Positions 1 to 64,000 of a DNA stretch of 64,000 bases are shown piece by piece (within the stretch, counting starts at the first letter, position 1; every line of letters begins with the position of its first letter). The translations under genes were made by a program, and so were the position numbers. The notes below the pieces were generated by a model. That model saw only the letters and a program-made list of their open reading frames with translations. It ran no database searches and was not told the origin of the DNA. The stretch comes from Curtobacterium poinsettiae (lineage in GTDB: Bacteria; Actinomycetota; Actinomycetes; Actinomycetales; Microbacteriaceae): positions 3,038,001-3,102,000 of the forward strand of contig NZ_CP106879.1 of assembly GCF_025677645.1 (NCBI RefSeq). The letters run 5' to 3'.

Positions 1-508
1 GCCACAGGACCGGGGAGACCTCGTACCCGTACAGACGGTCGAGGATGCGGCGGGTCTCCTGCGCGTCGACGAGCGCGGTGTCAAGCTCACGGGTGGCTTC
101 CTGCGCGCGCTGGATCGCCTCCTTCGTGATCTCGTGGAAGACCATCCGCTTGACGGGGACCTTCGGCTTCAGGACCTGCAGCAGGTGCCACGCGATCGCT
201 TCACCCTCGCGGTCTTCATCTGTTGCGAGGTAGAGCTCGTCGGCGTCCTTGAGGGCGCGCTTCAGCTCGGAGACGGTCTTCTTCTTGGCGTCGGACACGA
301 CGTAGTACGGCTCGAAGCCGTTGTCGACGTCCACCGAGAACTTGCCGAGGGAGCCCTTCTTGAGCTCGGCCGGCAGGTTCTTCGGCTCGACGAGGTCGCG
401 GATGTGTCCGACCGAGGCCTGGACTTCGTATCCGTCACCGAGGTATTGCGCGATCGTCTTCGCCTTCGCAGGGCTCTCGACGATCACGAGCTTCTTCGTG
501 CCTGGCAC
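1..508 (-). CDS. topA: DNA topoisomerase I, N-terminal part (runs off the window)
   Basis: Type IA topoisomerase that relaxes negative supercoils by single-strand passage. Only about 169 codons are visible; the 3' end lies beyond base 1. The N-terminus reads [19 protein letters not shown], the Toprim opening of the family, and the acidic Toprim motif [15 protein letters not shown] is present near residue 105. The last visible residues ([17 protein letters not shown]) match the TopA core. Start is GTG at 508 with AAGGAGA just upstream. The start lies 25 bases inside the preceding TadE-like gene, so topA is probably translationally coupled to the tad genes, an arrangement also known in other actinobacteria. 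Confidence 0.97.
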
Positions 509-963
509 GTGTCTCCTTGATCGATGGTGCTGATCGGCCCTGTCCACGAGCGTGTCCGGGTCGACCGGGACATCGGTGACCGCGGGCCGACAGGCACACC
601 ATACACATAGTGTTCGGGCGGGTCGCCTGCCGGACCGGCCACCGCGACTGCGTCGACGACGAACGGACCCGTGCCCACGACCACGCGGACACGGGCCGTG
701 GTGGCGACGAGTTGGCAGGCGTCGAGGATGGCCCCGTTCGCCCTGGCGATCCGGGTGGCGATCGCACACGGTTCCCCCGGTACCAGTCCGGTGGCGGCCG
801 CGGCGGTGCCCACGGCGGCGGCGTCGGCGGTGCCCTGGGCGCGGAGGGCCTGTGTCCGGTGACCGGCTGCGGCGAGCGCCGACGACCCGACGAGGACACC
901 CACGCCGAGGACCGCCACGAGCAGGACGGTCGCCGACCCGCGTTGACCGTCGGAACTCGTCAC
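484..963 (-). CDS. TadE-like pilus assembly protein (helicase/secretion-neighbourhood type, Rv3654c-like)
   Basis: Small pseudopilin-like protein of 159 residues. It has a short polar N-terminus with a GS(A)TV motif, then one hydrophobic segment (roughly residues 12-33) and an extracytoplasmic remainder, which is the TadE/TadF layout. Start is GTG at 963, two bases after the stop of the preceding TadE gene, and the 3' end overlaps topA by 25 bases. The last 35 or so residues are Arg/Ser/Thr-rich and coincide with the topA leader, so the functional part may end earlier. Role inferred from the family: minor pilin or assembly factor of the Tad machine encoded upstream. Confidence 0.8.
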
Positions 964-964
964 G

Positions 965-1300
965 TCAGCCCCCTCGGGCCAGGGCGCACCCCGTCGCGGT
1001 CAGCGGGAGCGCCGCGAAGGGACCGGCCCCGCCGCGCGTGGCGTCGACGCACACCAGGTCATCGTCCGACCGGACGACTATCGAGACCCCCGGCACGATC
1101 CGGTCGGCCGCGGACCGGCCCTGGCGCTCGTCGTCCCGACCGACCGCCCGGGCCGCGGTGGCTGCGGCGAGTTGCAGACGGCCCTGCGCGTCGACGACCA
1201 TGACGGCCGCGACGAGGGCGGTCAACACGAGCGCCACCACGGGGAGGGCCACCGCGAACTCGACGGTCACCGAGCCGCGCTCACAGCGACAGCGCGCCAC
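965..1300 (-). CDS. TadE family pilus assembly protein (Rv3655c-like)
   Basis: About 111 residues. The sequence ERGSVTVEFAVALPVVALV is the typical TadE N-terminal motif (Gly, then Glu five residues on, followed by a membrane helix). The rest is a small extracytoplasmic domain with two cysteines. I chose GTG at 1300, which overlaps the end of the DUF4244 gene by 20 bases; a longer reading from 1360 lies wholly inside that gene and is poor in pilin features. No strong ribosome site is seen, which agrees with translational coupling. Expected role: minor pseudopilin of the Tad system. Confidence 0.82.
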   Translation of the reverse strand: MARCRCERGSVTVEFAVALPVVALVLTALVAAVMVVDAQGRLQLAAATAARAVGRDDERQGRSAADRIVPGVSIVVRSDDDLVCVDATRGGAGPFAALPLTATGCALARGG

Positions 1301-1520
1301 GGACGAGGTCAGTGAGGATGGTCTGGACCTCGCCGGAGCGCATGACGGCGACGAGCACACCGGCGAAGGCCACGGCGGCGAGGATGACGACCGCGTACTC
1401 GGCGGTGGCCGATCCCCGGTCGTCCCGCAGCCGGGACGACCACCGGGCGACGGGGGGACGCGGGCGACGGCGGCGGATGGCCGGACGGCTGCGGCGGTCG
1501 GGGGATGACGTGGTGCTCAT
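1281..1520 (-). CDS. DUF4244 protein, Flp-pilin-like (Rv3656c-like)
   Basis: 79-residue protein with a strongly basic N-terminus (about 34 residues), then RGSATAEYAVVILAAVAFAG, i.e. the Gly-x3-Glu-Tyr junction and hydrophobic helix of Flp-type prepilins. This is the probable major pilin of the locus. A good ribosome site (AAAGGAAGGG) lies just upstream of ATG at 1520. It sits between the TadB/C gene (84 bases upstream) and TadE. No prepilin peptidase gene is visible in the window, so processing would need an enzyme encoded elsewhere. Confidence 0.85.
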   Translation of the reverse strand: MSTTSSPDRRSRPAIRRRRPRPPVARWSSRLRDDRGSATAEYAVVILAAVAFAGVLVAVMRSGEVQTILTDLVRGALSL

Positions 1521-1604
1521 GGAGCCCTTCCTTTCTGTTGGGTGGGACCAGCGTGTCGGGGCTGGGGTGTCGACGAAGCGGCCTCGGCGCCATCTGTGGA
1601 GAGG

Positions 1605-2438
1605 TCACGCCACCCCGCCCACCGTGGAGGAGAGGACCCCGACCACCACGGGCACCACCCCGACGAGCACGAACGCCGGCAGGACGCAGACCCCGAGCGG
1701 CAGCACCAGTCGGACGGCCAGTCGTTCCGCCGCCACGAGCCCCTCGGCAGCGGCTTCGTCGCGCACGTCCTCGGCGGCGCGGCGGAGCAACCCCGCGGCG
1801 GGCACCCCCGCCCGACGGGCGAGGTCGAGGACCTCTCGCAGCCGGTCCAGGTCTCCGGCGGGCGGGGCGGCTCCCGCGGAGGCCTGGGCGACTGCCTGCC
1901 CGGCGGCGGTCAACGACCCGCCTCCGGCGACCGCCACGGCCCAGGCGTCGAGGAGCGCCCCGGGGACGCGGCCGTCGGGGGTCGCGGAACGGACCAGCCG
2001 GGTGGTCCACCGTCGCCCGGCCAGGACGAGGGCCGCCGCGGTGCACGAGCACGCCCAACCGGCCGGTGAACCCACCAGGACCTCGACGGCACCGGCACCC
2101 CAGGCCGCACCGAGCCCCAACCCGAAGAGCGGCAGCGCGAGCACGACCCGCGCGCTCGTCCGCGGGCCCGCCAGCGCGACCCGGATCGCCCGGTCAGATG
2201 CCGCGGTGCGTCGGAGCGCGCCGGCGAGCCCGCGGAGGGTCTCCGCGACGGGCGCTCCCGTCCGGTCCGCCACGCGGAGGACGACGACGATGTCCTGGTG
2301 GGCGGGTGCCGCGGCCCCGGGCAGCCCGCCGACGAGCCGCCAGGCCCGTGGCGGCGGGACCCCGGCTGCGACCAGCGTCGCAACCCGGTCGAGCACCCCG
2401 GCCACCCGCGCCGGGCCGTCGAGTGTGGGTCGTCTCAC
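1605..2438 (-). CDS. Type II secretion F domain protein, TadB/TadC-like (two half-domains in one chain)
   Basis: 277-residue inner-membrane platform protein of the Tad machine. Two T2SSF-like blocks are visible: residues ~14-110 (LDRVATLVAAGVPPPRAW, then ADRTGAPVAETL) and ~165-277 (LDAWAVAVAGGGSLTAAG, then ARRAGVPAAGLLRRAA), separated by two hydrophobic segments and followed by a C-terminal membrane hairpin. Mycobacterium carries separate TadB and TadC genes; here one short chain seems to cover both. Start is GTG at 2438, overlapping the stop of tadA by four bases (GTGA). Confidence 0.87.
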   Translation of the reverse strand: MRRPTLDGPARVAGVLDRVATLVAAGVPPPRAWRLVGGLPGAAAPAHQDIVVVLRVADRTGAPVAETLRGLAGALRRTAASDRAIRVALAGPRTSARVVLALPLFGLGLGAAWGAGAVEVLVGSPAGWACSCTAAALVLAGRRWTTRLVRSATPDGRVPGALLDAWAVAVAGGGSLTAAGQAVAQASAGAAPPAGDLDRLREVLDLARRAGVPAAGLLRRAAEDVRDEAAAEGLVAAERLAVRLVLPLGVCVLPAFVLVGVVPVVVGVLSSTVGGVA

Positions 2439-3565
2439 CGCAGCCCGTCCACCGGGCGCACCTCGAGCCTCCCGTCCGGGCCGACGCGCAAGGTGCCCAC
2501 GCCACCGAGCCGCCGCTGTCCCGCTCGTCGCTCCACGTGCAGGACCAGGTCGAAGGCGCTGACGGCCTGCCGGGCGAGCGCCTCGGCACCGAGGCCGGCG
2601 AGCGCGCCGAGCGCTTCGAGGCGAGCGGCCACGTCGGCGATGCCGTTGGCGTGCACGGTGCCGGCTCCCCCGTCGTGCCCGGTGTTCAGGGCAGAGAGGA
2701 GTTCGCGGACCTCGGCGCCGCGGCACTCCCCCACGACGATCCGGTCGGGTCGCATCCGCAGCGCCTCACGTACCAGACGGTCGAGGCCGAGTGCGCCGAC
2801 CCCCTCGGCGTTCGCCTGCCGCGCCTCGAGCGCGACGACGTGCGGATGGGCGATCCGGAGCTCGGCGACGTCCTCCACCGTCACGATCCGCTCGTCGACG
2901 GGGACGGCGCCGAGCATCGCCGCGAGCAGGGTGGTCTTGCCGCTGCCGGTCGCACCGGTGACCAGGACGTTCCGTCGCGCGGCGACGGCGTCCTCGACGA
3001 CCGAACGCGGCACGAACGCGAAGGTCCCGCCGCGTTCGAGGGTGGCGAGGGTGGGTCGCTGGACCTGCGGGAGTCGGATCGACACCGCGGTGCCCCCGAC
3101 GGACACCGGAGCGAGGACGACGTGGACCCGGACGCCGTCGCCGTGCCGGACGTCCGCGCACGGTGTGGTCTCGTCGACGTGGCGCCCGCCGAGCGCGACG
3201 AGCCGGGTCGCGAGTTCGCGGGCACGTGCTTCGGTCAGTCGCGGCTGGACGGCTTCGAGTCCGGTCCCGCGGTCGACCCAGGTCCCGACGCCACCGACCA
3301 CCAGGACGTCCGTCACGGTGGCATCGGCCACCAGGGTGGCGAGCTCCTCGAACTCGACGACCACGGCCGCCCGGCGACGAGCGGGAGGCGCTGCTCCGGG
3401 CAGGAACGGGGCCGACGGAGCATGTGCCCGCGCCGAGGTCGAGAACGCAGGCGATGCCGACGCGGGTGGCGACGAGACGTGCGATGGCGGCGAGGCGGAC
3501 AGCGACGGCGACGGCGAAGGGGACGCCGTCGCACGGGGAAGAAGCGGAGCACGGTGCAGGGGCAT
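2435..3565 (-). CDS. tadA: TadA/CpaF family pilus assembly ATPase
   Basis: 376-residue secretion ATPase that powers pilus assembly from the cytoplasmic side. The Walker A motif GATGSGKTTLLAAML is near residue 205 and the Walker B/His-box region VGECRGAEVRELLSALNTGHDGG follows near residue 277, with GTVHAN after it. Residues ~10-50 are a Ser/Pro/Ala-rich low-complexity leader. I chose ATG at 3565 because TACCGT lies seven bases upstream, the spacing seen for other leaderless genes here. First gene of the tad operon; no TadZ/Rv3660c-like gene precedes it. Confidence 0.9.
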   Translation of the reverse strand: MPLHRAPLLPRATASPSPSPSLSASPPSHVSSPPASASPAFSTSARAHAPSAPFLPGAAPPARRRAAVVVEFEELATLVADATVTDVLVVGGVGTWVDRGTGLEAVQPRLTEARARELATRLVALGGRHVDETTPCADVRHGDGVRVHVVLAPVSVGGTAVSIRLPQVQRPTLATLERGGTFAFVPRSVVEDAVAARRNVLVTGATGSGKTTLLAAMLGAVPVDERIVTVEDVAELRIAHPHVVALEARQANAEGVGALGLDRLVREALRMRPDRIVVGECRGAEVRELLSALNTGHDGGAGTVHANGIADVAARLEALGALAGLGAEALARQAVSAFDLVLHVERRAGQRRLGGVGTLRVGPDGRLEVRPVDGLR

Positions 3566-3889
3566 GACGCCGACGGTAGGGAGCAGATCAACCGCCAGCC
3601 GAGACGGTCCCCACTTCTGTGGACAGCGTCCGGCACGCCCGACCAACGGGCCGGTTTGTCCCCCGAAACGGAAAGCCGTACCCCGGTCGATGATGCGACA
3701 CCGACGCGCTCGGGGTTGCCCACCACCCCCGCTTCCCACAGCTGGACTGTGCAGAGCACCCACTCCGCAACAACATGCAGAACGCATGCACGAGCTTGGA
3801 CCGGTCTGTCCACGCGACCGGCGTCCCTGCGCGGATCGGGGCACACGGCGAAGCCCGACGAGCCTCCATCGCTCGAGTCGGACCCCGGG
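3566..3889. other. Intergenic stretch between tadA and the 6C RNA
   Basis: About 320 bases with no credible gene. Open frames exist on both strands but are rich in Arg/Ser/Cys and have no ribosome site or recognisable domain. The only signal I can support is the TACCGT -10 element at 3573-3578 (minus strand), seven bases before the tadA start. The rest may hold operators that I cannot identify. Confidence 0.5.
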
Positions 3890-3988
3890 AAACAGAAGAG
3901 GCGGCACCGGTTGGGGGGAACAGGTGCCGCCTTGACATCGAGGGATTGGGGGGAATCCGATTCGATGCCGCCGGAAACGAGTCCAGCG
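3890..3988 (-). ncRNA. 6C RNA (actinobacterial small RNA with two C6 loops)
   Basis: Read on the minus strand, two stem-loops carry exactly six cytosines in the loop. The first is GGATT-CCCCCC-AATCC (about 3943-3958), extended by an outer CATCGA/TCGATG stem. The second is a GGCGGCACC/GGTGCCGCC stem (3900-3931) with GTT-CCCCCC-AAC at its tip, followed by TCTTCTGTTT, which looks like an intrinsic terminator. Two stem-loops with six or more C residues define the Rfam 6C family. In M. tuberculosis the 6C RNA (B11) lies beside the same Tad locus, which supports the call. Ends are estimated from the promoter and terminator. Confidence 0.9.
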
Positions 3989-3994
3989 AGAACT

Positions 3995-4025
3995 ACTGTA
4001 CCCCACGATCGGCCGTCCAGGGCAA
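3995..4025 (-). promoter_or_regulatory. Probable promoter of the 6C RNA
   Basis: A TACAGT -10 element at 4000-3995 with TTGCCC at 4025-4020 as the best -35, spaced 19 bases apart (longer than ideal). Start of transcription would be near 3988, giving an RNA of about 100 nt that ends at the T-rich tail after the second hairpin. Confidence 0.5.
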
Positions 4026-4073
4026 CCCCGGACACGACCTCCGGGCGTGCCGCGCCTCGACCCGGCCGAGGGG

Positions 4074-4134
4074 TAGTCTCCGGATGCACGCACGCACCCG
4101 CCACGGATGCACGCACGCACCCACGACGGATGCC
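4074..4134 (+). repeat. 23-bp tandem repeat and -10 element upstream of acs
   Basis: The unit CGGATGCACGCACGCACCC occurs at 4081-4099 and 4104-4122, and its first seven bases recur at 4127-4133. The period is exactly 23 bases. A TAGTCT hexamer at 4074-4079 is a possible -10 for acs, which would place the repeats in the 5' leader. The regular spacing (about two helical turns) suggests either a protein-binding array or replication slippage; sequence alone cannot decide. Confidence 0.55.
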
Positions 4135-4166
4135 ACCAGAGGCCGCAACGACGCGAAAGGACATCG

Positions 4167-6118
4167 ATGTCCACTCCGACCCAGACCGACCCCCGAGGCG
4201 ACGACGGAGCGACCTTCGCTCCGCCGCCCGAGTTCGTGGCAGACGCGGTCGCCGGTGAGGACCTGCACCACGCGGCAGCAGCAGACCGCGAGGCGTTCTG
4301 GGCCGAGCAGTCCCGCTCCCTGCTCGACTGGCGCACCCCGTTCACGCAGACCCTGGACTGGTCGGACGCCCCGTTCGCGAAGTGGTTCGCCGACGGCACG
4401 CTCAACGTCGCCGAGAACTGCCTCGACCGGCACGTCCGCGCGGGTAACGGCGACCGCGTGGCGATCCACTTCGAGGGCGCGCCGGGCGACACGCGCCGGA
4501 TCACCTACGCGGAGCTGACCGCCGAGGTCCAGCGCACCGCGAACATGCTCACCGACCTCGGCGTGGGTCGGGGCGACCGGGTGGTCGTGTACCTGCCGCT
4601 CATCCCCGAGGCCGTCGTCACGATGCTCGCCGTCGCCCGCATCGGCGCCGTGCACTCGGTCGTCTTCGGCGGGTTCAGCGCCGAGAGCCTCCGTGCCCGG
4701 ATCGAGGACGCCGGCGCGAAGCTCGTCGTCACGGCGGACGGCGGCTGGCGCCGTGGCGCGGTGTCAGCGCTCAAGCCGGCGGTCGACGAGGCACTCGAGG
4801 GCGAGGGCACCGACAGCGTCGAGCACGTCCTGGTCGTCAAGCGCGGCGGCAACGAGATCGTCTGGAACGACCGCGACCTGTGGTGGCACGACGAGGTCGC
4901 GAAGGCGGCCCCGGAACACACGCCCGAAGCCTTCCCCGCCGAGACCCCACTGTTCATCCTGTACACCTCGGGCACGACCGGGAAGCCGAAGGGCATCGTG
5001 CACACCTCCGGCGGGTACCTGACGCAGGCCGCCTACACGCACAAGAACGTGTTCGACATGCACCCGGAGAAGGACGTCTACTGGTGCACCGCCGACATCG
5101 GCTGGATCACCGGGCACTCGTACGTCGTCTACGGCCCGCTCGCGAACGGCGTGACGCAGGTGCTCTACGAGGGCACGCCGGACGAGCCGAAGCCCGGCGC
5201 TGGTGGGACCTCGTCGACGCCTACGGCGTCACCGTCCTCTACACGGCACCCACGGCGGTCCGCGCGGCGATGAAGGCCGGCCGCGAGATCCCGGAGGCGC
5301 GCAGTCTCGAGACCCTCCGCCTGCTCGGCAGCGTCGGCGAACCGATCAACCCCGAGGCGTGGCAGTGGTACCGCCAGGTCATCGGCCACGACCGCACGCC
5401 CATCGTCGACACGTGGTGGCAGACCGAGACCGGCGCGATCATGATCTCCGCGCTGCCCGGCGTCACGAAGCTGAAGCCCGGTGCCGCGCAGACGCCGCTG
5501 CCGGGCATCGTCGCCGAGATCGTCGACGACGACGGCAACCGCGCCGACCCGGGCGAGAGCGGCTACCTCACGATCACCGAGCCGTGGCCGTCGATGGCGC
5601 GCGGGATCTGGAACGACCCGGACCGTTTCGTCGAGACCTACTGGTCGCGGTTCCCCGGCCGCTACTTCGCCGGCGACGGTGCGCGGCTCGACGGACAGGG
5701 CGACATCTGGATCCAGGGCCGCGTCGACGACGTCATGAACGTGTCGGGCCACCGCCTGTCGACGGCCGAGATCGAGTCCGCCCTGGTCGGCCACGAGGGC
5801 GTCGCCGAGGCTGCCGTGGTCGGCGCCGCGGACGAGACCACCGGGCAGGCCGTCGTCGCGTACGTCATCCTGACGGCCGAGGCCGCCGCCGACGTCGACC
5901 GCGAATCGGCGTCGACCGAACTCCGCAACTGGGTGGGCAAGCGCATCGGTGCGATCGCGAAGCCCCGCCAGGTGGTCATCGTCCCCGAACTGCCGAAGAC
6001 GCGCTCCGGCAAGATCATGCGGCGCCTGCTGCGCGACGCGGCCGAGGGCCGACGCATCGGCGACACGACGACGCTGGCCGATCCGACGATCATGGCGACC
6101 ATCGCGGAACTCATGTAG
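4167..6118 (+). pseudogene. acs: Acetyl-CoA synthetase (AMP-forming), disrupted by a one-base frameshift
   Basis: Would activate acetate to acetyl-CoA via acetyl-AMP. The first frame gives about 342 correct residues, including the P-loop-like motif LYTSGTTGKPKGIVHT and WCTADIGWITGHSY, then leaves frame near 5196-5202. The family sequence (PGRWWDLVDAYGV) resumes in another frame, and the rest is intact through the C-terminal PKTRSGKIMRRLLRD, whose Lys is the usual acetylation site. Restoring one C between GGC and GCTGG gives an uninterrupted protein of ~650 residues, the normal length. ATG at 4167 follows AAAGGA. Read literally it is a pseudogene; a sequencing error is equally possible. Confidence 0.88.
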
Positions 6119-6131
6119 TCCCGGAAACGGA

Positions 6132-6170
6132 AGCAGGGCCTCCAGTCAGATCCGGACTGGAGGCCCTGCT
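6132..6170. terminator. Bidirectional terminator between acs and ridA
   Basis: Perfect 16-bp inverted repeat (6132-6147 pairing with 6155-6170, loop of seven). It lies 14 bases after the acs stop and 27 bases from the end of the convergent ridA gene, so it can serve both. Its core GGCCTCCAG / CTGGAGGCC is shared with other long hairpins in this window. Confidence 0.85.
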
Positions 6171-6196
6171 CACGTTCGTTCCGTCGGTCGCCGCCG

Positions 6197-6658
6197 TCAG
6201 GCGGTGAGCTCCACCACCAGCTCGACCTCCACAGGAGCATCCAGCGGGAGCACAGCCACGCCCACCGCGCTCCGCGCGTGGACGCCGGCGTCACCGAAGA
6301 CCTCGCCGACCAGGGTGGAGGCACCGTTCGCGACCCCGGGCTGGCCCGTGAAGGACGGCTCCGACGCGACGAACACGGTGACCTTGACGACCCGAGCGAC
6401 GCGGTCGAGCGAGCCGGCGACCGACTCGACAGCCGCCAGCGCGTTGAGCGCGGCCATGCGGGCCTGCGCGGTGGCGGTCTCGGCGTCGACCGACGCCCCG
6501 ACCTTGCCGGTGACGGGCAGTGCGCCGTCGACGAACGGCAGCTGACCGGCCGTGTAGACGTACTGACCGGTGACGACCGCGGGGACGTAGGCGGCGACGG
6601 GTGCGGCGACCGGCGGGAGCGTCAGCCCCAGCTCGGCGAGGCGGTCCGCGACGCTCAT
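6197..6658 (-). CDS. RidA/YjgF family protein
   Basis: 153 residues, the usual length for the longer RidA subgroup. RidA proteins hydrolyse reactive enamine/imine intermediates released by PLP enzymes, or carry out related deaminase steps. Family features visible are VVTGQYVYTAGQLPF near the N-terminus, a central ALNALAAVE helix and a C-terminal VEVELVVELTA strand. The Arg that binds the carboxylate in canonical RidA would lie in the segment VHARSAVGVAVLP. The ATG overlaps the stop of the preceding DUF4177 gene by four bases, so the two are co-translated. Specific substrate unknown. Confidence 0.9.
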   Translation of the reverse strand: MSVADRLAELGLTLPPVAAPVAAYVPAVVTGQYVYTAGQLPFVDGALPVTGKVGASVDAETATAQARMAALNALAAVESVAGSLDRVARVVKVTVFVASEPSFTGQPGVANGASTLVGEVFGDAGVHARSAVGVAVLPLDAPVEVELVVELTA

Positions 6659-6813
6659 GCGTCGGCCTTCGGGCGCTTGAGGTACGCGACGAGCCCACCC
6701 TCGGGGCCGGTGACGATCTGGACCAACTCCCAGCCCTCGTCCCCGTAGTTGTTGAGGATCGCGGTGGTGTTGTGGATCATCAGGGGCGTGGTGAAGTACT
6801 CCCAGCGAGTCAT
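6655..6813 (-). CDS. DUF4177 family small protein
   Basis: 52-residue protein starting MTRWEYFTTPL with the motif NNYGDEGWELVQIV, the hallmark of DUF4177. Function is unknown for the family. ATG at 6813 was chosen because AAGGAA lies a suitable distance upstream and the upstream nine codons have no family similarity. It forms a two-gene unit with ridA (ATGA overlap). It is divergent from the penicillin-binding protein gene, with about 50 bases between starts. Confidence 0.88.
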   Translation of the reverse strand: MTRWEYFTTPLMIHNTTAILNNYGDEGWELVQIVTGPEGGLVAYLKRPKADA

Positions 6814-6850
6814 GCGGTTCCTTGCCAGCCTTTCAGTCATGGGTGTCGTT

Positions 6851-6856
6851 TAGGCT
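6851..6856 (+). promoter_or_regulatory. -10 element of the penicillin-binding protein gene (leaderless)
   Basis: TAGGCT ends seven bases before the ATG at 6864, so transcription would start at or next to the A of the start codon. No ribosome site is present, which agrees with a leaderless mRNA. Confidence 0.65.
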
Positions 6857-6863
6857 GTATCCT

Positions 6864-9428
6864 ATGTCTGCCCAGAAGACGTCTGCCTCGCGGACCAAGC
6901 CCGTCTCAGCAGTCGGCGCCTTCATCGGATTCGTCGGGTTCAGTGCCCTCGCCGGCCTGCTCGTCACGATCGGGGTCACCCCGGCCATCGCGGTCGCCGG
7001 TGTCACGACGACGTCGACGATCGGTGTGTTCGAGTCGCTGCCGGAGTACATCGAGATCGGTGACCTGCCGCAGCGCAACGAGCTGTACGCGTACTCGGGC
7101 GGCAAGTCCGTGCACTTCGCGACGGTCTACGACCAGAACCGCGAAGAGCTGAAGTTCGACCAGATCAGCGACCAGCTGAAGAACGCGGCGATCGACGGCG
7201 AGGACAAGCGCTTCTACGACCACGGCGGGGTCGACATGACCTCGCTCATCCGTGCCGGTGTGGGCAGCATCGCGGGCGGCCTCGGCGAGTCCGGCGGTGG
7301 GTCGACGCTGACCATGCAGCTCGTCCGCAACATCAAGATGCAGCAAGCCCTCGAGCTCCCCACCAAGAAGGAGCAGGTCAAGGCCTACAACGAGGCCGTC
7401 GAGCAGACCATCCCCCGCAAGCTCGAGGAGATGAAGCTCGCGATCGGGTTGGCGAAGAAGTACTCCAAGAAGGAGATCCTCACCGCCTACCTGAACATCG
7501 CCTACTTCGGCGACCAGACCTACGGCGTGCAGGCCGCGGCACAGCACTACTACAACAAGAGCGCGACCGACCTGACCCCGGCCGAAGCCGCGTCGCTCAT
7601 CGCGATCGTGCAGTACCCCGAGGCGCGCAACCTGTCGAGCCCGAAGAAGTACGACGCCAACGTCGCCCGTCGCAACGTCGTGCTCCGTTCGATGTACGAC
7701 CAGAAGAACCTCACCGAGGCCGAGTACCGCACGGCCCGCCAGTCGAAGCCGGCGGACTACGTGCACCTGACGCAGCCGTCGCAGGGCTGCCGCGCCTCGG
7801 TCGGCGACGGCTCGCAGTTCTTCTGCGACTACGCGGTCAAGATCGTCAAGGAGATGTCGCAGCTTGGGTCGTCGCAGAAGGCACGTGACACCGCGTGGCG
7901 GAACGGCGGCTACAAGATCCAGACGTCGCTGAACATCGACTTGAACGCCGAGCAGAAGCGCCTCGTCAACACCTACGACAACAAGGCCGAGACGAACCTC
8001 GCCCTCGGCGCCACGCTCAACTCCATCGAGGCCGGTTCGGGACGCATCATCACGATGGCGCAGAACAAGGACTACGACCAGTCCCTCAAGTCCGCGCCGA
8101 CTTCGACGAGCATCAACTACAGCGTCGACTACAAGTACGGCAACTCCGGCGGTTTCCAGACGGGATCGACGTACAAGCTCTTCACCCTGCTCGCGTGGCT
8201 GCAGGCCGGACACGGTCTCAACGAGGTCGTCAGCGGTGCGCCGCGGAACATGTCGACCGGCTGGACCGCGTGCGGACAGCCCGTCTACGCGGGCGACTAC
8301 AACCCCAAGAACGACAGCCCGGGTGAGAGCGGCAACTACACCGTTGCAGCAGCGACCGCCGGATCGATCAACCTGGCGTTCCTGAACATGGCGCAGAAGC
8401 TCGACCTCTGTGACATCCGCGACACCGCCGAATCACTCGGTGTGCACCGCGCGGACGGCGGCGAGCTGCAGTACAACCCGTCGGCGGTCCTCGGGACGAA
8501 CGACATCGCACCCATGACGATGGCCGCCGCGTACGCAGCCGTGTCCAACAACGGCATCTACTGCAAGCCGATCGCCATCGACGAGATCACCTCGCCGTCC
8601 GGCAAGAAGCTCGGCGGCCAGACGAAGGACTGCAAGCAGGCGATCGACCCCGAGGTCGCGCACGCAGCTGTCTACGCAATGAAGGGCACGATCACGAGCG
8701 GTACTGCGCGTGGAGCCCAGACCCCGGACGGCACGCAGCTCTTCGCGAAGACCGGCACGACGGACACCGCGAACCAGATCTGGCTCGTGGGCGCGAGTTC
8801 GCGCGTCGCGACTGCCTACTGGCAGGGCAACACGGACGGCAAGCTGAACAACCTCCGTCACTACAGCAACGGGGTGAACGGCACGTACGCCGGTGTCCGT
8901 GCGGATGTCTGGAAGCAGGCGATGACCCCGATCAACGCGACCTACCCGGCGGGCCCGTTCACCGACCCGAACAGCTCGGCGCTCCGCGGCAACGCCAAGG
9001 CACTGCCGAACCTGCAGGGCAAGACGGCGGACGAAGCGCGTGCGACCGTCTCGGGAGCCGGCTTCACCTACGTCGACGGCGGTGCACGCCCCGGTCCTGG
9101 CGACCCGGGGTCGGTCCTGTCGACCTCGCCGGCAGCGGGCGCGCTCCTGTCCTCGGGTTCGAGCGTCACCGTCTACACCTCCGACGGTACCCAGGCGACC
9201 GTCCCGGAGATCGGCGGCGACTCCCTCGGGGACGCCCGCTCGGCCCTGAACGACGCCGGGTTCACGAACGTCAACCTCGCCGACAGCTACGCCAAGGGCG
9301 GCGGTGGCAAGACCTGCAAGGTCGCCGCGGTCGAGCCGGCGATCAACGCCACGGCGAACAAGAACGACAACGTGACGATCCAGCTCTACGGCGACAAGAA
9401 CGGCAAGGCGCCCAAGGACTGCAAGTGA
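6864..9428 (+). CDS. Class A penicillin-binding protein (transglycosylase/transpeptidase) with PASTA domains
   Basis: 854-residue bifunctional peptidoglycan synthase of the PonA type. Order: short cytoplasmic tail, one membrane helix (~residues 17-48), GT51 glycosyltransferase with the catalytic EDKRFYDHGG near residue 113 and GGSTLTMQLVRN, then a transpeptidase with SxxK in STYKLF (~434), SIN (~501) and KTGTTD (~628). Two C-terminal PASTA repeats (from ~712 and ~772) probably sense muropeptide or lipid II. Start is ATG at 6864, seven bases after TAGGCT. Two cysteines flank the last PASTA domain. The next gene overlaps its stop by four bases. Confidence 0.95.
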   Translation: MSAQKTSASRTKPVSAVGAFIGFVGFSALAGLLVTIGVTPAIAVAGVTTTSTIGVFESLPEYIEIGDLPQRNELYAYSGGKSVHFATVYDQNREELKFDQISDQLKNAAIDGEDKRFYDHGGVDMTSLIRAGVGSIAGGLGESGGGSTLTMQLVRNIKMQQALELPTKKEQVKAYNEAVEQTIPRKLEEMKLAIGLAKKYSKKEILTAYLNIAYFGDQTYGVQAAAQHYYNKSATDLTPAEAASLIAIVQYPEARNLSSPKKYDANVARRNVVLRSMYDQKNLTEAEYRTARQSKPADYVHLTQPSQGCRASVGDGSQFFCDYAVKIVKEMSQLGSSQKARDTAWRNGGYKIQTSLNIDLNAEQKRLVNTYDNKAETNLALGATLNSIEAGSGRIITMAQNKDYDQSLKSAPTSTSINYSVDYKYGNSGGFQTGSTYKLFTLLAWLQAGHGLNEVVSGAPRNMSTGWTACGQPVYAGDYNPKNDSPGESGNYTVAAATAGSINLAFLNMAQKLDLCDIRDTAESLGVHRADGGELQYNPSAVLGTNDIAPMTMAAAYAAVSNNGIYCKPIAIDEITSPSGKKLGGQTKDCKQAIDPEVAHAAVYAMKGTITSGTARGAQTPDGTQLFAKTGTTDTANQIWLVGASSRVATAYWQGNTDGKLNNLRHYSNGVNGTYAGVRADVWKQAMTPINATYPAGPFTDPNSSALRGNAKALPNLQGKTADEARATVSGAGFTYVDGGARPGPGDPGSVLSTSPAAGALLSSGSSVTVYTSDGTQATVPEIGGDSLGDARSALNDAGFTNVNLADSYAKGGGGKTCKVAAVEPAINATANKNDNVTIQLYGDKNGKAPKDCK

Positions 9429-10381
9429 CCCGCGGTCGCACCGCACTCGGTGTCCTCGCTGCCGGCGCGGCCGTCGGGGCTGCTTCGGCAGCGTGGGGCT
9501 CGCTCGTCGAGCGTCGTCGCTTCGGGATCCGGTGGGAGACCGTCCCGGTGCTCCCGCCGGGCTCCCGTGACGTCACCGTCCTGCACCTCTCCGACATCCA
9601 CATGGCCCCGTGGCAGGCCGACAAGCAGCAGTGGTTGCGCGACCTGAGCCTGGTCGAACCGGACTTCATCGTGAACACCGGGGACAACCTCGGCCACGCG
9701 ACCGCGAACGCTGCCGTGGAGTACGCGCTCGAGCCGTTCCGCGGGGTGCCCGGTGTCTTCGCCTACGGGTCGAACGACTTCTTCGGGCCCTCCCCGCGCA
9801 ACCCGCTGAAGTACTTCTCCGGGCCGAGCCGGATGCACAAGGCCGCGGAGCCCGTCGGTCTGGACATCGATCGGCAGACGGCGTTCTTCGAGTCGCTCGG
9901 CTGGCTCGACCTGAACGACCAGGCGCACGCGATCGAACTCCGCGGCTCCCGGTTCGAGCTGTTCGGCACCTCGGATGCGCACCGCGACTGGGACCGCCTC
10001 GACCTGCTCCCCACGAACGTCGACGAGATGCGCAGCGACGTACCGTGGTCCGAGGACGAGGACGGACCCGCTCCCGTCGCGATCGGTGTCACGCACGCGC
10101 CCTACCGTCGCGTGCTCGATGCGTTCGTGACGCAGGGTGCCGACATCATCTTCGCCGGACACACCCACGGCGGTCAGGTGGCGCTTCCGGGAGTCGGCGC
10201 GCTCGTCACGAACAGCGACCTCCCCCGCCGGTACGCGAGCGGGTTGCACAAGTGGGAGCACCGCAACCACTGGTCGTGGCTCGAGGTCTCGGCGGGCCTC
10301 GGCACCTCGATCTACGCGCCCGTCCGGTTCGCCTGCCGACCCGAGGCCGTCGTGGTCACCCTCACCGCCCGGGCTTCCTGA
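9425..10381 (+). CDS. Metallophosphoesterase (YaeI/calcineurin-like)
   Basis: 318 residues with an N-terminal membrane segment (ALGVLAAGAAVGAASAAWG) that probably anchors the domain outside the membrane. Metal-binding motifs in order: LSDIHM, VNTGDN, YGSND, VTHAP and AGHTHGGQV. The usual GNHD block reads GSND here, so the Asn and His are replaced by Ser and Asn, an unusual change in a catalytic motif. GTG start overlaps the PBP stop (GTGA), so it is co-transcribed with peptidoglycan synthesis; homologues often follow ponA in actinobacteria. Likely substrates are phosphodiesters or lipid pyrophosphates, but this is not determined. Confidence 0.9.
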   Translation: MTRGRTALGVLAAGAAVGAASAAWGSLVERRRFGIRWETVPVLPPGSRDVTVLHLSDIHMAPWQADKQQWLRDLSLVEPDFIVNTGDNLGHATANAAVEYALEPFRGVPGVFAYGSNDFFGPSPRNPLKYFSGPSRMHKAAEPVGLDIDRQTAFFESLGWLDLNDQAHAIELRGSRFELFGTSDAHRDWDRLDLLPTNVDEMRSDVPWSEDEDGPAPVAIGVTHAPYRRVLDAFVTQGADIIFAGHTHGGQVALPGVGALVTNSDLPRRYASGLHKWEHRNHWSWLEVSAGLGTSIYAPVRFACRPEAVVVTLTARAS

Positions 10382-10434
10382 GCCGACGCGCCCGGGAGTT
10401 CGCCGGATGGTCGTGAGCATCCCCGATCATCGGA

Positions 10435-10440
10435 TAGTAT
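10435..10440 (+). promoter_or_regulatory. -10 element of tRNA-Pro
   Basis: TAGTAT lies 35 bases before the mature tRNA, consistent with a short 5' leader. I see no clear -35 at the 17-base position. Confidence 0.5.
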
Positions 10441-10474
10441 TGTCTGGTTGCTCCGGTACGGAGCGATCACACCG

Positions 10475-10549
<75 letters not shown>

Positions 10550-10569
10550 ACTGTGTTGAGACAGTACGA

Positions 10570-10603
10570 AGAAGGCCCTGGTTCTCCGGAACCGGGGCCT
10601 TCT
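10570..10603 (+). terminator. Terminator after tRNA-Pro
   Basis: 14-bp stem (10570-10583 with 10590-10603, including one G-U pair in RNA) and a six-base loop, followed by GCTTT. Lies about 20 bases beyond the tRNA. Confidence 0.8.
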
Positions 10604-10704
10604 GCTTTCCGCGGGTGCATCTCGGTCGTCGATGGGTCGCACGACCCAGTCAGCCGATTCCTGCCCCATCGCGAGCAGGCGCTCCCGCTACGCTCGCAAG
10701 CGCC

Positions 10705-11730
10705 ATGCAGAACGACAATCCCCTCGCCGCCGTGCTCGCGGCGATCGCCGCCGAGTTCCCCGACATCGCGGACGACCCGGCGCTGGGGCAGAGCCTGACC
10801 GACAACGTCTCGTCGATGATCGCCGAGGCCCACGAGCGCTACACCGCGGGGACCGACGGCAGCGTCGTGAGCCACGCGTTCCTCGACCCCGAGCACCTCG
10901 CGACCGGCAGTCTGCACGCCGAGCACGCACAGCACCCTGCCGGTGCCATGCTCGCGGCGGAGATGCTGTTCGACGCCTACCTGCCGGTCTTCATCGACGA
11001 GGTCGGTGCGACGTCGACCGCCGAGGTCCTGCGGGCCACCAGGGCCCTGCACGCCGGCATCTGGAGCCGGTTCCCGGCCGGGGCGGTCGCGTACACGGAG
11101 GCACTGCGCCAACGCCTCACCACGGCGCACCTGGACTCCCGGACGCAGATCGCGCGGGATCTGCACGACCGCATCGCCCACGGCATCCTCGCCGGGTTGC
11201 AGCGCCTCGACCTCGTCCTGCTGACGGACCCGTCGGCGGACGAACGAGCCGACCAGCTCGACGACGCAGCGCGGTTGCTCCGGAGCGCGCTCGGCGACGT
11301 GCAGGACCTCGCAGTGAGCCTGCACGCCCGGGTCGGGGATGCACTGCTCGACGACGCGCTCCGACGGCACGTGCGCGACCTGTTCCCCGACGATGATCTC
11401 CTGTTCATCGAGTCGACCGGTGTCTCCGGTTCCCTGCCGAACTGGCAGGCCGAGGAAGCGCTGACGATCCTGCTCGAGGCGCTCACCAACCGCGGCAAGC
11501 ACGCCCCCGGCTCGACGACGTCGGTGCGCTTCGTCTGGTCACCCGCGACGTTGCTCGTGACGGTCGCCGATGACGGGCCGGGCTTCGACGTGCAGGGCGA
11601 CACCGACGGCCGCCTCGGGCAGCAGACCATGCGCGAACGTGCCGCGGTGATCGGCGCGCGACTCGACGTCGAGAGCGCACCCGGTTCCGGCACCACCGTC
11701 CGCCTGACGATCCCGAGGGGCACGCTGTGA
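10705..11730 (+). CDS. NarL-type sensor histidine kinase (HisKA_3)
   Basis: 341 residues with no clear membrane helix, so probably a cytoplasmic sensor. Residues ~1-140 are an unrecognised helical sensory region. The phospho-acceptor block is RTQIARDLHDRIAHGI, with His in the DLHD context typical of HisKA_3. The ATPase domain follows with EALTNRGKHAPGS (N box), DDGPGFD (G1) and SAPGSGTTVRL near the end. ATG at 10705 gives the first segment with good composition. The next gene overlaps its stop by four bases, making a classic pair with the LuxR-type regulator. Confidence 0.9.
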   Translation: MQNDNPLAAVLAAIAAEFPDIADDPALGQSLTDNVSSMIAEAHERYTAGTDGSVVSHAFLDPEHLATGSLHAEHAQHPAGAMLAAEMLFDAYLPVFIDEVGATSTAEVLRATRALHAGIWSRFPAGAVAYTEALRQRLTTAHLDSRTQIARDLHDRIAHGILAGLQRLDLVLLTDPSADERADQLDDAARLLRSALGDVQDLAVSLHARVGDALLDDALRRHVRDLFPDDDLLFIESTGVSGSLPNWQAEEALTILLEALTNRGKHAPGSTTSVRFVWSPATLLVTVADDGPGFDVQGDTDGRLGQQTMRERAAVIGARLDVESAPGSGTTVRLTIPRGTL

Positions 11731-12344
11731 CCATCACGCACGTCGCCATCGTCGACGACCACCGGCTCTTCCGCGAAGGACTCGCCACGATCCTGGCCGC
11801 GGTCCCCACGATCCGCGTCGTGGCGCACGGTGCACGACCGTCGGAGGTGCTCGACTCCCCCGAAGCCCCCGCGATCGACGTCCTGCTGCTCGACGTCGAG
11901 CTGGACGGCCCGCCGGCACGGACGACGATCGCCACGGTCCGCCGCACCCGCCCGGACATCCGGGTGGTGGTGCTCACGATGCACCGGGACGCGGTCCTCC
12001 GCCGCACGCTGCTGGACGCCGGCGCGGTCGACTTCGTCACGAAGGACACGCCGAGCCGCGAACTGGTCGACCGGATCGCCCGCGCAGCCCACGCCGATGC
12101 GGCACCCGTCACGTTCCCCGTCGACCTGGTGACCGAGGCCCGAGCGGGCTCACCGTTGAGCGACCGCGAGCTCGAGGTCCTCCGGCTCCTCGCGGCCGCG
12201 CGCACCAACGCCGAGATCGCGGCGGACCTGCAGCTCGCGATCGGCACGGTCAAGCGGCACGTCTACAACGTGTTCCGCAAGCTCGACGTCGGCTCCCGCG
12301 TCGGGGCGGTCGCCGCAGCGACGCGCCTGGGCCTGCTCGCCTGA
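11727..12344 (+). CDS. NarL/LuxR-type response regulator
   Basis: 205 residues. The receiver domain opens HVAIVDDHRLFREGL (acidic pair DD), the phospho-acceptor Asp is in LLLDVELDG and the conserved Lys in VTKDTPS. The C-terminal HTH starts LSDRELEVLRLLAAARTN and has IGTVKRHVYNVFRKL as the recognition segment. It is the partner of the upstream kinase (GTGA overlap). Target genes are unknown. A strong hairpin closes the operon. Confidence 0.93.
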   Translation: MTITHVAIVDDHRLFREGLATILAAVPTIRVVAHGARPSEVLDSPEAPAIDVLLLDVELDGPPARTTIATVRRTRPDIRVVVLTMHRDAVLRRTLLDAGAVDFVTKDTPSRELVDRIARAAHADAAPVTFPVDLVTEARAGSPLSDRELEVLRLLAAARTNAEIAADLQLAIGTVKRHVYNVFRKLDVGSRVGAVAAATRLGLLA

Positions 12345-12358
12345 GGCCCACCCACTTC

Positions 12359-12409
12359 GTGAGCAGGAATGGTCGGGTGCCCGCGGGCGACCCGACCATT
12401 TCTGCTCAC
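12359..12409. terminator. Bidirectional terminator between the response regulator and the LLM oxidoreductase
   Basis: 20-bp stem with one mismatch (12359-12378 with 12390-12409), loop of 11, followed by AAAG on the plus strand. It lies between convergent genes. Confidence 0.85.
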
Positions 12410-12429
12410 AAAGCGAACGAACGAAGGAA

Positions 12430-13476
12430 CTAGACCGACGCCGCCGCCGCACCCGCGGGCACGAGCTTGCCGGCGGTGTGCAGCCCGGCCACGACGTCGA
12501 GCGCCTGGTGCCGGTACCGCGCCTGTGCAGCACCGGGCGACACGATCACGCCGTTCGCCCCGGTCGACGCCACGAGTGCGTTGATCTTCTCCGCGACCTG
12601 CTCGGCGTTCCCGTAGGCCTGACGCTCGGTGCGGGCGGCGATGAACCGGCGCTCGAGGTCGTTGAACTCGTACGCACGCGCCTCGTCCATCGAGACCGGT
12701 TCGGGCTTCCGGCCGGAGCGCATCCGGATGAAGGAGATCATGCCCGGGGCGCTCTGCTCGTCGATGACGGCGGGGTCCTCGTCGGTGACGACCTGCACGC
12801 CGATCAGCGCGTTCGGCGTCTGCCGGAAGCGCGACGGTCGGAACGAGTCGCGGTACAGAGCGAGCGCGGCCTCGGTGTTGTCCGACGCGAAGTGGTGGGC
12901 GAAGGCGAACGAGACACCGAGCGCGCCGGCGACCTGGGCGCTGTAGCCGGAGGAGCCGAGCAGCCAGAACTCGGGCACGTCGCCGTAGCCCGGCACTGCT
13001 CGGATGCCGGACAGCGGGTTCGACTCGTCCATGCCGGTGAAGAACCCGATCAGGTCGGACAGCCGCTCCGGGAAGTCGTCGACGTCGAGTCGGTCCGTGC
13101 GGCGCAGCGCCATCGCGGTCGCACCGTCGGTCCCCGGCGCACGACCGAGGCCGAGGTCGACGCGGTCACCGTACAGCGCACGGAGCGTGCCGAACTGCTC
13201 GGCGACGACGAGGGGGGCGTGGTTCGGCAGCATGACGCCACCCGATCCGATGCGGATGGTCGAGGTGGCCGCACCCACGGCGCTCAGCAGCACCGCCGGG
13301 GCCGAGGACGTGATGCCCGGCATCCCGTGGTGCTCGGCGACCCAGAACCGCTCGTACCCGAGCTGTTCGGCGTGCACGGCCATGTCGATGGACCCCTGCA
13401 GGGCCTCGGTGTTGGACTGGCCGTACTCGCGGGTGGCCAGGTCGAGGACGGACAGGTGCAGGGTGTCGTCGGTCAT
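12430..13476 (-). CDS. LLM-class flavin-dependent oxidoreductase (luciferase-like)
   Basis: 348 residues, a single TIM-barrel bacterial-luciferase-like monooxygenase of the MsnO8/YhbW group. Typical segments are [12 protein letters not shown] at the N-terminus, [35 protein letters not shown] (flavin-site strand) and [17 protein letters not shown] at 13476 begins [12 protein letters not shown]; the longer reading upstream is Arg/Pro-rich and shadows the terminator hairpin. Uses FMNH2 and oxygen; substrate cannot be named. Stands alone between two hairpins. Confidence 0.9.
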
Positions 13477-13517
13477 GTGGTCACCAACGCGCGCCGGCGC
13501 ACGTGCATTCCTGTGCA

Positions 13518-13569
13518 CAGACGGACGGGAGGCCCGTGGCGGCGCCGCCACGGGCCTCCAGTCCGTCTG
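13518..13569. terminator. Long hairpin upstream of the LLM gene, downstream of tdk (member of a repeated family)
   Basis: Inverted repeat with arms starting CAGACGGAC (13518) and ending GTCCGTCTG (13569), about 24 pairs with one mismatch, and the core GGAGGCCCGTGGCGG. It follows the tdk stop by 35 bases on the minus strand, so it can end that operon. A near copy occurs at 20257-20308 and a related one at 38793-38845. Confidence 0.75.
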
Positions 13570-13604
13570 GTGGGTGCGTACCGGACGCGCGCCGGCACGA
13601 GCGG

Positions 13605-14231
13605 TCAGGCGCCGTCGAGGCGGCCGCCGGACTCCGTCAGGTAGCAGTTGGCGCAGAGCGACTCGTAGGCGACGTCGACGCCGTCGATCGCGACCTGGGA
13701 ACCGTCGAAGACGAACCGGCCGTCGACCGTGCGGGCGTTGAAGACCGCCTTGCGGCCGCAGCGGCAGATGGTCTTGAGTTCCTCGAGTGCGTGCGCGACC
13801 TCGAGCAGGCGGGCGCTGCCGGGGAACGCCTCGGTACGGAAGTCCGTGCGGATGCCGTACGTGATGACCGGGATCTCGTCGAGCACCGCGATGCGCAGCA
13901 GGTCGTCGACCTGACGCGGGGTGAGGAACTGCGCCTCGTCGACGAGCACGCAGCTGACGGGCCGCACCATGCCGTCCAGGCGGTCCGACTCGGGGTCCAG
14001 GGCACCGGCGGCGGTGACGGCCTGCCGTACGTCGGCGTCCGGCGAGAAGACGATGTCGACGGTCCGGGTCACGCCCAGGCGGGAGACGATCTCACGATCG
14101 CCCTTGGTGTCGACCGCGGGCTTGGCGAGCAGTACCCGGTGCCCGCGCTCCTCGTAGTTGTAGGCGGCCTGCAGGAGCCCCGTGCTCTTGCCGCTGTTCA
14201 TCGCGCCGTAGCGGAAGTAGAGCTTCGCCAC
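13605..14231 (-). CDS. tdk: Thymidine kinase
   Basis: 208 residues, type II thymidine kinase of the dTMP salvage pathway. The P-loop reads [12 protein letters not shown] near the N-terminus, the lasso/DEAQF motif is LVDEAQFL, and the zinc-binding cysteines are CRCG and the C-terminal CANC. GTG at 14231 overlaps the last base of the upstream regulator's TAG stop. Position as last gene of a signalling operon is probably organisational, not functional. Confidence 0.96.
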
Positions 14232-14932
14232 TACGCGAGGAACCCGTCCTCGGCAGCCCGACGGATGAGGTCGGACTTCTTCGAGGCGGGGCGGCCCACC
14301 TTGCTGTACTTCTCGCGCACGCGACGCAGGTAGGTCTTGGCGGTCTCGTACTGCACGTTCATCTGCGCGGCGACCTCGTTGGTGGAGTAACCGGAGACGT
14401 ACAGGCGGAGGGCCTCTTCTTCGCCGGCGCTGAGCTTGGGTCGCTGGTGGGCCTGGGCGCCCGTCGGCAACGGTCGCCACTCGCGGGGCTGCGGGGTCTC
14501 GCGGGCGACGCCCATGATCTCGCGTGCGACGTCCATGACCTCGCGCATCGGGAGCGACTTCGACAGGAACGCGGCGGCACCTGCGGCGAGGGCGCGGTCG
14601 CGGGACTCACGGCTGTCGACGCTCGAGAGCACGATCACCTTCGCCCCGGCGGCGCGGCAGGTACGGACGCGGGCCTCGATGGAGACCGGTTCCTTGAGCT
14701 GGAAGTCCAGGAACACCAGGTCGGTCGGGAAGCTGTCGCTGTGGACCATCTCGAGCCAGGTGTGCGCGGTCAGGGCCAGGTCGAAGTCGAACGCGTTCAC
14801 CGCGATCCAGCTCGACAGGCTGTCCAGCAGCACCTCGTGGTCGTCGAGGATGGCCAGCCGCACACGTCGTGCTCCCGGGTTCGGGAGGGACGGCGACCCC
14901 TCCGAGAGCCTGTTCGGGTCAGTGCTGGTCAT
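14231..14932 (-). CDS. LuxR-type response regulator
   Basis: 233 residues. Receiver: VRLAILDDHEVLLDSL, phospho-acceptor in LVFLDFQLKEP, Thr/Ser switch in VIVLSSVDS and Lys in FLSKSLP. HTH: LSAGEEEALRLYVSGYSTNEVAAQMNVQYETAKTYL, slightly divergent from NarL because ERE is replaced by EEE. ATG lies inside the end of the preceding membrane-protein gene (14-base overlap). Likely the output of the kinase two genes upstream. Confidence 0.9.
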   Translation of the reverse strand: MTSTDPNRLSEGSPSLPNPGARRVRLAILDDHEVLLDSLSSWIAVNAFDFDLALTAHTWLEMVHSDSFPTDLVFLDFQLKEPVSIEARVRTCRAAGAKVIVLSSVDSRESRDRALAAGAAAFLSKSLPMREVMDVAREIMGVARETPQPREWRPLPTGAQAHQRPKLSAGEEEALRLYVSGYSTNEVAAQMNVQYETAKTYLRRVREKYSKVGRPASKKSDLIRRAAEDGFLA

Positions 14933-16153
14933 AGGAGAACCTTAGTGCGAGGGCGGAGGGGCGGACCGCGACGTCGAGGTCGGGGAACGTCACGCGGAGG
15001 ACGGCGAAGTAGGGGTCGAAGGTGCGGTGGATGCCGATGTCGGAGTCCGCCACAGCGAGCTCCAGCTCGACGGACACCCGAGCGGGTGCGGGCGACTGCG
15101 CGGGCCGGGCGGCCGGGGCTGCCCGGGCCGCCTGGGACGCCGCGGCCGCCACGGTGTCCGCTCGGCGCACCCTCGCGCGGAAGCCGGCCGGGTCGACGGT
15201 CGAGGCGCGGAGGGCCGCACGGACGAAGGTGCGGACGACCGCCCGCTGGTCGGTGTCGAGCGTCGCGATGAGGCCTTCGGGGTCGTCGACCACCGGCGCC
15301 TCGCCGCCGTCGACCCGGACGGCGTGCTCGAACCAGGTGCGGTCGGCGTCGGCGACCATGGACGCCCGGATGCCGTCGGCGATCGCGCGGGCTCGGGCAC
15401 GGTCGGCATCGGTGATGACGTGCGCGTGCGGAGCTCGGCGAAGAACGGGGCGACGTTGCGGGACAGGATCGTCGCGCGGTCCTGCTGCACGCTCTGCGCG
15501 ATGCCGTCCCGCTCGGCACGCGCGACGGAGTACGACCCGGCACGGATCTGCACCCGTTCGGCGAGCCCAGCGAAGGTCCAGGCGAACACCGCGGACGCAG
15601 CGGTCAGCACGAGCGTGGGGGCCGCGGCCAGGAACGCCGCGACGGCGACCGGCACCTCGTGTGGGAACTCCGCTGCACCAGCGCCCCAGGTCACGGCGTT
15701 CACCGCGGCCAGGACGACCCCGCCGATCGTCAGGTCGGTCCACGGACGGTAGGGCGCGACCATGACGATGCCGGTCGCGGTGATCAGGGACATGAAGTCG
15801 TTCAGGGCACTCCGGTCCGGCCCCCACTGCGCGGCGACGCTCGTGACCGACGCCAGGCCGAGCAATCCGACGTGCGCGACGAACGCCCAACGCGGGAACG
15901 GCGCACGGAACGGACTCGAGGCAGCGAGCACCACCACCGCCGAGGCCGCGACGAGCAGCACGGTGAGGGCGCTGAGCGTCGGGCTGCCCTCGACGTCGCG
16001 GTCGAAGACCGACACGAGCAGGGCCCAGACGACGCTGCCGGCCCCGAGGACGACGGCCAGGGGCCGCGACCCCATCGCGCCGAGCGGGTCGTACTGCTGT
16101 GCGGTCCGGCGGGAGCCCCATCCGGACCCGTGGCGCTGCCCCGCCGCCGTCAT
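14919..16153 (-). pseudogene. Polytopic membrane protein of unknown function, interrupted by a frameshift
   Basis: The first frame (16153 down to ~15430) encodes about five or six hydrophobic helices and then a helical segment (AGLAERVQIRAGSYSVARAERDG) ending NVAPFFAELR. The matching continuation (HVITDADRARARAIADGIRASMV to the stop) is in another frame. One missing base near 15425-15435 accounts for both; repaired length is ~411 residues. The soluble C-terminal half ends FSYDQH and resembles no domain I know. ATG overlaps the kinase stop and its 3' end overlaps the regulator start, so it is the middle of a kinase-membrane protein-regulator operon. It may be an accessory sensor. Confidence 0.75.
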
Positions 16154-17370
16154 CGCTCGGCCTCCCTGCCGTCGCCGAGCGCCGGCACGGTGACCGCGCC
16201 GGTGACCGGTCCGTAGGGCACGGTCATCATGACGCTCGTGCCGGAGCCGGGCGACGACCAGATCTGGACGTCACCGCCGACCCGGCCGATGCGCTCACGC
16301 ACCGAACCGCGGAGGCCCATCCGGTCGGCGCCGGTGGCGTCCTCGTCGAACCCGCGGCCGTCGTCGACGACCATGACGGTGCAGGACGCGCTGTCGTCGA
16401 AGACGCTCACCTCGGCGGCGTCGGTCCCCGCGTGCTTCCGCACGTTGGCCAGGCACTGCCCGACGGCCCGGACGACCGCCGACAGCGCGCGCTGGTCCAG
16501 GCGCTCGAGTGCGGAGGGGTCCCCGGAGACCGTGACGTCCAGCCCGAGCGTGCGGTGTTCGTCGACCATGGCGCCGAACGCCTCGGCCGCAGCCCCGGGA
16601 CGCGGACGGGCGATCGGCGTGAGCCACCCCTTGCCGGTGAGCACCGCGACGTCGGCGTCGACCGTCTCGGCGAGGTGGGGGTCCATCGGGCCGTCCGGCG
16701 CGAGGGTGATGGCGCCCAGGTGGTTGAGCACGGTGTCGTGCAGGATCGCGGACGCCTCGGCCTCGACCCCGGCCCGGTAGGCGGACACGTGTTCTTCACG
16801 CGCAGATCGCAGGAGCTCGGGCTGCACCCGTTCGCTGCGCCCCGTGCTGCGGGTGGTGAAGAGCACGAGCGCGACCACGAAGCCAAGCGTGACCCACGCC
16901 AGGATGAGCGGACGGGGCGTCTCTTCGGCCTGCACGATGGCGATCCAGGTCGCGAGTCGTCCGGTCAGGAAGCCCACGAAGGACCACAGCACGACGCGGC
17001 TCGGCACGGCCCCGGCTCCCCCGACCAGGATGAGCGGGATCACGACGAGGGACATCAGGTACGAGGTCACCCACCCGGTCGGTACCTGCTGCTGCACCCC
17101 GACGGCGAACCACCAGGCGCAGACACCGCCGACGACCAGGAACGCGATCGCCGAGACCCGGCTGCCGAACTGCACGTGCACGCCGATCATGGCGAGCATC
17201 GGGACGACCGCCAACACGGTGCCGACGACCTGCACCCCGGGCTCGGACAGGCCGTAGAGCACGAGGGTGATGGCCGCGGCCAACAGGGACCCGACGGCGC
17301 CGGCGTGGAACGCGCGCACGGTCGACCACGCGTTCACTCGCGGTGCGAGGTGCGTGGGGATGCCGAGCAC
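16150..17370 (-). CDS. Membrane sensor histidine kinase
   Basis: 406 residues. Roughly six to eight membrane helices fill residues 15-190, then a linker (EEHVSAYRAGVEAEASAILHD) leading to the ATPase domain with QCLANVRKHAGT (N box), VVDDGRGFDED (G1) and SSPGSGTSVMMTV (G2). The phospho-acceptor is likely the His in ASAILHDTVLNHLG, a HisKA_3-like context. Start is GTG at 17370, eight bases after AGGA. First gene of the operon with the membrane protein, LuxR regulator and tdk. Confidence 0.87.
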   Translation of the reverse strand: MLGIPTHLAPRVNAWSTVRAFHAGAVGSLLAAAITLVLYGLSEPGVQVVGTVLAVVPMLAMIGVHVQFGSRVSAIAFLVVGGVCAWWFAVGVQQQVPTGWVTSYLMSLVVIPLILVGGAGAVPSRVVLWSFVGFLTGRLATWIAIVQAEETPRPLILAWVTLGFVVALVLFTTRSTGRSERVQPELLRSAREEHVSAYRAGVEAEASAILHDTVLNHLGAITLAPDGPMDPHLAETVDADVAVLTGKGWLTPIARPRPGAAAEAFGAMVDEHRTLGLDVTVSGDPSALERLDQRALSAVVRAVGQCLANVRKHAGTDAAEVSVFDDSASCTVMVVDDGRGFDEDATGADRMGLRGSVRERIGRVGGDVQIWSSPGSGTSVMMTVPYGPVTGAVTVPALGDGREAER

Positions 17371-17540
17371 GAGGTGGATCCTTCCGGGTGGCGAGGGCGC
17401 CGTCCACGATCCAACCACCGGAGCAGCGGCCGTGTACCCCGAATCCGGGGCCGTGCGGCGACCCGCACGATGATAGCGGCCCGGACCGGGGGCTTGCTGT
17501 CCCCCGAACGCGGACCGGACACGACCCGGGCAGACGCCCC

Positions 17541-18695
17541 TCAGAACAGCGTCTGTGCCGCCGCCGGCCGGAGCAGCCGCTGGTCGAACCCGGGATCGGC
17601 ACGCTTCAGCGGTGACACCGTCGGCACCGACTGCTCCTGCGGCAGCGCCTGTGGCCCGCCCGGGCCCAGCCCCTGCGGTACACCCGGCTGCGGCGTTCGC
17701 GGTTCGGAGAACCCCATCGACCCCGTCGCCGGGTCCACACGACCCAGCCCCACCCCGTGCGCCGCCAGGATCGGGCGGATGCGCTCCGACAGCCACCGCC
17801 GGTAGTCCTTCGGCGCGTAGGTGTTGTCGAGGTACATCGCGCGGTACCGCTGCACCAGGTCGGGTCGCTCACGGCCGAGCCACTCGAACCACCACGGCTT
17901 GACGCCGGGCCGCAGGTGCAGCGCCGAGTACATGATGCTCGTCGCACCTGCCGCGGTCGCCCGACCGATGGCGTCGTCGAGGTGCGCGCGGGTGTCGGTG
18001 ATGTACGGCAGCACGGGCATCAGGAACACGGCGCAGTCGAGCCCCGCGTCGCGGATGGCCCGCACGGTCGCCAGCCTGGCCGACGTCGTCGGCGTGCCGG
18101 ACTCGACCGACTGTTGCAGCGAGTCGTCGTACACGGCGATCGACATCGCGAGGTCGACCGGCACCACCTTCGCCGCCTCGGCCAGCAGCGGCAGGTCGCG
18201 GCGCAGCAGCGTGCCCTTCGTCAGGATGCTGAACGGGGTGCGCGACTCCGCCAGTGCCTCGATCACGCCGGGCATCAGCCGGTACCGCCCCTCGGCCCGC
18301 TGGTACGGGTCGGTGTTCGTGCCGAGCGCCACCGGGTGACGGTCCCACGAGGGCTTGCCGAGCTCACGACGCAGCACGTCGGCGACGTTCGTCTTCACCA
18401 CGATCTGCTGGTCGAAGTCGGCGCCGCCGTCGAACTCCAGGTACGTGTGGGTCGGGCGGGCGAAGCAGTACACGCAGGCGTGGCTGCACCCGCGGTACGG
18501 GTTGATCGTCCAACCGTACGTCCCCGAGCCGTCCGCGCTCGGCACCCGGTTCAGGGCGCTCTTCGCCAGGACCTCGTGGAAGGTCACCCCGGCGAACTCG
18601 GGCGTCGTCACGCTCCGGACGAACCCGCTGTTCGATTCCATCCCGGGCAGCGCGTCGCTCTGCTCGGCATCGATCGCCTGTCCACTCCACCGCAT
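17541..18695 (-). CDS. Rv2578c-family radical SAM protein
   Basis: 384 residues. The radical-SAM cluster motif is CSHACVYC, followed by FARPTHTY, and the N-terminus reads MRWSGQAIDAEQ as in the Rv2578c family (distantly spore photoproduct lyase-like). A central TKGTLLRRDLPLL strand and SIAVYDDSL fit the TIM-barrel core. The C-terminal 60 residues are Pro/Gln/Gly-rich. ATG at 18695 was chosen by the N-terminal match. A LexA-type palindrome sits eight bases upstream, suggesting DNA-damage control, as reported for Rv2578c. Precise reaction unknown. Confidence 0.9.
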   Translation of the reverse strand: MRWSGQAIDAEQSDALPGMESNSGFVRSVTTPEFAGVTFHEVLAKSALNRVPSADGSGTYGWTINPYRGCSHACVYCFARPTHTYLEFDGGADFDQQIVVKTNVADVLRRELGKPSWDRHPVALGTNTDPYQRAEGRYRLMPGVIEALAESRTPFSILTKGTLLRRDLPLLAEAAKVVPVDLAMSIAVYDDSLQQSVESGTPTTSARLATVRAIRDAGLDCAVFLMPVLPYITDTRAHLDDAIGRATAAGATSIMYSALHLRPGVKPWWFEWLGRERPDLVQRYRAMYLDNTYAPKDYRRWLSERIRPILAAHGVGLGRVDPATGSMGFSEPRTPQPGVPQGLGPGGPQALPQEQSVPTVSPLKRADPGFDQRLLRPAAAQTLF

Positions 18696-18702
18696 GCCGT
18701 CA

Positions 18703-18720
18703 TTCGAACACACGTTCGAA
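18703..18720 (-). promoter_or_regulatory. LexA (SOS) box of the radical SAM gene
   Basis: TTCGAAC-ACAC-GTTCGAA is a perfect 18-bp palindrome containing the actinobacterial SOS consensus TCGAAC-N4-GTTCGA. It lies eight bases before the start codon, a position that would block transcription when LexA is bound. Confidence 0.88.
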
Positions 18721-18742
18721 CGGACCGCAAGCCGGGCGTCGC

Positions 18743-20230
18743 CTAGTGGTGGAGCCCGAGGACCTTCGCGGTGCGCTCGAGCGTGGCGTCCGCCAGCTCC
18801 GGGTCGTCGCCGAGGTCCTTCCCGTAGGTCGGCACCATCGCACGGACGTCGTCCTGCCAGCCGTCCCACCGGTCCGGGAAGCACCGGCGCAGCATCGTCA
18901 GCATGATCGGCACGGCCGTCGAGGCACCCGGGGACGCCCCGAGCAGGCCGGCGATCGAGCCGTCGGCGGCGGTGATGACCTCGGTGCCGAACTGCAGCAC
19001 ACCACCCTTGTCCTTGTCGGGCTTGATCACCTGGACGCGCTGCCCCGCGGTGATCCGGTGCCAGTGCTCGGGTTCGGCGCTCGGCATGAAGTCGCGGAGC
19101 GCCTCGAACTTGGTGCGCTTCGATGCGAGGAGCTGGCCGACCAGGTAGCGGACCAGGTCGAAGTTCGAGAACGCGACGCTCAGCATCGGGCGGAGGTTGT
19201 GCGGCCGGATCGAGCGGAACAGGTCGAGGACCGAACCCTGCTTCAGGAACTTCGGGCTGAACCCGGCGTACGGCCCGAACATCAGCGACGAACCACCGTC
19301 GACGATGCGGGTGTCGAGGTGCGGCACCGACATCGGCGGGGCACCGACGCTGGCTTTGCCGTAGACCTTGGCGGAGTGCTTCTGCACGACCTCGGGATCG
19401 TCGGTGCGCAGGAACTCGCCCGACACCGGGAAGCCGCCGTAGCCGCGGATCTCCGGGATGCCGGACTTCTGCAGCAGGTGCAGGGCCCCACCACCGGCGC
19501 CGACGAAGACGAACTTCGCGGCGATGCGCTGCGTCGACCGGCCGATCTCGTTGCGGACGTTCAGCACCCAGCCCTCGGACACCTTCGACCGGGTCAGGTT
19601 GGTGACCTGGTGCGAGGGCTCGAACTCGACACCGTCGATCTCGAGCTGGTCGAAGAGCTGGCGGGTGAGCGACCCGAAGTCGACGTCCGAGCCGGCCGCC
19701 GAGTAGGTCGCCGCGATCGGCTGGTCCTTCCTGCGACCCGGGATGAGCGCCGGCGCCCACCGCCGGATCTGCGCCGGGTCGTCCGAGAACTCGATGCCCG
19801 CGAAGAGCGGGTGGTCACGCATCGCCTCGTACCGGGCGCGCATGTAGGCGACGTTGGCCTCGCCCCACACGAAGGAGATGTGCGGGGTGGGGTTGATGAA
19901 GTTCGTGGGCTCCGGCAGCACGCCGGTCTCGACCAGGTGCGCCCAGAACTGCCGCGAGACCTGGAACTGCTCGTTGACCGTGACGGCCTTCGCGATGTCG
20001 ACGCGGCCGTCCGGCAGTTCCGGCGTGTAGTTCAGCTCGCACAGTGCCGAGTGCCCGGTACCCGCGTTGTTCCACGGGTTCGAGGACTCCTGCGCCACCG
20101 TGCCGAGCCGCTCGTACACGCGGATCTTCCAGCTGGGCTCGAGCCGGTGGATGATGGCCCCGAGCGTGGCACTCATGATGCCTCCGCCGATCAGGACGAC
20201 GTCGATGGGGTCCACATGCTGCTCTGCCAC
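18743..20230 (-). CDS. mqo: Malate:quinone oxidoreductase
   Basis: 495 residues, FAD-dependent peripheral membrane enzyme oxidising malate to oxaloacetate with quinone as acceptor. The dinucleotide-binding motif VVLIGGGIMSATLG is near residue 12; family blocks include NAGTGHSALCELNYTP, SFVWGEANVAYM, FVGAGGGALHLLQ and GFPVSGEFLR. Length is typical. GTG start lies six bases after TAGGAT (20242-20237), implying a leaderless transcript. Stands alone between a LexA-controlled gene and a long hairpin. Confidence 0.96.
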   Translation of the reverse strand: MAEQHVDPIDVVLIGGGIMSATLGAIIHRLEPSWKIRVYERLGTVAQESSNPWNNAGTGHSALCELNYTPELPDGRVDIAKAVTVNEQFQVSRQFWAHLVETGVLPEPTNFINPTPHISFVWGEANVAYMRARYEAMRDHPLFAGIEFSDDPAQIRRWAPALIPGRRKDQPIAATYSAAGSDVDFGSLTRQLFDQLEIDGVEFEPSHQVTNLTRSKVSEGWVLNVRNEIGRSTQRIAAKFVFVGAGGGALHLLQKSGIPEIRGYGGFPVSGEFLRTDDPEVVQKHSAKVYGKASVGAPPMSVPHLDTRIVDGGSSLMFGPYAGFSPKFLKQGSVLDLFRSIRPHNLRPMLSVAFSNFDLVRYLVGQLLASKRTKFEALRDFMPSAEPEHWHRITAGQRVQVIKPDKDKGGVLQFGTEVITAADGSIAGLLGASPGASTAVPIMLTMLRRCFPDRWDGWQDDVRAMVPTYGKDLGDDPELADATLERTAKVLGLHH

Positions 20231-20236
20231 CCGTCG

Positions 20237-20242
20237 ATCCTA
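20237..20242 (-). promoter_or_regulatory. -10 element of mqo (leaderless)
   Basis: TAGGAT on the minus strand with a six-base spacer to the GTG start; no ribosome site precedes the start. Confidence 0.6.
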
Positions 20243-20256
20243 CCGGCGGCGTCCGA

Positions 20257-20308
20257 CAGACGGACAGGAGGCCCGTGGCGGTGTCGCCACGGGCCTCCTG
20301 TCCGTCTG
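20257..20308. terminator. Perfect 24-bp hairpin between asd and mqo (member of a repeated family)
   Basis: Arms 20257-20280 and 20285-20308 are perfectly complementary over 24 bases with a four-base loop. It follows the asd stop by 18 bases, so it can terminate lysC-asd, and lies 15 bases upstream of the mqo -10. The arms share CAGACGGAC and GGAGGCCCGTGGCG with the hairpin at 13518-13569. Confidence 0.85.
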
Positions 20309-20326
20309 CTGGTCGCGCTCGGCGCG

Positions 20327-22688
<2,362 letters not shown>

Positions 22689-22764
22689 TGGACGGTACTC
22701 CCGGAGACGGCGACACCGCGAGGTCACGCGGTCTCACAATGGTAGTCGGTGTTTCGGGGATGTT

Positions 22765-22786
22765 GCGTGCGAGCGGGCCCGCACGC
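22765..22786 (-). terminator. Hairpin after recR
   Basis: GCGTGCG / CGCACGC stem with an eight-base loop, about 20 bases beyond the recR stop. Probably ends the dnaX-recR transcript before lysC. No long T run follows. Confidence 0.55.
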
Positions 22787-22804
22787 AAGGATCCTGCGTG
22801 GCGG

Positions 22805-23404
22805 TCAGCCGCCGACGACGCGGCGCCCCTCGAAGGCACGACCGAGCGTGACCTCGTCGGCGTACTCCAGGTCGCCGCCGACCGGCAGCCCCGACGCGAG
22901 CCGGGTGGTGCGGATCCCCATCGGGACGAGCAGCCTGCTCAAGTAGGTCGCCGTCGCCTCGCCCTCGAGGTTCGGGTCGGTCGCGATGATGACCTCGGCC
23001 ACGGTGCCGTCGGCCAGACGCGTCATGAGCTGCTGGATGCGCAGGTCGTCCGGTCCGATGCCGTCGATCGGGCTGATCGCCCCGCCGAGCACGTGGTACA
23101 GCCCGCGGAACTCGCGGGTGCGCTCGATCGCCGCGACGTCCTTCGCCTCTTCCACCACGCAGATCGTGGCCGGCGAGCGGCGCGGGTCGCGGCAGATGCT
23201 GCACTGGACGTTCTCGGTGACGTTGCCGCAGATCTCGCAGAAGCGGACGCGCTCCTTGACGTCGGCGAGCAGCTCGGACAGCCGGCTCGGGTCGAACGAC
23301 TCGGTCTGCAGGATGTGGAAGGCGATGCGCTGCGCCGACTTCGGGCCGATGCCGGGCAGGCGACCGAACTCGTCGATGAGGTCCTGGACGATCCCGTCGT
23401 ACAT
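22805..23404 (-). CDS. recR: Recombination protein RecR
   Basis: 199 residues, gap-repair factor acting with RecF/RecO. The N-terminal helix-hairpin-helix reads [19 protein letters not shown], the zinc finger has CEIC and CSIC, and the Toprim domain contains [13 protein letters not shown] and [12 protein letters not shown]. The ATG overlaps the last base of the dnaX TGA stop, the usual dnaX-recR coupling. Confidence 0.97.
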
Positions 23405-26155
23405 CAGGCACCGTCCTGGTGGAGCGCGGTCTCCTCGATGAACTGGGCGTTGAGGATCTCACGCACGACGGCCTCCCCGTACCGGCCGGCGACCGGGGCG
23501 CGTCGCGCGGGCGGCGCGGTGCGCGCGGGAGCGGCGGCCGGCTGTGCCGCGCGCTGCGGGGCGGCCTGCTGCGTCTGGCCCGCCGACGCCGCGGCTGCGG
23601 GCGCTGCGGATGCTGCGGGCGCTGGGCCTCGTCCGATCCCCGGGTCGGGGAACGGGGCGCCGTCGTCGTACGGTTCGTCGTCGAGCGGGTAGTCGTCGAC
23701 CGGCACACCCGGGACGACGGGTCCGCCGGGAGGCGCGGCTGCCGCTCCGGGAGCCGCCTGCGGACCCGGGGTGGTCGGCTGGTCGGGCTGCCCGGCCGTG
23801 ACACCGGCCGGTCGCGCGGGCGCGGCCGACGGTGCCGGCTCGGTCGGCTGGGGCGCGCTCGTCTCGGCCGGGGCGACCGGCGCGGACGCCGGCACGGTGC
23901 CGAAGGGTGCTGCCCAGCTGGGCTCGACGGACTCCGGGACGGCGTCGGCGGTGGGGTCGCTGGCGGGGATGGTCGCGACCGCCCAGTCCGTCACCGGCGC
24001 ACCGGAGGGAGCGGGGGTCGACTCAGTCGGTGCCTGGCTGCGCTGCGGCGCGGACGCGGTCGGCGTTGCCTTCGGCGCCGGCGCGGACTTCGGTGCCGGC
24101 GCCGCCGTCGGCGCGGGAGCTGTCGTCGACTCGGGCGTTGCCGACGCGGCCTGCGACTCCGTGGCAGGGGCGGCCGTCGGCGTGGGAGCGGCAGCGGCCC
24201 TGCGTGGCGGGGGCCGGACGCTGGGCCGGTGCGGCCTGCTGTGCCGGAGCCTGCTGCTGGGGACGCTGCTGCTGTCCGGGACCGCGGGCGACGAACTTCA
24301 CCCGGAGCCCGAGGACGTCCACGATGGCAGCGCGCAGCAGTTCGCTGACGCTGGCCGACGGGTCGGACATCTCCTTGAACGAGGCGACGTCCTGCTGGCT
24401 CGGGAACGTCAGCGTCAGCACGTCGTCACGCAGCGCGGTGACCTGCGCCGTGACGACCACCGACCACGCCGAACGCTTGGCGTGCTGCACGTGCTCGACG
24501 ATCTGCGGCCAGGAGTCGCGCATCTGCTGGAAGCCGACCGCACCGACGGTCCGGACGGCGGGCTCGTCACCGATCGTCGTGCCCTGGCCGGTGGACGACG
24601 GGCTGACCGGCTCGGCCGCGGGCTTCGCGGGCTCCGGCTTGGACGGCTCTGACTTCGCGGGCTCTGACTTCGCGGGCTCTGACTTCGCGGGCTCTGACTT
24701 CGCGGGCTCGGTCGAGGTCGGCGCAGGCGCCCCGGGAGTACTCGGAGCGACCGCTGCCCACGACGCTGCGGCGTCGCGAGCCACGGCGCCGGAGTCGGCC
24801 TGCGGCGCGGCGGGCTGCTCGACGGGACGCTGGGCCGTCGTACGAGCCGCTGCAGGAGCGGGCGTCGGGGCGAGGGAGGGAGCAGGCGCTGCGGGTGCCG
24901 CGGCTGCCGGCTGCTCACGACGCGGTGCAGCGGCGACGGCGGGAGCGGGAGCGGACTGCTCGCCGACGCCGGCGTCGTGCCCACCGGCGTCGCCCACCCC
25001 GACACGACGTTCCAGCCGCTCCACGCGGGCGAGGGCTCCGCGCTGGGTGTCGTCGGCCTCGGGCACGAGCATCCGGGCCGTCATGAGTTCGAGGTGCAAC
25101 CGGGGCGAGGTCGCGCCGGTCATCTCGGTGAGGGCCCGGTTCGCGATGTCGGCTGAGCGGGAGAGCCCGGTCGCACCGAAGACCCCGGCCTGGCGGCTCA
25201 TGGTGTCGAGTTCTTCCGGTGAGACCCCGCGCAGGACGGCGGCGGCGCTCTCGTTCGTCGCCGCGACGACGATCAGGTCGCGCAGGCGCTCGAGCAGGTC
25301 CTCGACGAAGCGCCGGGGGTCCTGTCCGGTCTGGACGACCCGGTCGATCGCAGCGAACGCGGACGCCGGGTCGGCGACGGCCAGGGCGTCGACGACGTCG
25401 TCGAGCAGGGCGGCGTCGGTGTAGCCGAGCAGGGCCACGGCACGCTCGTAGGCGATCGCACCGTCTTCACTGCCGGCCATGAGCTGGTCGAGCAGCGACA
25501 GGGTGTCGCGGACGGACCCACCGCCGGCGCGCACCACCAGGGGCAGGACGCCGGGGGCCACCGACACGGACTCCTGCGTGCAGAGCTGCTCGACGTACTC
25601 GAGCATCGCCGCGGGCGGGACGAGCCGGAACGGGTAGTGGTGGGTGCGCGACCGGATGGTGCCGATGACCTTCTCGGGCTCGGTCGTCGCGAAGATGAAC
25701 TTGACGTGCTCCGGCGGTTCCTCGACCAGCTTGAGCAGCGCGTTGAAGCCCTGCGGCGTCACCATGTGCGCTTCGTCGAGGATGAAGATCTTGTAGCGGT
25801 CGCGAGCCGGCGCGAACACGGCCCGGTCGCGCAGGTCACGCGCGTCGTCGACACCGTTGTGGCTCGCGGCGTCGATCTCGATGACGTCGAGTGAACCGCT
25901 GCCGTCGCGGGCGAGTTCCACGCAGCTCGGGCAGACGCCGCACGGGGTGTCGGTCGGGCCCTCGGCGCAGTTCAGGCAGCGCGCGAGGATGCGGGCCGAG
26001 GTCGTCTTGCCGCAGCCACGGGGCCCGCTGAACAGGTAGGCATGGTTGACGCGGTTCGTGCGGAGCGCCGTGCGGAGCGGGTCGGTGACCTGCGACTGCC
26101 CGATCAGCTCGGCGAAGTTCTCGGGCCGGTAACGGCGATACAGGGCGGTGACCAC
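23404..26155 (-). CDS. dnaX: DNA polymerase III gamma/tau subunit, with a frameshift in the C-terminal region
   Basis: Clamp-loader ATPase. From GTG 26155: [14 protein letters not shown], Walker [16 protein letters not shown], four zinc cysteines (CLNC, CGVCPSC), [10 protein letters not shown] and the sensor region. A Pro/Ala/Lys-rich linker follows. Near 24198-24200 the reading frame shifts: one frame runs into an Arg/Cys/His-rich tail stopping at 24023, while the Ala/Pro-rich tail and the conserved end [17 protein letters not shown] are in the next frame, ending at 23404. Removing one G from a GGG run restores a protein of ~916 residues. TACCCT is six bases before the start. Could be an error, a lesion or recoding. 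Confidence 0.9.
24645..24708 (-). repeat. 15-bp in-frame tandem repeat within dnaX
   Basis: A 15-base unit (plus strand GCTCTGACTTCGCGG) is repeated four times, encoding EPAKS repeats in the flexible linker of the tau-like region, followed by degenerate EPSKP and EPAKP units. Length polymorphism between strains would be expected. Confidence 0.85.
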
Positions 26156-26256
26156 GCGACAAGGGTAGCCGTCACGACCGACAAGCCGCGTGCCCCTCCA
26201 CAGCTCCGGTCAGCGCACGTGCGCAGCCCCGGTTCCCCCTCCCCGGAAACGAAGAA

Positions 26257-26347
26257 GACTCCTCACGCACCCGCCAGAGCCTGGTTACCCTTGCTGCGTT
26301 TCCGCCCTGGGGGAGTTGGCCTGGATGGCGTCACGTGAGGAGCCGCC
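26257..26347 (-). ncRNA. ffs: Signal recognition particle RNA (4.5S-like, small bacterial type)
   Basis: Read on the minus strand, the conserved apical core CCAGGGCGGAAACGCAGCAA matches the SRP RNA tetraloop domain, and the ends GGCTCCTCACG and CGTGAGGAGTC close the long hairpin. Length is about 91 nt; exact ends are estimated from pairing. Location just upstream of dnaX is common in actinobacteria. Confidence 0.92.
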
Positions 26348-26384
26348 GAGAAGTCTACCGGACGCGACGGGCAGACTCGAACAC

Positions 26385-27059
26385 ATGAAGATCGCCATCG
26401 CCGGAGGACACGGCCAGATCGCCCTGCTCCTCGCCCGCCAGATCACCGACGCCGGCCACGACGCCGTCGCGATCGTCCGCAACCCCGCGCACGTGGCCGA
26501 CGTCGAGCAACAGGGGGCGCGTGCGATCGTCGCCGACCTGGAGCAGCTCGGCGACGACGACCTGGCGCTCCGCCTGCGCGGTGTCGATGCCGTGGTGTTC
26601 GCCGCCGGTGCCGGGCCGAACAGCGGCGCCGAGCGGAAGCTCACCGTCGACCGTGACGGTGCCATCCTGCTCGCCGACGCCGCCGAGCGTGCCGGCATCG
26701 AGCGCTACGTGATGATCTCCGCGATGGCGGCCGACACCTACGACCCCGAGCTCGCCGTCGTGCCCGCGCAGGACGACGCCGCGGTGTTCCAGGTCTACCT
26801 GCGGGCGAAGGCCGAGGCGGACGCGAACCTGCGGGCCCGACGCCTCCGCTGGACGATCGTGCGTCCCGGCGGCCTGCTCGACACGCCGCCGCAGGGCACC
26901 GTCGACGTCGGTCGGACGGTACCGCGCGGCTCGATCCCCCGCGCGGACGTCGCGACCGTGGTCCTGCACGCCCTGCTCGACGACGCGGCTGTCGGCGTGC
27001 AGTTCGAGGTCACCAGCGGCGACACCCCGATCCCGGCGGCGCTGGACGCACTCACCTGA
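26385..27059 (+). CDS. NAD(P)-binding SDR-like protein (YwnB/HSCARG type)
   Basis: 224 residues, atypical short-chain dehydrogenase fold. The N-terminal MKIAIAGGHGQIALLLARQ is a GxxGxxG nucleotide-binding motif; VDAVVFAAGAGP and YVMISAMAAD follow, and the C-terminus has WTIVRPGGLLD. The catalytic Tyr-x3-Lys appears as YLRAK. Usually such proteins are NADPH sensors or isoflavone-reductase-like enzymes; substrate unknown. ATG at 26385 is the first plausible start downstream of the SRP RNA on the opposite strand. Confidence 0.88.
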   Translation: MKIAIAGGHGQIALLLARQITDAGHDAVAIVRNPAHVADVEQQGARAIVADLEQLGDDDLALRLRGVDAVVFAAGAGPNSGAERKLTVDRDGAILLADAAERAGIERYVMISAMAADTYDPELAVVPAQDDAAVFQVYLRAKAEADANLRARRLRWTIVRPGGLLDTPPQGTVDVGRTVPRGSIPRADVATVVLHALLDDAAVGVQFEVTSGDTPIPAALDALT

Positions 27060-27266
27060 GCGGTCGGTGGAGCCCGCACCGTGCGAGTCCCTCGCCGAAG
27101 GTGCTGGGCCGCGCACCGTGCCACCCGCTCACCCGGTGCGGACTTCCGCGCCCCGTGCCGCGCTGCAAGCGCGCACCCAGCCGCCAGCCCCGCACCGACC
27201 CACGAACACCGCACCGTGCGCCGCTCCGCCGTGCCGCCGCGCCGCAAGGCGGCTCGGCGTCACGCG
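27060..27266. other. Intergenic region between convergent genes, with a weak hairpin
   Basis: About 207 bases. GCCGCC/GGCGGC arms at 27235-27253 could form a hairpin beyond the ackA stop. The motif GCACCGTGC recurs three times (near 27078, 27113, 27204) without an obvious role. No gene is apparent. Confidence 0.4.
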
Positions 27267-28463
27267 TCAGAGCGCGACCGCAGCCGACTGCCGGGCGATC
27301 TCGAGCTCCTCGTTCGTCGGGATCACGAGCACCGCGACCCGTGAGCCGTCGGTCGAGATGCGGCGGGCGTCGCGCGACGCCAGCTCGTTGCGGTCCGGGT
27401 CGATCTCGATGCCCAGGTGCTCGAGCCCCGCGAGCACGCGCCGTCGCAGCAGCGCGTTGTTCTCGCCGACGCCCGCGGTGAACACGACCGCGTCGAGCCC
27501 GCCGAGCTGCGCCGTGTAGGCGCCCACGTAGCGACGGATGCGGTGGCGGTACACGGCGAGCGCCGCCTCCGCCTGCTCGTCGCCCTTGGTGGCCGCGTCC
27601 TGCACGTCTCGCATGTCACCGTTGCCGGTCAGGCCGAGCAGACCGGACTGCTTGTTGAGCATCGTGTCGAGCTCGTCGAAGGTCATCCCGGCCTCGCGGT
27701 GCAGGTGGATGAGCACCGCGGGATCGAGGTCGCCGGAGCGGGTCCCCATGACGAGCCCCTCGAGCGGCGTGAGCCCCATCGAGGTCTCGATGGACCTCCC
27801 GCCGTCGATGGCCGCGACCGAGGCGCCGTTGCCCAGGTGCAGCACGATCGTCTTGAGTTCGGCGAGCGGCCGGTCGAGGAACTCCGCGGCCTGCTCGGAG
27901 ACGTACTTGTGGCTGGTGCCGTGCATGCCGTAGCGGCGGATCCCGTACTCGGCGGCCAGGTCGGCGGGGATCGCGTACGTGTACGCGTGCGGCGGCATCG
28001 TCTGGTGGAACGCGGTGTCGAACACGGCGACGTGCGGGACGTCCGAGAAGACCTGCTTCGCGGCCCGGATCCCCTCGAGGTTCGCGGGGTTGTGCAGCGG
28101 CGCGAGGCTGTTGAGGTCCTCGATCTGCTGCTCGACCTCGTCCGTGACGACGGTCGCGCGGTCGAAGGTGGTCCCCCCGTGCACGACACGGTGGCCGACG
28201 ACGGCGGGCGGGTGCTCGTCGAACGACGGGCCGACCTTCGCGAACGCGTCGATCATCGCCTGGAACCCGGCGGCGTGGTCGGGCACCGACGCCGAGTCGT
28301 TCGACGACGACTCCCCCGTCAGCGCGTTGGTGTGCTTCCAGGCCCCGGCGGACTCGCCGATGCGCTCGACGAGCCCTGAGGCGAGCGTGCGCTCGTCCTC
28401 GAGTTCGATGAGCTGGTACTTGAACGAACTCGAGCCGGAGTTGACGACGAGGGCTGCGGTCAC
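27267..28463 (-). CDS. ackA: Acetate kinase
   Basis: 398 residues; interconverts acetyl phosphate + ADP and acetate + ATP. Family signatures: LVVNSGSSSFKYQL at the N-terminus, GHRVVHGG, FDTAFHQTMP, YGMHGTSHKYVS, LGNGASVAA and TAGVGENN. Start is GTG at 28463. It follows pta by 49 bases on the same strand, the standard pta-ackA operon for overflow acetate and substrate-level ATP, and probably the main acetate route left if acs is truly broken. Confidence 0.97.
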   Translation of the reverse strand: MTAALVVNSGSSSFKYQLIELEDERTLASGLVERIGESAGAWKHTNALTGESSSNDSASVPDHAAGFQAMIDAFAKVGPSFDEHPPAVVGHRVVHGGTTFDRATVVTDEVEQQIEDLNSLAPLHNPANLEGIRAAKQVFSDVPHVAVFDTAFHQTMPPHAYTYAIPADLAAEYGIRRYGMHGTSHKYVSEQAAEFLDRPLAELKTIVLHLGNGASVAAIDGGRSIETSMGLTPLEGLVMGTRSGDLDPAVLIHLHREAGMTFDELDTMLNKQSGLLGLTGNGDMRDVQDAATKGDEQAEAALAVYRHRIRRYVGAYTAQLGGLDAVVFTAGVGENNALLRRRVLAGLEHLGIEIDPDRNELASRDARRISTDGSRVAVLVIPTNEELEIARQSAAVAL

Positions 28464-28512
28464 GGGGTGGTCACTTTCTGTCGGGCCTGGAGGCGCGGTG
28501 CGGGTCGGGCGG

Positions 28513-30621
28513 TCAGGCCGCGTCGGTCGCGGTGCCGGCCTGGATCGCGGTGATGGCGACGGTGTTCACGATGTCGCCCACCAGGGCGCCGCGCGACAGG
28601 TCGTTGATCGGCTTGCGCAGGCCCTGCAGGACCGGGCCGATCGCCACGGCGCCGGCCGAGCGCTGCACGGCCTTGTACGTGTTGTTGCCGGTGTTGAGGT
28701 CCGGGAAGATGAACACCGTCGCCCGACCCGCGACCGGGGAGCCCGGCATCTTGGTCGACGCGACCGTGGGGTCGGCTGCGGCGTCGTACTGGATCGGGCC
28801 CTCGACGAGCAGGTCGGGTCGGCGGTCCCGCACGAACGCGGTGCCGGCGCGCACCTTGTCGACGTCGGCGCCGGAGCCGCTGTCGCCGGTGGAGTAGCTG
28901 AGCATCGCGACGCGGGGGTCGATGCCGAACTGGGTCGCCGTCTCGGCCGACGAGATCGCGATGTCGGCGAGCTGCTCGCTCGTGGGGTCCGGGATCACCG
29001 CGCAGTCGCCGTAGACGAGCACGCGGTCGGCGAGCGCCATCAGGAACACACTGGACACGATCGAGGTGTCCGGACGGGTCTTGATGATCTCGAACGACGG
29101 CCGGATGGTGTGCGCGGTGGTGTGCTTCGCGCCGGAGACCATGCCGTCGGCGAGTCCGAGCTGCACCATCATCGTGCCGAAGTAGGAGACATCGGTGACG
29201 GTGTCGCGGGCGAGCTCGATCGACATCCCCTTGTGGGCGCGGAGCCGGGTGTACTCCTCGGCGAAGCGTTCCCGCAGCTCGGGGTCGAACGGCGAGACGA
29301 GCTGCGCGGCCTCGAGGTCGAGGCCGAGCTCGGTCGCGCGCGTACGGATGGCGGCGGGGTCGCCGAGGATCGTCAGCTCGCAGACCTGGCGCTGCAGCAG
29401 GGTGGATGCGGCGCGGAGGATGCGGTCGTCCTCGCCCTCCGGCAGGACGATGCGCTTGCCGTAGCTGCGCGCCCGGTCGAGCAGGCCGTGCTCGAACATG
29501 AGCGGCGTGACGACCCCGGACGGGGCGAGCTGCAGCCGGTCGCGCAGGGCCTCGGCGTCGACGTGCTGCTCGAACAGGGCGAGCGCGAGGTCGGCCTTCC
29601 GGGGCGAGTCCGCGGCGAGACGGCCACGGGTCTGGGTGATCCGGAGGGCGGTGTCGTACGTGCCGAGGTCGTTCTGCGCGATCGGCAGCGAGCTCGACAG
29701 GCCCTCGAGCAGCCGGGACACCTGCGGGGCGATCTCGAACCCGCCGTTCAGGATGACGCCGGCAAGGCTCGGGAACGTCTCGGACTGGTTGGCGAGCAGC
29801 GTGGCGATGAGGACGTCGCTCCGGTCGCCGGGGACGACCACGATGCCGCCCTCGATGAGCCGGGGCAGCACGTTCTCCATGCTCATGCCCGCGACGACGG
29901 TGCCGAGGGCCTCGCGGTCGAGCAGGGCGTCGTCCCCGCGCACCAGGGTGGCGCCGGTGGCCTGCAGCAGGGCGCGGACCGTCGGGGCGACGAGCACGCG
30001 GTCCTCGGGGATCGCCCACACCGGGACGTCCGGGTGGTCGTCGTGCACGGCCTGCTCGACACTCGTCACGATGGCGGCCAGGGCGTCCGGGTCGGCGCGG
30101 TTCACCACGACGCCGAACAGCTGCGCGTGTGCCGCCCGCAGCTCGCTCGTCGTGACGTCCGCCACCTGGGCCATGCCCTCGGGGGTGCGCGCCGCACGTT
30201 CGGCGGCGTCACGGCCGCCCAGCACGAGGAGCACCGGAGCGCCGAGGTTCGCGGCGACCTTCGCGTTGAAGGACAGCTCGGTGGGGCTGCCCACGTCGGT
30301 GTAGTCGGACCCGAGCACCACGACGGCGTCGCACTGCCGCTCGACCTGCGCGAACCGGGTGACGATGGTGCCGAGCGCCGCCTCGGGGTCGGCGTGCACG
30401 TCGTCGTAGGTGACGCCGACCGCGTCGTCGTACGAGATGCCGACGGCCGTGTGCTGCAGCAGCAGCTCGAGCACGTAGTCGGGTTCGACGACCGAGCGGG
30501 CGACGGGCCGGAACACGCCGACGCGGCCGACGGACCGGGCGAGGGTCTCGAGGACACCGAGGGCGACGGTGCTCTTGCCCGTGTGCCCTTCTGCTGACGT
30601 GATGTAGATGCGGGTCGACAC
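28513..30621 (-). CDS. pta: Phosphate acetyltransferase
   Basis: 702 residues, long-form Pta: N-terminal P-loop domain (TSAEGHTGKSTVALG), central DRTGG-like regulatory domain, and C-terminal PTA/PTB catalytic domain with RIVLPEGEDDRILRAA, DGMVSGAKHTTAHTIRP and FPDLNTGNNTYKAVQR. Converts acetyl-CoA and phosphate to acetyl phosphate. GTG at 30621 lies seven bases after TACCCT (30634-30629), so the transcript is probably leaderless; upstream frame codons lack family similarity. Confidence 0.96.
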   Translation of the reverse strand: MSTRIYITSAEGHTGKSTVALGVLETLARSVGRVGVFRPVARSVVEPDYVLELLLQHTAVGISYDDAVGVTYDDVHADPEAALGTIVTRFAQVERQCDAVVVLGSDYTDVGSPTELSFNAKVAANLGAPVLLVLGGRDAAERAARTPEGMAQVADVTTSELRAAHAQLFGVVVNRADPDALAAIVTSVEQAVHDDHPDVPVWAIPEDRVLVAPTVRALLQATGATLVRGDDALLDREALGTVVAGMSMENVLPRLIEGGIVVVPGDRSDVLIATLLANQSETFPSLAGVILNGGFEIAPQVSRLLEGLSSSLPIAQNDLGTYDTALRITQTRGRLAADSPRKADLALALFEQHVDAEALRDRLQLAPSGVVTPLMFEHGLLDRARSYGKRIVLPEGEDDRILRAASTLLQRQVCELTILGDPAAIRTRATELGLDLEAAQLVSPFDPELRERFAEEYTRLRAHKGMSIELARDTVTDVSYFGTMMVQLGLADGMVSGAKHTTAHTIRPSFEIIKTRPDTSIVSSVFLMALADRVLVYGDCAVIPDPTSEQLADIAISSAETATQFGIDPRVAMLSYSTGDSGSGADVDKVRAGTAFVRDRRPDLLVEGPIQYDAAADPTVASTKMPGSPVAGRATVFIFPDLNTGNNTYKAVQRSAGAVAIGPVLQGLRKPINDLSRGALVGDIVNTVAITAIQAGTATDAA

Positions 30622-30628
30622 GACGCCC

Positions 30629-30634
30629 AGGGTA
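30629..30634 (-). promoter_or_regulatory. -10 element of pta-ackA (leaderless)
   Basis: TACCCT with a seven-base spacer to the GTG start of pta. Confidence 0.6.
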
Positions 30635-30740
30635 GTCGCCGCACATGTCACGACATCTGGGAGCACGGCCACCGACGACACGCGGTCGTGGGCACCGGAG
30701 AACCTGTACCATTGGGTGTCGCCGTCGCGAGACGGTGTCA

Positions 30741-30825
30741 GGAGAATTCGCCTAGTGGCCTATGGCGCACGCTTGGAAAGCGTGTTGGGTGCAAGCCCTC
30801 GGGGGTTCGAATCCCCCATTCTCCG
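30741..30825 (+). tRNA. tRNA-Ser (anticodon GGA)
   Basis: 85-nt class II tRNA. Acceptor GGAGAAT/ATTCTCC, anticodon stem CACGC/GCGTG with loop TTGGAAA (anticodon GGA), a long variable arm, and T arm GGGGGTTCGAATCCCCC. A TACCAT -10 lies at 30707-30712. CCA is not encoded. Confidence 0.97.
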
Positions 30826-30853
30826 CAGCGAACAGGACAGAACCACCCACGAG

Positions 30854-30879
30854 GGACCCGCACCGATCGGTGCGGGTCC
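30854..30879 (+). terminator. Terminator after tRNA-Ser
   Basis: A perfect 26-base palindrome, two 13-base arms (30854-30866 and 30867-30879) with no spacer, so the innermost bases form the loop. TTCGTCGTT follows. About 30 bases beyond the tRNA end. Confidence 0.8.
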
Positions 30880-31126
30880 TTCGTCGTTGCACGACCGCCC
30901 AGTCCTCCACCCTGCGGACGAGCGCGTGCCCTGTTCCCCCTGGGTTGGCCGGGAAACGCCGACCAGGGGTGGAACGGGCTGTCCCCGGTACCCGTCGGTC
31001 GCCTATGCTGGCCGAGCGAACGGCTCCGGGACGAGCCGACCGCGGTGCATCGAGCGGCAGGGGCGTCGCTCGGAGGGCGTGCTGATCAGCGTGCCCGGAA
31101 CACCCGAGGGGACGAGGAGACGCGCC

Positions 31127-31768
31127 ATGGGGGAGACAACCGTGCCCGCAGTACCCGTGCGGTCCGCCGTCTTCGACACGGTCCTCCGTCCGCGCCGGTC
31201 GCTCGTCCGTTCCACCGCGCTGAGCATCGCCTTCTCGGCCGTGCCCCTCGCCGTCGCCCTGGTCTGGGTCTCGTTCCCGTTCCGCACGTGGGCCGTGTTC
31301 GCCGGGATCGTCGTCGCGATGGCCGCGGCCGTCGGCATCGTGTTCGTCCGACTGCACACCGCGTTCATCGGGATCGACGACGACGGCCTGACGATCCGTG
31401 GCGTCCTCACGGCGCACCGGCGGGTCCCCCGCGAGCGCGTGCACAGCCTCGTGCTCGCCACGACCTTCGGCTCCTCGGTGGACCGGACCGTACGGGAACT
31501 CGTCGCCTTCGACCGGACCGGAACGCACCTCTTCCGGCTCCGCGCCGACGTCTGGGGGGACGACGGGCTCGACCGGGTCGTCGACGCGCTCGGCGTACAG
31601 GTCGTCGAGGAGTCCCGGCCGGTCTCCGCCCGCACCTTCGCGAAGCGCTACCCGACGAGCCGCGCCTGGTACGAGCAGCGGTCGGCGTTCCTGCTCGTCG
31701 GCGGCCTCGTCGTGCTGGTCGTCGGCGGGCTGCTCGCCGTGGAGTTCGCCGGCCTCAACGCCCGCTGA
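31127..31768 (+). CDS. Small membrane protein with a PH-like domain
   Basis: 213 residues. Two membrane helices (~residues 29-75), a soluble region with the strand pattern IGIDDDGLTIRGVLTAHRRVPRERVHSLVL resembling bacterial PH domains, and a C-terminal helix (FLLVGGLVVLVVGGLLAVEF). ATG at 31127 has GAGGAGA upstream. The 247 bases before it hold the tRNA terminator and no other gene. No partner genes; function unknown. Confidence 0.75.
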   Translation: MGETTVPAVPVRSAVFDTVLRPRRSLVRSTALSIAFSAVPLAVALVWVSFPFRTWAVFAGIVVAMAAAVGIVFVRLHTAFIGIDDDGLTIRGVLTAHRRVPRERVHSLVLATTFGSSVDRTVRELVAFDRTGTHLFRLRADVWGDDGLDRVVDALGVQVVEESRPVSARTFAKRYPTSRAWYEQRSAFLLVGGLVVLVVGGLLAVEFAGLNAR

Positions 31769-31916
31769 CCCTCCCCGTCGCGGCGCGGCAGGGGCCCGCG
31801 GACCGCGGTACCCGGCTCCGTTGGTTCCGCGTCGGTGGCGACCCGAGCCTCCCGGCCGTCGGCCACGCGCCGGACGTGACCCGGGCCGCACGACCGGGCC
31901 CGTGGAACCCGTCTTC

Positions 31917-33173
31917 TCAGTGCGAGAGCGCGGGCACCGTCCGCGGGCGGACCACGAACCAGAGCATCAGGATCGCGACGGCGGCGGTCGACGCCATCAC
32001 CATCGCCATCGGGGTGGCCGTCGTGATGCCGAGCCAGCCGACCACCGGCGAGATGAGCCCGGCGACGCCGAAGTTCAGGGCGCCGAGCACCGAGGCGGCG
32101 GTGCCTGCTTCCTTCCCGTGGGCAGCGAGACCGATGACCTGGACGAGCGGGAACGAGAACCCGCACGCGGCGATGAAGAACCAGAGCGGCACGAGCACGC
32201 CGACCAGACCGGCCCCGAGCTGGTCGAGGACGATGATCGCGATCGATGCCAGCAGCAGGGTCGCGGTCGAGCACGCGAGGATCCACTGCGGACCCACCCG
32301 CTGGGCGAGCCGCGACGAGATCTGCACGCCCAGGACGACCCCGACGGAGTTGACGGCGAAGAGCAGCCCGTACTGCTGCGCGTCGAGCCCGTAGACCTGC
32401 TGGAACAGGAACGGCGACGCGCTGAGGTACGAGAACAGACCGCTGAACACCATGGCGCCGATGAGCGCGACACCGACGAAGATCCGGTCGGAGAACAGCG
32501 CCTTGTAGCGCTGGCCGATGGTGGAGTGCCCGGCCTCGTGCCGGCGGGCCGGCGGCAGGGTCTCGACGATGAGCAGGATCGACGCGATCACCACCGCCAG
32601 GCCGTAGCAGGCGAGGAAGACGAAGATGCCGCGCCAGCTGGTGAACTGCAGCATCTGCGAACCGATGAGCGGCGCGAGGATCGGTGCGAGGCCGTTCACC
32701 ATCGCCAGACGGGACAGCATCCGCACCAGCGGCTTGCCGCCGAACAGGTCACGCACCGTCGCCATCGCGACGACACCGCCGGCCGCGGCACCCATGCCCT
32801 GCAGCACGCGGAACACCGCGAGCAGCTCGATGTCCGGCGCGGTCGCGGCACCGATCGACGCGGCGATGTGCACCGTGGTCGCGATGATCAGCGGCAGCCG
32901 GCGGCCGACCTTGTCGCTCCACGGGCCGACCAGGAGCTGCCCGATGGCGAAGCCGAGCGTCGTCGCGGTGAGCGTCAGCTGGACCGCGCCGTCGGTGACG
33001 CCGAACTGGTCCTTGATCGCCGGGAACGCCGGCAGGTACAGGTCGATCGTGAACGGACCGAGCGCCGTGAGGGCACCCAGGACGAAGACGTAGACGAGTC
33101 GCTGCCCGCGGGAGAGCGAGTCTCCCGGGTGCAGGACGACCCGGAGCGAACCGGTGGTGGCGGGCGCGGTCAC
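31917..33173 (-). CDS. Bcr/CflA-family multidrug efflux MFS transporter
   Basis: 418 residues with about 12 membrane helices. The family's N-terminal pattern LGALTALGPFTIDLYLPAFP and the motif A region GPWSDKVGRRLPL are clear, and VFRVLQGMGAAAGGVV is the characteristic helix-4 sequence. GTG at 33173 follows AAGGA by about ten bases. A 12-bp palindrome lies 52 bases upstream and a divergent TetR regulator follows, so drug-responsive control is likely. Substrate not predictable. Confidence 0.92.
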   Translation of the reverse strand: MTAPATTGSLRVVLHPGDSLSRGQRLVYVFVLGALTALGPFTIDLYLPAFPAIKDQFGVTDGAVQLTLTATTLGFAIGQLLVGPWSDKVGRRLPLIIATTVHIAASIGAATAPDIELLAVFRVLQGMGAAAGGVVAMATVRDLFGGKPLVRMLSRLAMVNGLAPILAPLIGSQMLQFTSWRGIFVFLACYGLAVVIASILLIVETLPPARRHEAGHSTIGQRYKALFSDRIFVGVALIGAMVFSGLFSYLSASPFLFQQVYGLDAQQYGLLFAVNSVGVVLGVQISSRLAQRVGPQWILACSTATLLLASIAIIVLDQLGAGLVGVLVPLWFFIAACGFSFPLVQVIGLAAHGKEAGTAASVLGALNFGVAGLISPVVGWLGITTATPMAMVMASTAAVAILMLWFVVRPRTVPALSH

Positions 33174-33224
33174 GAGACAGGAGTCCTTCGACGATGAGGG
33201 TTGGAGGGGTGATCGCGGGCCGAT

Positions 33225-33236
33225 CGAATCGATTCG
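33225..33236. promoter_or_regulatory. Candidate TetR operator
   Basis: CGAATCGATTCG is a perfect 12-bp palindrome within a weaker outer symmetry (GCGG...CCGC). It lies between the divergent transporter and TetR genes, close to the transporter start. Confidence 0.5.
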
Positions 33237-33400
33237 TCCGCGGAACCATCCTACGGTCGCCGGTGCGTGCTCGGCGTCGCCGGTGCAGCCCGCCCGCGTG
33301 AAGCGGCTCGTGCTGCCCCTCGGCCCTGCGCGGACCATGCGGTAGCGTCGGGTTGCTCGGGGGCCTTCCGGGTGAAGCGGATCAGAAGGGGGTGGGCGTC

Positions 33401-33982
33401 ATGGTGGATGCCCGGATCCTGCACACCACTGCAGCGCTGCGCGAGGCGATCCTGCGACTCGCCGCGGACCGACCGGTCTCGGAGATCACCGTCGCCGACG
33501 TCACGCGTGCCGCCGGCATCAACCGGGCCACGTTCTACTCGCACGCCGTCTCGCCCGGGTCGCTGCTCGCCGACGTCCTGACGCCGGAACTCGACCGCAT
33601 CCGGCAGGACGACGCCGACGAACGCCGAGCCGCCGCCGACCGGGGCGCCGGAGCCGACGAGCTCGCGGCCATCACCCGGCGCGGCATCAACGCCGTCGTC
33701 GAGCACGTGACGACGCACCGTGACATCTACGCCAAGGCACTGCCGGACCCGAACGACGCCTCGCTGCACCGGCTGCTCGTCGAGCACTTCACGGTGTCGA
33801 GCGCGCTGCACATCCGCGAGCTCGACCCCGCACACCGGCCCGACCTGCTCGACGACGTCGCCGCGGGGTTCGTGGCGCAGGGCTTCGTCGGGGCGATCGA
33901 GGCCTGGCTCGCCGGACCCCGGCGGTCGCGGAAGGCGCTGGTGGAGACGATCACGCTGTCGTTCCCGACGTGGTGGAGCTGA
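33401..33982 (+). CDS. TetR-family transcriptional regulator
   Basis: 193 residues. The N-terminal HTH reads LREAILRLAADRPVSEITVADVTRAAGINRATFYSH, a textbook TetR fold; the rest is a helical ligand domain. ATG at 33401 has AGAAGGGGG upstream. Divergent from the Bcr/CflA transporter, which it probably represses. Confidence 0.92.
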   Translation: MVDARILHTTAALREAILRLAADRPVSEITVADVTRAAGINRATFYSHAVSPGSLLADVLTPELDRIRQDDADERRAAADRGAGADELAAITRRGINAVVEHVTTHRDIYAKALPDPNDASLHRLLVEHFTVSSALHIRELDPAHRPDLLDDVAAGFVAQGFVGAIEAWLAGPRRSRKALVETITLSFPTWWS

Positions 33983-33993
33983 GCGGACCGTTC

Positions 33994-34566
33994 CTACTCG
34001 GCGTCGGTCGTGTCGCCGTCCGTCGGGTCGGTCTCCGGCTTCTCGCCGCGCTGCAGGGACTGCACGACGTCGACCGCCGTCGCCGCGGTGTCGGCATCGT
34101 CGCCCTCGGACGGTACGCGGTAGTCGGCGGACACCCCGTCGCCACCGGTGCCGGTCGCGGGGAGCGGGTCGCCGAGGGACACCACGACGACCCCGGCATC
34201 GTGGGCGGTCTGGATCACGCCGGTCAGTGCGGACGGTCGGGCGGCGTGCACGAGCAGGGCCTTGGCGCCCTTCCGCACGAGCTGGGCGACCGCGGTCCGC
34301 TGGGACGCCGCCGCACCCGATGCCGGAGCGACCCGGACGTCCGGCCGGAACCCGGCGTCGGTCAGGTCCGTGCGGAGCCGGTCGGCGAGTGCCGCGTCGT
34401 CGTGCACCAGGACGACACCGATCACGGCCTGCTGGTCGAAACCGCCGTCGGAGCTCGTCAGGTCGGTGCTCTGCACGGGTGTGGGGGCGGCCGACGTCGT
34501 GCCCTGGCACCCGGCCAGGGTCAGGGCCGCCGCCAGGGCGACGGTCACGGCGACGATGCGCAGCAC
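33994..34566 (-). CDS. Putative lipoprotein, periplasmic-binding-protein-like
   Basis: 190 residues with a type II signal peptide (RIVAVTVALAAALTLAGC; lipobox LAGC). The mature part alternates strands and helices (VIGVVLVHDDAALADRLRTDL, VAQLVRKGAKALLVHA, DAGVVVVSLGDPLP) in the style of a sugar-binding half domain, and the C-terminus is Asp/Thr-rich. GTG at 34566 is six bases after GAGGAG. It lies 31 bases after the MFS gene on the same strand, so they are probably one operon. Ligand unknown. Confidence 0.75.
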   Translation of the reverse strand: MLRIVAVTVALAAALTLAGCQGTTSAAPTPVQSTDLTSSDGGFDQQAVIGVVLVHDDAALADRLRTDLTDAGFRPDVRVAPASGAAASQRTAVAQLVRKGAKALLVHAARPSALTGVIQTAHDAGVVVVSLGDPLPATGTGGDGVSADYRVPSEGDDADTAATAVDVVQSLQRGEKPETDPTDGDTTDAE

Positions 34567-34597
34567 GGTGGTCTCCTCTTCGGTCCGGTCTGCCACG

Positions 34598-36028
34598 CTA
34601 CCCGGCGGCCGGGCCGTGCGACGACGACACGGTCCCGCCCGGGTCCGCCGGGACCGTCGTCGCCGGTGCCGGCACGGGGCCGAGCCGTCGGACGGCCGCG
34701 ATCGCCAGTGCAGCGAACCCGATCATCGCGGCGAACACCAGGGGGAACGACACGGTGCCGTCGGCTCCACCGGTCGCGGTGAAGAGCAGGCCGGTCACCG
34801 CCAGACCGATCACGCTGCCCGCGGCATCAGCGATCGTCAGGGCCGAGCTCGCGAACCCGTCGTCGCCCTCGCCGGAGAACCGCAGGGTCAGCATCGAGGC
34901 GCGCGGGTAGATCGCGCCCATGCCCGCACCGCCGACGAACCAGCCGGCGACCAGCACCCACCACGACAGGTCGAACGTCGCGACCGCGAGCGCGGTCACC
35001 AGGCTGATGAGCACCAGCGTGAGTCCCACCCCGAAGGTGCGACGGGCGGTGAGCCGCCGCTCCCCCAGACGGCCGTGCGCCCAGCTCGACGCGGCCCAGC
35101 TGAGTGCCGCCACCGTCAGGGCGAGCCCCGCGGCCGACGGCGACAACCCGTGTTCGGCCTGCAGCAGGAACGGCACGTACGCCTCGCTCCCGAAGAACGA
35201 CGCGGCGACGAGCCCGCGCAGCAGCACGACCGACGGCAGCCCGGCAGCGGCCCGGAACGTCCCGCCCGGCAGCAGCGGACGCAGGGCGAACCAGGTGCCG
35301 ACCAGCCCGACGACGACCGCCGCGACCATGCCCCACGGGGTCAGGTCCGGCGCCACGTTGAGCAGCAGGATCGACACGGCCGCCGCCACCGACCACCCGA
35401 TCCGGACCCGCTGCCACGGCGGGCGGAGCGACGAGGCCGGGGCGTGCAGCCGGCCGAGCGTCGGCACGAGCAGGGTGAAGGCGGCCAACGCGATCACCAG
35501 GGCCCCGGCGAACACCCAGTGCCAGTTCCAGGTGTCGGTGACGATGCCGGCCAGGGCGGGACCGATCAGCGCCGGGACGACCCAGGCCGCGGCGAACCCG
35601 GCGAACACCGGTCCGTGCAGCTCGGCGGGGAAGATCCGGGCGACGAGCACGTACAGCACCACGTCGATGGCCCCGGCGCCGAACCCCTCGACGAGCCGCC
35701 CGGCCAGGAACACCTCCATGGTCGGTGCGAGCATGACCACGGCGGTCCCCACCGCGAAGAACGCCGCCGAGACCCACGCCACGATCCGACCACCGGCGCG
35801 ATCGGTCCAGTTGCCGGCGAGCACCATGCCGGGCACCCCGGCGGCGAGCGGGGCGGCGAAGGCGAGCGCGTACAGGGTCTCGCCGTCGAGGTCACGGCTG
35901 ATCACCGGCATGATCGTCGTCATCGCCAGGTTCTGGAACGCCGCGACGCCGACGATCGCGACCATGCCGATCGTCGCGAGGGCGTACGGCCCGCTCAGCA
36001 GGCTGGTCCGCGACGCCGTTGTGCTCAC
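34598..36028 (-). CDS. MFS transporter (14-helix-like efflux)
   Basis: 476 residues, about 12-14 membrane helices. Motif A-like AGNWTDRAGGRIVAW and the helix 1 sequence AFQNLAMTTIMPVISRDLDG fit drug:H+ antiporters. The C-terminal tail is Pro/Ala-rich. It heads the operon with the lipoprotein gene. No adjacent regulator; substrate unknown. Confidence 0.88.
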   Translation of the reverse strand: MSTTASRTSLLSGPYALATIGMVAIVGVAAFQNLAMTTIMPVISRDLDGETLYALAFAAPLAAGVPGMVLAGNWTDRAGGRIVAWVSAAFFAVGTAVVMLAPTMEVFLAGRLVEGFGAGAIDVVLYVLVARIFPAELHGPVFAGFAAAWVVPALIGPALAGIVTDTWNWHWVFAGALVIALAAFTLLVPTLGRLHAPASSLRPPWQRVRIGWSVAAAVSILLLNVAPDLTPWGMVAAVVVGLVGTWFALRPLLPGGTFRAAAGLPSVVLLRGLVAASFFGSEAYVPFLLQAEHGLSPSAAGLALTVAALSWAASSWAHGRLGERRLTARRTFGVGLTLVLISLVTALAVATFDLSWWVLVAGWFVGGAGMGAIYPRASMLTLRFSGEGDDGFASSALTIADAAGSVIGLAVTGLLFTATGGADGTVSFPLVFAAMIGFAALAIAAVRRLGPVPAPATTVPADPGGTVSSSHGPAAG

Positions 36029-36073
36029 CCGATCATCGTAGGGGCGGGCGCCGACGACACGGCAGCGGGTCGC

Positions 36074-36150
36074 GCGCCCCGCCGTCCTGCGCCCCGCCGT
36101 CCTGCGCCCCGCCGTCCTGCGCCCCGTCGCCCCGCGCCCCGTCGTCCCGC
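36074..36150. repeat. 15-bp tandem repeat between metB and the MFS gene
   Basis: GCGCCCCGCCGTCCT is present in three perfect copies (36074-36118), then decays into GCGCCCCGTC units up to about 36150. It lies just downstream of metB. No known function; likely slippage-prone. Confidence 0.85.
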
Positions 36151-36166
36151 GTCAGCGGGGCCGGCG

Positions 36167-37312
36167 TCAGCGTGCCAACGCCTGCTCCAGGTCCGCCACC
36201 AGGTCGCCGGCGTCCTCGATGCCCACCGACAGGCGGACCACGTTCTCCGGCACGGCCAGCTCGGTGCCCTTCACCGACGCGTGGGTCATCTCGCTCGGGT
36301 ACCCGATGAGCGACTCCACCCCGCCGAGCGACTCGGCCAGGGCGAACAGCTCCGTCGACTCCGCGAACCGCTTCGCCGCCTCGGCGCCGCCGGACAGCGC
36401 GACCGAGAGCATCCCGCCGAAGCCGCGCATCTGGCGTGCGGCGACGTCGTGCCCCGGGTGGTCGGGCAGGCCCGGGTAGTAGACGCGCTCGACACCGGGC
36501 GCGACGACGAGCGCCTCAGCGACGGCCTGCGCGTTCCGCGAGTGCCGCTCCATGCGCACCGCGAGCGTCTTGATGCCACGGGTGGTCAGGTAGGCGTCGA
36601 ACGGCGACGAGATCGCACCCGCGCCGAACTGCAGGAACTGCACCTTCGCCGCGAGCTCCTCGTCCGCCAGCACGACGGCTCCGCCGACGACGTCGGAGTG
36701 TCCGCCGAGGTACTTCGTGGTCGAGTACACGACGACGTCGGCGCCGAGCGACAGCGGCTGCTGCAGGTACGGCGACGCGAACGTGTTGTCGACGACCACC
36801 AGGGCGCCCGACTCGTGCCCGAGGGTCGCGAGCGCGGCGATGTCGGCGATCTTCATGAGCGGGTTCGTCGGCGTCTCGACCCACAGCACGGTGGTGGCCG
36901 GTGCGCCCTGCAGGGCTGCACGGACCTGGTCGAGGTCGCTCATGTCGACGACGACGAGCTCGACGCCCCACGGCACGTGCAGCCGGCTCACCAGGCGGTG
37001 CGTCCCGCCGTACACGTCGTTGCCCATCACGACGCGGCCACCGGGGACCAGCGCGGCGCGGAGCAGGGCGTCCTCGGCGGCGAGCCCGGACGCGAACGAC
37101 GACGCCGCGACGCCGCCGTCGAGGTCGGCCAGGAGCACCTGCAGCGAGTCACGCGTCGGGTTGCCGGCGCGCGAGTACTCGTAGCCGTTGCGCATGCCGC
37201 CGACGCCGTCCTGCACGTACGTCGACGTCAGGTGGATCGGCGGGATGACGGCGCCGGTGGTCTCGTCGGGCTCCTGGCCGGCGTGGACGGCCCGGGTGCT
37301 GAACTCGGTCAT
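36167..37312 (-). CDS. metB: Cystathionine gamma-synthase (Cys/Met metabolism PLP enzyme)
   Basis: 381 residues, PLP-dependent transsulfuration enzyme. Blocks: STRAVHAGQEPDETTGAVIPP, YSRAGNPTRDSLQ, ALSSGLAA-like SFASGLAAEDAL, and the PLP lysine in VVYSTTKYLGGHSD. The spacing and GHSD motif favour cystathionine gamma-synthase/lyase; family members overlap in activity, so gamma-lyase (reverse pathway) is also possible. It starts 13 bases after the cbs stop, so both are one operon. Confidence 0.92.
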   Translation of the reverse strand: MTEFSTRAVHAGQEPDETTGAVIPPIHLTSTYVQDGVGGMRNGYEYSRAGNPTRDSLQVLLADLDGGVAASSFASGLAAEDALLRAALVPGGRVVMGNDVYGGTHRLVSRLHVPWGVELVVVDMSDLDQVRAALQGAPATTVLWVETPTNPLMKIADIAALATLGHESGALVVVDNTFASPYLQQPLSLGADVVVYSTTKYLGGHSDVVGGAVVLADEELAAKVQFLQFGAGAISSPFDAYLTTRGIKTLAVRMERHSRNAQAVAEALVVAPGVERVYYPGLPDHPGHDVAARQMRGFGGMLSVALSGGAEAAKRFAESTELFALAESLGGVESLIGYPSEMTHASVKGTELAVPENVVRLSVGIEDAGDLVADLEQALAR

Positions 37313-37325
37313 GCTCGGTGGTTCC

Positions 37326-38690
37326 TTACTCGGAGAGGTAGGTGAGGAGGTCGTGCCGGGTCAGCACGGTGACGGGCTTGCCGTCCGCGACGACGAGGAG
37401 CGCGTCGGCCGACTCGAGCGCACGACGCGCCGCGGAGACCGACTCGCCGACGCCGATGAGCGGCAGCGGGTCGCCGACGAAGCCGGTGAGCGCGTCCGAC
37501 ATCTTCGCGGTACCGGTGAACACCTGCTCGAGCAGCGCTCTCTCCTCGACGGCGCCGACGACCTCACCGATGACGACGGGCGGCTCCGCACTGAGCACGG
37601 GCATCTGCGAGACGCCGTACTTGGTCATGATGTCGACGACGTCTCGCACGGTGTCGGCCGGATGCGCGTGCACCAGGTCGGGCAGGCGGCCGTCCTTGCC
37701 GGCGATGAGCGAGCCGACGGTGCGTTCGTCGTCGGTCTCGGCGAACCCGTAGGAGCGCATCCACCGGTCGTTGAAGATCTTGCCGAGGTAGCCGCGACCG
37801 CCGTCCGGCAGCAGCACGACGACGACGTCGTCCTCGGTGAGGTCACGGGCCGCGCGGAGCGCCGCGACGACGGCCATGCCGCTGGAACCGCCGACGAGCA
37901 GTCCCTCCTCGCGCGCCAGGCGCCGGGTCATCGCGAAGGAGTCGGCGTCCGACACCGCGATGATCTCGTCCGGCACGCCGGCGTCGTACGCGCTCGGCCA
38001 GAAGTCTTCGCCGACGCCCTCGACCAGGTACGGGCGCCCGGTGCCGCCGGAGTACACGGAGCCCTCGGGGTCGGCACCCACGATGCGGACGCCGCCGTCG
38101 GACGCCTCCTTCAGATACCGTCCGGTGCCCGAGATCGTGCCGCCGGTGCCGACGCCCGCGACGAAGTGGGTGATCTGCCCCTCGGTGTCGCGCCAGATCT
38201 CCGGACCGGTGGTCTCGTAGTGGCTACGGGGACCGTTCGGGTTCGCGTACTGGTTCGGCTTGTAGGCGCCGGGGATCTCCTGCACGAGCCGGTCCGACAC
38301 CGAGTAGTAGGACTCGGGGTGCTCCGGTGCGACCGCGGTCGGGGTCACGACGATCTCGGCGCCGTACGCCGTCAGCACGTTGCGCTTGTCCTCGCCGACC
38401 TTGTCGGGCAGCACGAAGACGCACCGGTAGCCGCGCTGCTGGGCGACCAGGGCCAGACCGACGCCGGTGTTGCCGGAGGTCGGTTCGACGATGGTGCCAC
38501 CGGCGCGCAGGTCACCGGAGGCCTCGGCCGCGTCGATGATCCGGGTGGCGATGCGGTCCTTGGACGACCCACCGGGGTTCAGGTACTCGACCTTCACCAG
38601 GATGGTCGCCCGCACCCCCTCGGTCACCCGGTTGAGCTTGACGAGCGGGGTGTCGCCGACGAGGTCGACGACGGAGTTCGCGTAACGCAC
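37326..38690 (-). CDS. Cystathionine beta-synthase with CBS domains
   Basis: 454 residues. The PLP fold opens NSVVDLVGDTPLVKLNRV, with the PLP lysine in NPGGSSKDRIA and the phosphate loop TSGNTGVGLA. Two CBS motifs follow (from ~residue 335: HPADTVRDVVDIMTKYGVSQMPV). Condenses serine (or acetylserine) with homocysteine. GTG at 38690 lies seven bases after TAGACT (38703-38698), a leaderless arrangement. Operon with metB; together they interconvert cysteine and homocysteine sulfur. Confidence 0.93.
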   Translation of the reverse strand: MRYANSVVDLVGDTPLVKLNRVTEGVRATILVKVEYLNPGGSSKDRIATRIIDAAEASGDLRAGGTIVEPTSGNTGVGLALVAQQRGYRCVFVLPDKVGEDKRNVLTAYGAEIVVTPTAVAPEHPESYYSVSDRLVQEIPGAYKPNQYANPNGPRSHYETTGPEIWRDTEGQITHFVAGVGTGGTISGTGRYLKEASDGGVRIVGADPEGSVYSGGTGRPYLVEGVGEDFWPSAYDAGVPDEIIAVSDADSFAMTRRLAREEGLLVGGSSGMAVVAALRAARDLTEDDVVVVLLPDGGRGYLGKIFNDRWMRSYGFAETDDERTVGSLIAGKDGRLPDLVHAHPADTVRDVVDIMTKYGVSQMPVLSAEPPVVIGEVVGAVEERALLEQVFTGTAKMSDALTGFVGDPLPLIGVGESVSAARRALESADALLVVADGKPVTVLTRHDLLTYLSE

Positions 38691-38697
38691 GGCGTCG

Positions 38698-38703
38698 AGT
38701 CTA
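38698..38703 (-). promoter_or_regulatory. -10 element of cbs-metB (leaderless)
   Basis: TAGACT with a seven-base spacer to the GTG start. Confidence 0.6.
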
Positions 38704-38792
38704 GGACGCGGTCCCCGCGTCCCGCTGGGATGTGTCGTGCGCGGACAGCGCACCGGGATCCCGCGGCGGACCGCGTGCCCTGGTCGCGCTGC

Positions 38793-38845
38793 GCGCCGGA
38801 CGGGAGGCCCGTGCGGACGCCGCCACGGGCCTCGGCGTCCGGCGC
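38793..38845. terminator. Long hairpin downstream of the ABC exporter (repeated family)
   Basis: Arms GCGCCGGACG... (38793) and ...GTCCGGCGC (about 38845) with the family core GGAGGCCCGTG / CCACGGGCC. Imperfect stem of about 20 pairs, 20 bases beyond the exporter stop. Confidence 0.7.
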
Positions 38846-38864
38846 CCGGTCGCGACCACGACCG

Positions 38865-40745
38865 TCAGGGGCGGACGACGTCCGCCGACGTGTTCTGCTG
38901 CCGGTGCAGCTGCGCGTACGTGCCGTCGAGGGCGAGGAGTTCGTCGTGCGTGCCCTGCTCGACGATCTGACCGTGGTCGAGGACGAAGATGACGTCGGCG
39001 TCGCGGATCGTCGACAGCCGGTGCGCGATCGAGATGGTGGTCCGACCGGCGGCCGCCGTGTCGAGCGCCGTCTGCACGACGTGCTCCGAGATGGAGTCGA
39101 GTGCACTGGTGGCCTCGTCGAGGACGAGCACCGGCGGGTCCTTCAGCATGACCCGCGCGATGGCGATGCGCTGCTTCTCACCACCGGACAGACGGTAGCC
39201 GCGCTCCCCCACGACGGTGTCGTAGCCGTCCGGGAACGACGCGATCGTGTCGTGGATGTTCGCCGCACGGGCCGCACGCTCGAGCTCGTCGTCGGTGGCG
39301 TCGGGCTTGGCGTACCGCAGGTTCTCGCCGATCGTGGCGTGGAACAGGTACGTCTCCTGGCTCACGATGCCGACGTGCCGCATCAGGTCCTCGTGCACCA
39401 GGTCGCGGACGTCCTGCCCGGCGAACCGCACCGATCCCTCGGTCGCCTCGTACAGCCGGGGCACCAGGTAGGACACCGTCGTCTTGCCCGCGCCGGAGGG
39501 ACCGACGAAGGCCGCGAACTGCCCGGGGCGGAGCTCGAACGACACTCCGCGCAGGGTCGGCTTGTCGGATTCGCCGTCGGGGTAGGTGAAGACGACGTCG
39601 TCGAAGGCGACGTGGCCGACCTTCGACTCGTCCACGGGCCGGGCGGTCGGCGAGTCCGTGATGGCCGGCTGCAGGTCGAAGTACTCGAAGATGCGGGCGA
39701 AGAGCGCACCGGAGGTCTGCAGGTCGAGGACCACGCGCAGCAGCCCGACCGTCGGGAACAGCAGCCGGGACTGCACCGTCGTGAACGCGACGATCGTGCC
39801 CGCCGTGATCGGGACGTCGCCGATGATCAGGTACGCGGCGACGACGTAGATGATCGCCGGGATGATCGACAGGAAGATCTGCACGATCGCGAAGAACCAC
39901 TGCCCGGACATCTGCTGGCGTACCTGCAGGGTGATCTGGTTGCGGTTCTCGGCCCCGTAGCGGCGGGTCTCGCTGGCCTGTTGGTTGAAGCTCTTCGCGA
40001 GCAGGATGCCCGAGACGCTCAGCGCCTCCTGCGTGATGGCCGTCATGTCGGACAGCGACTCCTGCGTCTGCGCGGCGATGCGGGCCCGGACCTGGCCGAC
40101 ACGACGCTGCGCGATCACGAGCAGTGGCAGCAGGACCACGGCGACCAGCGTCATCTGCCAGCTCAGCAGGAGCATCGCGACCACGGCGGCGATCACGGTC
40201 ACGGTGTTGCCGAGCACCGACGAGATCGTGTTGTTCAGCACGCTCGCCACGCCACCGACGTCGTTCTGCAGCCGCGACTGGATGACGCCGGTCTTGGTGC
40301 GTGTGAAGAACGCGAGCTCCATCCGCTGCAGGTGCGCGAACAGGCGCATCCGCATCGCACCCATGACCTTGTTGCCGACCGTCGCGGTCAGGTACGTCTG
40401 CCAGACGCCGACCCCCGCGCTCGCGATCCAGAGCAGGACCATCGCGGACACGAGCTCGATCAGCACGGGCACGTCGGGGCGACCCGACGGCGGGAACAGT
40501 CCCCGGTCGAACGCCTGCTGGGTGAGCAGCGGCGGCACGACCGAGATGGCCGCGCCGACCAGCACGAGGACGACCGTGAGCAGGATCGCCCGGCGGTGCG
40601 GCTCGAACAACGCTGCGATGCGGCGGACCAGGTGCGGGATCTTCGGCGCCTCGGCGTTGGCGGCCTTCTGCGCGCGGAAGTCGCCGCTCGAGATGCGCCC
40701 GCCCCCGCGCGGACCGCCGCCTCGCCCGCCGTGTCCCATGCTCAT
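38865..40745 (-). CDS. ABC exporter (fused permease and ATPase, multidrug/lipid type)
   Basis: 626 residues. After a Gly/Arg-rich N-terminus, six membrane helices (~70-365) form one half-transporter; the ATPase has Walker A GPSGAGKTTVSYLV, signature LSGGEKQRIAIAR, Walker B PPVLVLDEATSALD and the H-loop AHRLST. Probably a homodimer. ATG at 40745 lies six bases after TACGGT (40757-40752). Divergent from the APC permease with 120 bases between. Substrate unknown. Confidence 0.93.
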   Translation of the reverse strand: MSMGHGGRGGGPRGGGRISSGDFRAQKAANAEAPKIPHLVRRIAALFEPHRRAILLTVVLVLVGAAISVVPPLLTQQAFDRGLFPPSGRPDVPVLIELVSAMVLLWIASAGVGVWQTYLTATVGNKVMGAMRMRLFAHLQRMELAFFTRTKTGVIQSRLQNDVGGVASVLNNTISSVLGNTVTVIAAVVAMLLLSWQMTLVAVVLLPLLVIAQRRVGQVRARIAAQTQESLSDMTAITQEALSVSGILLAKSFNQQASETRRYGAENRNQITLQVRQQMSGQWFFAIVQIFLSIIPAIIYVVAAYLIIGDVPITAGTIVAFTTVQSRLLFPTVGLLRVVLDLQTSGALFARIFEYFDLQPAITDSPTARPVDESKVGHVAFDDVVFTYPDGESDKPTLRGVSFELRPGQFAAFVGPSGAGKTTVSYLVPRLYEATEGSVRFAGQDVRDLVHEDLMRHVGIVSQETYLFHATIGENLRYAKPDATDDELERAARAANIHDTIASFPDGYDTVVGERGYRLSGGEKQRIAIARVMLKDPPVLVLDEATSALDSISEHVVQTALDTAAAGRTTISIAHRLSTIRDADVIFVLDHGQIVEQGTHDELLALDGTYAQLHRQQNTSADVVRP

Positions 40746-40802
40746 GAGGCCACCGTAGCCCCGCGCTCGGACATCGAGCGCCCCTCCACGGCACCGCAGT
40801 AT

Positions 40803-40831
40803 TTGACCCCGTTCAGGGGGCGTGCGAGCAT
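40803..40831 (+). promoter_or_regulatory. Possible promoter of the APC permease
   Basis: TTGACC at 40803-40808 and GAGCAT at 40826-40831, 17 bases apart. The -10 is poor. Confidence 0.35.
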
Positions 40832-40864
40832 GTGCCGTCCCCGTCCCCGCACCACCGAGGTCCC

Positions 40865-42289
40865 ATGTCGTCCGCGCCGTCACGTCCCACGTCCCTGGGG
40901 GCGCAGCTCGCCCGCCGCAAGCCGATCGAGCAGCTGCAGGCCGAAGCCTCCCGTGGTGTGAACGGCGAACCGCTCCGCCGGTCGCTCGGGGTCTGGCAGC
41001 TGACGATGATCAGCGTCGGGGCCACGCTCGGCACCGGCATCCTGGTCGTCCTCGGCACCGCGGTCCCGCTCGCCGGTCCCGCCGTCTGGATCTCGTTCGT
41101 CGTCGCGGGGATCGCCGCACTGCTGTCCGCGCTGTCGTACGCCGAGATGGCGGGCGCCGTCCCGACCTCGGGGTCCAGCTACTCGTACACCTACGCCACG
41201 ATGGGCGAGGGCATCGCATGGATCTGCGGCTGGTGCCTCGTGCTCGAGTACGCCGTCTCGGTGGCCGCGGTCGCCGTGGGTGCCAGCGAGTACGTCGACG
41301 AGACCCTCCGCGTGTTCGGGCTGCACCTGCCCACCGCACTCGCCGCTCCCCCGGTCGACGGCGGCGTGGTCAACCTACCCGCGGCGGTCCTGGTCCTGCT
41401 CGCCACCGCCGTGCTGCTGCCCGGTGCCCGCGAGAGCGCCTGGGTGAACACGGTCATGGTCATCGTCAAGATCGCCCTGCTGGTCTTCTTCGTCGTCGTG
41501 GCGTTCACGGCGTTCCAGGCGCAGAAATTCGAACCGTTGGCCCCGATGGGCGCCGCCGGGGTCACCGCCGCCGCGTCGCGGCTGTTCTTCTCGTACATCG
41601 GCTTCGATGCCGCCTCGACCGCCGGTGAAGAGGCCGAGAACCCCCGCCGTGACCTGCCCCGGGCGATCATCGGCTCGATCGCGCTTATCACGGCGCTGTA
41701 CATCCTCGTCGCGATCGCTGCCGTCGGGGCCCGCTCGTGGACCGCGTTCTCGTCGTCCGAGGCGTCGCTCGTCCGCATCGTCGTCGACGTCACGGGGCAG
41801 CCGCTCGTCGCCCTGGTGTTCTCGATCGGCGCCGTCGTCGCCATCGCCAGCGTCGTGCTCACCGTCCTGTACGGCCAGACCCGCATCCTGCTCACGATGT
41901 CCCGCGACGGCCTGGTACCGAAGGTCTTCGGGCGGGTCTCCCGTCGCACCGGCACCCCGATCGCGAACACGCTCATCATCGGCATCGCCGTGACGATCGT
42001 CGCCGCGCTCGTGCCCCTCGGGGAACTCGCCGACGCCACGAGCATCGGCACCCTCGTCGCATTCGCCCTGGTGAACGTGTCCGTCATCGTGCTCCGCCGC
42101 TCGCAGCCCGACCTGGAGCGCTCGTACCGGGTGCCGCTGTTCCCCGTCGTGCCGATCCTCGGCACCCTGAGCTGCGTGCTGCTCGCGGTGTTCCTCGGCG
42201 CCACCACCTGGATCGCCTTCGGCATCTGGATGGTCGCCGGCGCCCTGCTCTACCTGGCCTACGGCCGCCGCCACAGCACCTTGCGCTGA
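40865..42289 (+). CDS. APC-family amino acid permease
   Basis: 474 residues with about 12 membrane helices. Typical sequences: SVGATLGTGILVVLG in helix 1, AALLSALSYAEMAGAVPTSGSSYSYTY, and FFSYIGFDAASTAGEEAENPRRDLPRAI, the APC consensus of the cationic amino acid transporter branch. I chose ATG at 40865; an alternative start 33 bases upstream would add MPSPSPHHRG. Likely imports or exchanges amino acids across the membrane; substrate not predictable. Confidence 0.92.
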   Translation: MSSAPSRPTSLGAQLARRKPIEQLQAEASRGVNGEPLRRSLGVWQLTMISVGATLGTGILVVLGTAVPLAGPAVWISFVVAGIAALLSALSYAEMAGAVPTSGSSYSYTYATMGEGIAWICGWCLVLEYAVSVAAVAVGASEYVDETLRVFGLHLPTALAAPPVDGGVVNLPAAVLVLLATAVLLPGARESAWVNTVMVIVKIALLVFFVVVAFTAFQAQKFEPLAPMGAAGVTAAASRLFFSYIGFDAASTAGEEAENPRRDLPRAIIGSIALITALYILVAIAAVGARSWTAFSSSEASLVRIVVDVTGQPLVALVFSIGAVVAIASVVLTVLYGQTRILLTMSRDGLVPKVFGRVSRRTGTPIANTLIIGIAVTIVAALVPLGELADATSIGTLVAFALVNVSVIVLRRSQPDLERSYRVPLFPVVPILGTLSCVLLAVFLGATTWIAFGIWMVAGALLYLAYGRRHSTLR

Positions 42290-42310
42290 CGCGCCCGCGG
42301 CTGCACACCG

Positions 42311-42384
42311 CGCCGAGTCTCGGCCAGGCGGACTTTCCACGGCTCACGAAGGCGCGAGAGTGTCTGCTCGGACGAGACTCGGCA
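42311..42384. repeat. Left copy of a ~70-bp palindromic element flanking the AbiEi/DUF559-like gene
   Basis: Begins with the near-palindrome GCCGAGTCTCGGC (42312-42324) and ends with CGAGACTCGGC (42373-42383), which pairs perfectly with the first 11 bases. Between them lie GGCGGAC and GTGTCTGCTC, both with counterparts in the right copy (43422-43492). Confidence 0.75.
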
Positions 42385-42472
42385 CATTCCTCGGGACGAT
42401 CGCGCACCTGCGCTCTCCACAGATCCCGCAGGAGGGCTCACAGCGCAGACCCCGAGTCCGCACACTCGCATC

Positions 42473-43405
42473 ATGCAGCTTCACCGGACACGCCCCGATC
42501 TCCTCCGCGCCGAGCGATCGGATCCATCGCAAGCACGACAACTCCGACGGCTCCATGCCGCTGGGCGAGTCATCCGGCTCCGTGCGGGTGTCTACCTCGA
42601 CAAGCGGGTGTGGGATGCACTCGACACATCGGACAAACACCTCGCCATGGCTTGGGCTCTCGCTCCTGACCTGAGTTCGACCAGCGCGTTCTCCCACGTC
42701 ACGGCTGCACTCATCCACGGCTGGCCGTTGATCGGGCCGGCTCCGGAACGGATCCACGTCGTCGACTGGAAGCTGGTCGGTGTCGAACACCGGGTCGGGC
42801 TCATCCGACACGGCATCGACCCCGCTGGCCTGCGCCTCGGCCCCAGTCGGTTCGACGGCGTCCCCGTGGTCGATGCGCTCGGAACGGCGATGGCCGTCGC
42901 GCGAACGTGCGACCCGGCGGTCGCCGCCGTGGCCATCGACCATGCAGTGCGCATGAAGGCGCTCGACAGGAAAGTGTTCGAGGAGCACCTGCCGCCGCCC
43001 GCATCACGCGGTGGCCGGAGGGCTCGGCTCGTCGCCACTGCGCTCGATCCGGCACACGAGTCTCCCGGTGAGTCCTACTCTTCGATCCGACTCGTGCAAC
43101 TGGGAGTGACCAACATCCAGCCGCAGCATGAGTTCATCACGAACGGGTTCCGCGACCGAGTCGACTTCTGGTTGCCCGACGCCGGAGTCGTCGTCGAGTT
43201 CGATGGCAAGCAGAAGTACGTCGACCGCGAGATGCTCGCAGGTCGCGATCCCGGCGAGGTCCTCTGGCAGGAGAAGCGCCGGGAGGACCGCATCCGTACC
43301 CACCGAGGAGTTCGGTCCGTCATCCGAGTGACATGGTGGCACCTCGAGAGCCTCGACCGGTTCCGTGCGCTGCTCCGATCGCACGGGGTGTCGATCACTC
43401 CGTGA
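42473..43405 (+). CDS. AbiEi-like winged-helix / DUF559-like nuclease-fold protein
   Basis: 310 residues, clearly lower in GC than its neighbours. N-terminus (~20-45): RQLRRLHAAGRVIRLRAGVYLD, as in the AbiEi antitoxin-type winged helix. C-terminus (~200-270): GESYSSIRLVQLGV, RVDFWLPDAG, VVVEFDGKQKYVD, a pattern of Glu, Asp, Glu-x-Asp-x-Lys expected of a PD-(D/E)XK/Vsr-like (DUF559) fold. No toxin gene is adjacent. Similar stand-alone proteins are frequent in Microbacteriaceae; role unproven. It is bracketed by two related palindromic repeats, and it may be a mobile or defence-related cargo. Confidence 0.8.
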   Translation: MQLHRTRPDLLRAERSDPSQARQLRRLHAAGRVIRLRAGVYLDKRVWDALDTSDKHLAMAWALAPDLSSTSAFSHVTAALIHGWPLIGPAPERIHVVDWKLVGVEHRVGLIRHGIDPAGLRLGPSRFDGVPVVDALGTAMAVARTCDPAVAAVAIDHAVRMKALDRKVFEEHLPPPASRGGRRARLVATALDPAHESPGESYSSIRLVQLGVTNIQPQHEFITNGFRDRVDFWLPDAGVVVEFDGKQKYVDREMLAGRDPGEVLWQEKRREDRIRTHRGVRSVIRVTWWHLESLDRFRALLRSHGVSITP

Positions 43406-43421
43406 GCGGCACCGGCGACAG

Positions 43422-43492
43422 TCGAGTCTCGGCTCAACGGACAACTTCGCGCTCCAACGGCCGGCAAAGTGTCCGCTCAGCCGAGTCTCGGC
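43422..43492. repeat. Right copy of the palindromic element flanking the AbiEi/DUF559-like gene
   Basis: Starts CGAGTCTCGGC (43423-43433) and ends GCCGAGTCTCGGC (43480-43492), with CGGAC and GTGTCCGCTC between, matching the left copy in order and spacing. It begins 17 bases after the gene's stop. Confidence 0.75.
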
Positions 43493-43515
43493 GAAAGGCG
43501 CCACCCCGCACACGA

Positions 43516-43549
43516 CGAAGGCCGCCGCCCCGAGGGGCAGCGGCCTTCG
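43516..43549. terminator. Bidirectional terminator beyond rplL
   Basis: About 15-bp stem (CGAAGGCCGCCGCCC with GGGCAGCGGCCTTCG, one mismatch), loop of about four. It lies 19 bases after the rplL stop on the minus strand. Confidence 0.85.
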
Positions 43550-43567
43550 TGACCGGAACGGTCGAGA

Positions 43568-43951
43568 CTACGCGAGCTCGATCGTGGCGCCAGCGGCCTC
43601 GAGGGTCGCCTTCGCCTTGTCGGCGGTCTCCTTGTTCGCACCCTCGAGGATCTTGGCGTCGGCGGTCTCGACGAGCGCCTTGGCCTCACCGAGGCCGAGC
43701 GACGTCAGGCCACGGACCTCCTTGATGACCTGGATCTTCTTGTCACCAGCGGACTTGAGGATGACGTCGAACTCGGTCTTCTCCTCAGCGGCCTCGGCCG
43801 GAGCAGCTGCGCCGGCGGGGGCGGCAGCGGCGACCGGGGCGGCCGCGGTGACCTCGAAGACCTCTTCGAACTTCTTCACGAAGTCCGAGAGCTCGATGAG
43901 CGTGAGCTCCTTGAAGGCCTCGATGAGCTCGTCCTGCGAAAGCTTCGCCAT
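43568..43951 (-). CDS. rplL: 50S ribosomal protein L7/L12
   Basis: 127 residues; stalk protein recruiting translation factors. N-terminal dimerisation domain [28 protein letters not shown], an Ala/Pro hinge (~40-58) and the C-terminal domain [24 protein letters not shown] ... [10 protein letters not shown]. Operon with rplJ (51 bases between). Confidence 0.98.
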
Positions 43952-44002
43952 GATTTTCTCCTACTACTAGCTAGTACGTGTGGTTGATGAACGCGAGCCT
44001 GA

Positions 44003-44518
44003 TCAGGCCGCGGACTCCTGCTTCTCGCGAAGGGCGTCCACGGTGCGGACGGCCTGCGAGAGGGGTGCCTGGAACAGGTACGCAGCACCGAACAGCGAGG
44101 CCTTGAGTGCGCCGGCGAGCTTGCCGAGCAGCACTTCACGGGACTCGAGGTCGGCGAGCTTGTCCACCTCGGTCGCGGAGAGCGGGTTACCGTCGAAGTA
44201 ACCACCCTTCACCACGAGCTCGGGGTTCGCCTTGGCGAATGCACGCAGCGACTTCGCGACGGCGACGGTGTCACCGTGGACGAAGGCGAGAGCGGACGGA
44301 CCGGCGAGCTCGTCGTCGAACGACGAGATGCCGGCGTTGTTCGCCGCGATCTTGGTCAGCGTGTTCTTCACCACGGCGTACGTGGCGTGCTCACGGATCG
44401 AGTTGCGGAGCTCCTTGAGCTGCGCGACCGTGAGACCGCGGTACTCGGTGAGCAGAACGGCGTTCGAGCTACGGAAGGACTCCGTGAGCTCGGCGACCGC
44501 AGCTTCCTTGTTCGCCAT
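44003..44518 (-). CDS. rplJ: 50S ribosomal protein L10
   Basis: 171 residues. N-terminus [38 protein letters not shown] and [16 protein letters not shown] fit L10, which anchors L7/L12 to the 23S rRNA. AGGAG precedes the ATG. The leader upstream contains the L10 autoregulatory structure and an attenuator hairpin. Confidence 0.98.
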
Positions 44519-44520
44519 GG

Positions 44521-44721
44521 TTCTCCTTGGGGGGTCTTGCCGGCAGCCCCAGGTCCACGAACGAAAAAAGCTCCGGCGCAGAGGCTCGGAGCTGCTCTCA
44601 CCAGATGGTGGGAGTGGTTCGGAACACCTGCGCGGGATGCCTCACGAGTGAGGACCTTCGGTCACGATGTTCACAAACACGTTGCGAGCAGCACGACATC
44701 CGGCGGTCTTTGGCTTCGAGA
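44521..44721 (-). promoter_or_regulatory. L10 leader with intrinsic attenuator
   Basis: The rplJ 5' leader holds conserved L10-leader segments (CACTCGTGAGGCATCCCGCG and CACCATCTGGTG, a kink-turn-type fold bound by L10). Close to the gene, AGCTCCG (44593-44587) pairs with CGGAGCT (44575-44569) and is followed by six T residues, an intrinsic terminator. Free L10-L12 complex would favour termination and so limit expression. Confidence 0.85.
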
Positions 44722-44750
44722 ACTGTACCAGACGCCGTGGGCGTCACCAA
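44722..44750 (-). promoter_or_regulatory. Promoter of rplJ-rplL
   Basis: TTGGTG (44750-44745), 17-base spacer, TACAGT (44727-44722). Good spacing and a near-consensus -10. Confidence 0.75.
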
Positions 44751-44799
44751 ACACCCTCACCGGAGGCGCGGGTCGGCCCCGCCCCGCGCCTCCCGACCG

Positions 44800-46311
44800 T
44801 CAGTGGGCGCCGTCCACCGCGGCGGGTGTCGCCGACCAGTCGGCCGACCCGGCCGGGTCGGCCGTCGACGCGACGGCCCCTGCCGTGGCGGCAGCCGCAG
44901 CCGGGTCGCGGGGCAGGTGCACCGTGAAGACGGTGTCCCCCGGCTCGCTCGTCACCTCGACCCGACCGCCGTGCGCCTGCACGACCGCGTCCACGATGGC
45001 GAGCCCCAGACCGGTCGACCCGACCGTACGGGACCGCGAACTGTCCGCCCGGGCGAAGCGCTCGAACAGCTTCGGCAGGAACTCCGGGTCGATCCCCTGG
45101 CCGGTGTCGCGGACGGTCAGGTCCACGCCGCCGTCGACCGGGGCGAGGCCCACCGTGATGCGGGTGCCCTCGGGCGTGTGGGTCCGGGCGTTCGTGACGA
45201 GGTTCACGATGACCTGGTGCAGGCGTGCGGCGTCGCCCGTGATCGTCACCGGTTCCGGCGGGACGTCGACCTCGATGGGGTGCTCCGGTGAGGCGGCGTG
45301 CGCATCGTTGACAGCGTCGAGCACCAGGCCGGTCAGGTCGACCTCGGCGAACTGGATCTCACGGCCTTCGTCGAGCCGGGCGAGGAGCAGCAGGTCCTCC
45401 ACCATCGAGGTCATCCGGATGGACTCGGACTCGATGCGGCTCATGGCGTAGACGACGTCCTCCGGCAGGTCGCCGCCCATGCGCCGGGTGAGCTCGGCGT
45501 ACCCGCGCACCGAGGCGAGCGGGGTCCGGAGCTCGTGCGAGGCGTCGGCGACGAACTGCCGCACCTTCTGCTCCGAGCGTTCCCGCGCCTGCATCGCACT
45601 GCCGATGTGCCCCAGCATGCGGTTGAACGCGCTGCCGACCCGGCCGACCTCCGTGCGGGGGTCGGTGTCGGGCACGCGGACGCCGTCGAGGGCGTCGCTG
45701 CGGTCGAGCGGCATGCGCGCGACGGTGGAGGCGGTCTCGGCGACGCGCTCGAGCGGGCGGAGCGACTGCCGGACCACGAACGCGGCGACGACCGAACCGG
45801 CGACCAGTGCGGCTGCCAGGACGGAGAGGACCCCCGCGAAGAGCTTCCAGACGCTGTCGTAGACGGGTGCCATCGGGAGCCCCACGACCAGGACGGCCGG
45901 GCCGACGTTGACGGCGGCCAGACGGTACCGTCCGACGTCCGAGCCGAGGTCGATCGTCTCCGGGGCGGCGTCCACGCGGACGGATCCCAGTGCCTCGGCG
46001 CTCGCCTGCGGGATCCCGCTCGGGCGGCCGTAGTCGTCGAGCACGTTCGCGATCACGACCTGGCCGTCGACGAAGTACGCCGTCAGCGTGCCGGCCGCCT
46101 GCCCGGACGGTCGGGACAGGTCGATGCTCGGCTGCCCCGACTGGTTCTGCTGCAGGTACCGCTGCGCCCGGTGCGTGGCACTCGTGATCTGCTTGTCGAT
46201 CGCGCTGGTCTGGATCGAGAAGAGCGCGATGAGGCTGGCCCCGCCGATCACCGCGCTGACGGCGACGACGAGGGCGACGATGCTCAGGACGAGCCGGCGC
46301 CGCAGGGTCAC
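44800..46311 (-). CDS. Sensor histidine kinase (HAMP, HisKA), OmpR-system partner
   Basis: 503 residues. Membrane helices near residues 8-32 and 158-182 bound an extracytoplasmic sensor; a HAMP region follows (SLRPLERVAETASTVARM). The phospho-acceptor His is in FVADASHELRTPLASVRGYAEL; the ATPase has LHQVIVNLVTNARTHTP (N box), VRDTGQGIDPEFLPKLFERF and GSTGLGLAIVDAVVQAHGG. The C-terminal ~40 residues are Ala-rich. GTG start overlaps the regulator stop by four bases. Resembles TrcS/CseC-type kinases; signal unknown. Confidence 0.94.
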   Translation of the reverse strand: MTLRRRLVLSIVALVVAVSAVIGGASLIALFSIQTSAIDKQITSATHRAQRYLQQNQSGQPSIDLSRPSGQAAGTLTAYFVDGQVVIANVLDDYGRPSGIPQASAEALGSVRVDAAPETIDLGSDVGRYRLAAVNVGPAVLVVGLPMAPVYDSVWKLFAGVLSVLAAALVAGSVVAAFVVRQSLRPLERVAETASTVARMPLDRSDALDGVRVPDTDPRTEVGRVGSAFNRMLGHIGSAMQARERSEQKVRQFVADASHELRTPLASVRGYAELTRRMGGDLPEDVVYAMSRIESESIRMTSMVEDLLLLARLDEGREIQFAEVDLTGLVLDAVNDAHAASPEHPIEVDVPPEPVTITGDAARLHQVIVNLVTNARTHTPEGTRITVGLAPVDGGVDLTVRDTGQGIDPEFLPKLFERFARADSSRSRTVGSTGLGLAIVDAVVQAHGGRVEVTSEPGDTVFTVHLPRDPAAAAATAGAVASTADPAGSADWSATPAAVDGAH

Positions 46312-47048
46312 GAGGTCGGCTTGATGACGTACCCGACGCCGCGCACCGTGTGGATCATCGGGGTCTCACCGGCGTCGATCTTCTTGCGCAGGTAGGAGAT
46401 GTAGATCTCGACGACCGACGACTTGCCGCCGAAGTCGTACGACCACACGCGGTCCAGGATCTGCGCCTTCGAGAGCACGCGGCGGGGGTTGCGCATCAGG
46501 AAGCGGAGCAGCTCGAACTCGGTCGCGGTGAGCTCGATCGGCCGACCCGCACGCGAGACCTCGTACGACTCCTCGTCGAGCACCAGGTCGCCGACCACGA
46601 TGCGGGAGTCCCCGGCCTCGGAGATCGAGATCTGCGAGCGGCGGATGAGTCCCCGCAGACGCGCCACGACCTCCTCGAGGGAGAACGGCTTGGTGACGTA
46701 GTCGTCGCCGCCTGCGGTGAGCCCGGTGACCCGGTCCTCGACGGAGTCCTTCGCGGTGAGGAAGAGCACCGGGGTGTCGTCGTTGTTCTGCCGCAGCCGG
46801 CTCAGCACCTGCAACCCGTCGAGGTCCGGCATCATGACGTCGAGCACCATCGCGTCCGGCTTGAACTCCCGTGCGGTCGTCAGGGCGTCCTGCCCGCCGT
46901 TCGCGCTCTTGACGTCCCAGCCCTCGTAGCGGAGCGCCATGGACAACAGGTCGGTCAGGCTGGCTTCGTCGTCGACGACCAGGATGCGCAACGGGGTTCC
47001 GTCGGCACGCGTGAGGCGCGGGGCTGCTGCAGGCTGGGAGATGGTCAC
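46308..47048 (-). CDS. OmpR/PhoB-type response regulator
   Basis: 246 residues. Receiver LRILVVDDEASLTDLL, phospho-acceptor in AMVLDVMMPDLDG, switch Thr and Lys in FLTAKDS and VTKPFSLEE. Winged-helix domain with LTATEFELLRFLMRNPRRVLSKAQILDRVW and YISYLRKKID, ending HTVRGVGYVIKP. GTG at 47048 is seven bases after GATACT (47061-47056), implying a leaderless start. Likely controls its own operon and unknown targets. Confidence 0.94.
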   Translation of the reverse strand: MTISQPAAAPRLTRADGTPLRILVVDDEASLTDLLSMALRYEGWDVKSANGGQDALTTAREFKPDAMVLDVMMPDLDGLQVLSRLRQNNDDTPVLFLTAKDSVEDRVTGLTAGGDDYVTKPFSLEEVVARLRGLIRRSQISISEAGDSRIVVGDLVLDEESYEVSRAGRPIELTATEFELLRFLMRNPRRVLSKAQILDRVWSYDFGGKSSVVEIYISYLRKKIDAGETPMIHTVRGVGYVIKPTS

Positions 47049-47151
47049 GTCTTCGAGTATCGAGAAGTTCCTATGAGCGCTCTGTGGGGCGCCCCTGTGC
47101 GTTCTGTGGATCGAGGACGCGTCCACACCTCCTCCTCCGTACGGTGGAGAC

Positions 47152-48186
47152 ATGTTGCGATCTGCAGCCTGGCCCGCGTCGGCCCGGCACCTGGACACCG
47201 CGCGGATCGAACGGACGACCGGGAGGCCCGGCTCGGCACCGACGGACCGCCTCGCGGTCGCACGAGCGGTCGCCGCCACCACCCCACCCCTGTCATCCGG
47301 CACGGCCGGCGGGTTCTTCGGCACGCTCGCCGCGCTCGCCGCGGCGGACGTCGCCACCGCCCGCACCGTCGAACCGCACCTGGACGCGCTCGGGATCCTC
47401 GCGCAGGCCGGGGTCGACGCCCCGGACGGCTCGACCTGGGGCGTCTTCGCGGCCGAGGGGCCGGGCCTCCGACTCGACGCCACACCGCAGCACGACGGCG
47501 CGTTCCTGCTGCACGGCACGAAGCCGTGGTGCTCGCTCGCCTCGACGCTCTCGCACGCCCTGGTCACCGCTCACCTGGGCGACGAGCGGGTCCTCGTCGC
47601 CGTGGACCTGCGCCAGCCCGGGATCGCCGTGCACGACGACACCTGGGTCGCACGCGGCATGCCGGACGTGCCGAGCGGACCGGTCGACTTCGACGGCGTC
47701 CGGGCACGACCCGTCGGCGCGCCCGGTTGGTACCTGCGACGTCCGGGCTTCGCGTGGGGCGGCATCGGCGTCGCCGCCTGCTGGTGGGGCGGTGCTCTCG
47801 GACTCGCCCGGGTGCTCCGTGACACCGCGTCGGCGCACCCGGATTCCGAGCTGCTGCAGGCCGCCCTCGGCGCCACCGTGGCCGACCTCGCCGACGCCGA
47901 GGACGCGCTCGCCGACGCCGCCGCCCGGATCGACGATCCCGACCCGGCCTCCGACGACACCGACTGGCGGCTGCTCGCCCAGACCGTCCGGTCGCGGGTG
48001 CGCCGTTCGGTCGACGCGGTGCGCGAGCGGGTGGTCTCGACGATCGGCCCGGCACCGCTGACCGCCGACCCCACCGTCGCCGCGCGGGTCGCCGACCTCG
48101 AGCTCTACGTCCTGCAGGACCACGGCGCCCGCGACCTCGCCCGCATCGGCCGGATGGTGCTCGAGCGCGGCGGCGTCGCGTGGTGA
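47152..48186 (+). CDS. Acyl-CoA dehydrogenase-like protein
   Basis: 344 residues, shorter than true acyl-CoA dehydrogenases (~380). Recognisable parts are GGFFGTLAALAAADVATAR (N-terminal helices), GVFAAEGPGLRLD ... LLHGTKPWCSLAS (the beta-domain GxKxxxS pattern) and VLQDHGARDLARIGR near the end. The catalytic Glu is not obvious. ATG at 47152 lies six bases after TACGGT. Its stop overlaps the next gene. First gene of a cluster with a PIG-L/methyltransferase and a glycosyltransferase, so it may oxidise a pathway intermediate and not a fatty acid. Confidence 0.82.
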   Translation: MLRSAAWPASARHLDTARIERTTGRPGSAPTDRLAVARAVAATTPPLSSGTAGGFFGTLAALAAADVATARTVEPHLDALGILAQAGVDAPDGSTWGVFAAEGPGLRLDATPQHDGAFLLHGTKPWCSLASTLSHALVTAHLGDERVLVAVDLRQPGIAVHDDTWVARGMPDVPSGPVDFDGVRARPVGAPGWYLRRPGFAWGGIGVAACWWGGALGLARVLRDTASAHPDSELLQAALGATVADLADAEDALADAAARIDDPDPASDDTDWRLLAQTVRSRVRRSVDAVRERVVSTIGPAPLTADPTVAARVADLELYVLQDHGARDLARIGRMVLERGGVAW

Positions 48187-49538
48187 GCTTCGACCACCGC
48201 GAGCCGGGCACCGACCCGGCGGCATGGACGGGGTTCCTCGACGGCCTGGACGCCCCGGCGATCGACCTGGCCGGTGCCGGGTCGGTGGTGGTCGTCGCAC
48301 CCCACCCCGATGACGAGACCCTCGGCGCCGGTGGGCTGATCGCGGCCGCTGCAGCGGCCGGTGTCCCCGTGCACGTGCTGCTCCTGACCCGCGGCGAGCG
48401 CTCCCACCCGGACTCCCCCACGACGACCCCGGAGGCACTCGCCGCCGCCCGCGACGCGGAGTTCGTGGCGGCCCTGCGCACCCTGCACCCCGACGTGACG
48501 TCGACCTCGGTGGGGATCGCGGACGGCGCGACCCGCGAACACCGGGACCGTGTCGTCGACACCCTGGCCACGGTGCTCGCCGGCGTCGCCCGCCCCGTGC
48601 TGCTCGTCGCGCCGTGGCGCGGGGACGGGCACCGCGACCACCGCATCGCCGGCGAGGTCGCCGAGGCCGCCGCGGCGAGCGCCGCCGACGTCGACCTGCT
48701 CGCGTACCCGATCTGGGCCTGGCACTGGGACGACCCGGGCCACCCCGTCGCCCCGTGGGACGACGTCCGGGCCCTGTCGCTGCCCGACGACCTCGTCGCC
48801 CGGAAGCGTGCCGCACTCGACGCCTACCCGTCGCAGACCCGGCCCCTGTCGCCCGCGCCGGGGGACGAGGCGATCGTCGACGACCGGCACGCCGCCCACC
48901 ACCTGCGGACGACGGAGTGGTTCTTCGCGCCCGGGGCCGCCGCGTCGCGGTCTCGCGAGTCGTTCGACGCCCACTACGACCGGAAGCCCGAGGGATGGGA
49001 CTTCGACGGGTCCTGGTACGAGCAGCGCAAGCGTGCCGTGACGCTGGCGGCGCTCCCCGGCCCGCGCTTCCGGTCGGCACTCGAGCTCGGCTGCGCGACC
49101 GGCGTCCTGACCGCAGCCCTCGCCGAGCGCGCGGACGACGTGCTCGGCACGGACATCTCGGCTGCGCCGCTGGATCGTGCTGCCCGTCGCGCCCCGACCG
49201 CTCGGTTCGTGCAGGCTGCCCTGCCGGTGGAGTGGCCGGACGGGCGCTGGGACCTGGTGGTGATGTCCGAGGTCGGGTACTACCTGTCGCCCGCCGACCT
49301 CGACGCGACGATCGACCGCGTGCTCGGGTCGCTCGACGACGACGGCGTGCTCGTGGCCTGCCACTGGCGGCACCCCGACGACGAGGCGGTCTCGAGCGGC
49401 GACGCGGTGGACGCGCGGCTGACCGAACGGTGGCCGCGCCCCGCCCTGCTCCGACACGTGGAGGAGGACTTCGTCCTGAGCGTCCTGCCCGGCCCGGCGG
49501 TCACCTCGGTGGCCCGGGCCGAGGGGATCGTCCGGTGA
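48183..49538 (+). CDS. Bifunctional PIG-L family deacetylase / SAM-dependent methyltransferase
   Basis: 451 residues. N-terminal half: VVVAPHPDDETLGAGG (the PIG-L zinc motif PHPDDE) and GDGHRDHR (third zinc ligand), a de-N-acetylase fold. C-terminal half: FDAHYDRKPEGWDFDGSWYEQRK, then SALELGCATGVLTAALAERADDVLGTDIS, a Rossmann methyltransferase similar to NodS. Two GTG codons are possible (48180, 48183); I prefer the GTGA overlap used elsewhere here. Likely deacetylates and methylates an N-acetylated sugar or amine. Confidence 0.9.
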   Translation: MSFDHREPGTDPAAWTGFLDGLDAPAIDLAGAGSVVVVAPHPDDETLGAGGLIAAAAAAGVPVHVLLLTRGERSHPDSPTTTPEALAAARDAEFVAALRTLHPDVTSTSVGIADGATREHRDRVVDTLATVLAGVARPVLLVAPWRGDGHRDHRIAGEVAEAAAASAADVDLLAYPIWAWHWDDPGHPVAPWDDVRALSLPDDLVARKRAALDAYPSQTRPLSPAPGDEAIVDDRHAAHHLRTTEWFFAPGAAASRSRESFDAHYDRKPEGWDFDGSWYEQRKRAVTLAALPGPRFRSALELGCATGVLTAALAERADDVLGTDISAAPLDRAARRAPTARFVQAALPVEWPDGRWDLVVMSEVGYYLSPADLDATIDRVLGSLDDDGVLVACHWRHPDDEAVSSGDAVDARLTERWPRPALLRHVEEDFVLSVLPGPAVTSVARAEGIVR

Positions 49539-50245
49539 GCCGACCGGAACCGCGTGCACGCATCGACGTCGTCGTCCCCGCGCACGACGAGGAGGACCGG
49601 ATCGCCGCGTGTCTCGACGCGCTCCTGGTGGCCGTCGACCGGCTCGCCACGGAGCGGCCCGGGGTCGACGCCGCCGTCACGGTGGTGCTCGACGGTTGCA
49701 CGGACGGCACCGCTCCGGTGGTCGAGCGGTACCCGGTCGACGTCCTGACCACGGATCGTGTCGGGGTCGGTCGGGCACGGACCATCGGGGCGACGCACGC
49801 GCTCCGTGCGCACGACGGCGACCCGGCAGCCCGGTGGCTCGCCCACACCGACGCCGATTCGCGCGTTCACGAACGGTGGCTCGTCCAGCAGTCCGACGCC
49901 CTCGCCTCTGGTGCGCAGGTGCTCGTCGGTGCCGTCGTCCCCGACCCGGACGACCTGGCGCCCGCGGTGCTCGACCGGTGGACGCGGGCGCACCCGCCGG
50001 GTGCTGCCCTCGGCCACGTGCACGGCGCGAACCTCGGCGTGCTCGCCGCGGCGTACGTCAGCCTCGGCGGGTTCGACCCGGTGCCCGAGCACGAGGACGC
50101 GCGGCTGGTCGCCCGGGCGCGGGCGCTCGGCTTCCGGGTGGACGCCACCGTCGACCTGCCCGTCGTCACGAGCGGGCGCTTCGCCGGCCGGACCCCCGGC
50201 GGGTACGCGGAGCACCTGCGCCGGCGGTACGGCGACGTCGGTTGA
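49535..50245 (+). CDS. Glycosyltransferase family 2
   Basis: 236 residues. GT-A fold: RIDVVVPAHDEEDRIAACLDALL, VLDGCTDGTAPVVER, and the metal motif LAHTDADSRV, followed by GHVHGANLGVLAAAY and a C-terminal GGYAEHLRRRYGD. No membrane helix. GTG start overlaps the previous stop by four bases, so all three genes form one operon. Donor and acceptor unknown. Confidence 0.9.
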   Translation: MSRPEPRARIDVVVPAHDEEDRIAACLDALLVAVDRLATERPGVDAAVTVVLDGCTDGTAPVVERYPVDVLTTDRVGVGRARTIGATHALRAHDGDPAARWLAHTDADSRVHERWLVQQSDALASGAQVLVGAVVPDPDDLAPAVLDRWTRAHPPGAALGHVHGANLGVLAAAYVSLGGFDPVPEHEDARLVARARALGFRVDATVDLPVVTSGRFAGRTPGGYAEHLRRRYGDVG

Positions 50246-50374
50246 CCCGCCCTTAGCCGGCACACAGGTGCGCGATGGGTCGGTCATCGACAGCGTGCCT
50301 AGGTTCTCCTCCGTCGGCCCCGCCGCGCGCTCTGCGCGGCCGGTGACCCCAGCCGGCCACCACCGAGGAGAACC

Positions 50375-51925
50375 ATGTTCCTGACCTACCTCAGGCGCGA
50401 ACTCACGAACCGCAAGAAGCAGACGGTCATCATCGCGATCGGGATGGCCCTGGCCATCGCCCTCGTGGTGATCGTGTCGTCGATCTCGGGTGGCGTGCAG
50501 GCAGCGCAGTCGAGCGTCCTGCAGTCCGTCTACGGCGTCGGCACCGACATCACCGTCACCAAGACCGCGACGGCGTCGACGAGCGGCGGGCGTCCGAGCT
50601 TCGACTTCGGCAGCCAGGGCGACAGCGACGACGACAGCGGCTCGACCGACCTGTCGCAGTCGCGGCTCGCGGTCGCGCGCGGCACGAGCACCCTGAACGC
50701 CGCGAACCTGTCCACGATCACGAGCACCGACGGCGTCAAGGCCGCGACGGGTGTGCTGACCCTCGAGAACAGCACGTTCTCCGGCCAGGTCCAGCAGCAG
50801 TCGACCGACGACAACAGCAGCACGGACGGCGGCAACGACTCCAGCAGCGACAGCACGACCCAGCAGGGTCCGCCGAGCGGGGACACCGGCGGTGGCGGCG
50901 GGTTCGGCGGCGGGTCGTTCAGCGTCGACTCGTTCACGGTGACCGGCATCCCGGTGTCCGGCGCCGCGGTCGGCCCGCTCACGAGCACCGAGCTCACGAA
51001 GGGGCGCACCTTCGCCGCGAAGGACGCGGGCAAGGACGTGGTCGTGCTCGATGCGTCGTACGCGAAGAGCGAGTCCAAGGCGGTCGGCGACACCGTCGAC
51101 ATCGGCGGCACCGACTTCACCGTCATCGGCATCGTCAGCTCCACCGGCTCGGCCTCGACCACGGGCTCGAACACCTACATCCCGCTCGACACCGCGCAGG
51201 CACTGGCCGACCTCGACGGCAAGGTCACCTCGATCTACGTCTCCGCCGAGTCGTCCTCCGACGTCAGCACCATCAAGTCCGCGCTGCAGGCGAAGCTGAC
51301 GAGCGCCACCGTCTCCACCGAGGCCGACCTGGCCTCGAGCGTCTCCGGGTCCCTCAGCACCGCGTCGAGCCTGGTCTCGAACCTCGGCAAGTGGCTGTCG
51401 ATCGTCGTGCTCGCCGCGGCGTTCCTCATCGCGATCCTCTTCACGATCTCCGGCGTGACCCGCCGCACCCGCGAGTTCGGGACCCTCAAGGCGATCGGCT
51501 GGTCGAACGGCCGCATCACCCGACAGGTGGCCGGTGAGTCCCTGGTGCAGGGCCTGATCGGCGGCGTGCTCGGCGCCGCGGCCGGCCTGATCGGCATCCT
51601 CGTCGTGAACGTCATCAGTCCGACGATCTCGGCGAGCGCCTCGAGCACGACCGGCGGTGGTGCCGGTAGCGGTGGCGGCATGCCCGGCGGCGCAGCGACC
51701 GCGGCCGCGGGCAGCGGCACGACGGGCGGTGCACCGGCCGGGGGCTTCGGCGGCGGCGCGAGCACCGCGTCGACGACCGACGTGGTCCTGCACGCCCCGG
51801 TGACCGTCGAGATCATCCTGCTGGCGATCGGCCTCGCGATCCTCGGCGGTCTCATCGCCGGCGCGCTCGGCGGCTGGCGCGCGAGCCGGCTCCGCCCGGC
51901 CGAGGCGCTCCGGAGCGTGGCCTGA
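50375..51925 (+). CDS. MacB/FtsX-like ABC transporter permease
   Basis: 516 residues. One N-terminal membrane helix (IIAIGMALAIALVVIVSSI), a large periplasmic domain, then three C-terminal helices with the FtsX-type loop GVTRRTREFGTLKAIGWSNGRI. The periplasmic domain contains two Asp/Ser/Gly-rich stretches (~70-95 and ~150-185) and a third Gly/Ala-rich insert (~425-470) between the last helices, all unusual. ATG at 50375 has GAGGAGAA upstream. ATPase gene follows with a one-base overlap. Confidence 0.9.
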   Translation: MFLTYLRRELTNRKKQTVIIAIGMALAIALVVIVSSISGGVQAAQSSVLQSVYGVGTDITVTKTATASTSGGRPSFDFGSQGDSDDDSGSTDLSQSRLAVARGTSTLNAANLSTITSTDGVKAATGVLTLENSTFSGQVQQQSTDDNSSTDGGNDSSSDSTTQQGPPSGDTGGGGGFGGGSFSVDSFTVTGIPVSGAAVGPLTSTELTKGRTFAAKDAGKDVVVLDASYAKSESKAVGDTVDIGGTDFTVIGIVSSTGSASTTGSNTYIPLDTAQALADLDGKVTSIYVSAESSSDVSTIKSALQAKLTSATVSTEADLASSVSGSLSTASSLVSNLGKWLSIVVLAAAFLIAILFTISGVTRRTREFGTLKAIGWSNGRITRQVAGESLVQGLIGGVLGAAAGLIGILVVNVISPTISASASSTTGGGAGSGGGMPGGAATAAAGSGTTGGAPAGGFGGGASTASTTDVVLHAPVTVEIILLAIGLAILGGLIAGALGGWRASRLRPAEALRSVA

Positions 51926-52776
51926 TGCCCGGCCGCACCGACACGACCGAACCGACGACAGGAGCAACCGTGACCAGCACCGACACCGCGACCGGCGAGG
52001 CGGAGGCGACCCGTGCCTCCAGTCCGATGTACCGGCTGACGAACGTCAGCAAGACCTACGAGCAGAAGAACCGGACCGTCACCGCCCTGACGAACGTCCA
52101 CCTGACGATCCCGCAGGGGCAACTCGTGGCCGTCCAGGGGCCGACCGGCGGCGGGAAGTCGACGCTGCTGCAGATGCTCGGAGCACTCGACCGGCCGAGT
52201 GCCGGGTCCATCCACCTCGGTGGCGACCGCGACGTGGCGAAGCTCGGCGACGGCGCACTGACCGACCTGCGGGCGACCGAGATCGGCTTCGTGTTCCAGA
52301 GCTTCAACCTGATCCCGACGCTGACGGCCCTCGAGAACGTCGAGACGGCGTTCGCGGGGTCGCTCGCGAACCGGTCCCGGACCGAGGTCCGCGAGCGCGC
52401 GGTCGCTGCCCTCCGCGAGGTCGGACTCGGCGAGCGGATGGAGCACCTGCCGGCCGAGCTGTCCGGCGGACAGCAGCAGCGCGTGGCGATCGCCCGGGCG
52501 CTGGTGAAGAACCCGAGCGTGCTGCTCGCCGACGAGCCGACGGGTGCGCTCGACGAGTCGACCCGCGACGAGATCATGGCGCTCATCGAGAAGCAGTGGC
52601 GGGAGCGCGGGCTGACCGTCGTCATCGTCACGCACGACTCGTGGGTCGCGAAGCGTGCCGAGCGGCGCCTGCACATCAAGCAGGGGCAGGTGCGCAGGTC
52701 TAGCGGGGCGGGCGCGTTTCGCGCTGCGCGACAGACCACGCGTCCCGCGGCGCGTGGACTGTCCCGCAGCGCGTGA
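51925..52776 (+). CDS. MacB-like ABC transporter ATP-binding protein
   Basis: 283 residues. Walker A GPTGGGKSTLLQML, Q-loop FVFQSFNLIPTLTALENVE, signature LSGGQQQRVAIARALVKNP, Walker B VLLADEPTGALDE and H-loop VTHD fit the LolD/MacB subfamily. The Thr-rich N-terminal 34 residues and a Ser/Arg/Ala-rich C-terminal tail extend beyond the domain. Partner of the upstream permease; probably exports peptides or releases lipoproteins. Confidence 0.94.
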   Translation: MPGRTDTTEPTTGATVTSTDTATGEAEATRASSPMYRLTNVSKTYEQKNRTVTALTNVHLTIPQGQLVAVQGPTGGGKSTLLQMLGALDRPSAGSIHLGGDRDVAKLGDGALTDLRATEIGFVFQSFNLIPTLTALENVETAFAGSLANRSRTEVRERAVAALREVGLGERMEHLPAELSGGQQQRVAIARALVKNPSVLLADEPTGALDESTRDEIMALIEKQWRERGLTVVIVTHDSWVAKRAERRLHIKQGQVRRSSGAGAFRAARQTTRPAARGLSRSA

Positions 52777-52784
52777 CGACGCCG

Positions 52785-53732
52785 CTACCCCGCCACCGGG
52801 TAGTCGCAGTACGCGAACCACGCCGAGTCCGGGGCCCACGGCGGCACGTTGACCGTCCCCTGCCCGCCGTCGAGCGCCACCAGGGTCTCCGGTTGGACCG
52901 CGATCCGTGCGCCGCGGACGAGCGACCCCGGCAGCAGCCGCAGCTCGACGCGGTGGTCCGCCGGGTGGCCCTGCACGCCGGGCTCGTACGACAGGTAGAG
53001 CAGGTGTGCGCCGTCCGGCGACAGGTGCGGGAACCAGTTCACCCGGTCGTCGTTCGTCAGGCGGACGGGGCTGTCGTGCCCGGGCCAGCGCACGGCCAGC
53101 TGCGCGGTGCCCGGGGTGAACCGCTCCGTGTTCCAGAGCAGGATCCCGCCGGCCGGACTGATGGTGCAGCCGTCGTCGGAGTGCTCGTCCCGCGTGACGA
53201 ACGTCGGCTCGCCGGTCTCCGGGTCGACCATCGCGACGTCGGTCGTCCAGACGCCGTCCTCGGACAGCTCCCCCACGATCGCGGCGAGGGCACTGCCGTC
53301 GGGGGCGATGCCGTGCAGGTAGAACTTCCGCTTGGCGGGCAGGGCCGCAGCGACGTCGGTGATCCGGGTCGTGGGGCCGCCCTCGGGCAGCGGGACGCGG
53401 TACAGCTCGCCGTCGCGCGCGCTCACCACGATGGAGCTGCCGGACGGGTCGACCACGTGGTCGTTGTTGATCTCGTCGACGCCGTCCATCGGCACCGGCA
53501 CGAGCGCGGTCTCGTCCAGCACGGTGCCGCTGTCGGCGGACGGCAGTCGCAGCAGCCAGAGGTCGCCGTCGCCGTTGAGCACCAGGGTCTCGGCGTCCAG
53601 GACGTTCGGTGCCTCGACGAGCACCGCGGCCGACTCGAACACGAGCCTCGAGGTGCGGGACTCGACGTCGTACACGTGCACGCGGCTGGTCTGTCCGGGC
53701 AGCAGCTGCCGCCCCCTGGTCTCGTCGCTCAT
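52785..53732 (-). CDS. TolB-like beta-propeller protein
   Basis: 315 residues with no signal peptide, so likely cytoplasmic. Repeated PD40-type blades are visible (e.g. VDPSGSSIVVSARDGELYRVPLP, ISPAGGILLWNTE, LSPDGAHLLYLSYEPG, APDSAWFAYCDYP). ATG at 53732 begins MSDETRGRQLLPGQ. Homologues are often annotated as biopolymer transporter Tol or oligogalacturonate-lyase-like sugar proteins; placement beside a sugar uptake operon favours a carbohydrate-related role, but it is not proven. Confidence 0.75.
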   Translation of the reverse strand: MSDETRGRQLLPGQTSRVHVYDVESRTSRLVFESAAVLVEAPNVLDAETLVLNGDGDLWLLRLPSADSGTVLDETALVPVPMDGVDEINNDHVVDPSGSSIVVSARDGELYRVPLPEGGPTTRITDVAAALPAKRKFYLHGIAPDGSALAAIVGELSEDGVWTTDVAMVDPETGEPTFVTRDEHSDDGCTISPAGGILLWNTERFTPGTAQLAVRWPGHDSPVRLTNDDRVNWFPHLSPDGAHLLYLSYEPGVQGHPADHRVELRLLPGSLVRGARIAVQPETLVALDGGQGTVNVPPWAPDSAWFAYCDYPVAG

Positions 53733-53755
53733 GGTTCCATCCTGTCGGTCGTCGC

Positions 53756-53784
53756 GTGGTCGGGTGGTCGGGTGGTCGGGTCGG
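53756..53784. repeat. Short GTGGTCGG tandem repeat
   Basis: Three to four copies of GTGGTCGG or its variants upstream of the TolB-like gene. Probably slippage; no function visible. Confidence 0.6.
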
Positions 53785-53797
53785 TGGGGAACGGCAA

Positions 53798-53859
53798 AAC
53801 ACCGGTGTTCGCGCTGCGCACCGCGTGATGCGGCGGCGTCGAGCACGAACACCGGTGTC
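53798..53859. repeat. Pair of AACACCGGTGTT palindromes in inverted orientation
   Basis: AACACCGGTGTTCG (53798-53811) and its reverse complement CGAACACCGGTGT(C) (53846-53859) flank 34 bases. Each arm contains the palindrome ACACCGGTGT, and the two arms can also pair as a long hairpin. It sits between the last permease stop and the TolB-like gene start. It could be a terminator or twin operator sites. Confidence 0.6.
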
Positions 53860-53876
53860 TTGCGGGAGGGCTCCGC

Positions 53877-54716
53877 CTACTTCACGGCACCGGCGGTCAG
53901 GCCTGCCACGAACTGGCGCTGCACCACGAGGAACGCGGCCACGACCGGGATCGACACGACGAGCGACGCCGCCATGACCTGGTTCCAGTACACGTTCGTC
54001 TGCGTCGAGTACTGCTGCAGACCGACCGCCAGGGTCGAACCGAGGCCGTTCGTCATGACCGAGGCGAAGAGGACCTCACCCCAGGCCGTCATGAACGAGT
54101 AGATCCCGACCGCCACCAGACCCGGGCGGGCCGACGGCAGGATGACCCGGAACAGGGCACCCATCGGGCCCGAACCGTCGACCATGGCGGCCTCGTCGAG
54201 CTCGCGCGGGATGGTCTCGAAGTACCCGGCCAGCATCCAGATCGAGAACGGCAGTGTGAACGTCAGGTACGTGATGATCAGGCCGAGCCACGACCCGACG
54301 AGCTGGATGCCCAGGGTGTTGCCGAGGTTCGTGAAGATCAGGAACAGCGGCAGCAGGAACAGCACGCCGGGGAACATCTGCGTGGAGAGCACCGCGGTGG
54401 TGAAGGTGCTCTTGCCCTTGAAGTTCCAGCGCGAGACGCCGTAGGCGGCGAACGTCGCGATGATCAGCGAGAACACCGTCGCCACCGTGCAGACCACGAG
54501 CGAGTTGATGAAGTACCGACCGAGCGGCACCGTCGACCACATGTCGATGAACGGCTGGAAGGTGATCCGCGACGGGATCCACGTGAAGTTGTCCTGCACG
54601 TCGCCGAGGGGCTTGATGGCCGTGGTGATCATCACGTAGAGCGGCACGACCGTGAACAGCGTCAGGACGACCAGGGTGATGATCTTGAAGGACTTGGCGC
54701 CAGTTGTCTCACGCAC
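53877..54716 (-). CDS. Carbohydrate ABC transporter permease (MalG-type)
   Basis: 279 residues, six membrane helices. The cytoplasmic EAA loop reads ETIPRELDEAAMVDGSGPMGALFRVILPSARPG, typical of CUT1 permeases. The ATG overlaps the upstream permease by eight bases. Third component of the uptake system; no ATPase gene is in the cluster, so an MsiK-like shared ATPase is presumably used. Confidence 0.95.
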   Translation of the reverse strand: MRETTGAKSFKIITLVVLTLFTVVPLYVMITTAIKPLGDVQDNFTWIPSRITFQPFIDMWSTVPLGRYFINSLVVCTVATVFSLIIATFAAYGVSRWNFKGKSTFTTAVLSTQMFPGVLFLLPLFLIFTNLGNTLGIQLVGSWLGLIITYLTFTLPFSIWMLAGYFETIPRELDEAAMVDGSGPMGALFRVILPSARPGLVAVGIYSFMTAWGEVLFASVMTNGLGSTLAVGLQQYSTQTNVYWNQVMAASLVVSIPVVAAFLVVQRQFVAGLTAGAVK

Positions 54717-55704
54717 GGACGGACCTCCGGTTGGTCACGGCGAGGTAGATGCCGGTGACGACGAGCAGGAAGAGCAGGAGCAGGACGCTCATCGCGGCAC
54801 CGGAACCGAAGTTCCAGGTGATGAACGACGCGTTGTAGATGTGGAAGCTCAGCAGGTCCGCGGCGGGCGGCTGCGCGGTCGAGCCGAACAGCACGAACGG
54901 GGTGTTGAAGTCGTTGAACGTCCACAGGAACATCACGAGCACGAGCGTCACGTTGACCGGGCGCACCATCGGCAGCGTGATCGAGCGCCACTGGCGGAAC
55001 GGCTTGGCACCGTCCACCGAAGCGGCCTCGTAGACGTCGTTGGGGACGGACTGCAGACCGGCCATGAGCATCAGGAACGCGAAGGGCCAGGTCTTCCAGA
55101 TCGCCACGACGACGACGGCCACGAACGCGTTGTTGCCGATGAGCCAGAACGGGGCGTTGCCGCCGAACAGCCCGAGTTGGTCGACGAGCAGGTGGTTCAG
55201 GGCCCCGGAGTCCCGCTGGAACATGAACTTCCAGGTGATGACGCCGGCGTACATCGGCAGCGCGTAGGGCACGAGGAACAGGGTGCGGAAGAGCCCGCGT
55301 CCGGCGAACGGCTTCTGCAGCGCGACGGCTGCGGCCATGCCGAAGGTCCAGGAGAGCCCGACCACGAGGACCGTGAAGGCGCACGTGATGAGGAACGAGT
55401 TGAGGACCCCACGGCCGATCGCCTGGTCGAAGTCGACGACGACCTGGTAGTTCCGGAACCCGGCGAAGGGCGCGGCGCCCCAGTTCGCGATGAAGTACTT
55501 GGTGAGCTGGATGAACGAGATCCAGATGCCGGTGAGCATCGGGACGATGTGGATGAGCAGCTCGAACAGGATGGCCGGCGCGACGAGCGCGTAGGGCAGC
55601 CAGTGGGTCTTGCGCTTGCGACCTGGCGGACGGCCCGACATCGTCGGGGCCTTCGTGTGCGTCAGGTCGATGCGCTCCGAGTCGGGCAGGACCGTCGTGG
55701 ACAT
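54709..55704 (-). CDS. Carbohydrate ABC transporter permease (MalF-type)
   Basis: 331 residues. After a ~35-residue polar N-terminus, six or seven membrane helices; EAA loop SVPNDVYEAASVDGAKPFRQWRSITLPMVRP is conserved. Pairs with the following MalG-type permease. It begins 182 bases after the binding-protein stop, across a strong hairpin that probably lowers its expression relative to the binding protein. Confidence 0.95.
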   Translation of the reverse strand: MSTTVLPDSERIDLTHTKAPTMSGRPPGRKRKTHWLPYALVAPAILFELLIHIVPMLTGIWISFIQLTKYFIANWGAAPFAGFRNYQVVVDFDQAIGRGVLNSFLITCAFTVLVVGLSWTFGMAAAVALQKPFAGRGLFRTLFLVPYALPMYAGVITWKFMFQRDSGALNHLLVDQLGLFGGNAPFWLIGNNAFVAVVVVAIWKTWPFAFLMLMAGLQSVPNDVYEAASVDGAKPFRQWRSITLPMVRPVNVTLVLVMFLWTFNDFNTPFVLFGSTAQPPAADLLSFHIYNASFITWNFGSGAAMSVLLLLFLLVVTGIYLAVTNRRSVRA

Positions 55705-55835
55705 CTGGTGGGGCCTTTCGGCAGGAGGGGCGTGCAGGTGCGGTCCGCGCGGGCCGTGGCAGCGGCCGGGAGGCGCGGGGTGCGTGGGGCGTCAGCCTCA
55801 CGGCCGACGGGTGGTCGGCCCTGGAACGTCAGGGG

Positions 55836-55879
55836 CTGGAGGCCCGGGCGCGTCCGGCGGACGCGACCCGGGCCTCCAG
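55836..55879. terminator. Hairpin between binding-protein and permease genes
   Basis: About 20-pair stem with arms CTGGAGGCCCGG... and ...CCGGGCCTCCAG, lying 7 bases beyond the binding-protein stop. Read-through control is usual at this point of sugar uptake operons. The GGAGGCCC core matches the other long hairpins here. Confidence 0.8.
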
Positions 55880-55885
55880 GGTGGA

Positions 55886-57187
55886 TCAACCGGCGGCCTG
55901 GGACACCTGGTCCTGGGCGGTCTGCAGCGCCGACTTGATGTCGGCTTCGGAGACCGTGGAACCGGTCGCGATCTTGGCGAACATGTCGTTCATCGCCTTG
56001 CCGACCGTGGACTCGAACTGGTCCTCGGCGGGCACCAGCGGGAGCGGCTTCGCCTTGTTGTTGTAGATGTCGAGGAACGTCTTCGTCTGCTCGTCCGTGA
56101 CGGAGTCAGCAGCCTCGGCGAGCACCGGCAGGGCCGAGTACGGCTTGTCCAGCGTCGTCTGCGTGTCCATGCTCGTCATGTACTTGACGAACTTGAGCGC
56201 GCCGTCCTTGTTCTTCGTGTTCTTGAAGACCGACAGGTTGATGCCGGCCGGGAAGGACGCGATCTGCTCGCCGCCCTCGGGAGCCGGCAGCGCCACGACG
56301 CCGTACTCGGACGACTTCATGCCGAGGGACTCGATGGTCGCGTTCGCGTTGTTCTGGTTGAGGATGAACGCGGCCTTCTTCTTCGCGAAGTCCGTGGTCG
56401 ACTGCGTCGCGTTGTCGTACTGCGCGTTCGACGGGTTGGCGACCTTCGCGTCCTGCATGAGGTCGAGGTAGCGCTTGATGCCGTCGACGTTGGCCTTCGA
56501 GGTGAAGGTCGGCTTGCCGTCCTTGTCGAACCACTCGCCACCGTTCTGCGCCGAGTTGATGAACGCGAAGTGCGAGTTCTCGGTGTACGAACCGCCCGCG
56601 AGGCTGAAGCCGTAGGTGTCACCCTTGGTCAGCTTCTCGGCGTCGGAGACCATCTCCTCCCACGTGGTGGGCGGGGTGATGCCGGCGTCCGACAGCATCT
56701 TCTTGTTGTAGTACAGGCCGTAGGCGAGACCGTAGAGCGGGACGCTCGTGACCGTCTTGTCGGGCGCGCCACCGGTGGACAGGGCGACCTTGCCGAACTT
56801 GTCCGCACCGCCGATCGCCTTCATCTCGGCGTCACCGAACTCCTGGAAGGCGCCGGTGGCCTGGAGCGAGGTCGCCCAGGTGTTGCCGATGTTGACGACG
56901 TCCGGGCCCTGGCCCGAGGTGACGGCGGTCTGGATCTTGTTCTGCAGGTCGTTCCAGCCGATGACCTGGAGGTCGACCTTGATCCCGGTCTCCTTGGTGA
57001 ACTTCTTGAGGACGGGGGTCAGCACCTCCTTGTCGTTCTGCAGGGACGTGCCCTGGTTGGACGCCCAGTACGTGAGCGTCTTGGAGTCGCCGGAGTTGCC
57101 GGACGATCCGGAGGAGCAGGCTGCGAGGCCGGACACGGTGAGTGCGGCGGCCGCGGTGATGGCCAGTGCGCGGATGGCAGTGCGCAT
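55886..57187 (-). CDS. Carbohydrate ABC transporter solute-binding lipoprotein
   Basis: 433 residues, family 1 extracellular solute-binding protein. Type II signal peptide ending GLAACSSG. Then TLTYWASNQGTSLQ, the VIGWNDLQNKIQTAVTSGQGPDVVNIG signature and PLYGLAYGLYYNKKMLSDAGI. ATG at 57187. The 114 bases before it contain degenerate GATGGTGC repeats. Ligand probably a sugar or oligosaccharide; which one cannot be read. Confidence 0.95.
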   Translation of the reverse strand: MRTAIRALAITAAAALTVSGLAACSSGSSGNSGDSKTLTYWASNQGTSLQNDKEVLTPVLKKFTKETGIKVDLQVIGWNDLQNKIQTAVTSGQGPDVVNIGNTWATSLQATGAFQEFGDAEMKAIGGADKFGKVALSTGGAPDKTVTSVPLYGLAYGLYYNKKMLSDAGITPPTTWEEMVSDAEKLTKGDTYGFSLAGGSYTENSHFAFINSAQNGGEWFDKDGKPTFTSKANVDGIKRYLDLMQDAKVANPSNAQYDNATQSTTDFAKKKAAFILNQNNANATIESLGMKSSEYGVVALPAPEGGEQIASFPAGINLSVFKNTKNKDGALKFVKYMTSMDTQTTLDKPYSALPVLAEAADSVTDEQTKTFLDIYNNKAKPLPLVPAEDQFESTVGKAMNDMFAKIATGSTVSEADIKSALQTAQDQVSQAAG

Positions 57188-57301
57188 GACTCTCTACTTT
57201 CTCGTCGTTGAGATGGTGCAGGGGATGGTGCAGAGGTGGAGCTGGTGCTGCGGATGGTGCTGGTCGGGTGCTGCTGTGGGTTGCGGGCAGCGCCCTGGCG
57301 G

Positions 57302-58453
57302 TCAGGCCAGGGTGCGTTCCGCGGGGTCCCAGCCCTCGGGGAGGGTCGGGGAGGGCGACACGGTGCTCTCGACGAGCACCGCCTCGCCACGTTCTGCCGC
57401 CTCGGCGATGGAGACCATCACGTCGAGGACGTGGAAGGCGAGCGCACCGGGGACGCGGTTCTCGTCGCCGGCCCGCAGCGAGCGGGCCAGGTCGACCACG
57501 CCGGTGCCGCGCGAGTAGGTGGAGCCGACCGCGGGGATCGTCTCGGGCTCCTCGGAACCGAGGGCGTACAGCTCGGTGTCGCCGTCGAAGTTGTTCGGGT
57601 CGGGGAACACGACGGTGCCGGTCTCCCCCGCGATCTCGACGAAGCCGGTGCGGCCGCGGTCAGACTCGAACGAGAAGACGCTCTGCGCGCTCCCGCCGTT
57701 CTCGAACTCGATCAGCGCGGAGTGGTTCGTCGGGACGTCCACCGGGAACTCGGTGCCGGCCTTCGGACCGGAGCCGATGGTGCGCGTGGCGCGGGACTTC
57801 GACGCCGTCGCCGTGACCTTCTTCACCGGTCCGAACGTCTGGACGAGGGTGGTGATGTAGTACGGGCCGATGTCGAACAGCGGACCGGCACCGTACGCGA
57901 AGAGGAACTCCGGGCTCGGGTGCCACGACTCGGGGCCGGGGCTCTGGAAGAGCGTCAGGCCGTTCAGGGGCGTGCCGATGCGGCCGTCGCGGATCGTGCG
58001 GAGCGCGGTCTGCAGGCCGGCACCGAGGAACGTGTCCGGGGCGACGCTGACGGTCCTGCCCGCGGCGGCCGCGGCGTCGCGGAGTTCCGCGGCGCTGGCA
58101 CGGTCGAGGGCGTAGGGCTTCTCGCCCCAGACGTGCTTGCCGGCGGCCAGGGCCTGCAGCGCGACCTCGACGTGGGCGGCCGGGATCGTCAGGTTCACGA
58201 CGATCTCGATGTCGTCGTCGGCCAGGAGCTCCTCGACGGTGCCCGATCCGGGGACGCCCCACTTCTCGGCCTGGGCGGCGGCGCGCGGCAGGTCGATGTC
58301 GGCGATGAAGCGGACCGTCACGTCGGGGAAGACGGTGAGGTTCGACAGGTACTGGTCCGAGATGACCCCGGCACCGATGACACCGACGCCGACCGGGCCG
58401 GTGCGGGTGGTGCTGTCGGTCGCCGTTGCAGCGGCGGTCGTGGTGTCGGTCAT
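57302..58453 (-). CDS. Gfo/Idh/MocA-family oxidoreductase
   Basis: 383 residues. The NAD(P)-binding motif is VGVIGAGVISDQYL after a Thr/Ala-rich leader of about 20 residues; the EKP motif reads HVWGEKPYALDRASA, and the substrate His region is FDIGPYYITTLV. Dehydrogenates a sugar or cyclitol. The ATG overlaps the upstream isomerase stop by four bases, so they are translated together and precede the uptake genes. Confidence 0.93.
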   Translation of the reverse strand: MTDTTTAAATATDSTTRTGPVGVGVIGAGVISDQYLSNLTVFPDVTVRFIADIDLPRAAAQAEKWGVPGSGTVEELLADDDIEIVVNLTIPAAHVEVALQALAAGKHVWGEKPYALDRASAAELRDAAAAAGRTVSVAPDTFLGAGLQTALRTIRDGRIGTPLNGLTLFQSPGPESWHPSPEFLFAYGAGPLFDIGPYYITTLVQTFGPVKKVTATASKSRATRTIGSGPKAGTEFPVDVPTNHSALIEFENGGSAQSVFSFESDRGRTGFVEIAGETGTVVFPDPNNFDGDTELYALGSEEPETIPAVGSTYSRGTGVVDLARSLRAGDENRVPGALAFHVLDVMVSIAEAAERGEAVLVESTVSPSPTLPEGWDPAERTLA

Positions 58454-59196
58454 GCGCGGGCCCCCTCGAGGAACGTGTAGGAGTCGGCGACGGCCTGGAA
58501 GACGTCACCCTCGTGGTCGTCGAGCTCGACGACGTGCAGTGCGTCGGGCGCCGCGGCGATGATGTCGCGGATCGGCATGACGCCGTTGCCGACGGCGACC
58601 TGCTGCTTGTCGTCGTGCGAGCCGTCGCCGTCCTTCACGTGCAGGAACTGCACCTTGTCGCCGTACTTGCGGATGACCGCGACCGGGTCGTCCCCGCCGA
58701 CCTGCACCCAGTAGGTGTCGAGCTCGAGCACGACGTCGTCGGACAGGGCGTCGGCGAAGACCTCGTAGGCGCTGACGCCGTCGATGCGGTTCGAGAACTC
58801 GAACGCGTGGTTGTGGTACCCGAGCACCAGGCCGTGGTCGGCGGCGCGCGGGGCGAGGGCGCTGAGTTCGCGGGCGATCGCCTCGACGTCCTCGCGCGTG
58901 GTCCAGCGCGACTCGTCGATGTGGGGGTCGATGAGGGTCCCGAAGCCGAGGGTGGTGGAGGCGTGGAAGATCCGCTCGAGGTCCTGCTCGCCTGCGTCGA
59001 GCAGACGTGCGTGGCCGCTCGGGGCGGCGAGGCCGGCGTCGCGGAGGGCGGCGGCGAGTTCGTCGGCGTTGTCGACGAAGCCGAAGGCCTCGACGTTCGC
59101 GTAGCCGATGTCGGCGATGCGCTGCAGGGTGCCGGGCAGATCAGCACCGAGGGCATCGCGGACCGTGTAGAGCTGGACCGAGAGCGGTTGGGTCAC
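58450..59196 (-). CDS. Sugar phosphate isomerase/epimerase (xylose isomerase-like TIM barrel)
   Basis: 248 residues. AP-endonuclease-2-like barrel: SVQLYTVRDALGADLPGTLQRIADIGYANVEAFG, GLVLGYHNHAFEF (metal His), VVLELDTYWVQVGGDDPV and FLHVKDGDG. GTG at 59196 lies seven bases after GAGGAGA. First gene of the sugar operon, under the promoter at 59245-59273. Works with the Gfo/Idh enzyme on an unknown carbohydrate. Confidence 0.92.
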   Translation of the reverse strand: MTQPLSVQLYTVRDALGADLPGTLQRIADIGYANVEAFGFVDNADELAAALRDAGLAAPSGHARLLDAGEQDLERIFHASTTLGFGTLIDPHIDESRWTTREDVEAIARELSALAPRAADHGLVLGYHNHAFEFSNRIDGVSAYEVFADALSDDVVLELDTYWVQVGGDDPVAVIRKYGDKVQFLHVKDGDGSHDDKQQVAVGNGVMPIRDIIAAAPDALHVVELDDHEGDVFQAVADSYTFLEGARA

Positions 59197-59244
59197 CAGG
59201 GGTTCTCCTCGTCGAGATGGCGCGGTCGTCACTGACCGATCGTC

Positions 59245-59273
59245 ACACTACGAGCACTTTTGTCGGCGGTCAA
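59245..59273 (-). promoter_or_regulatory. Promoter of the sugar operon
   Basis: TTGACC (59273-59268), 17-base spacer, TAGTGT (59250-59245). Strong match to the primary sigma consensus. Confidence 0.75.
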
Positions 59274-59276
59274 GCA

Positions 59277-59303
59277 GAAGTCCGAGGAATGTCGACGGAC
59301 TTC
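59277..59303. promoter_or_regulatory. Inverted repeat, candidate ROK operator
   Basis: GAAGTCCG (59277-59284) and CGGACTTC (59296-59303) separated by 11 bases, just upstream of the operon -35 and between the divergent ROK gene and the operon. Expected site for the local regulator. Confidence 0.55.
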
Positions 59304-59340
59304 ATTGCGTGGCGCGAACGATGTGTGCTTCACTCCCCAC

Positions 59341-60552
59341 ATGGTCGACTTGAACCGGACGGCAGCGTCGCCTCCGGTCGGGACGAGCGAGCTCTTCCAG
59401 ATCCTCCGCGACGGCGTGCCGCGCACCAGGGCTGAGCTCGCCGCACTGACAGGACTCGCACGCTCCACCATCGGCGTGCGCCTCGACTCCCTGATCGACA
59501 TCGGGCTGGTCGGCGCCGTGGACACCGCCGTCTCCACCGGCGGCCGTCCGCCTGCCCAGGTGGCGCTGAAGCCCCGCGCCCGGCTCGTGATCGCTGCCGA
59601 CCTCGGCGCCTCGCACGGTCGTGTCGCCGTCACCGACCTCGTCGCGGCTCCGCTCGCCACCCGCGAGGCCCGGATCGACATCGCCGCCGGTCCGGTGCCG
59701 ACGCTGTCCTGGCTCGTCGAGACGATCGACGACCTGCTCGGCGAGGTCGGGCGGAGCCGGCAGGACGTGATCGCGATCGGCATCGGCGTGCCCGGACCGG
59801 TCGAGTTCTCCACCGGCCGCCCGGCGAACCCGCCGATCATGCCCGGCTGGGACGGCTTCGACGTGCCCTCGTGGCTCCGCCAGCACATCGCCGCCCACGT
59901 CCTGCTCGACAACGACGTCAACATCGCCGCCCTCGGTGAGCGCGAGCACGGCTGGCCGGACGTCGACCACCTGCTGTTCGTGAAGGTCGCCACCGGCATC
60001 GGGTCCGGCATCGTCTCCGAGGGCCGGCTGCAGCGCGGCGCCCAGGGCACCGCGGGTGACATCGGCCACGTGCGGGTCTCCCGCGCCGGCGACGTCCCCT
60101 GCCACTGCGGCAACACCGGCTGCCTGGAGGCCGTGGCCTCCGGTCCGGCCATCGCCCGCGCACTCCGCGCGAAGGGGCACGACGTGCACACGGGTGCGGA
60201 CGTGATCGACCTGGTGAACCGGTCGGACCTCGACGCCATCTACGCCGTCCGACAGGCCGGTCGGGACATCGGCGAGGTCCTCGCGACCTGCATCTCGCTC
60301 ATCAACCCGTCGGTCATCGCACTCGGCGGATCGATCACGCAGGCCGGTGAGCACCTGCTCGCCGGCGTCCGCGAGGTCGTCTACTCCCGCTCGATGCCCC
60401 TGGCCAGTGAGCACCTCGTCATCGTCCAGTCCCGCGCCGGGTCCCTCGCCGCGCTGCAGGGGGCCGCGGCCCTCGCCATCGGCTACGCCCTCTCCCCCGC
60501 CGGGGTCGACGAGCTCGTCGCCTTCGCCGAGGGGCGCGAACTGGTCTCCTGA
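59341..60552 (+). CDS. ROK-family transcriptional regulator
   Basis: 403 residues. N-terminal HTH LFQILRDGVPRTRAELAALTGLARSTIGVRLDSL; ROK domain with VIAADLGASHGRVAVTDL (ATP-binding-like strand), GIGVPGPVEF, LLDNDVNIAALGE, and the zinc motif CHCGNTGCLEA. ATG at 59341 was chosen because it starts the sequence that leads into the HTH. Divergent from the sugar operon and likely represses it until a sugar binds. Confidence 0.94.
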   Translation: MVDLNRTAASPPVGTSELFQILRDGVPRTRAELAALTGLARSTIGVRLDSLIDIGLVGAVDTAVSTGGRPPAQVALKPRARLVIAADLGASHGRVAVTDLVAAPLATREARIDIAAGPVPTLSWLVETIDDLLGEVGRSRQDVIAIGIGVPGPVEFSTGRPANPPIMPGWDGFDVPSWLRQHIAAHVLLDNDVNIAALGEREHGWPDVDHLLFVKVATGIGSGIVSEGRLQRGAQGTAGDIGHVRVSRAGDVPCHCGNTGCLEAVASGPAIARALRAKGHDVHTGADVIDLVNRSDLDAIYAVRQAGRDIGEVLATCISLINPSVIALGGSITQAGEHLLAGVREVVYSRSMPLASEHLVIVQSRAGSLAALQGAAALAIGYALSPAGVDELVAFAEGRELVS

Positions 60553-60619
60553 CGCTCACCCGCGGTCGCGTGAGCGCGTCGGTTTCGGTCTTGCCGGTGG
60601 TCGGGGGGACAATCGTCGG

Positions 60620-61333
60620 GTGACCATCGTGCAGCCCACCCTGTGGGGCGACCTGGACCCCGGTCTGGAGGAGCTGTCTGTCTCCGCCACGCCGGCTACG
60701 GTCCCGGGGCGCGACGCGTTCACCGCCCTGCGTGGCCACACCGAGCGCATCGTCGCGCACTCCTCGGACCGCGTCGCCTGGCTCCGCGCCCGCGCCATGG
60801 GCATCACCGCCACCGACGTCGCCCGACTGGCCTCGCTGCGCGCCGTCGAGGCCGTCGTCACCGAGAAGCGCTACGGCTCCCGGTTCTCCGGCAACGCGTT
60901 CACCGAGCACGGCAAGGACCGCGAACCGGTCATCGCCGCCTGGGTTGCCGCGACCCACGGCATCCAGCCCTCGGCGCACCTGTTCCACGCCGCCGCGAAC
61001 CGCGCCCACCTCGCCACCCCGGACGGCGTCGGGGTCGACGAGTCGTCCCGCGTGGTGCTCGCCGAGATCAAGACCACAGGCAAGGCCTGGCGGAGCATCC
61101 CCCGGCACTACCTGCGGCAGATCTGGTGGCAGCAGTACGTGCTCGGCGCCGACCGCACCCTGTTCGTCTGGGAACGCCACGACGGGTTCGTGCCGGTCGC
61201 GGACGAGCCCGAGTGCCGCTGGGTCGACCGCGACGACGACCAGATCCGCGGGCTCGTCCAGCTCGCCGACCTGGTGCTCGACAAGCTCCGCGGCTTCCGC
61301 TCCGAGACCGTCGGCCGGACCTCCGCCGGCTAG
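60620..61333 (+). CDS. YqaJ-like viral recombinase/exonuclease family protein
   Basis: 237 residues. PD-(D/E)XK lambda-exonuclease-like core: WLRARAMGITATDVARLASL, NAFTEHGKDREPVIAAWV (catalytic Glu), ATPDGVGVDESSRVVLAEIKTTGKAWR (Asp and ExK) and YLRQIWWQQYVLGADRTLFVWE. GTG at 60620 lies six bases after GACAAT. Phage-type family, but no phage genes are nearby; such chromosomal copies are common in Microbacteriaceae. Stops four bases inside the next convergent gene. Confidence 0.88.
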   Translation: MTIVQPTLWGDLDPGLEELSVSATPATVPGRDAFTALRGHTERIVAHSSDRVAWLRARAMGITATDVARLASLRAVEAVVTEKRYGSRFSGNAFTEHGKDREPVIAAWVAATHGIQPSAHLFHAAANRAHLATPDGVGVDESSRVVLAEIKTTGKAWRSIPRHYLRQIWWQQYVLGADRTLFVWERHDGFVPVADEPECRWVDRDDDQIRGLVQLADLVLDKLRGFRSETVGRTSAG

Positions 61334-61938
61334 ACCTGCACCAGCCGCAGCCGACTCATCCCCACGACGAGGATGCCGAGCAGGGTGATCGAGACCGCGA
61401 TCCCGACCACGTAGATCGCGACGACGCCGTAGCCCTGCGCCGGATCGAGGAACGGGTACGGCACCCACCCGTCGGTCGCGCCACGGACGAGCACCACGGT
61501 GGTCCAGACCGCCGGGTAGAGCAGGGACCACCACACGTGCCGGAGCAGCAGTCGTGCGCGGTCCGAGAACAGCAGCCAGTCGAGCACCGCGTACACCGGG
61601 ATGATCTTGTGCACGATGTCGTTCGACCACGGCACCGAGGCCGACACGTTCGCGCCCGTGAGCAGCGTGTTGTACACGATGCCGGTCGTCGCGATGTACA
61701 CCGTCGCGGCGCCACGGAGCACCGAGACGGCGAGGTCCGCCCGCTTGCGACGGGCTGCGACCACGAGCGTCACCGCGAGGGCCACGGCGACGATCAGGTT
61801 CGACTGGATCGTGAAGTAGCCGAAGAAGTTCCAGAACGAGTACGTCGGGGTCTGCGAGCTCTCGAGCCACTGCGCCACGACCGCGACGACGATGGCGATG
61901 ACGGCGATCAGTCGGAGCGAGTTCACGAGGGTGCGCAC
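61330..61938 (-). CDS. Pr6Pr family membrane protein
   Basis: 202 residues with about six membrane helices. Characteristic sequences are SFWNFFGYFTIQSNLIVAVAL, NTLLTGANVSASVPWSNDIVHKIIPVYAVLDWLLF and YPAVWTTVVLVRG. GTG at 61938 lies six bases after TACCGT (61950-61945). Function unknown; homologues are widespread in actinobacteria. Confidence 0.88.
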   Translation of the reverse strand: MRTLVNSLRLIAVIAIVVAVVAQWLESSQTPTYSFWNFFGYFTIQSNLIVAVALAVTLVVAARRKRADLAVSVLRGAATVYIATTGIVYNTLLTGANVSASVPWSNDIVHKIIPVYAVLDWLLFSDRARLLLRHVWWSLLYPAVWTTVVLVRGATDGWVPYPFLDPAQGYGVVAIYVVGIAVSITLLGILVVGMSRLRLVQV

Positions 61939-61974
61939 GGCTCCACGGTATCGGGACACGGCGACGACGTGCAG

Positions 61975-62008
61975 GAAGGGCCCGCACCGTTGCCGGTGCG
62001 GGCCCTTC
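61975..62008 (-). terminator. Terminator of the rplK-rplA operon
   Basis: Perfect 15-bp stem (61975-61989 and 61994-62008) with a four-base loop. It lies beyond the duplicated rplA end on the minus strand. Confidence 0.85.
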
Positions 62009-62023
62009 CTCGAGTCACTCGAC

Positions 62024-62108
62024 TCAGATGCTGTTGACGTCCAGCGGGATGGCACTGGGATGACGCAGTGCCGAAGGTCGTCAGATGCTGTTGACGTCCA
62101 GCGGGATG
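62024..62108 (-). repeat. Partial tandem duplication of the rplA 3' end
   Basis: A 28-base sequence covering the last codons and stop of rplA (62081-62108) is repeated at 62024-62051, and CCGAAGGTCG at 62071-62080 repeats the adjoining upstream coding sequence. The remaining 19 bases of the copy have diverged. The functional gene ends at the inner stop. Confidence 0.85.
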
Positions 62109-62770
62109 CCGGGGCCGAAGGTCGTCGAGACGGCGCCCTTCATGACGTACCGGCCCTTCGAGGACGACGGCTTGAGGCGGTTGATCTCCTCGAGCGCGGT
62201 CGAGATGTTCTCGTCGAGCTGCTCCGGCGTGAACGAGGCCTTGCCGACGACGAAGTGCACGTTGGCGTGCTTGTCGACACGGAACTCGATCTTGCCGCCC
62301 TTGATGTCGTTGACGGCCTGCGCCACGTTCGGGGTGACGGTGCCGGTCTTCGGGTTCGGCATGAGGCCACGCGGGCCGAGCACCTTGCCGAGACGACCGA
62401 CCTTGCCCATGAGCTCCGGGGTCGAGACGGCGGAGTCGAACGAGGTGTAGCCCTCGGCCACCTTCGCGATGAGCTCGTCGCCACCGACCTCGTCGGCGCC
62501 GGCGGCGATGGCGGCCTCAGCAGCCGCACCCGTCGCGAAGACGATGACGCGGGCGGTCTTGCCCGTGCCGTGCGGCAGGATGACCGTGCCACGGACCATC
62601 TGGTCGGCCTTGCGGGGGTCGACGCCGAGCTTCAGCGCGACCTCGACCGTGGAGTCGGTCTTCGAGGAACCGGTCTCCTTGGCCAGGGCGACGGCCTCGG
62701 TCGGGGTGTAGAACTTGTCGGCCTCGATCTTCGCGGCCGCGGCCTGGTAGGCCTTGGACTTCTTCGCCAT
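62081..62770 (-). CDS. rplA: 50S ribosomal protein L1
   Basis: 229 residues. Signatures: [49 protein letters not shown] and [21 protein letters not shown]1 forms the ribosomal stalk at the E site and represses its own operon in other bacteria. ATG at 62770 has GGAGACC upstream. Follows rplK by 90 bases. Confidence 0.98.
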
Positions 62771-62860
62771 GGTGGTCTCCTTGCGAGATACGTGGTTGGC
62801 GAGCCGGCGAGGCTCTCCCACGGAAAGGTGTCTGGTGGTGGGCCGGAGCCCGATCGGTGC

Positions 62861-63292
62861 TTAGGCCTCGACCGTGATGCCCATCGAGCGTGCGGTGCCG
62901 GCGATGATCTTCGCGGCCTGCTCGATGTCGTTGGCGTTCAGGTCGGCCTGCTTGGTCTCGGCGATCTGACGGACCTGGTCCATCGAGATCTTCGCGACCT
63001 TGACCGTGTGCGGGGTCGAGGACCCCTTCTGCACACCAGCAGCCTTCTTGATGAGCTCGGCGGCCGGCGGGGTCTTCAGGACGAACGTGAACGAACGGTC
63101 CTCGTAGACGGTGATCTCGACCGGCACGACGTTGCCACGCTGCGACTCGGTCGCCGCGTTGTACGCCTTGCAGAACTCCATGATGTTGACGCCGTGCTGA
63201 CCGAGCGCCGGACCGATCGGGGGGGCCGGGTTGGCGGCTCCCGCGTTGATCTGCAGCTTGATCAGGCCCGTGACCTTCTTCTTCGGTGCCAT
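62861..63292 (-). CDS. rplK: 50S ribosomal protein L11
   Basis: 143 residues. Signatures [45 protein letters not shown] and the C-terminal [11 protein letters not shown]. Binds the GTPase-associated region of 23S rRNA. ATG at 63292 has AGGAGGAAG upstream. It follows nusG with 158 bases between. Confidence 0.98.
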
Positions 63293-63410
63293 GACTTGTC
63301 TTCCTCCTGGAATCGAACACACGGGGATCCGTGCACTCTCCCGCTGGTCCGGCCGTTCCGGACAGCGGTGAAGGCCCGCTCGCACGAGGCGCGCGGGCCC
63401 AAACCCGTTC

Positions 63411-63416
63411 AGTGTA
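63411..63416 (-). promoter_or_regulatory. Possible -10 element of rplK-rplA
   Basis: TACACT between nusG and rplK; a clear -35 is not seen. The downstream leader is GC-rich with a GGCCCGC hairpin that may hold the L1 or L11 control site. Confidence 0.4.
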
Positions 63417-63450
63417 GTCGATCTCGGTGACCGCTACAGCTGGGTGGTCG

Positions 63451-64000
63451 CTAGAGCTTGGTGACCTGGTCGAAGCTGAGCTCGACCGGGGTCTCGCGCT
63501 CGAACAGCGAGACGAGGACGGTGAGCTTGCCGCTCTCCGGCTTGATCTCGGAGATCGAACCCGGCAGGCCCGCGAACGAGCCTTCCTTGATGGTGATCGT
63601 CTCGCCGATCTCGAAGTCGACCTCGGCTGCGGGCTGTGCCTGCAGGCCGCTGCCCTTCGCGCCGCCCTTGGTCGGGGCGGCCTCGGCGACCTGCACCAGG
63701 GACTTGAGCATGCCGAACGCCTCGTCGAAACGGAGCGGCGTCGGGTTGTGCGCGTTGCCGACGAAGCCGGTGACACCCGGGGTGTGCCGGACGACGGACC
63801 ACGAGTCCTCGTTGAGGTCCATGCGGACGAGCACGTACGAGGGGATCCGGACGCGGGTGACCAGCTTGCGCTGCCCGTTCTTGATCTCGACGACGTCCTC
63901 CATCGGGACCTCGACCTGGTAGATGTAGTCCTCCATCGACATCGAGACCATGCGGTTCTCGATGTTCGACTTCACGCGGCGCTCGAAGCCCGCGTAGGAG
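63451..64000 (-). CDS. nusG: Transcription termination/antitermination protein NusG (5' end outside window)
   Basis: About 183 C-terminal codons are visible. NGN domain: SYAGFERRVKSNIENRM, YQVEVPMEDVVEIKNGQRKLVTRVRIPSYVLVRMDLNEDSWSVVRHTPGVTGFVG. KOW domain: FEIGETITIKEGSFAGLPGSISEI. A flexible insert (AAPTKGGAKGSGLQAQPA) separates them, as in actinobacteria. Couples RNA polymerase to ribosomes and modulates pausing. The start lies beyond base 64000. Confidence 0.97.
   Translation of the reverse strand, partial: SYAGFERRVKSNIENRMVSMSMEDYIYQVEVPMEDVVEIKNGQRKLVTRVRIPSYVLVRMDLNEDSWSVVRHTPGVTGFVGNAHNPTPLRFDEAFGMLKSLVQVAEAAPTKGGAKGSGLQAQPAAEVDFEIGETITIKEGSFAGLPGSISEIKPESGKLTVLVSLFERETPVELSFDQVTKL

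Follow-up and report, generated by a model that had tools for sequence, protein, structure and literature searches.

A predicted AbiEi–Vsr nuclease and the palindromic elements around its gene in Curtobacterium and other actinobacteria suggest an enzyme-and-repeat partnership

In the window, the whole stretch of 64,000 nucleotides of Curtobacterium poinsettiae DNA analysed here, two near-palindromic DNA elements bracket a gene whose product is a predicted DNA-cutting enzyme that joins an AbiEi-like module to a nuclease of Vsr/I-Bth0305I type. The brackets of this gene, together with the matching repeats around its relatives, suggest an unrecognised kind of enzyme-and-repeat partnership. The gene and its elements very probably constitute one functional unit. 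The features concerned are collected in Table 1.

Table 1. Position and strand of the features in and near the slot, with the basis of assignment.
Feature	Position	Strand	Basis
Amino-acid permease-like gene, one slot border	40832..42289	+	
Left palindromic element, type A: CGAGTCTCGG..GCGGAC..TGTCTGC..CGAGACTCG	42312..42383	.	DNA hairpin fold, z -3.84
310-aa protein, AbiEi-like module + Vsr-type PD-(D/E)XK nuclease	42473..43405	+	Intact ORF, AlphaFold2 model, fold comparison, family scans
AbiEi-like region, residues 6-192	42488..43048	+	
Vsr / I-Bth0305I-like nuclease domain, residues 197-307	43061..43393	+	
Right palindromic element, type and core length as left	43421..43492	.	DNA hairpin fold, z -3.67
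Hairpin behind rplL, 17-nt arms 43515-43531 / 43534-43550	43515..43550	.	
rplL (L7/L12), other slot border	43568..43951	-	
Dispersed second-type element CAAAACACCGGTGTT, type bracketing paralog G000:C1:2973721-2974554	53794..53863	.	

The bracketing elements

Both elements are near-palindromic and carry CGAGWCTCG at both ends of a 68-bp core. The outermost ends, at 42312-42324 and 43480-43492, are exact copies of GCCGAGTCTCGGC, and the partner ends, GACGAGACTCGGC (42371-42383) and GTCGAGTCTCGGC (43421-43433), differ by one or two mismatches. The inner blocks CGGAC and GTGTC-GCTC follow in identical order in the left and right element. With up to two mismatches allowed, the spaced pattern CGAGWCTCG-50N-CGAGWCTCG fits the window at two places, each without a mismatch, compared with a shuffle mean of 0.16, and no shuffle among 100 gave two. 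The original prediction of two related elements bracketing the gene is thus borne out. The short palindrome by itself is not significant in the window (15 matches with up to two mismatches vs 13.85 expected). A chance origin was rejected: the 13-mer palindrome alone fits chance, but the fixed-spacing pair does not. A known RNA family was also rejected, since no curated Rfam-type family matched positions 42200-43600 at E<=1. From about the hairpin behind rplL onwards, the sequence is common to species with differing cassettes.

The encoded protein

The ORF of 310 codons is intact. The AbiEi similarity of its N-terminal region is weak in Pfam (E 0.044, under the cut-off), and both the PADLOC match (E 3.6e-7) and the fold comparison are better; the Vsr-type nuclease fold is present by fold comparison, with acidic residues conserved in the alignment. 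E200, D231, E242, D244 and K248 of the nuclease domain are invariant among 100 aligned sequences, and the putative active-site residues are retained in four of the five paralogs of the same genome. A Pfam scan of the 100 aligned members at E<=0.001 returned AbiEi_4, MTES_1575, DUF559 and AbiEi_1 only, with PF18741 matched by two members and PF04480 by one.

An HUH tyrosine transposase was not found in the protein, of which residues 6-192 and 197-307 are covered by the AbiEi-like and Vsr-type matches; the structure matches listed also contain no HUH-type chain, which is uninformative taken alone. The neighbours, named by sequence reading, are the permease-like ORF and rplL, so that neither a toxin gene, including an AbiEii nucleotidyltransferase, nor a transposase gene adjoins, as had been predicted. 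The description of the gene as low in GC is weak: its 66.6% lies below the 70.9% of the window, but the adjoining rplL has 66.1%. A phage, plasmid or virus origin was rejected, relatives of the family being absent from the phage, plasmid and viral collections at the limits used.

The slot across the genus

A protein search at E<=1e-60 yielded a homolog for 40 of 66 Curtobacterium genomes, and the slot census added an rplL search in the remaining 26 genomes and in 11 with a distant homolog only, plus seven stretches. The gene occupies the slot between the permease-like gene and rplL in 52 of the 66 genomes; a further 8 show remnants or contig breaks there. In clade I (29 genomes), the gene lies on the permease strand, and its copy in G036 reads frameshifted near the 3' end. 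In clade II (23 genomes), the slot holds an inverted relative with about 42% identity or less. The slot gene is partial, decayed or cut by a contig end in five genomes (G060, G020, G040, G021 and G059). Elements or their remnants accompany three such decayed or partial copies in the slot, L104 (G060), L113 (G020) and L115 (G040). In three genomes, contig ends lie beside rplL (G056, with its homolog on another contig, G011 and G026).

The slot lacks the gene in six genomes, and the expectation that such strains would keep an element holds for only a part of them. G039 retains one element of the CGAGTCTCG type, and G055 retains pieces of the other element type. In G057 (L129), the permease–rplL gap contains an unrelated palindrome, GGTGCGAGGTTG..CAACCTCGCACC, like one beside the own-genome paralog L006, and none of the bracketing kind. 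G002, G042 and G043 have other neighbours and, by eye, no such element.

A search of the C. poinsettiae genome for ends at spacings of 35-65 gave six strong places, all of 68 bp and including the bracketing two; the reversed control pattern gave none. A covariance model built from these six elements, R1, also finds weaker places, and it matches both flanks in 28 of 30 homologous loci. Of the two exceptions, L088 has a match on one side, and L096, of the inverted clade and with another element type, on neither. All 107 R1 matches at E<=0.05 in the 30 loci fall in the two flanks. Meanwhile, type E-like elements, one of them a variant, are seen by eye on both sides in 17 of 21 clade II loci; at L121, L122, L127 and L130 the elements are of another type or none stands out clearly.

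Exchange of alleles together with their elements

Between chromosomes that are otherwise nearly identical, the gene allele is swapped along with its element type. Between G000 and G007, the identity per 60-column block is 96-100% outside the cassette (permease and rplL ends) and 11-78% inside; the two cassette proteins are 54% identical, and one cassette is of type A, the other of type C. One cassette is common to G000 and G015, another to G007 and G008. The simple mobile cassette originally proposed does not fit this pattern, in which the gene keeps to one slot in 52 of 66 genomes and its allele is exchanged with its elements instead of jumping freely.

Across clade I (28 of 29 genomes; G014 was left out because rplL is missing from its contig), element similarity, measured on the rplL-side flank only, tracks protein identity after correction for flank identity (partial Spearman 0.42, permutation p 0.0005) and, once corrected for protein, not flank-gene identity (0.04, p 0.26). 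In clade II (19 of 23 genomes), the corresponding values are 0.58 (p 0.0005) for protein and 0.20 (p 0.047) for flank. Such a correlation within the slot can be explained by linked inheritance alone, so that only the dispersed copies test an effect in trans.

Element types and placement of dispersed copies

R1 matches at E<=1e-5 occur in 51 of the 66 Curtobacterium genomes, with 1 to at least 69 match rows per matching genome, both strands counted, and dispersed copies number dozens in some genomes. The R1 type appears largely confined to the genus, because 49 non-Curtobacterium loci gave just three weak matches (two in L176 and one in L207, E 0.0003-0.005). Besides types A and B, type C has the form TCACGCGCT..CGACA, and type E the form CGCGAAAGCGACAG..CTGTCGCTTTCGCG, nearly always 53 bp among the matches listed, where 52-72 was allowed; the consensus ends are CGAGWCTCG or CGCGAAAGCGACAG.

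The arms of the elements covary, with 28 double-change cells in type E (15 sequences) vs 10.2 shuffled and 3-8 slid, and 123 in types A/B (32 sequences) vs 63.3 shuffled and 22-49 slid. The sequences compared were taken as the best or listed matches of near-palindromic patterns, and part of their symmetry is therefore the analyst's selection; the inner arms lie outside the patterns. Two further arrangements were seen: end palindromes recur at 21-bp steps around an element in L066 (G013, 1467-1618), and two elements overlap at a 59-bp period, with one end in common, in G014:C167:42368-42510.

The typed copies are located at gene 3' ends. Among 49 examined (the best model match of 26 genomes, four own-genome copies, 15 of type E and four of type C), 31 are flanked by convergent genes, 16 by tandem genes and none by divergent genes, with two uncallable; 320 control gaps in 40 regions comprise 75 convergent, 179 tandem and 66 divergent ones (p 3e-9), gene direction being read throughout from the GC content of codon position 3 instead of annotation.

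Dispersed copies and the type in the slot

In general, though with exceptions, the type of the dispersed copies follows the local one. Counted by hand, with the slot type read by eye, the mean number of type C half-sites outside the slot is 4.33 in the nine genomes with a type C slot (4, 7, 2, 4, 8, 8, 1, 2 and 3) vs 0.44 in the 57 others (p 5e-8). The exceptions among the latter are G021 with 6 half-sites, its slot partly missing and with type C on the rplL side, G028 with 5, and G009 and G033 with 3 each. Similarly, the type E mean is 4.67 for 18 clade II genomes vs 0.97 for the 29 clade I genomes (p 3e-5), a comparison that omits five clade II genomes with other flanks, all with 0, and includes the slot copies, at least two, in G016 and G029; the clade I exceptions are G036 (9) and G046 (5). 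Since the genomes are related, the p-values for the trans effect and for the linkage are too small. The cleanest case of a trans link is G000 and G015 compared with G007, G008 and G003: type C half-sites outside the slot number 1 and 0 vs 2, 4 and 4, and R1 rows, slot included, number 12 and 17 vs 5, 5 and 1. G058 is contrary to the tendency, with at least 69 R1 match rows (both strands), of which the single typed copy, L040, is type A, and a slot occupied by an inverted gene of clade II together with type E-like elements. An origin of these R1-type copies through another paralog is unsupported, as the four other G058 paralog loci lack CGAGNCTCG.

G000 and G015 carry the L019 element, which G007, G008, G003 and G041 lack, at flanks that are 84-98% identical (G046 is unalignable); no target-site duplication is readable in this empty-site comparison of a single site. 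Close species have in common most palindromes of the 20-30 kb surrounding the slot, and the L256 element is conserved in G000. When collinear positions between G000 and G008 were guessed, one of ten sites was located.

At the 53794 site, by eye, the element is of the CACCGGTG type in G000, G015, G007, G008, G003, G063 and G019, of type B in G041, type C-like in G046, of the GCACAAC type in G012 and G044, and of none of these types in G018; G037, G005 and G050 are unalignable. A match of type between this site and a second slot, which holds a paralog, fits G000, G007 and, judged by eye, G012, but was abandoned as a rule because G015 retains the second-type element at 53794 although its second slot holds another type. 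Nearby, positions 52705-52789 of the window contain a weak type C-like element (R1 E 0.0015), and G008 and G003 have palindromes resembling it at the corresponding position.

Matching flanks in other genera and at paralogs

The flank test started from 80 family loci among the matches listed, from named genomes; 24 loci (L134-L157, the slot and close relatives) and two with too short flanks were left out, and 54 remain. The score measures the likeness of the two flanks to each other, self-complementarity being scored separately. Upstream and downstream flanks score at least 40 in 34 of these 54 loci outside the slot, compared with 2 of 170 pairs flanking other genes (Fisher p 8e-24), none of 212 displaced pairs from the same loci and 0.25% of 2794 cross-genus pairs. 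A self-complementarity score of at least 40 is reached by 38.2% of family flanks vs 4.1% of control stretches. The focal pair of elements itself scores just 30 in the flank test. The matching sequence differs between genera. Flanks match in Jiangella (3/3), Naasia (4/5), Cryobacterium (3/4), Curtobacterium (4/6), Cellulomonas (3/6), Rhodococcus (3/8), Prescottella (2/2) and Georgenia (2/3), and at single loci of Tomitella, Agromyces, Tessaracoccus and others; the single loci of Nocardia, Microbacterium, Compostimonas and Actinotalea show no matching flanks. In total, 20 of the 54 loci score under 40, including five of the eight in Rhodococcus. That repeats would accompany such genes is thus supported in two ways, by the R1 brackets at the homologous loci and by matching flanks of other sequence in the wider family.

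Among the own-genome paralogs, L003 is clearly bracketed (76) and L006 marginally (34), and L004, L005 and L007 are unbracketed by flank score (22, 18 and 24), as are four of the nine other paralog loci of G058, G014, G012 and G059. The second slot, beside a biotin carboxyl carrier-like sequence, has five different flank pairs in five genomes, scoring 76 in G000, 108 in G058, 60 in G014, 83 in G012 and 48 in G059, and the paralog is present in 8 of the 20 stretches taken for this slot. At the second slot (L003, L305, L308, L310, L311 and eight of L316-L335), swapped nuclease alleles are seen together with swapped palindromes.

Comparison with known systems

REPtrons (RAYT/TnpA_REP with REP elements) resemble the present arrangement most in habit. 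In passages of two reports (PMC8266576; PMC3733652), the REPtron gene is mostly single-copy and flanked by palindromic elements dispersed in intergenic DNA, the REP elements lie mainly between convergent and tandem genes, and enzyme and element co-evolve. Here too, the gene is flanked by copies of a dispersed palindromic family. However, REPtrons use an HUH transposase in place of the AbiEi-like and Vsr-type nuclease found here, their palindromes are tagged with GTAG where these end in CGAGWCTCG or CGCGAAAGCGACAG, and the present elements have cores of set length (53 or 68 bp), with alleles swapped at fixed slots. Because layout and habits are shared and enzyme and tag are not, the system appears REPtron-like in working, yet a non-member.

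In the case of the AbiEi antitoxins and Rv2827c (type IV toxin-antitoxin AbiE), the similarity is N-terminal; these proteins are described in passages of PMC7319586 as binding inverted repeats at their own promoters. Compared with AbiE, the present locus has no adjoining AbiEii toxin gene, an extra nuclease domain, and elements on both sides and genome-wide. The nuclease fold is like that of Vsr and I-Bth0305I but is here fused to an AbiEi-like module, and the gene is an ordinary intergenic one, outside any intron or intein as far as its sequence indicates. Family members match PF18741 and PF04480 of the MTES_1575/DUF559-type REases. MTES_1575, classed as a Vsr-type REase in PMC3710099, is itself a large fusion with HEPN and other domains, and the passages of that report do not mention palindromes. 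The open-licence literature, as far as its titles, abstract openings and passages go, does not link such nucleases with palindromic elements.

Discussion

On balance, we favour a REPtron-like partnership in which a single-copy, fast-evolving nuclease gene is associated with its own dispersed palindromes, including their spread by the enzyme. By analogy with the published binding by AbiEi and Rv2827c, the AbiEi-like module may bind the inner inverted blocks GCGGACA..TGTCCGC. The putative Vsr-type domain would then nick or cut at the element, probably at the end palindromes, and hairpin repair or replication would copy elements into hairpin-rich 3' intergenic DNA. The same repair or replication could help divergent cassettes to replace one another at the slot. 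The agent that spreads the elements would accordingly be the enzyme itself.

Allele replacement could also be the primary process, with the enzyme cutting a recipient slot that holds another element type or no cassette, its own cassette being copied in by recombination through permease and rplL, and the dispersed copies arising as by-products. Such a homing-type drive by itself leaves the dispersed copies, and counts that follow type, unaccounted for; the swaps are expected from ordinary recombination with diversifying selection as well, and we regard this explanation as rather unlikely. It is improbable that the palindromes are operators of a regulatory network governed by an AbiEi-like repressor, its nuclease domain being secondary. 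The promoter binding of AbiEi and Rv2827c (PMC7319586, in the passages cited above) and the element upstream of the gene are what such a repressor would predict, but an equal element lies downstream, none of 47 typed dispersed copies lies between divergent genes (66 of 320 in the control), and the putative active-site residues are invariant.

A defence or conflict nuclease, with palindromes that label self DNA or serve as sensors and with an arms race behind the turnover of alleles, would agree with the AbiEi similarity, the Vsr-type fold and the turnover at fixed slots. No partner gene and no defence gene lies within the slot, and we regard this role as decidedly improbable; that relatives are absent from the phage, plasmid and viral collections at the limits used neither favours nor excludes such a role. 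The original prediction had also allowed for elements scattered at random terminators, and part of this alternative stands, in that the typed copies do lie at gene 3' ends and 31 of 47, compared with 75 of 320 control gaps, have a convergent placement, a point in favour of terminator-like hairpins. That such hairpins were spread by something else, with the gene merely between two of them, is nevertheless very improbable, given the strong link to the gene: matching flanks occur at family members in many genera and are rare around other genes, and element type is linked to allele.

Under the favoured partnership of nuclease and palindromes, a broader generalisation may be ventured, which we hold as a serious possibility of somewhat less than even likelihood: AbiEi–Vsr nucleases in fixed slots of many actinobacterial genera may mobilise or maintain cognate palindromes, a separate palindrome for every allele, with their alleles displacing one another like homing genes, so that the palindrome sets would turn over with the nuclease. 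This would be a second, unrelated solution to the REP/RAYT lifestyle. Nearly identical chromosomes that carry different alleles and elements offer natural experiments already at hand. If the interpretation is true, an uncharacterised protein family would gain a job, and the arrangement would have arisen more than once, the palindromes of many actinobacterial genera being paired with a nuclease that has a different fold.
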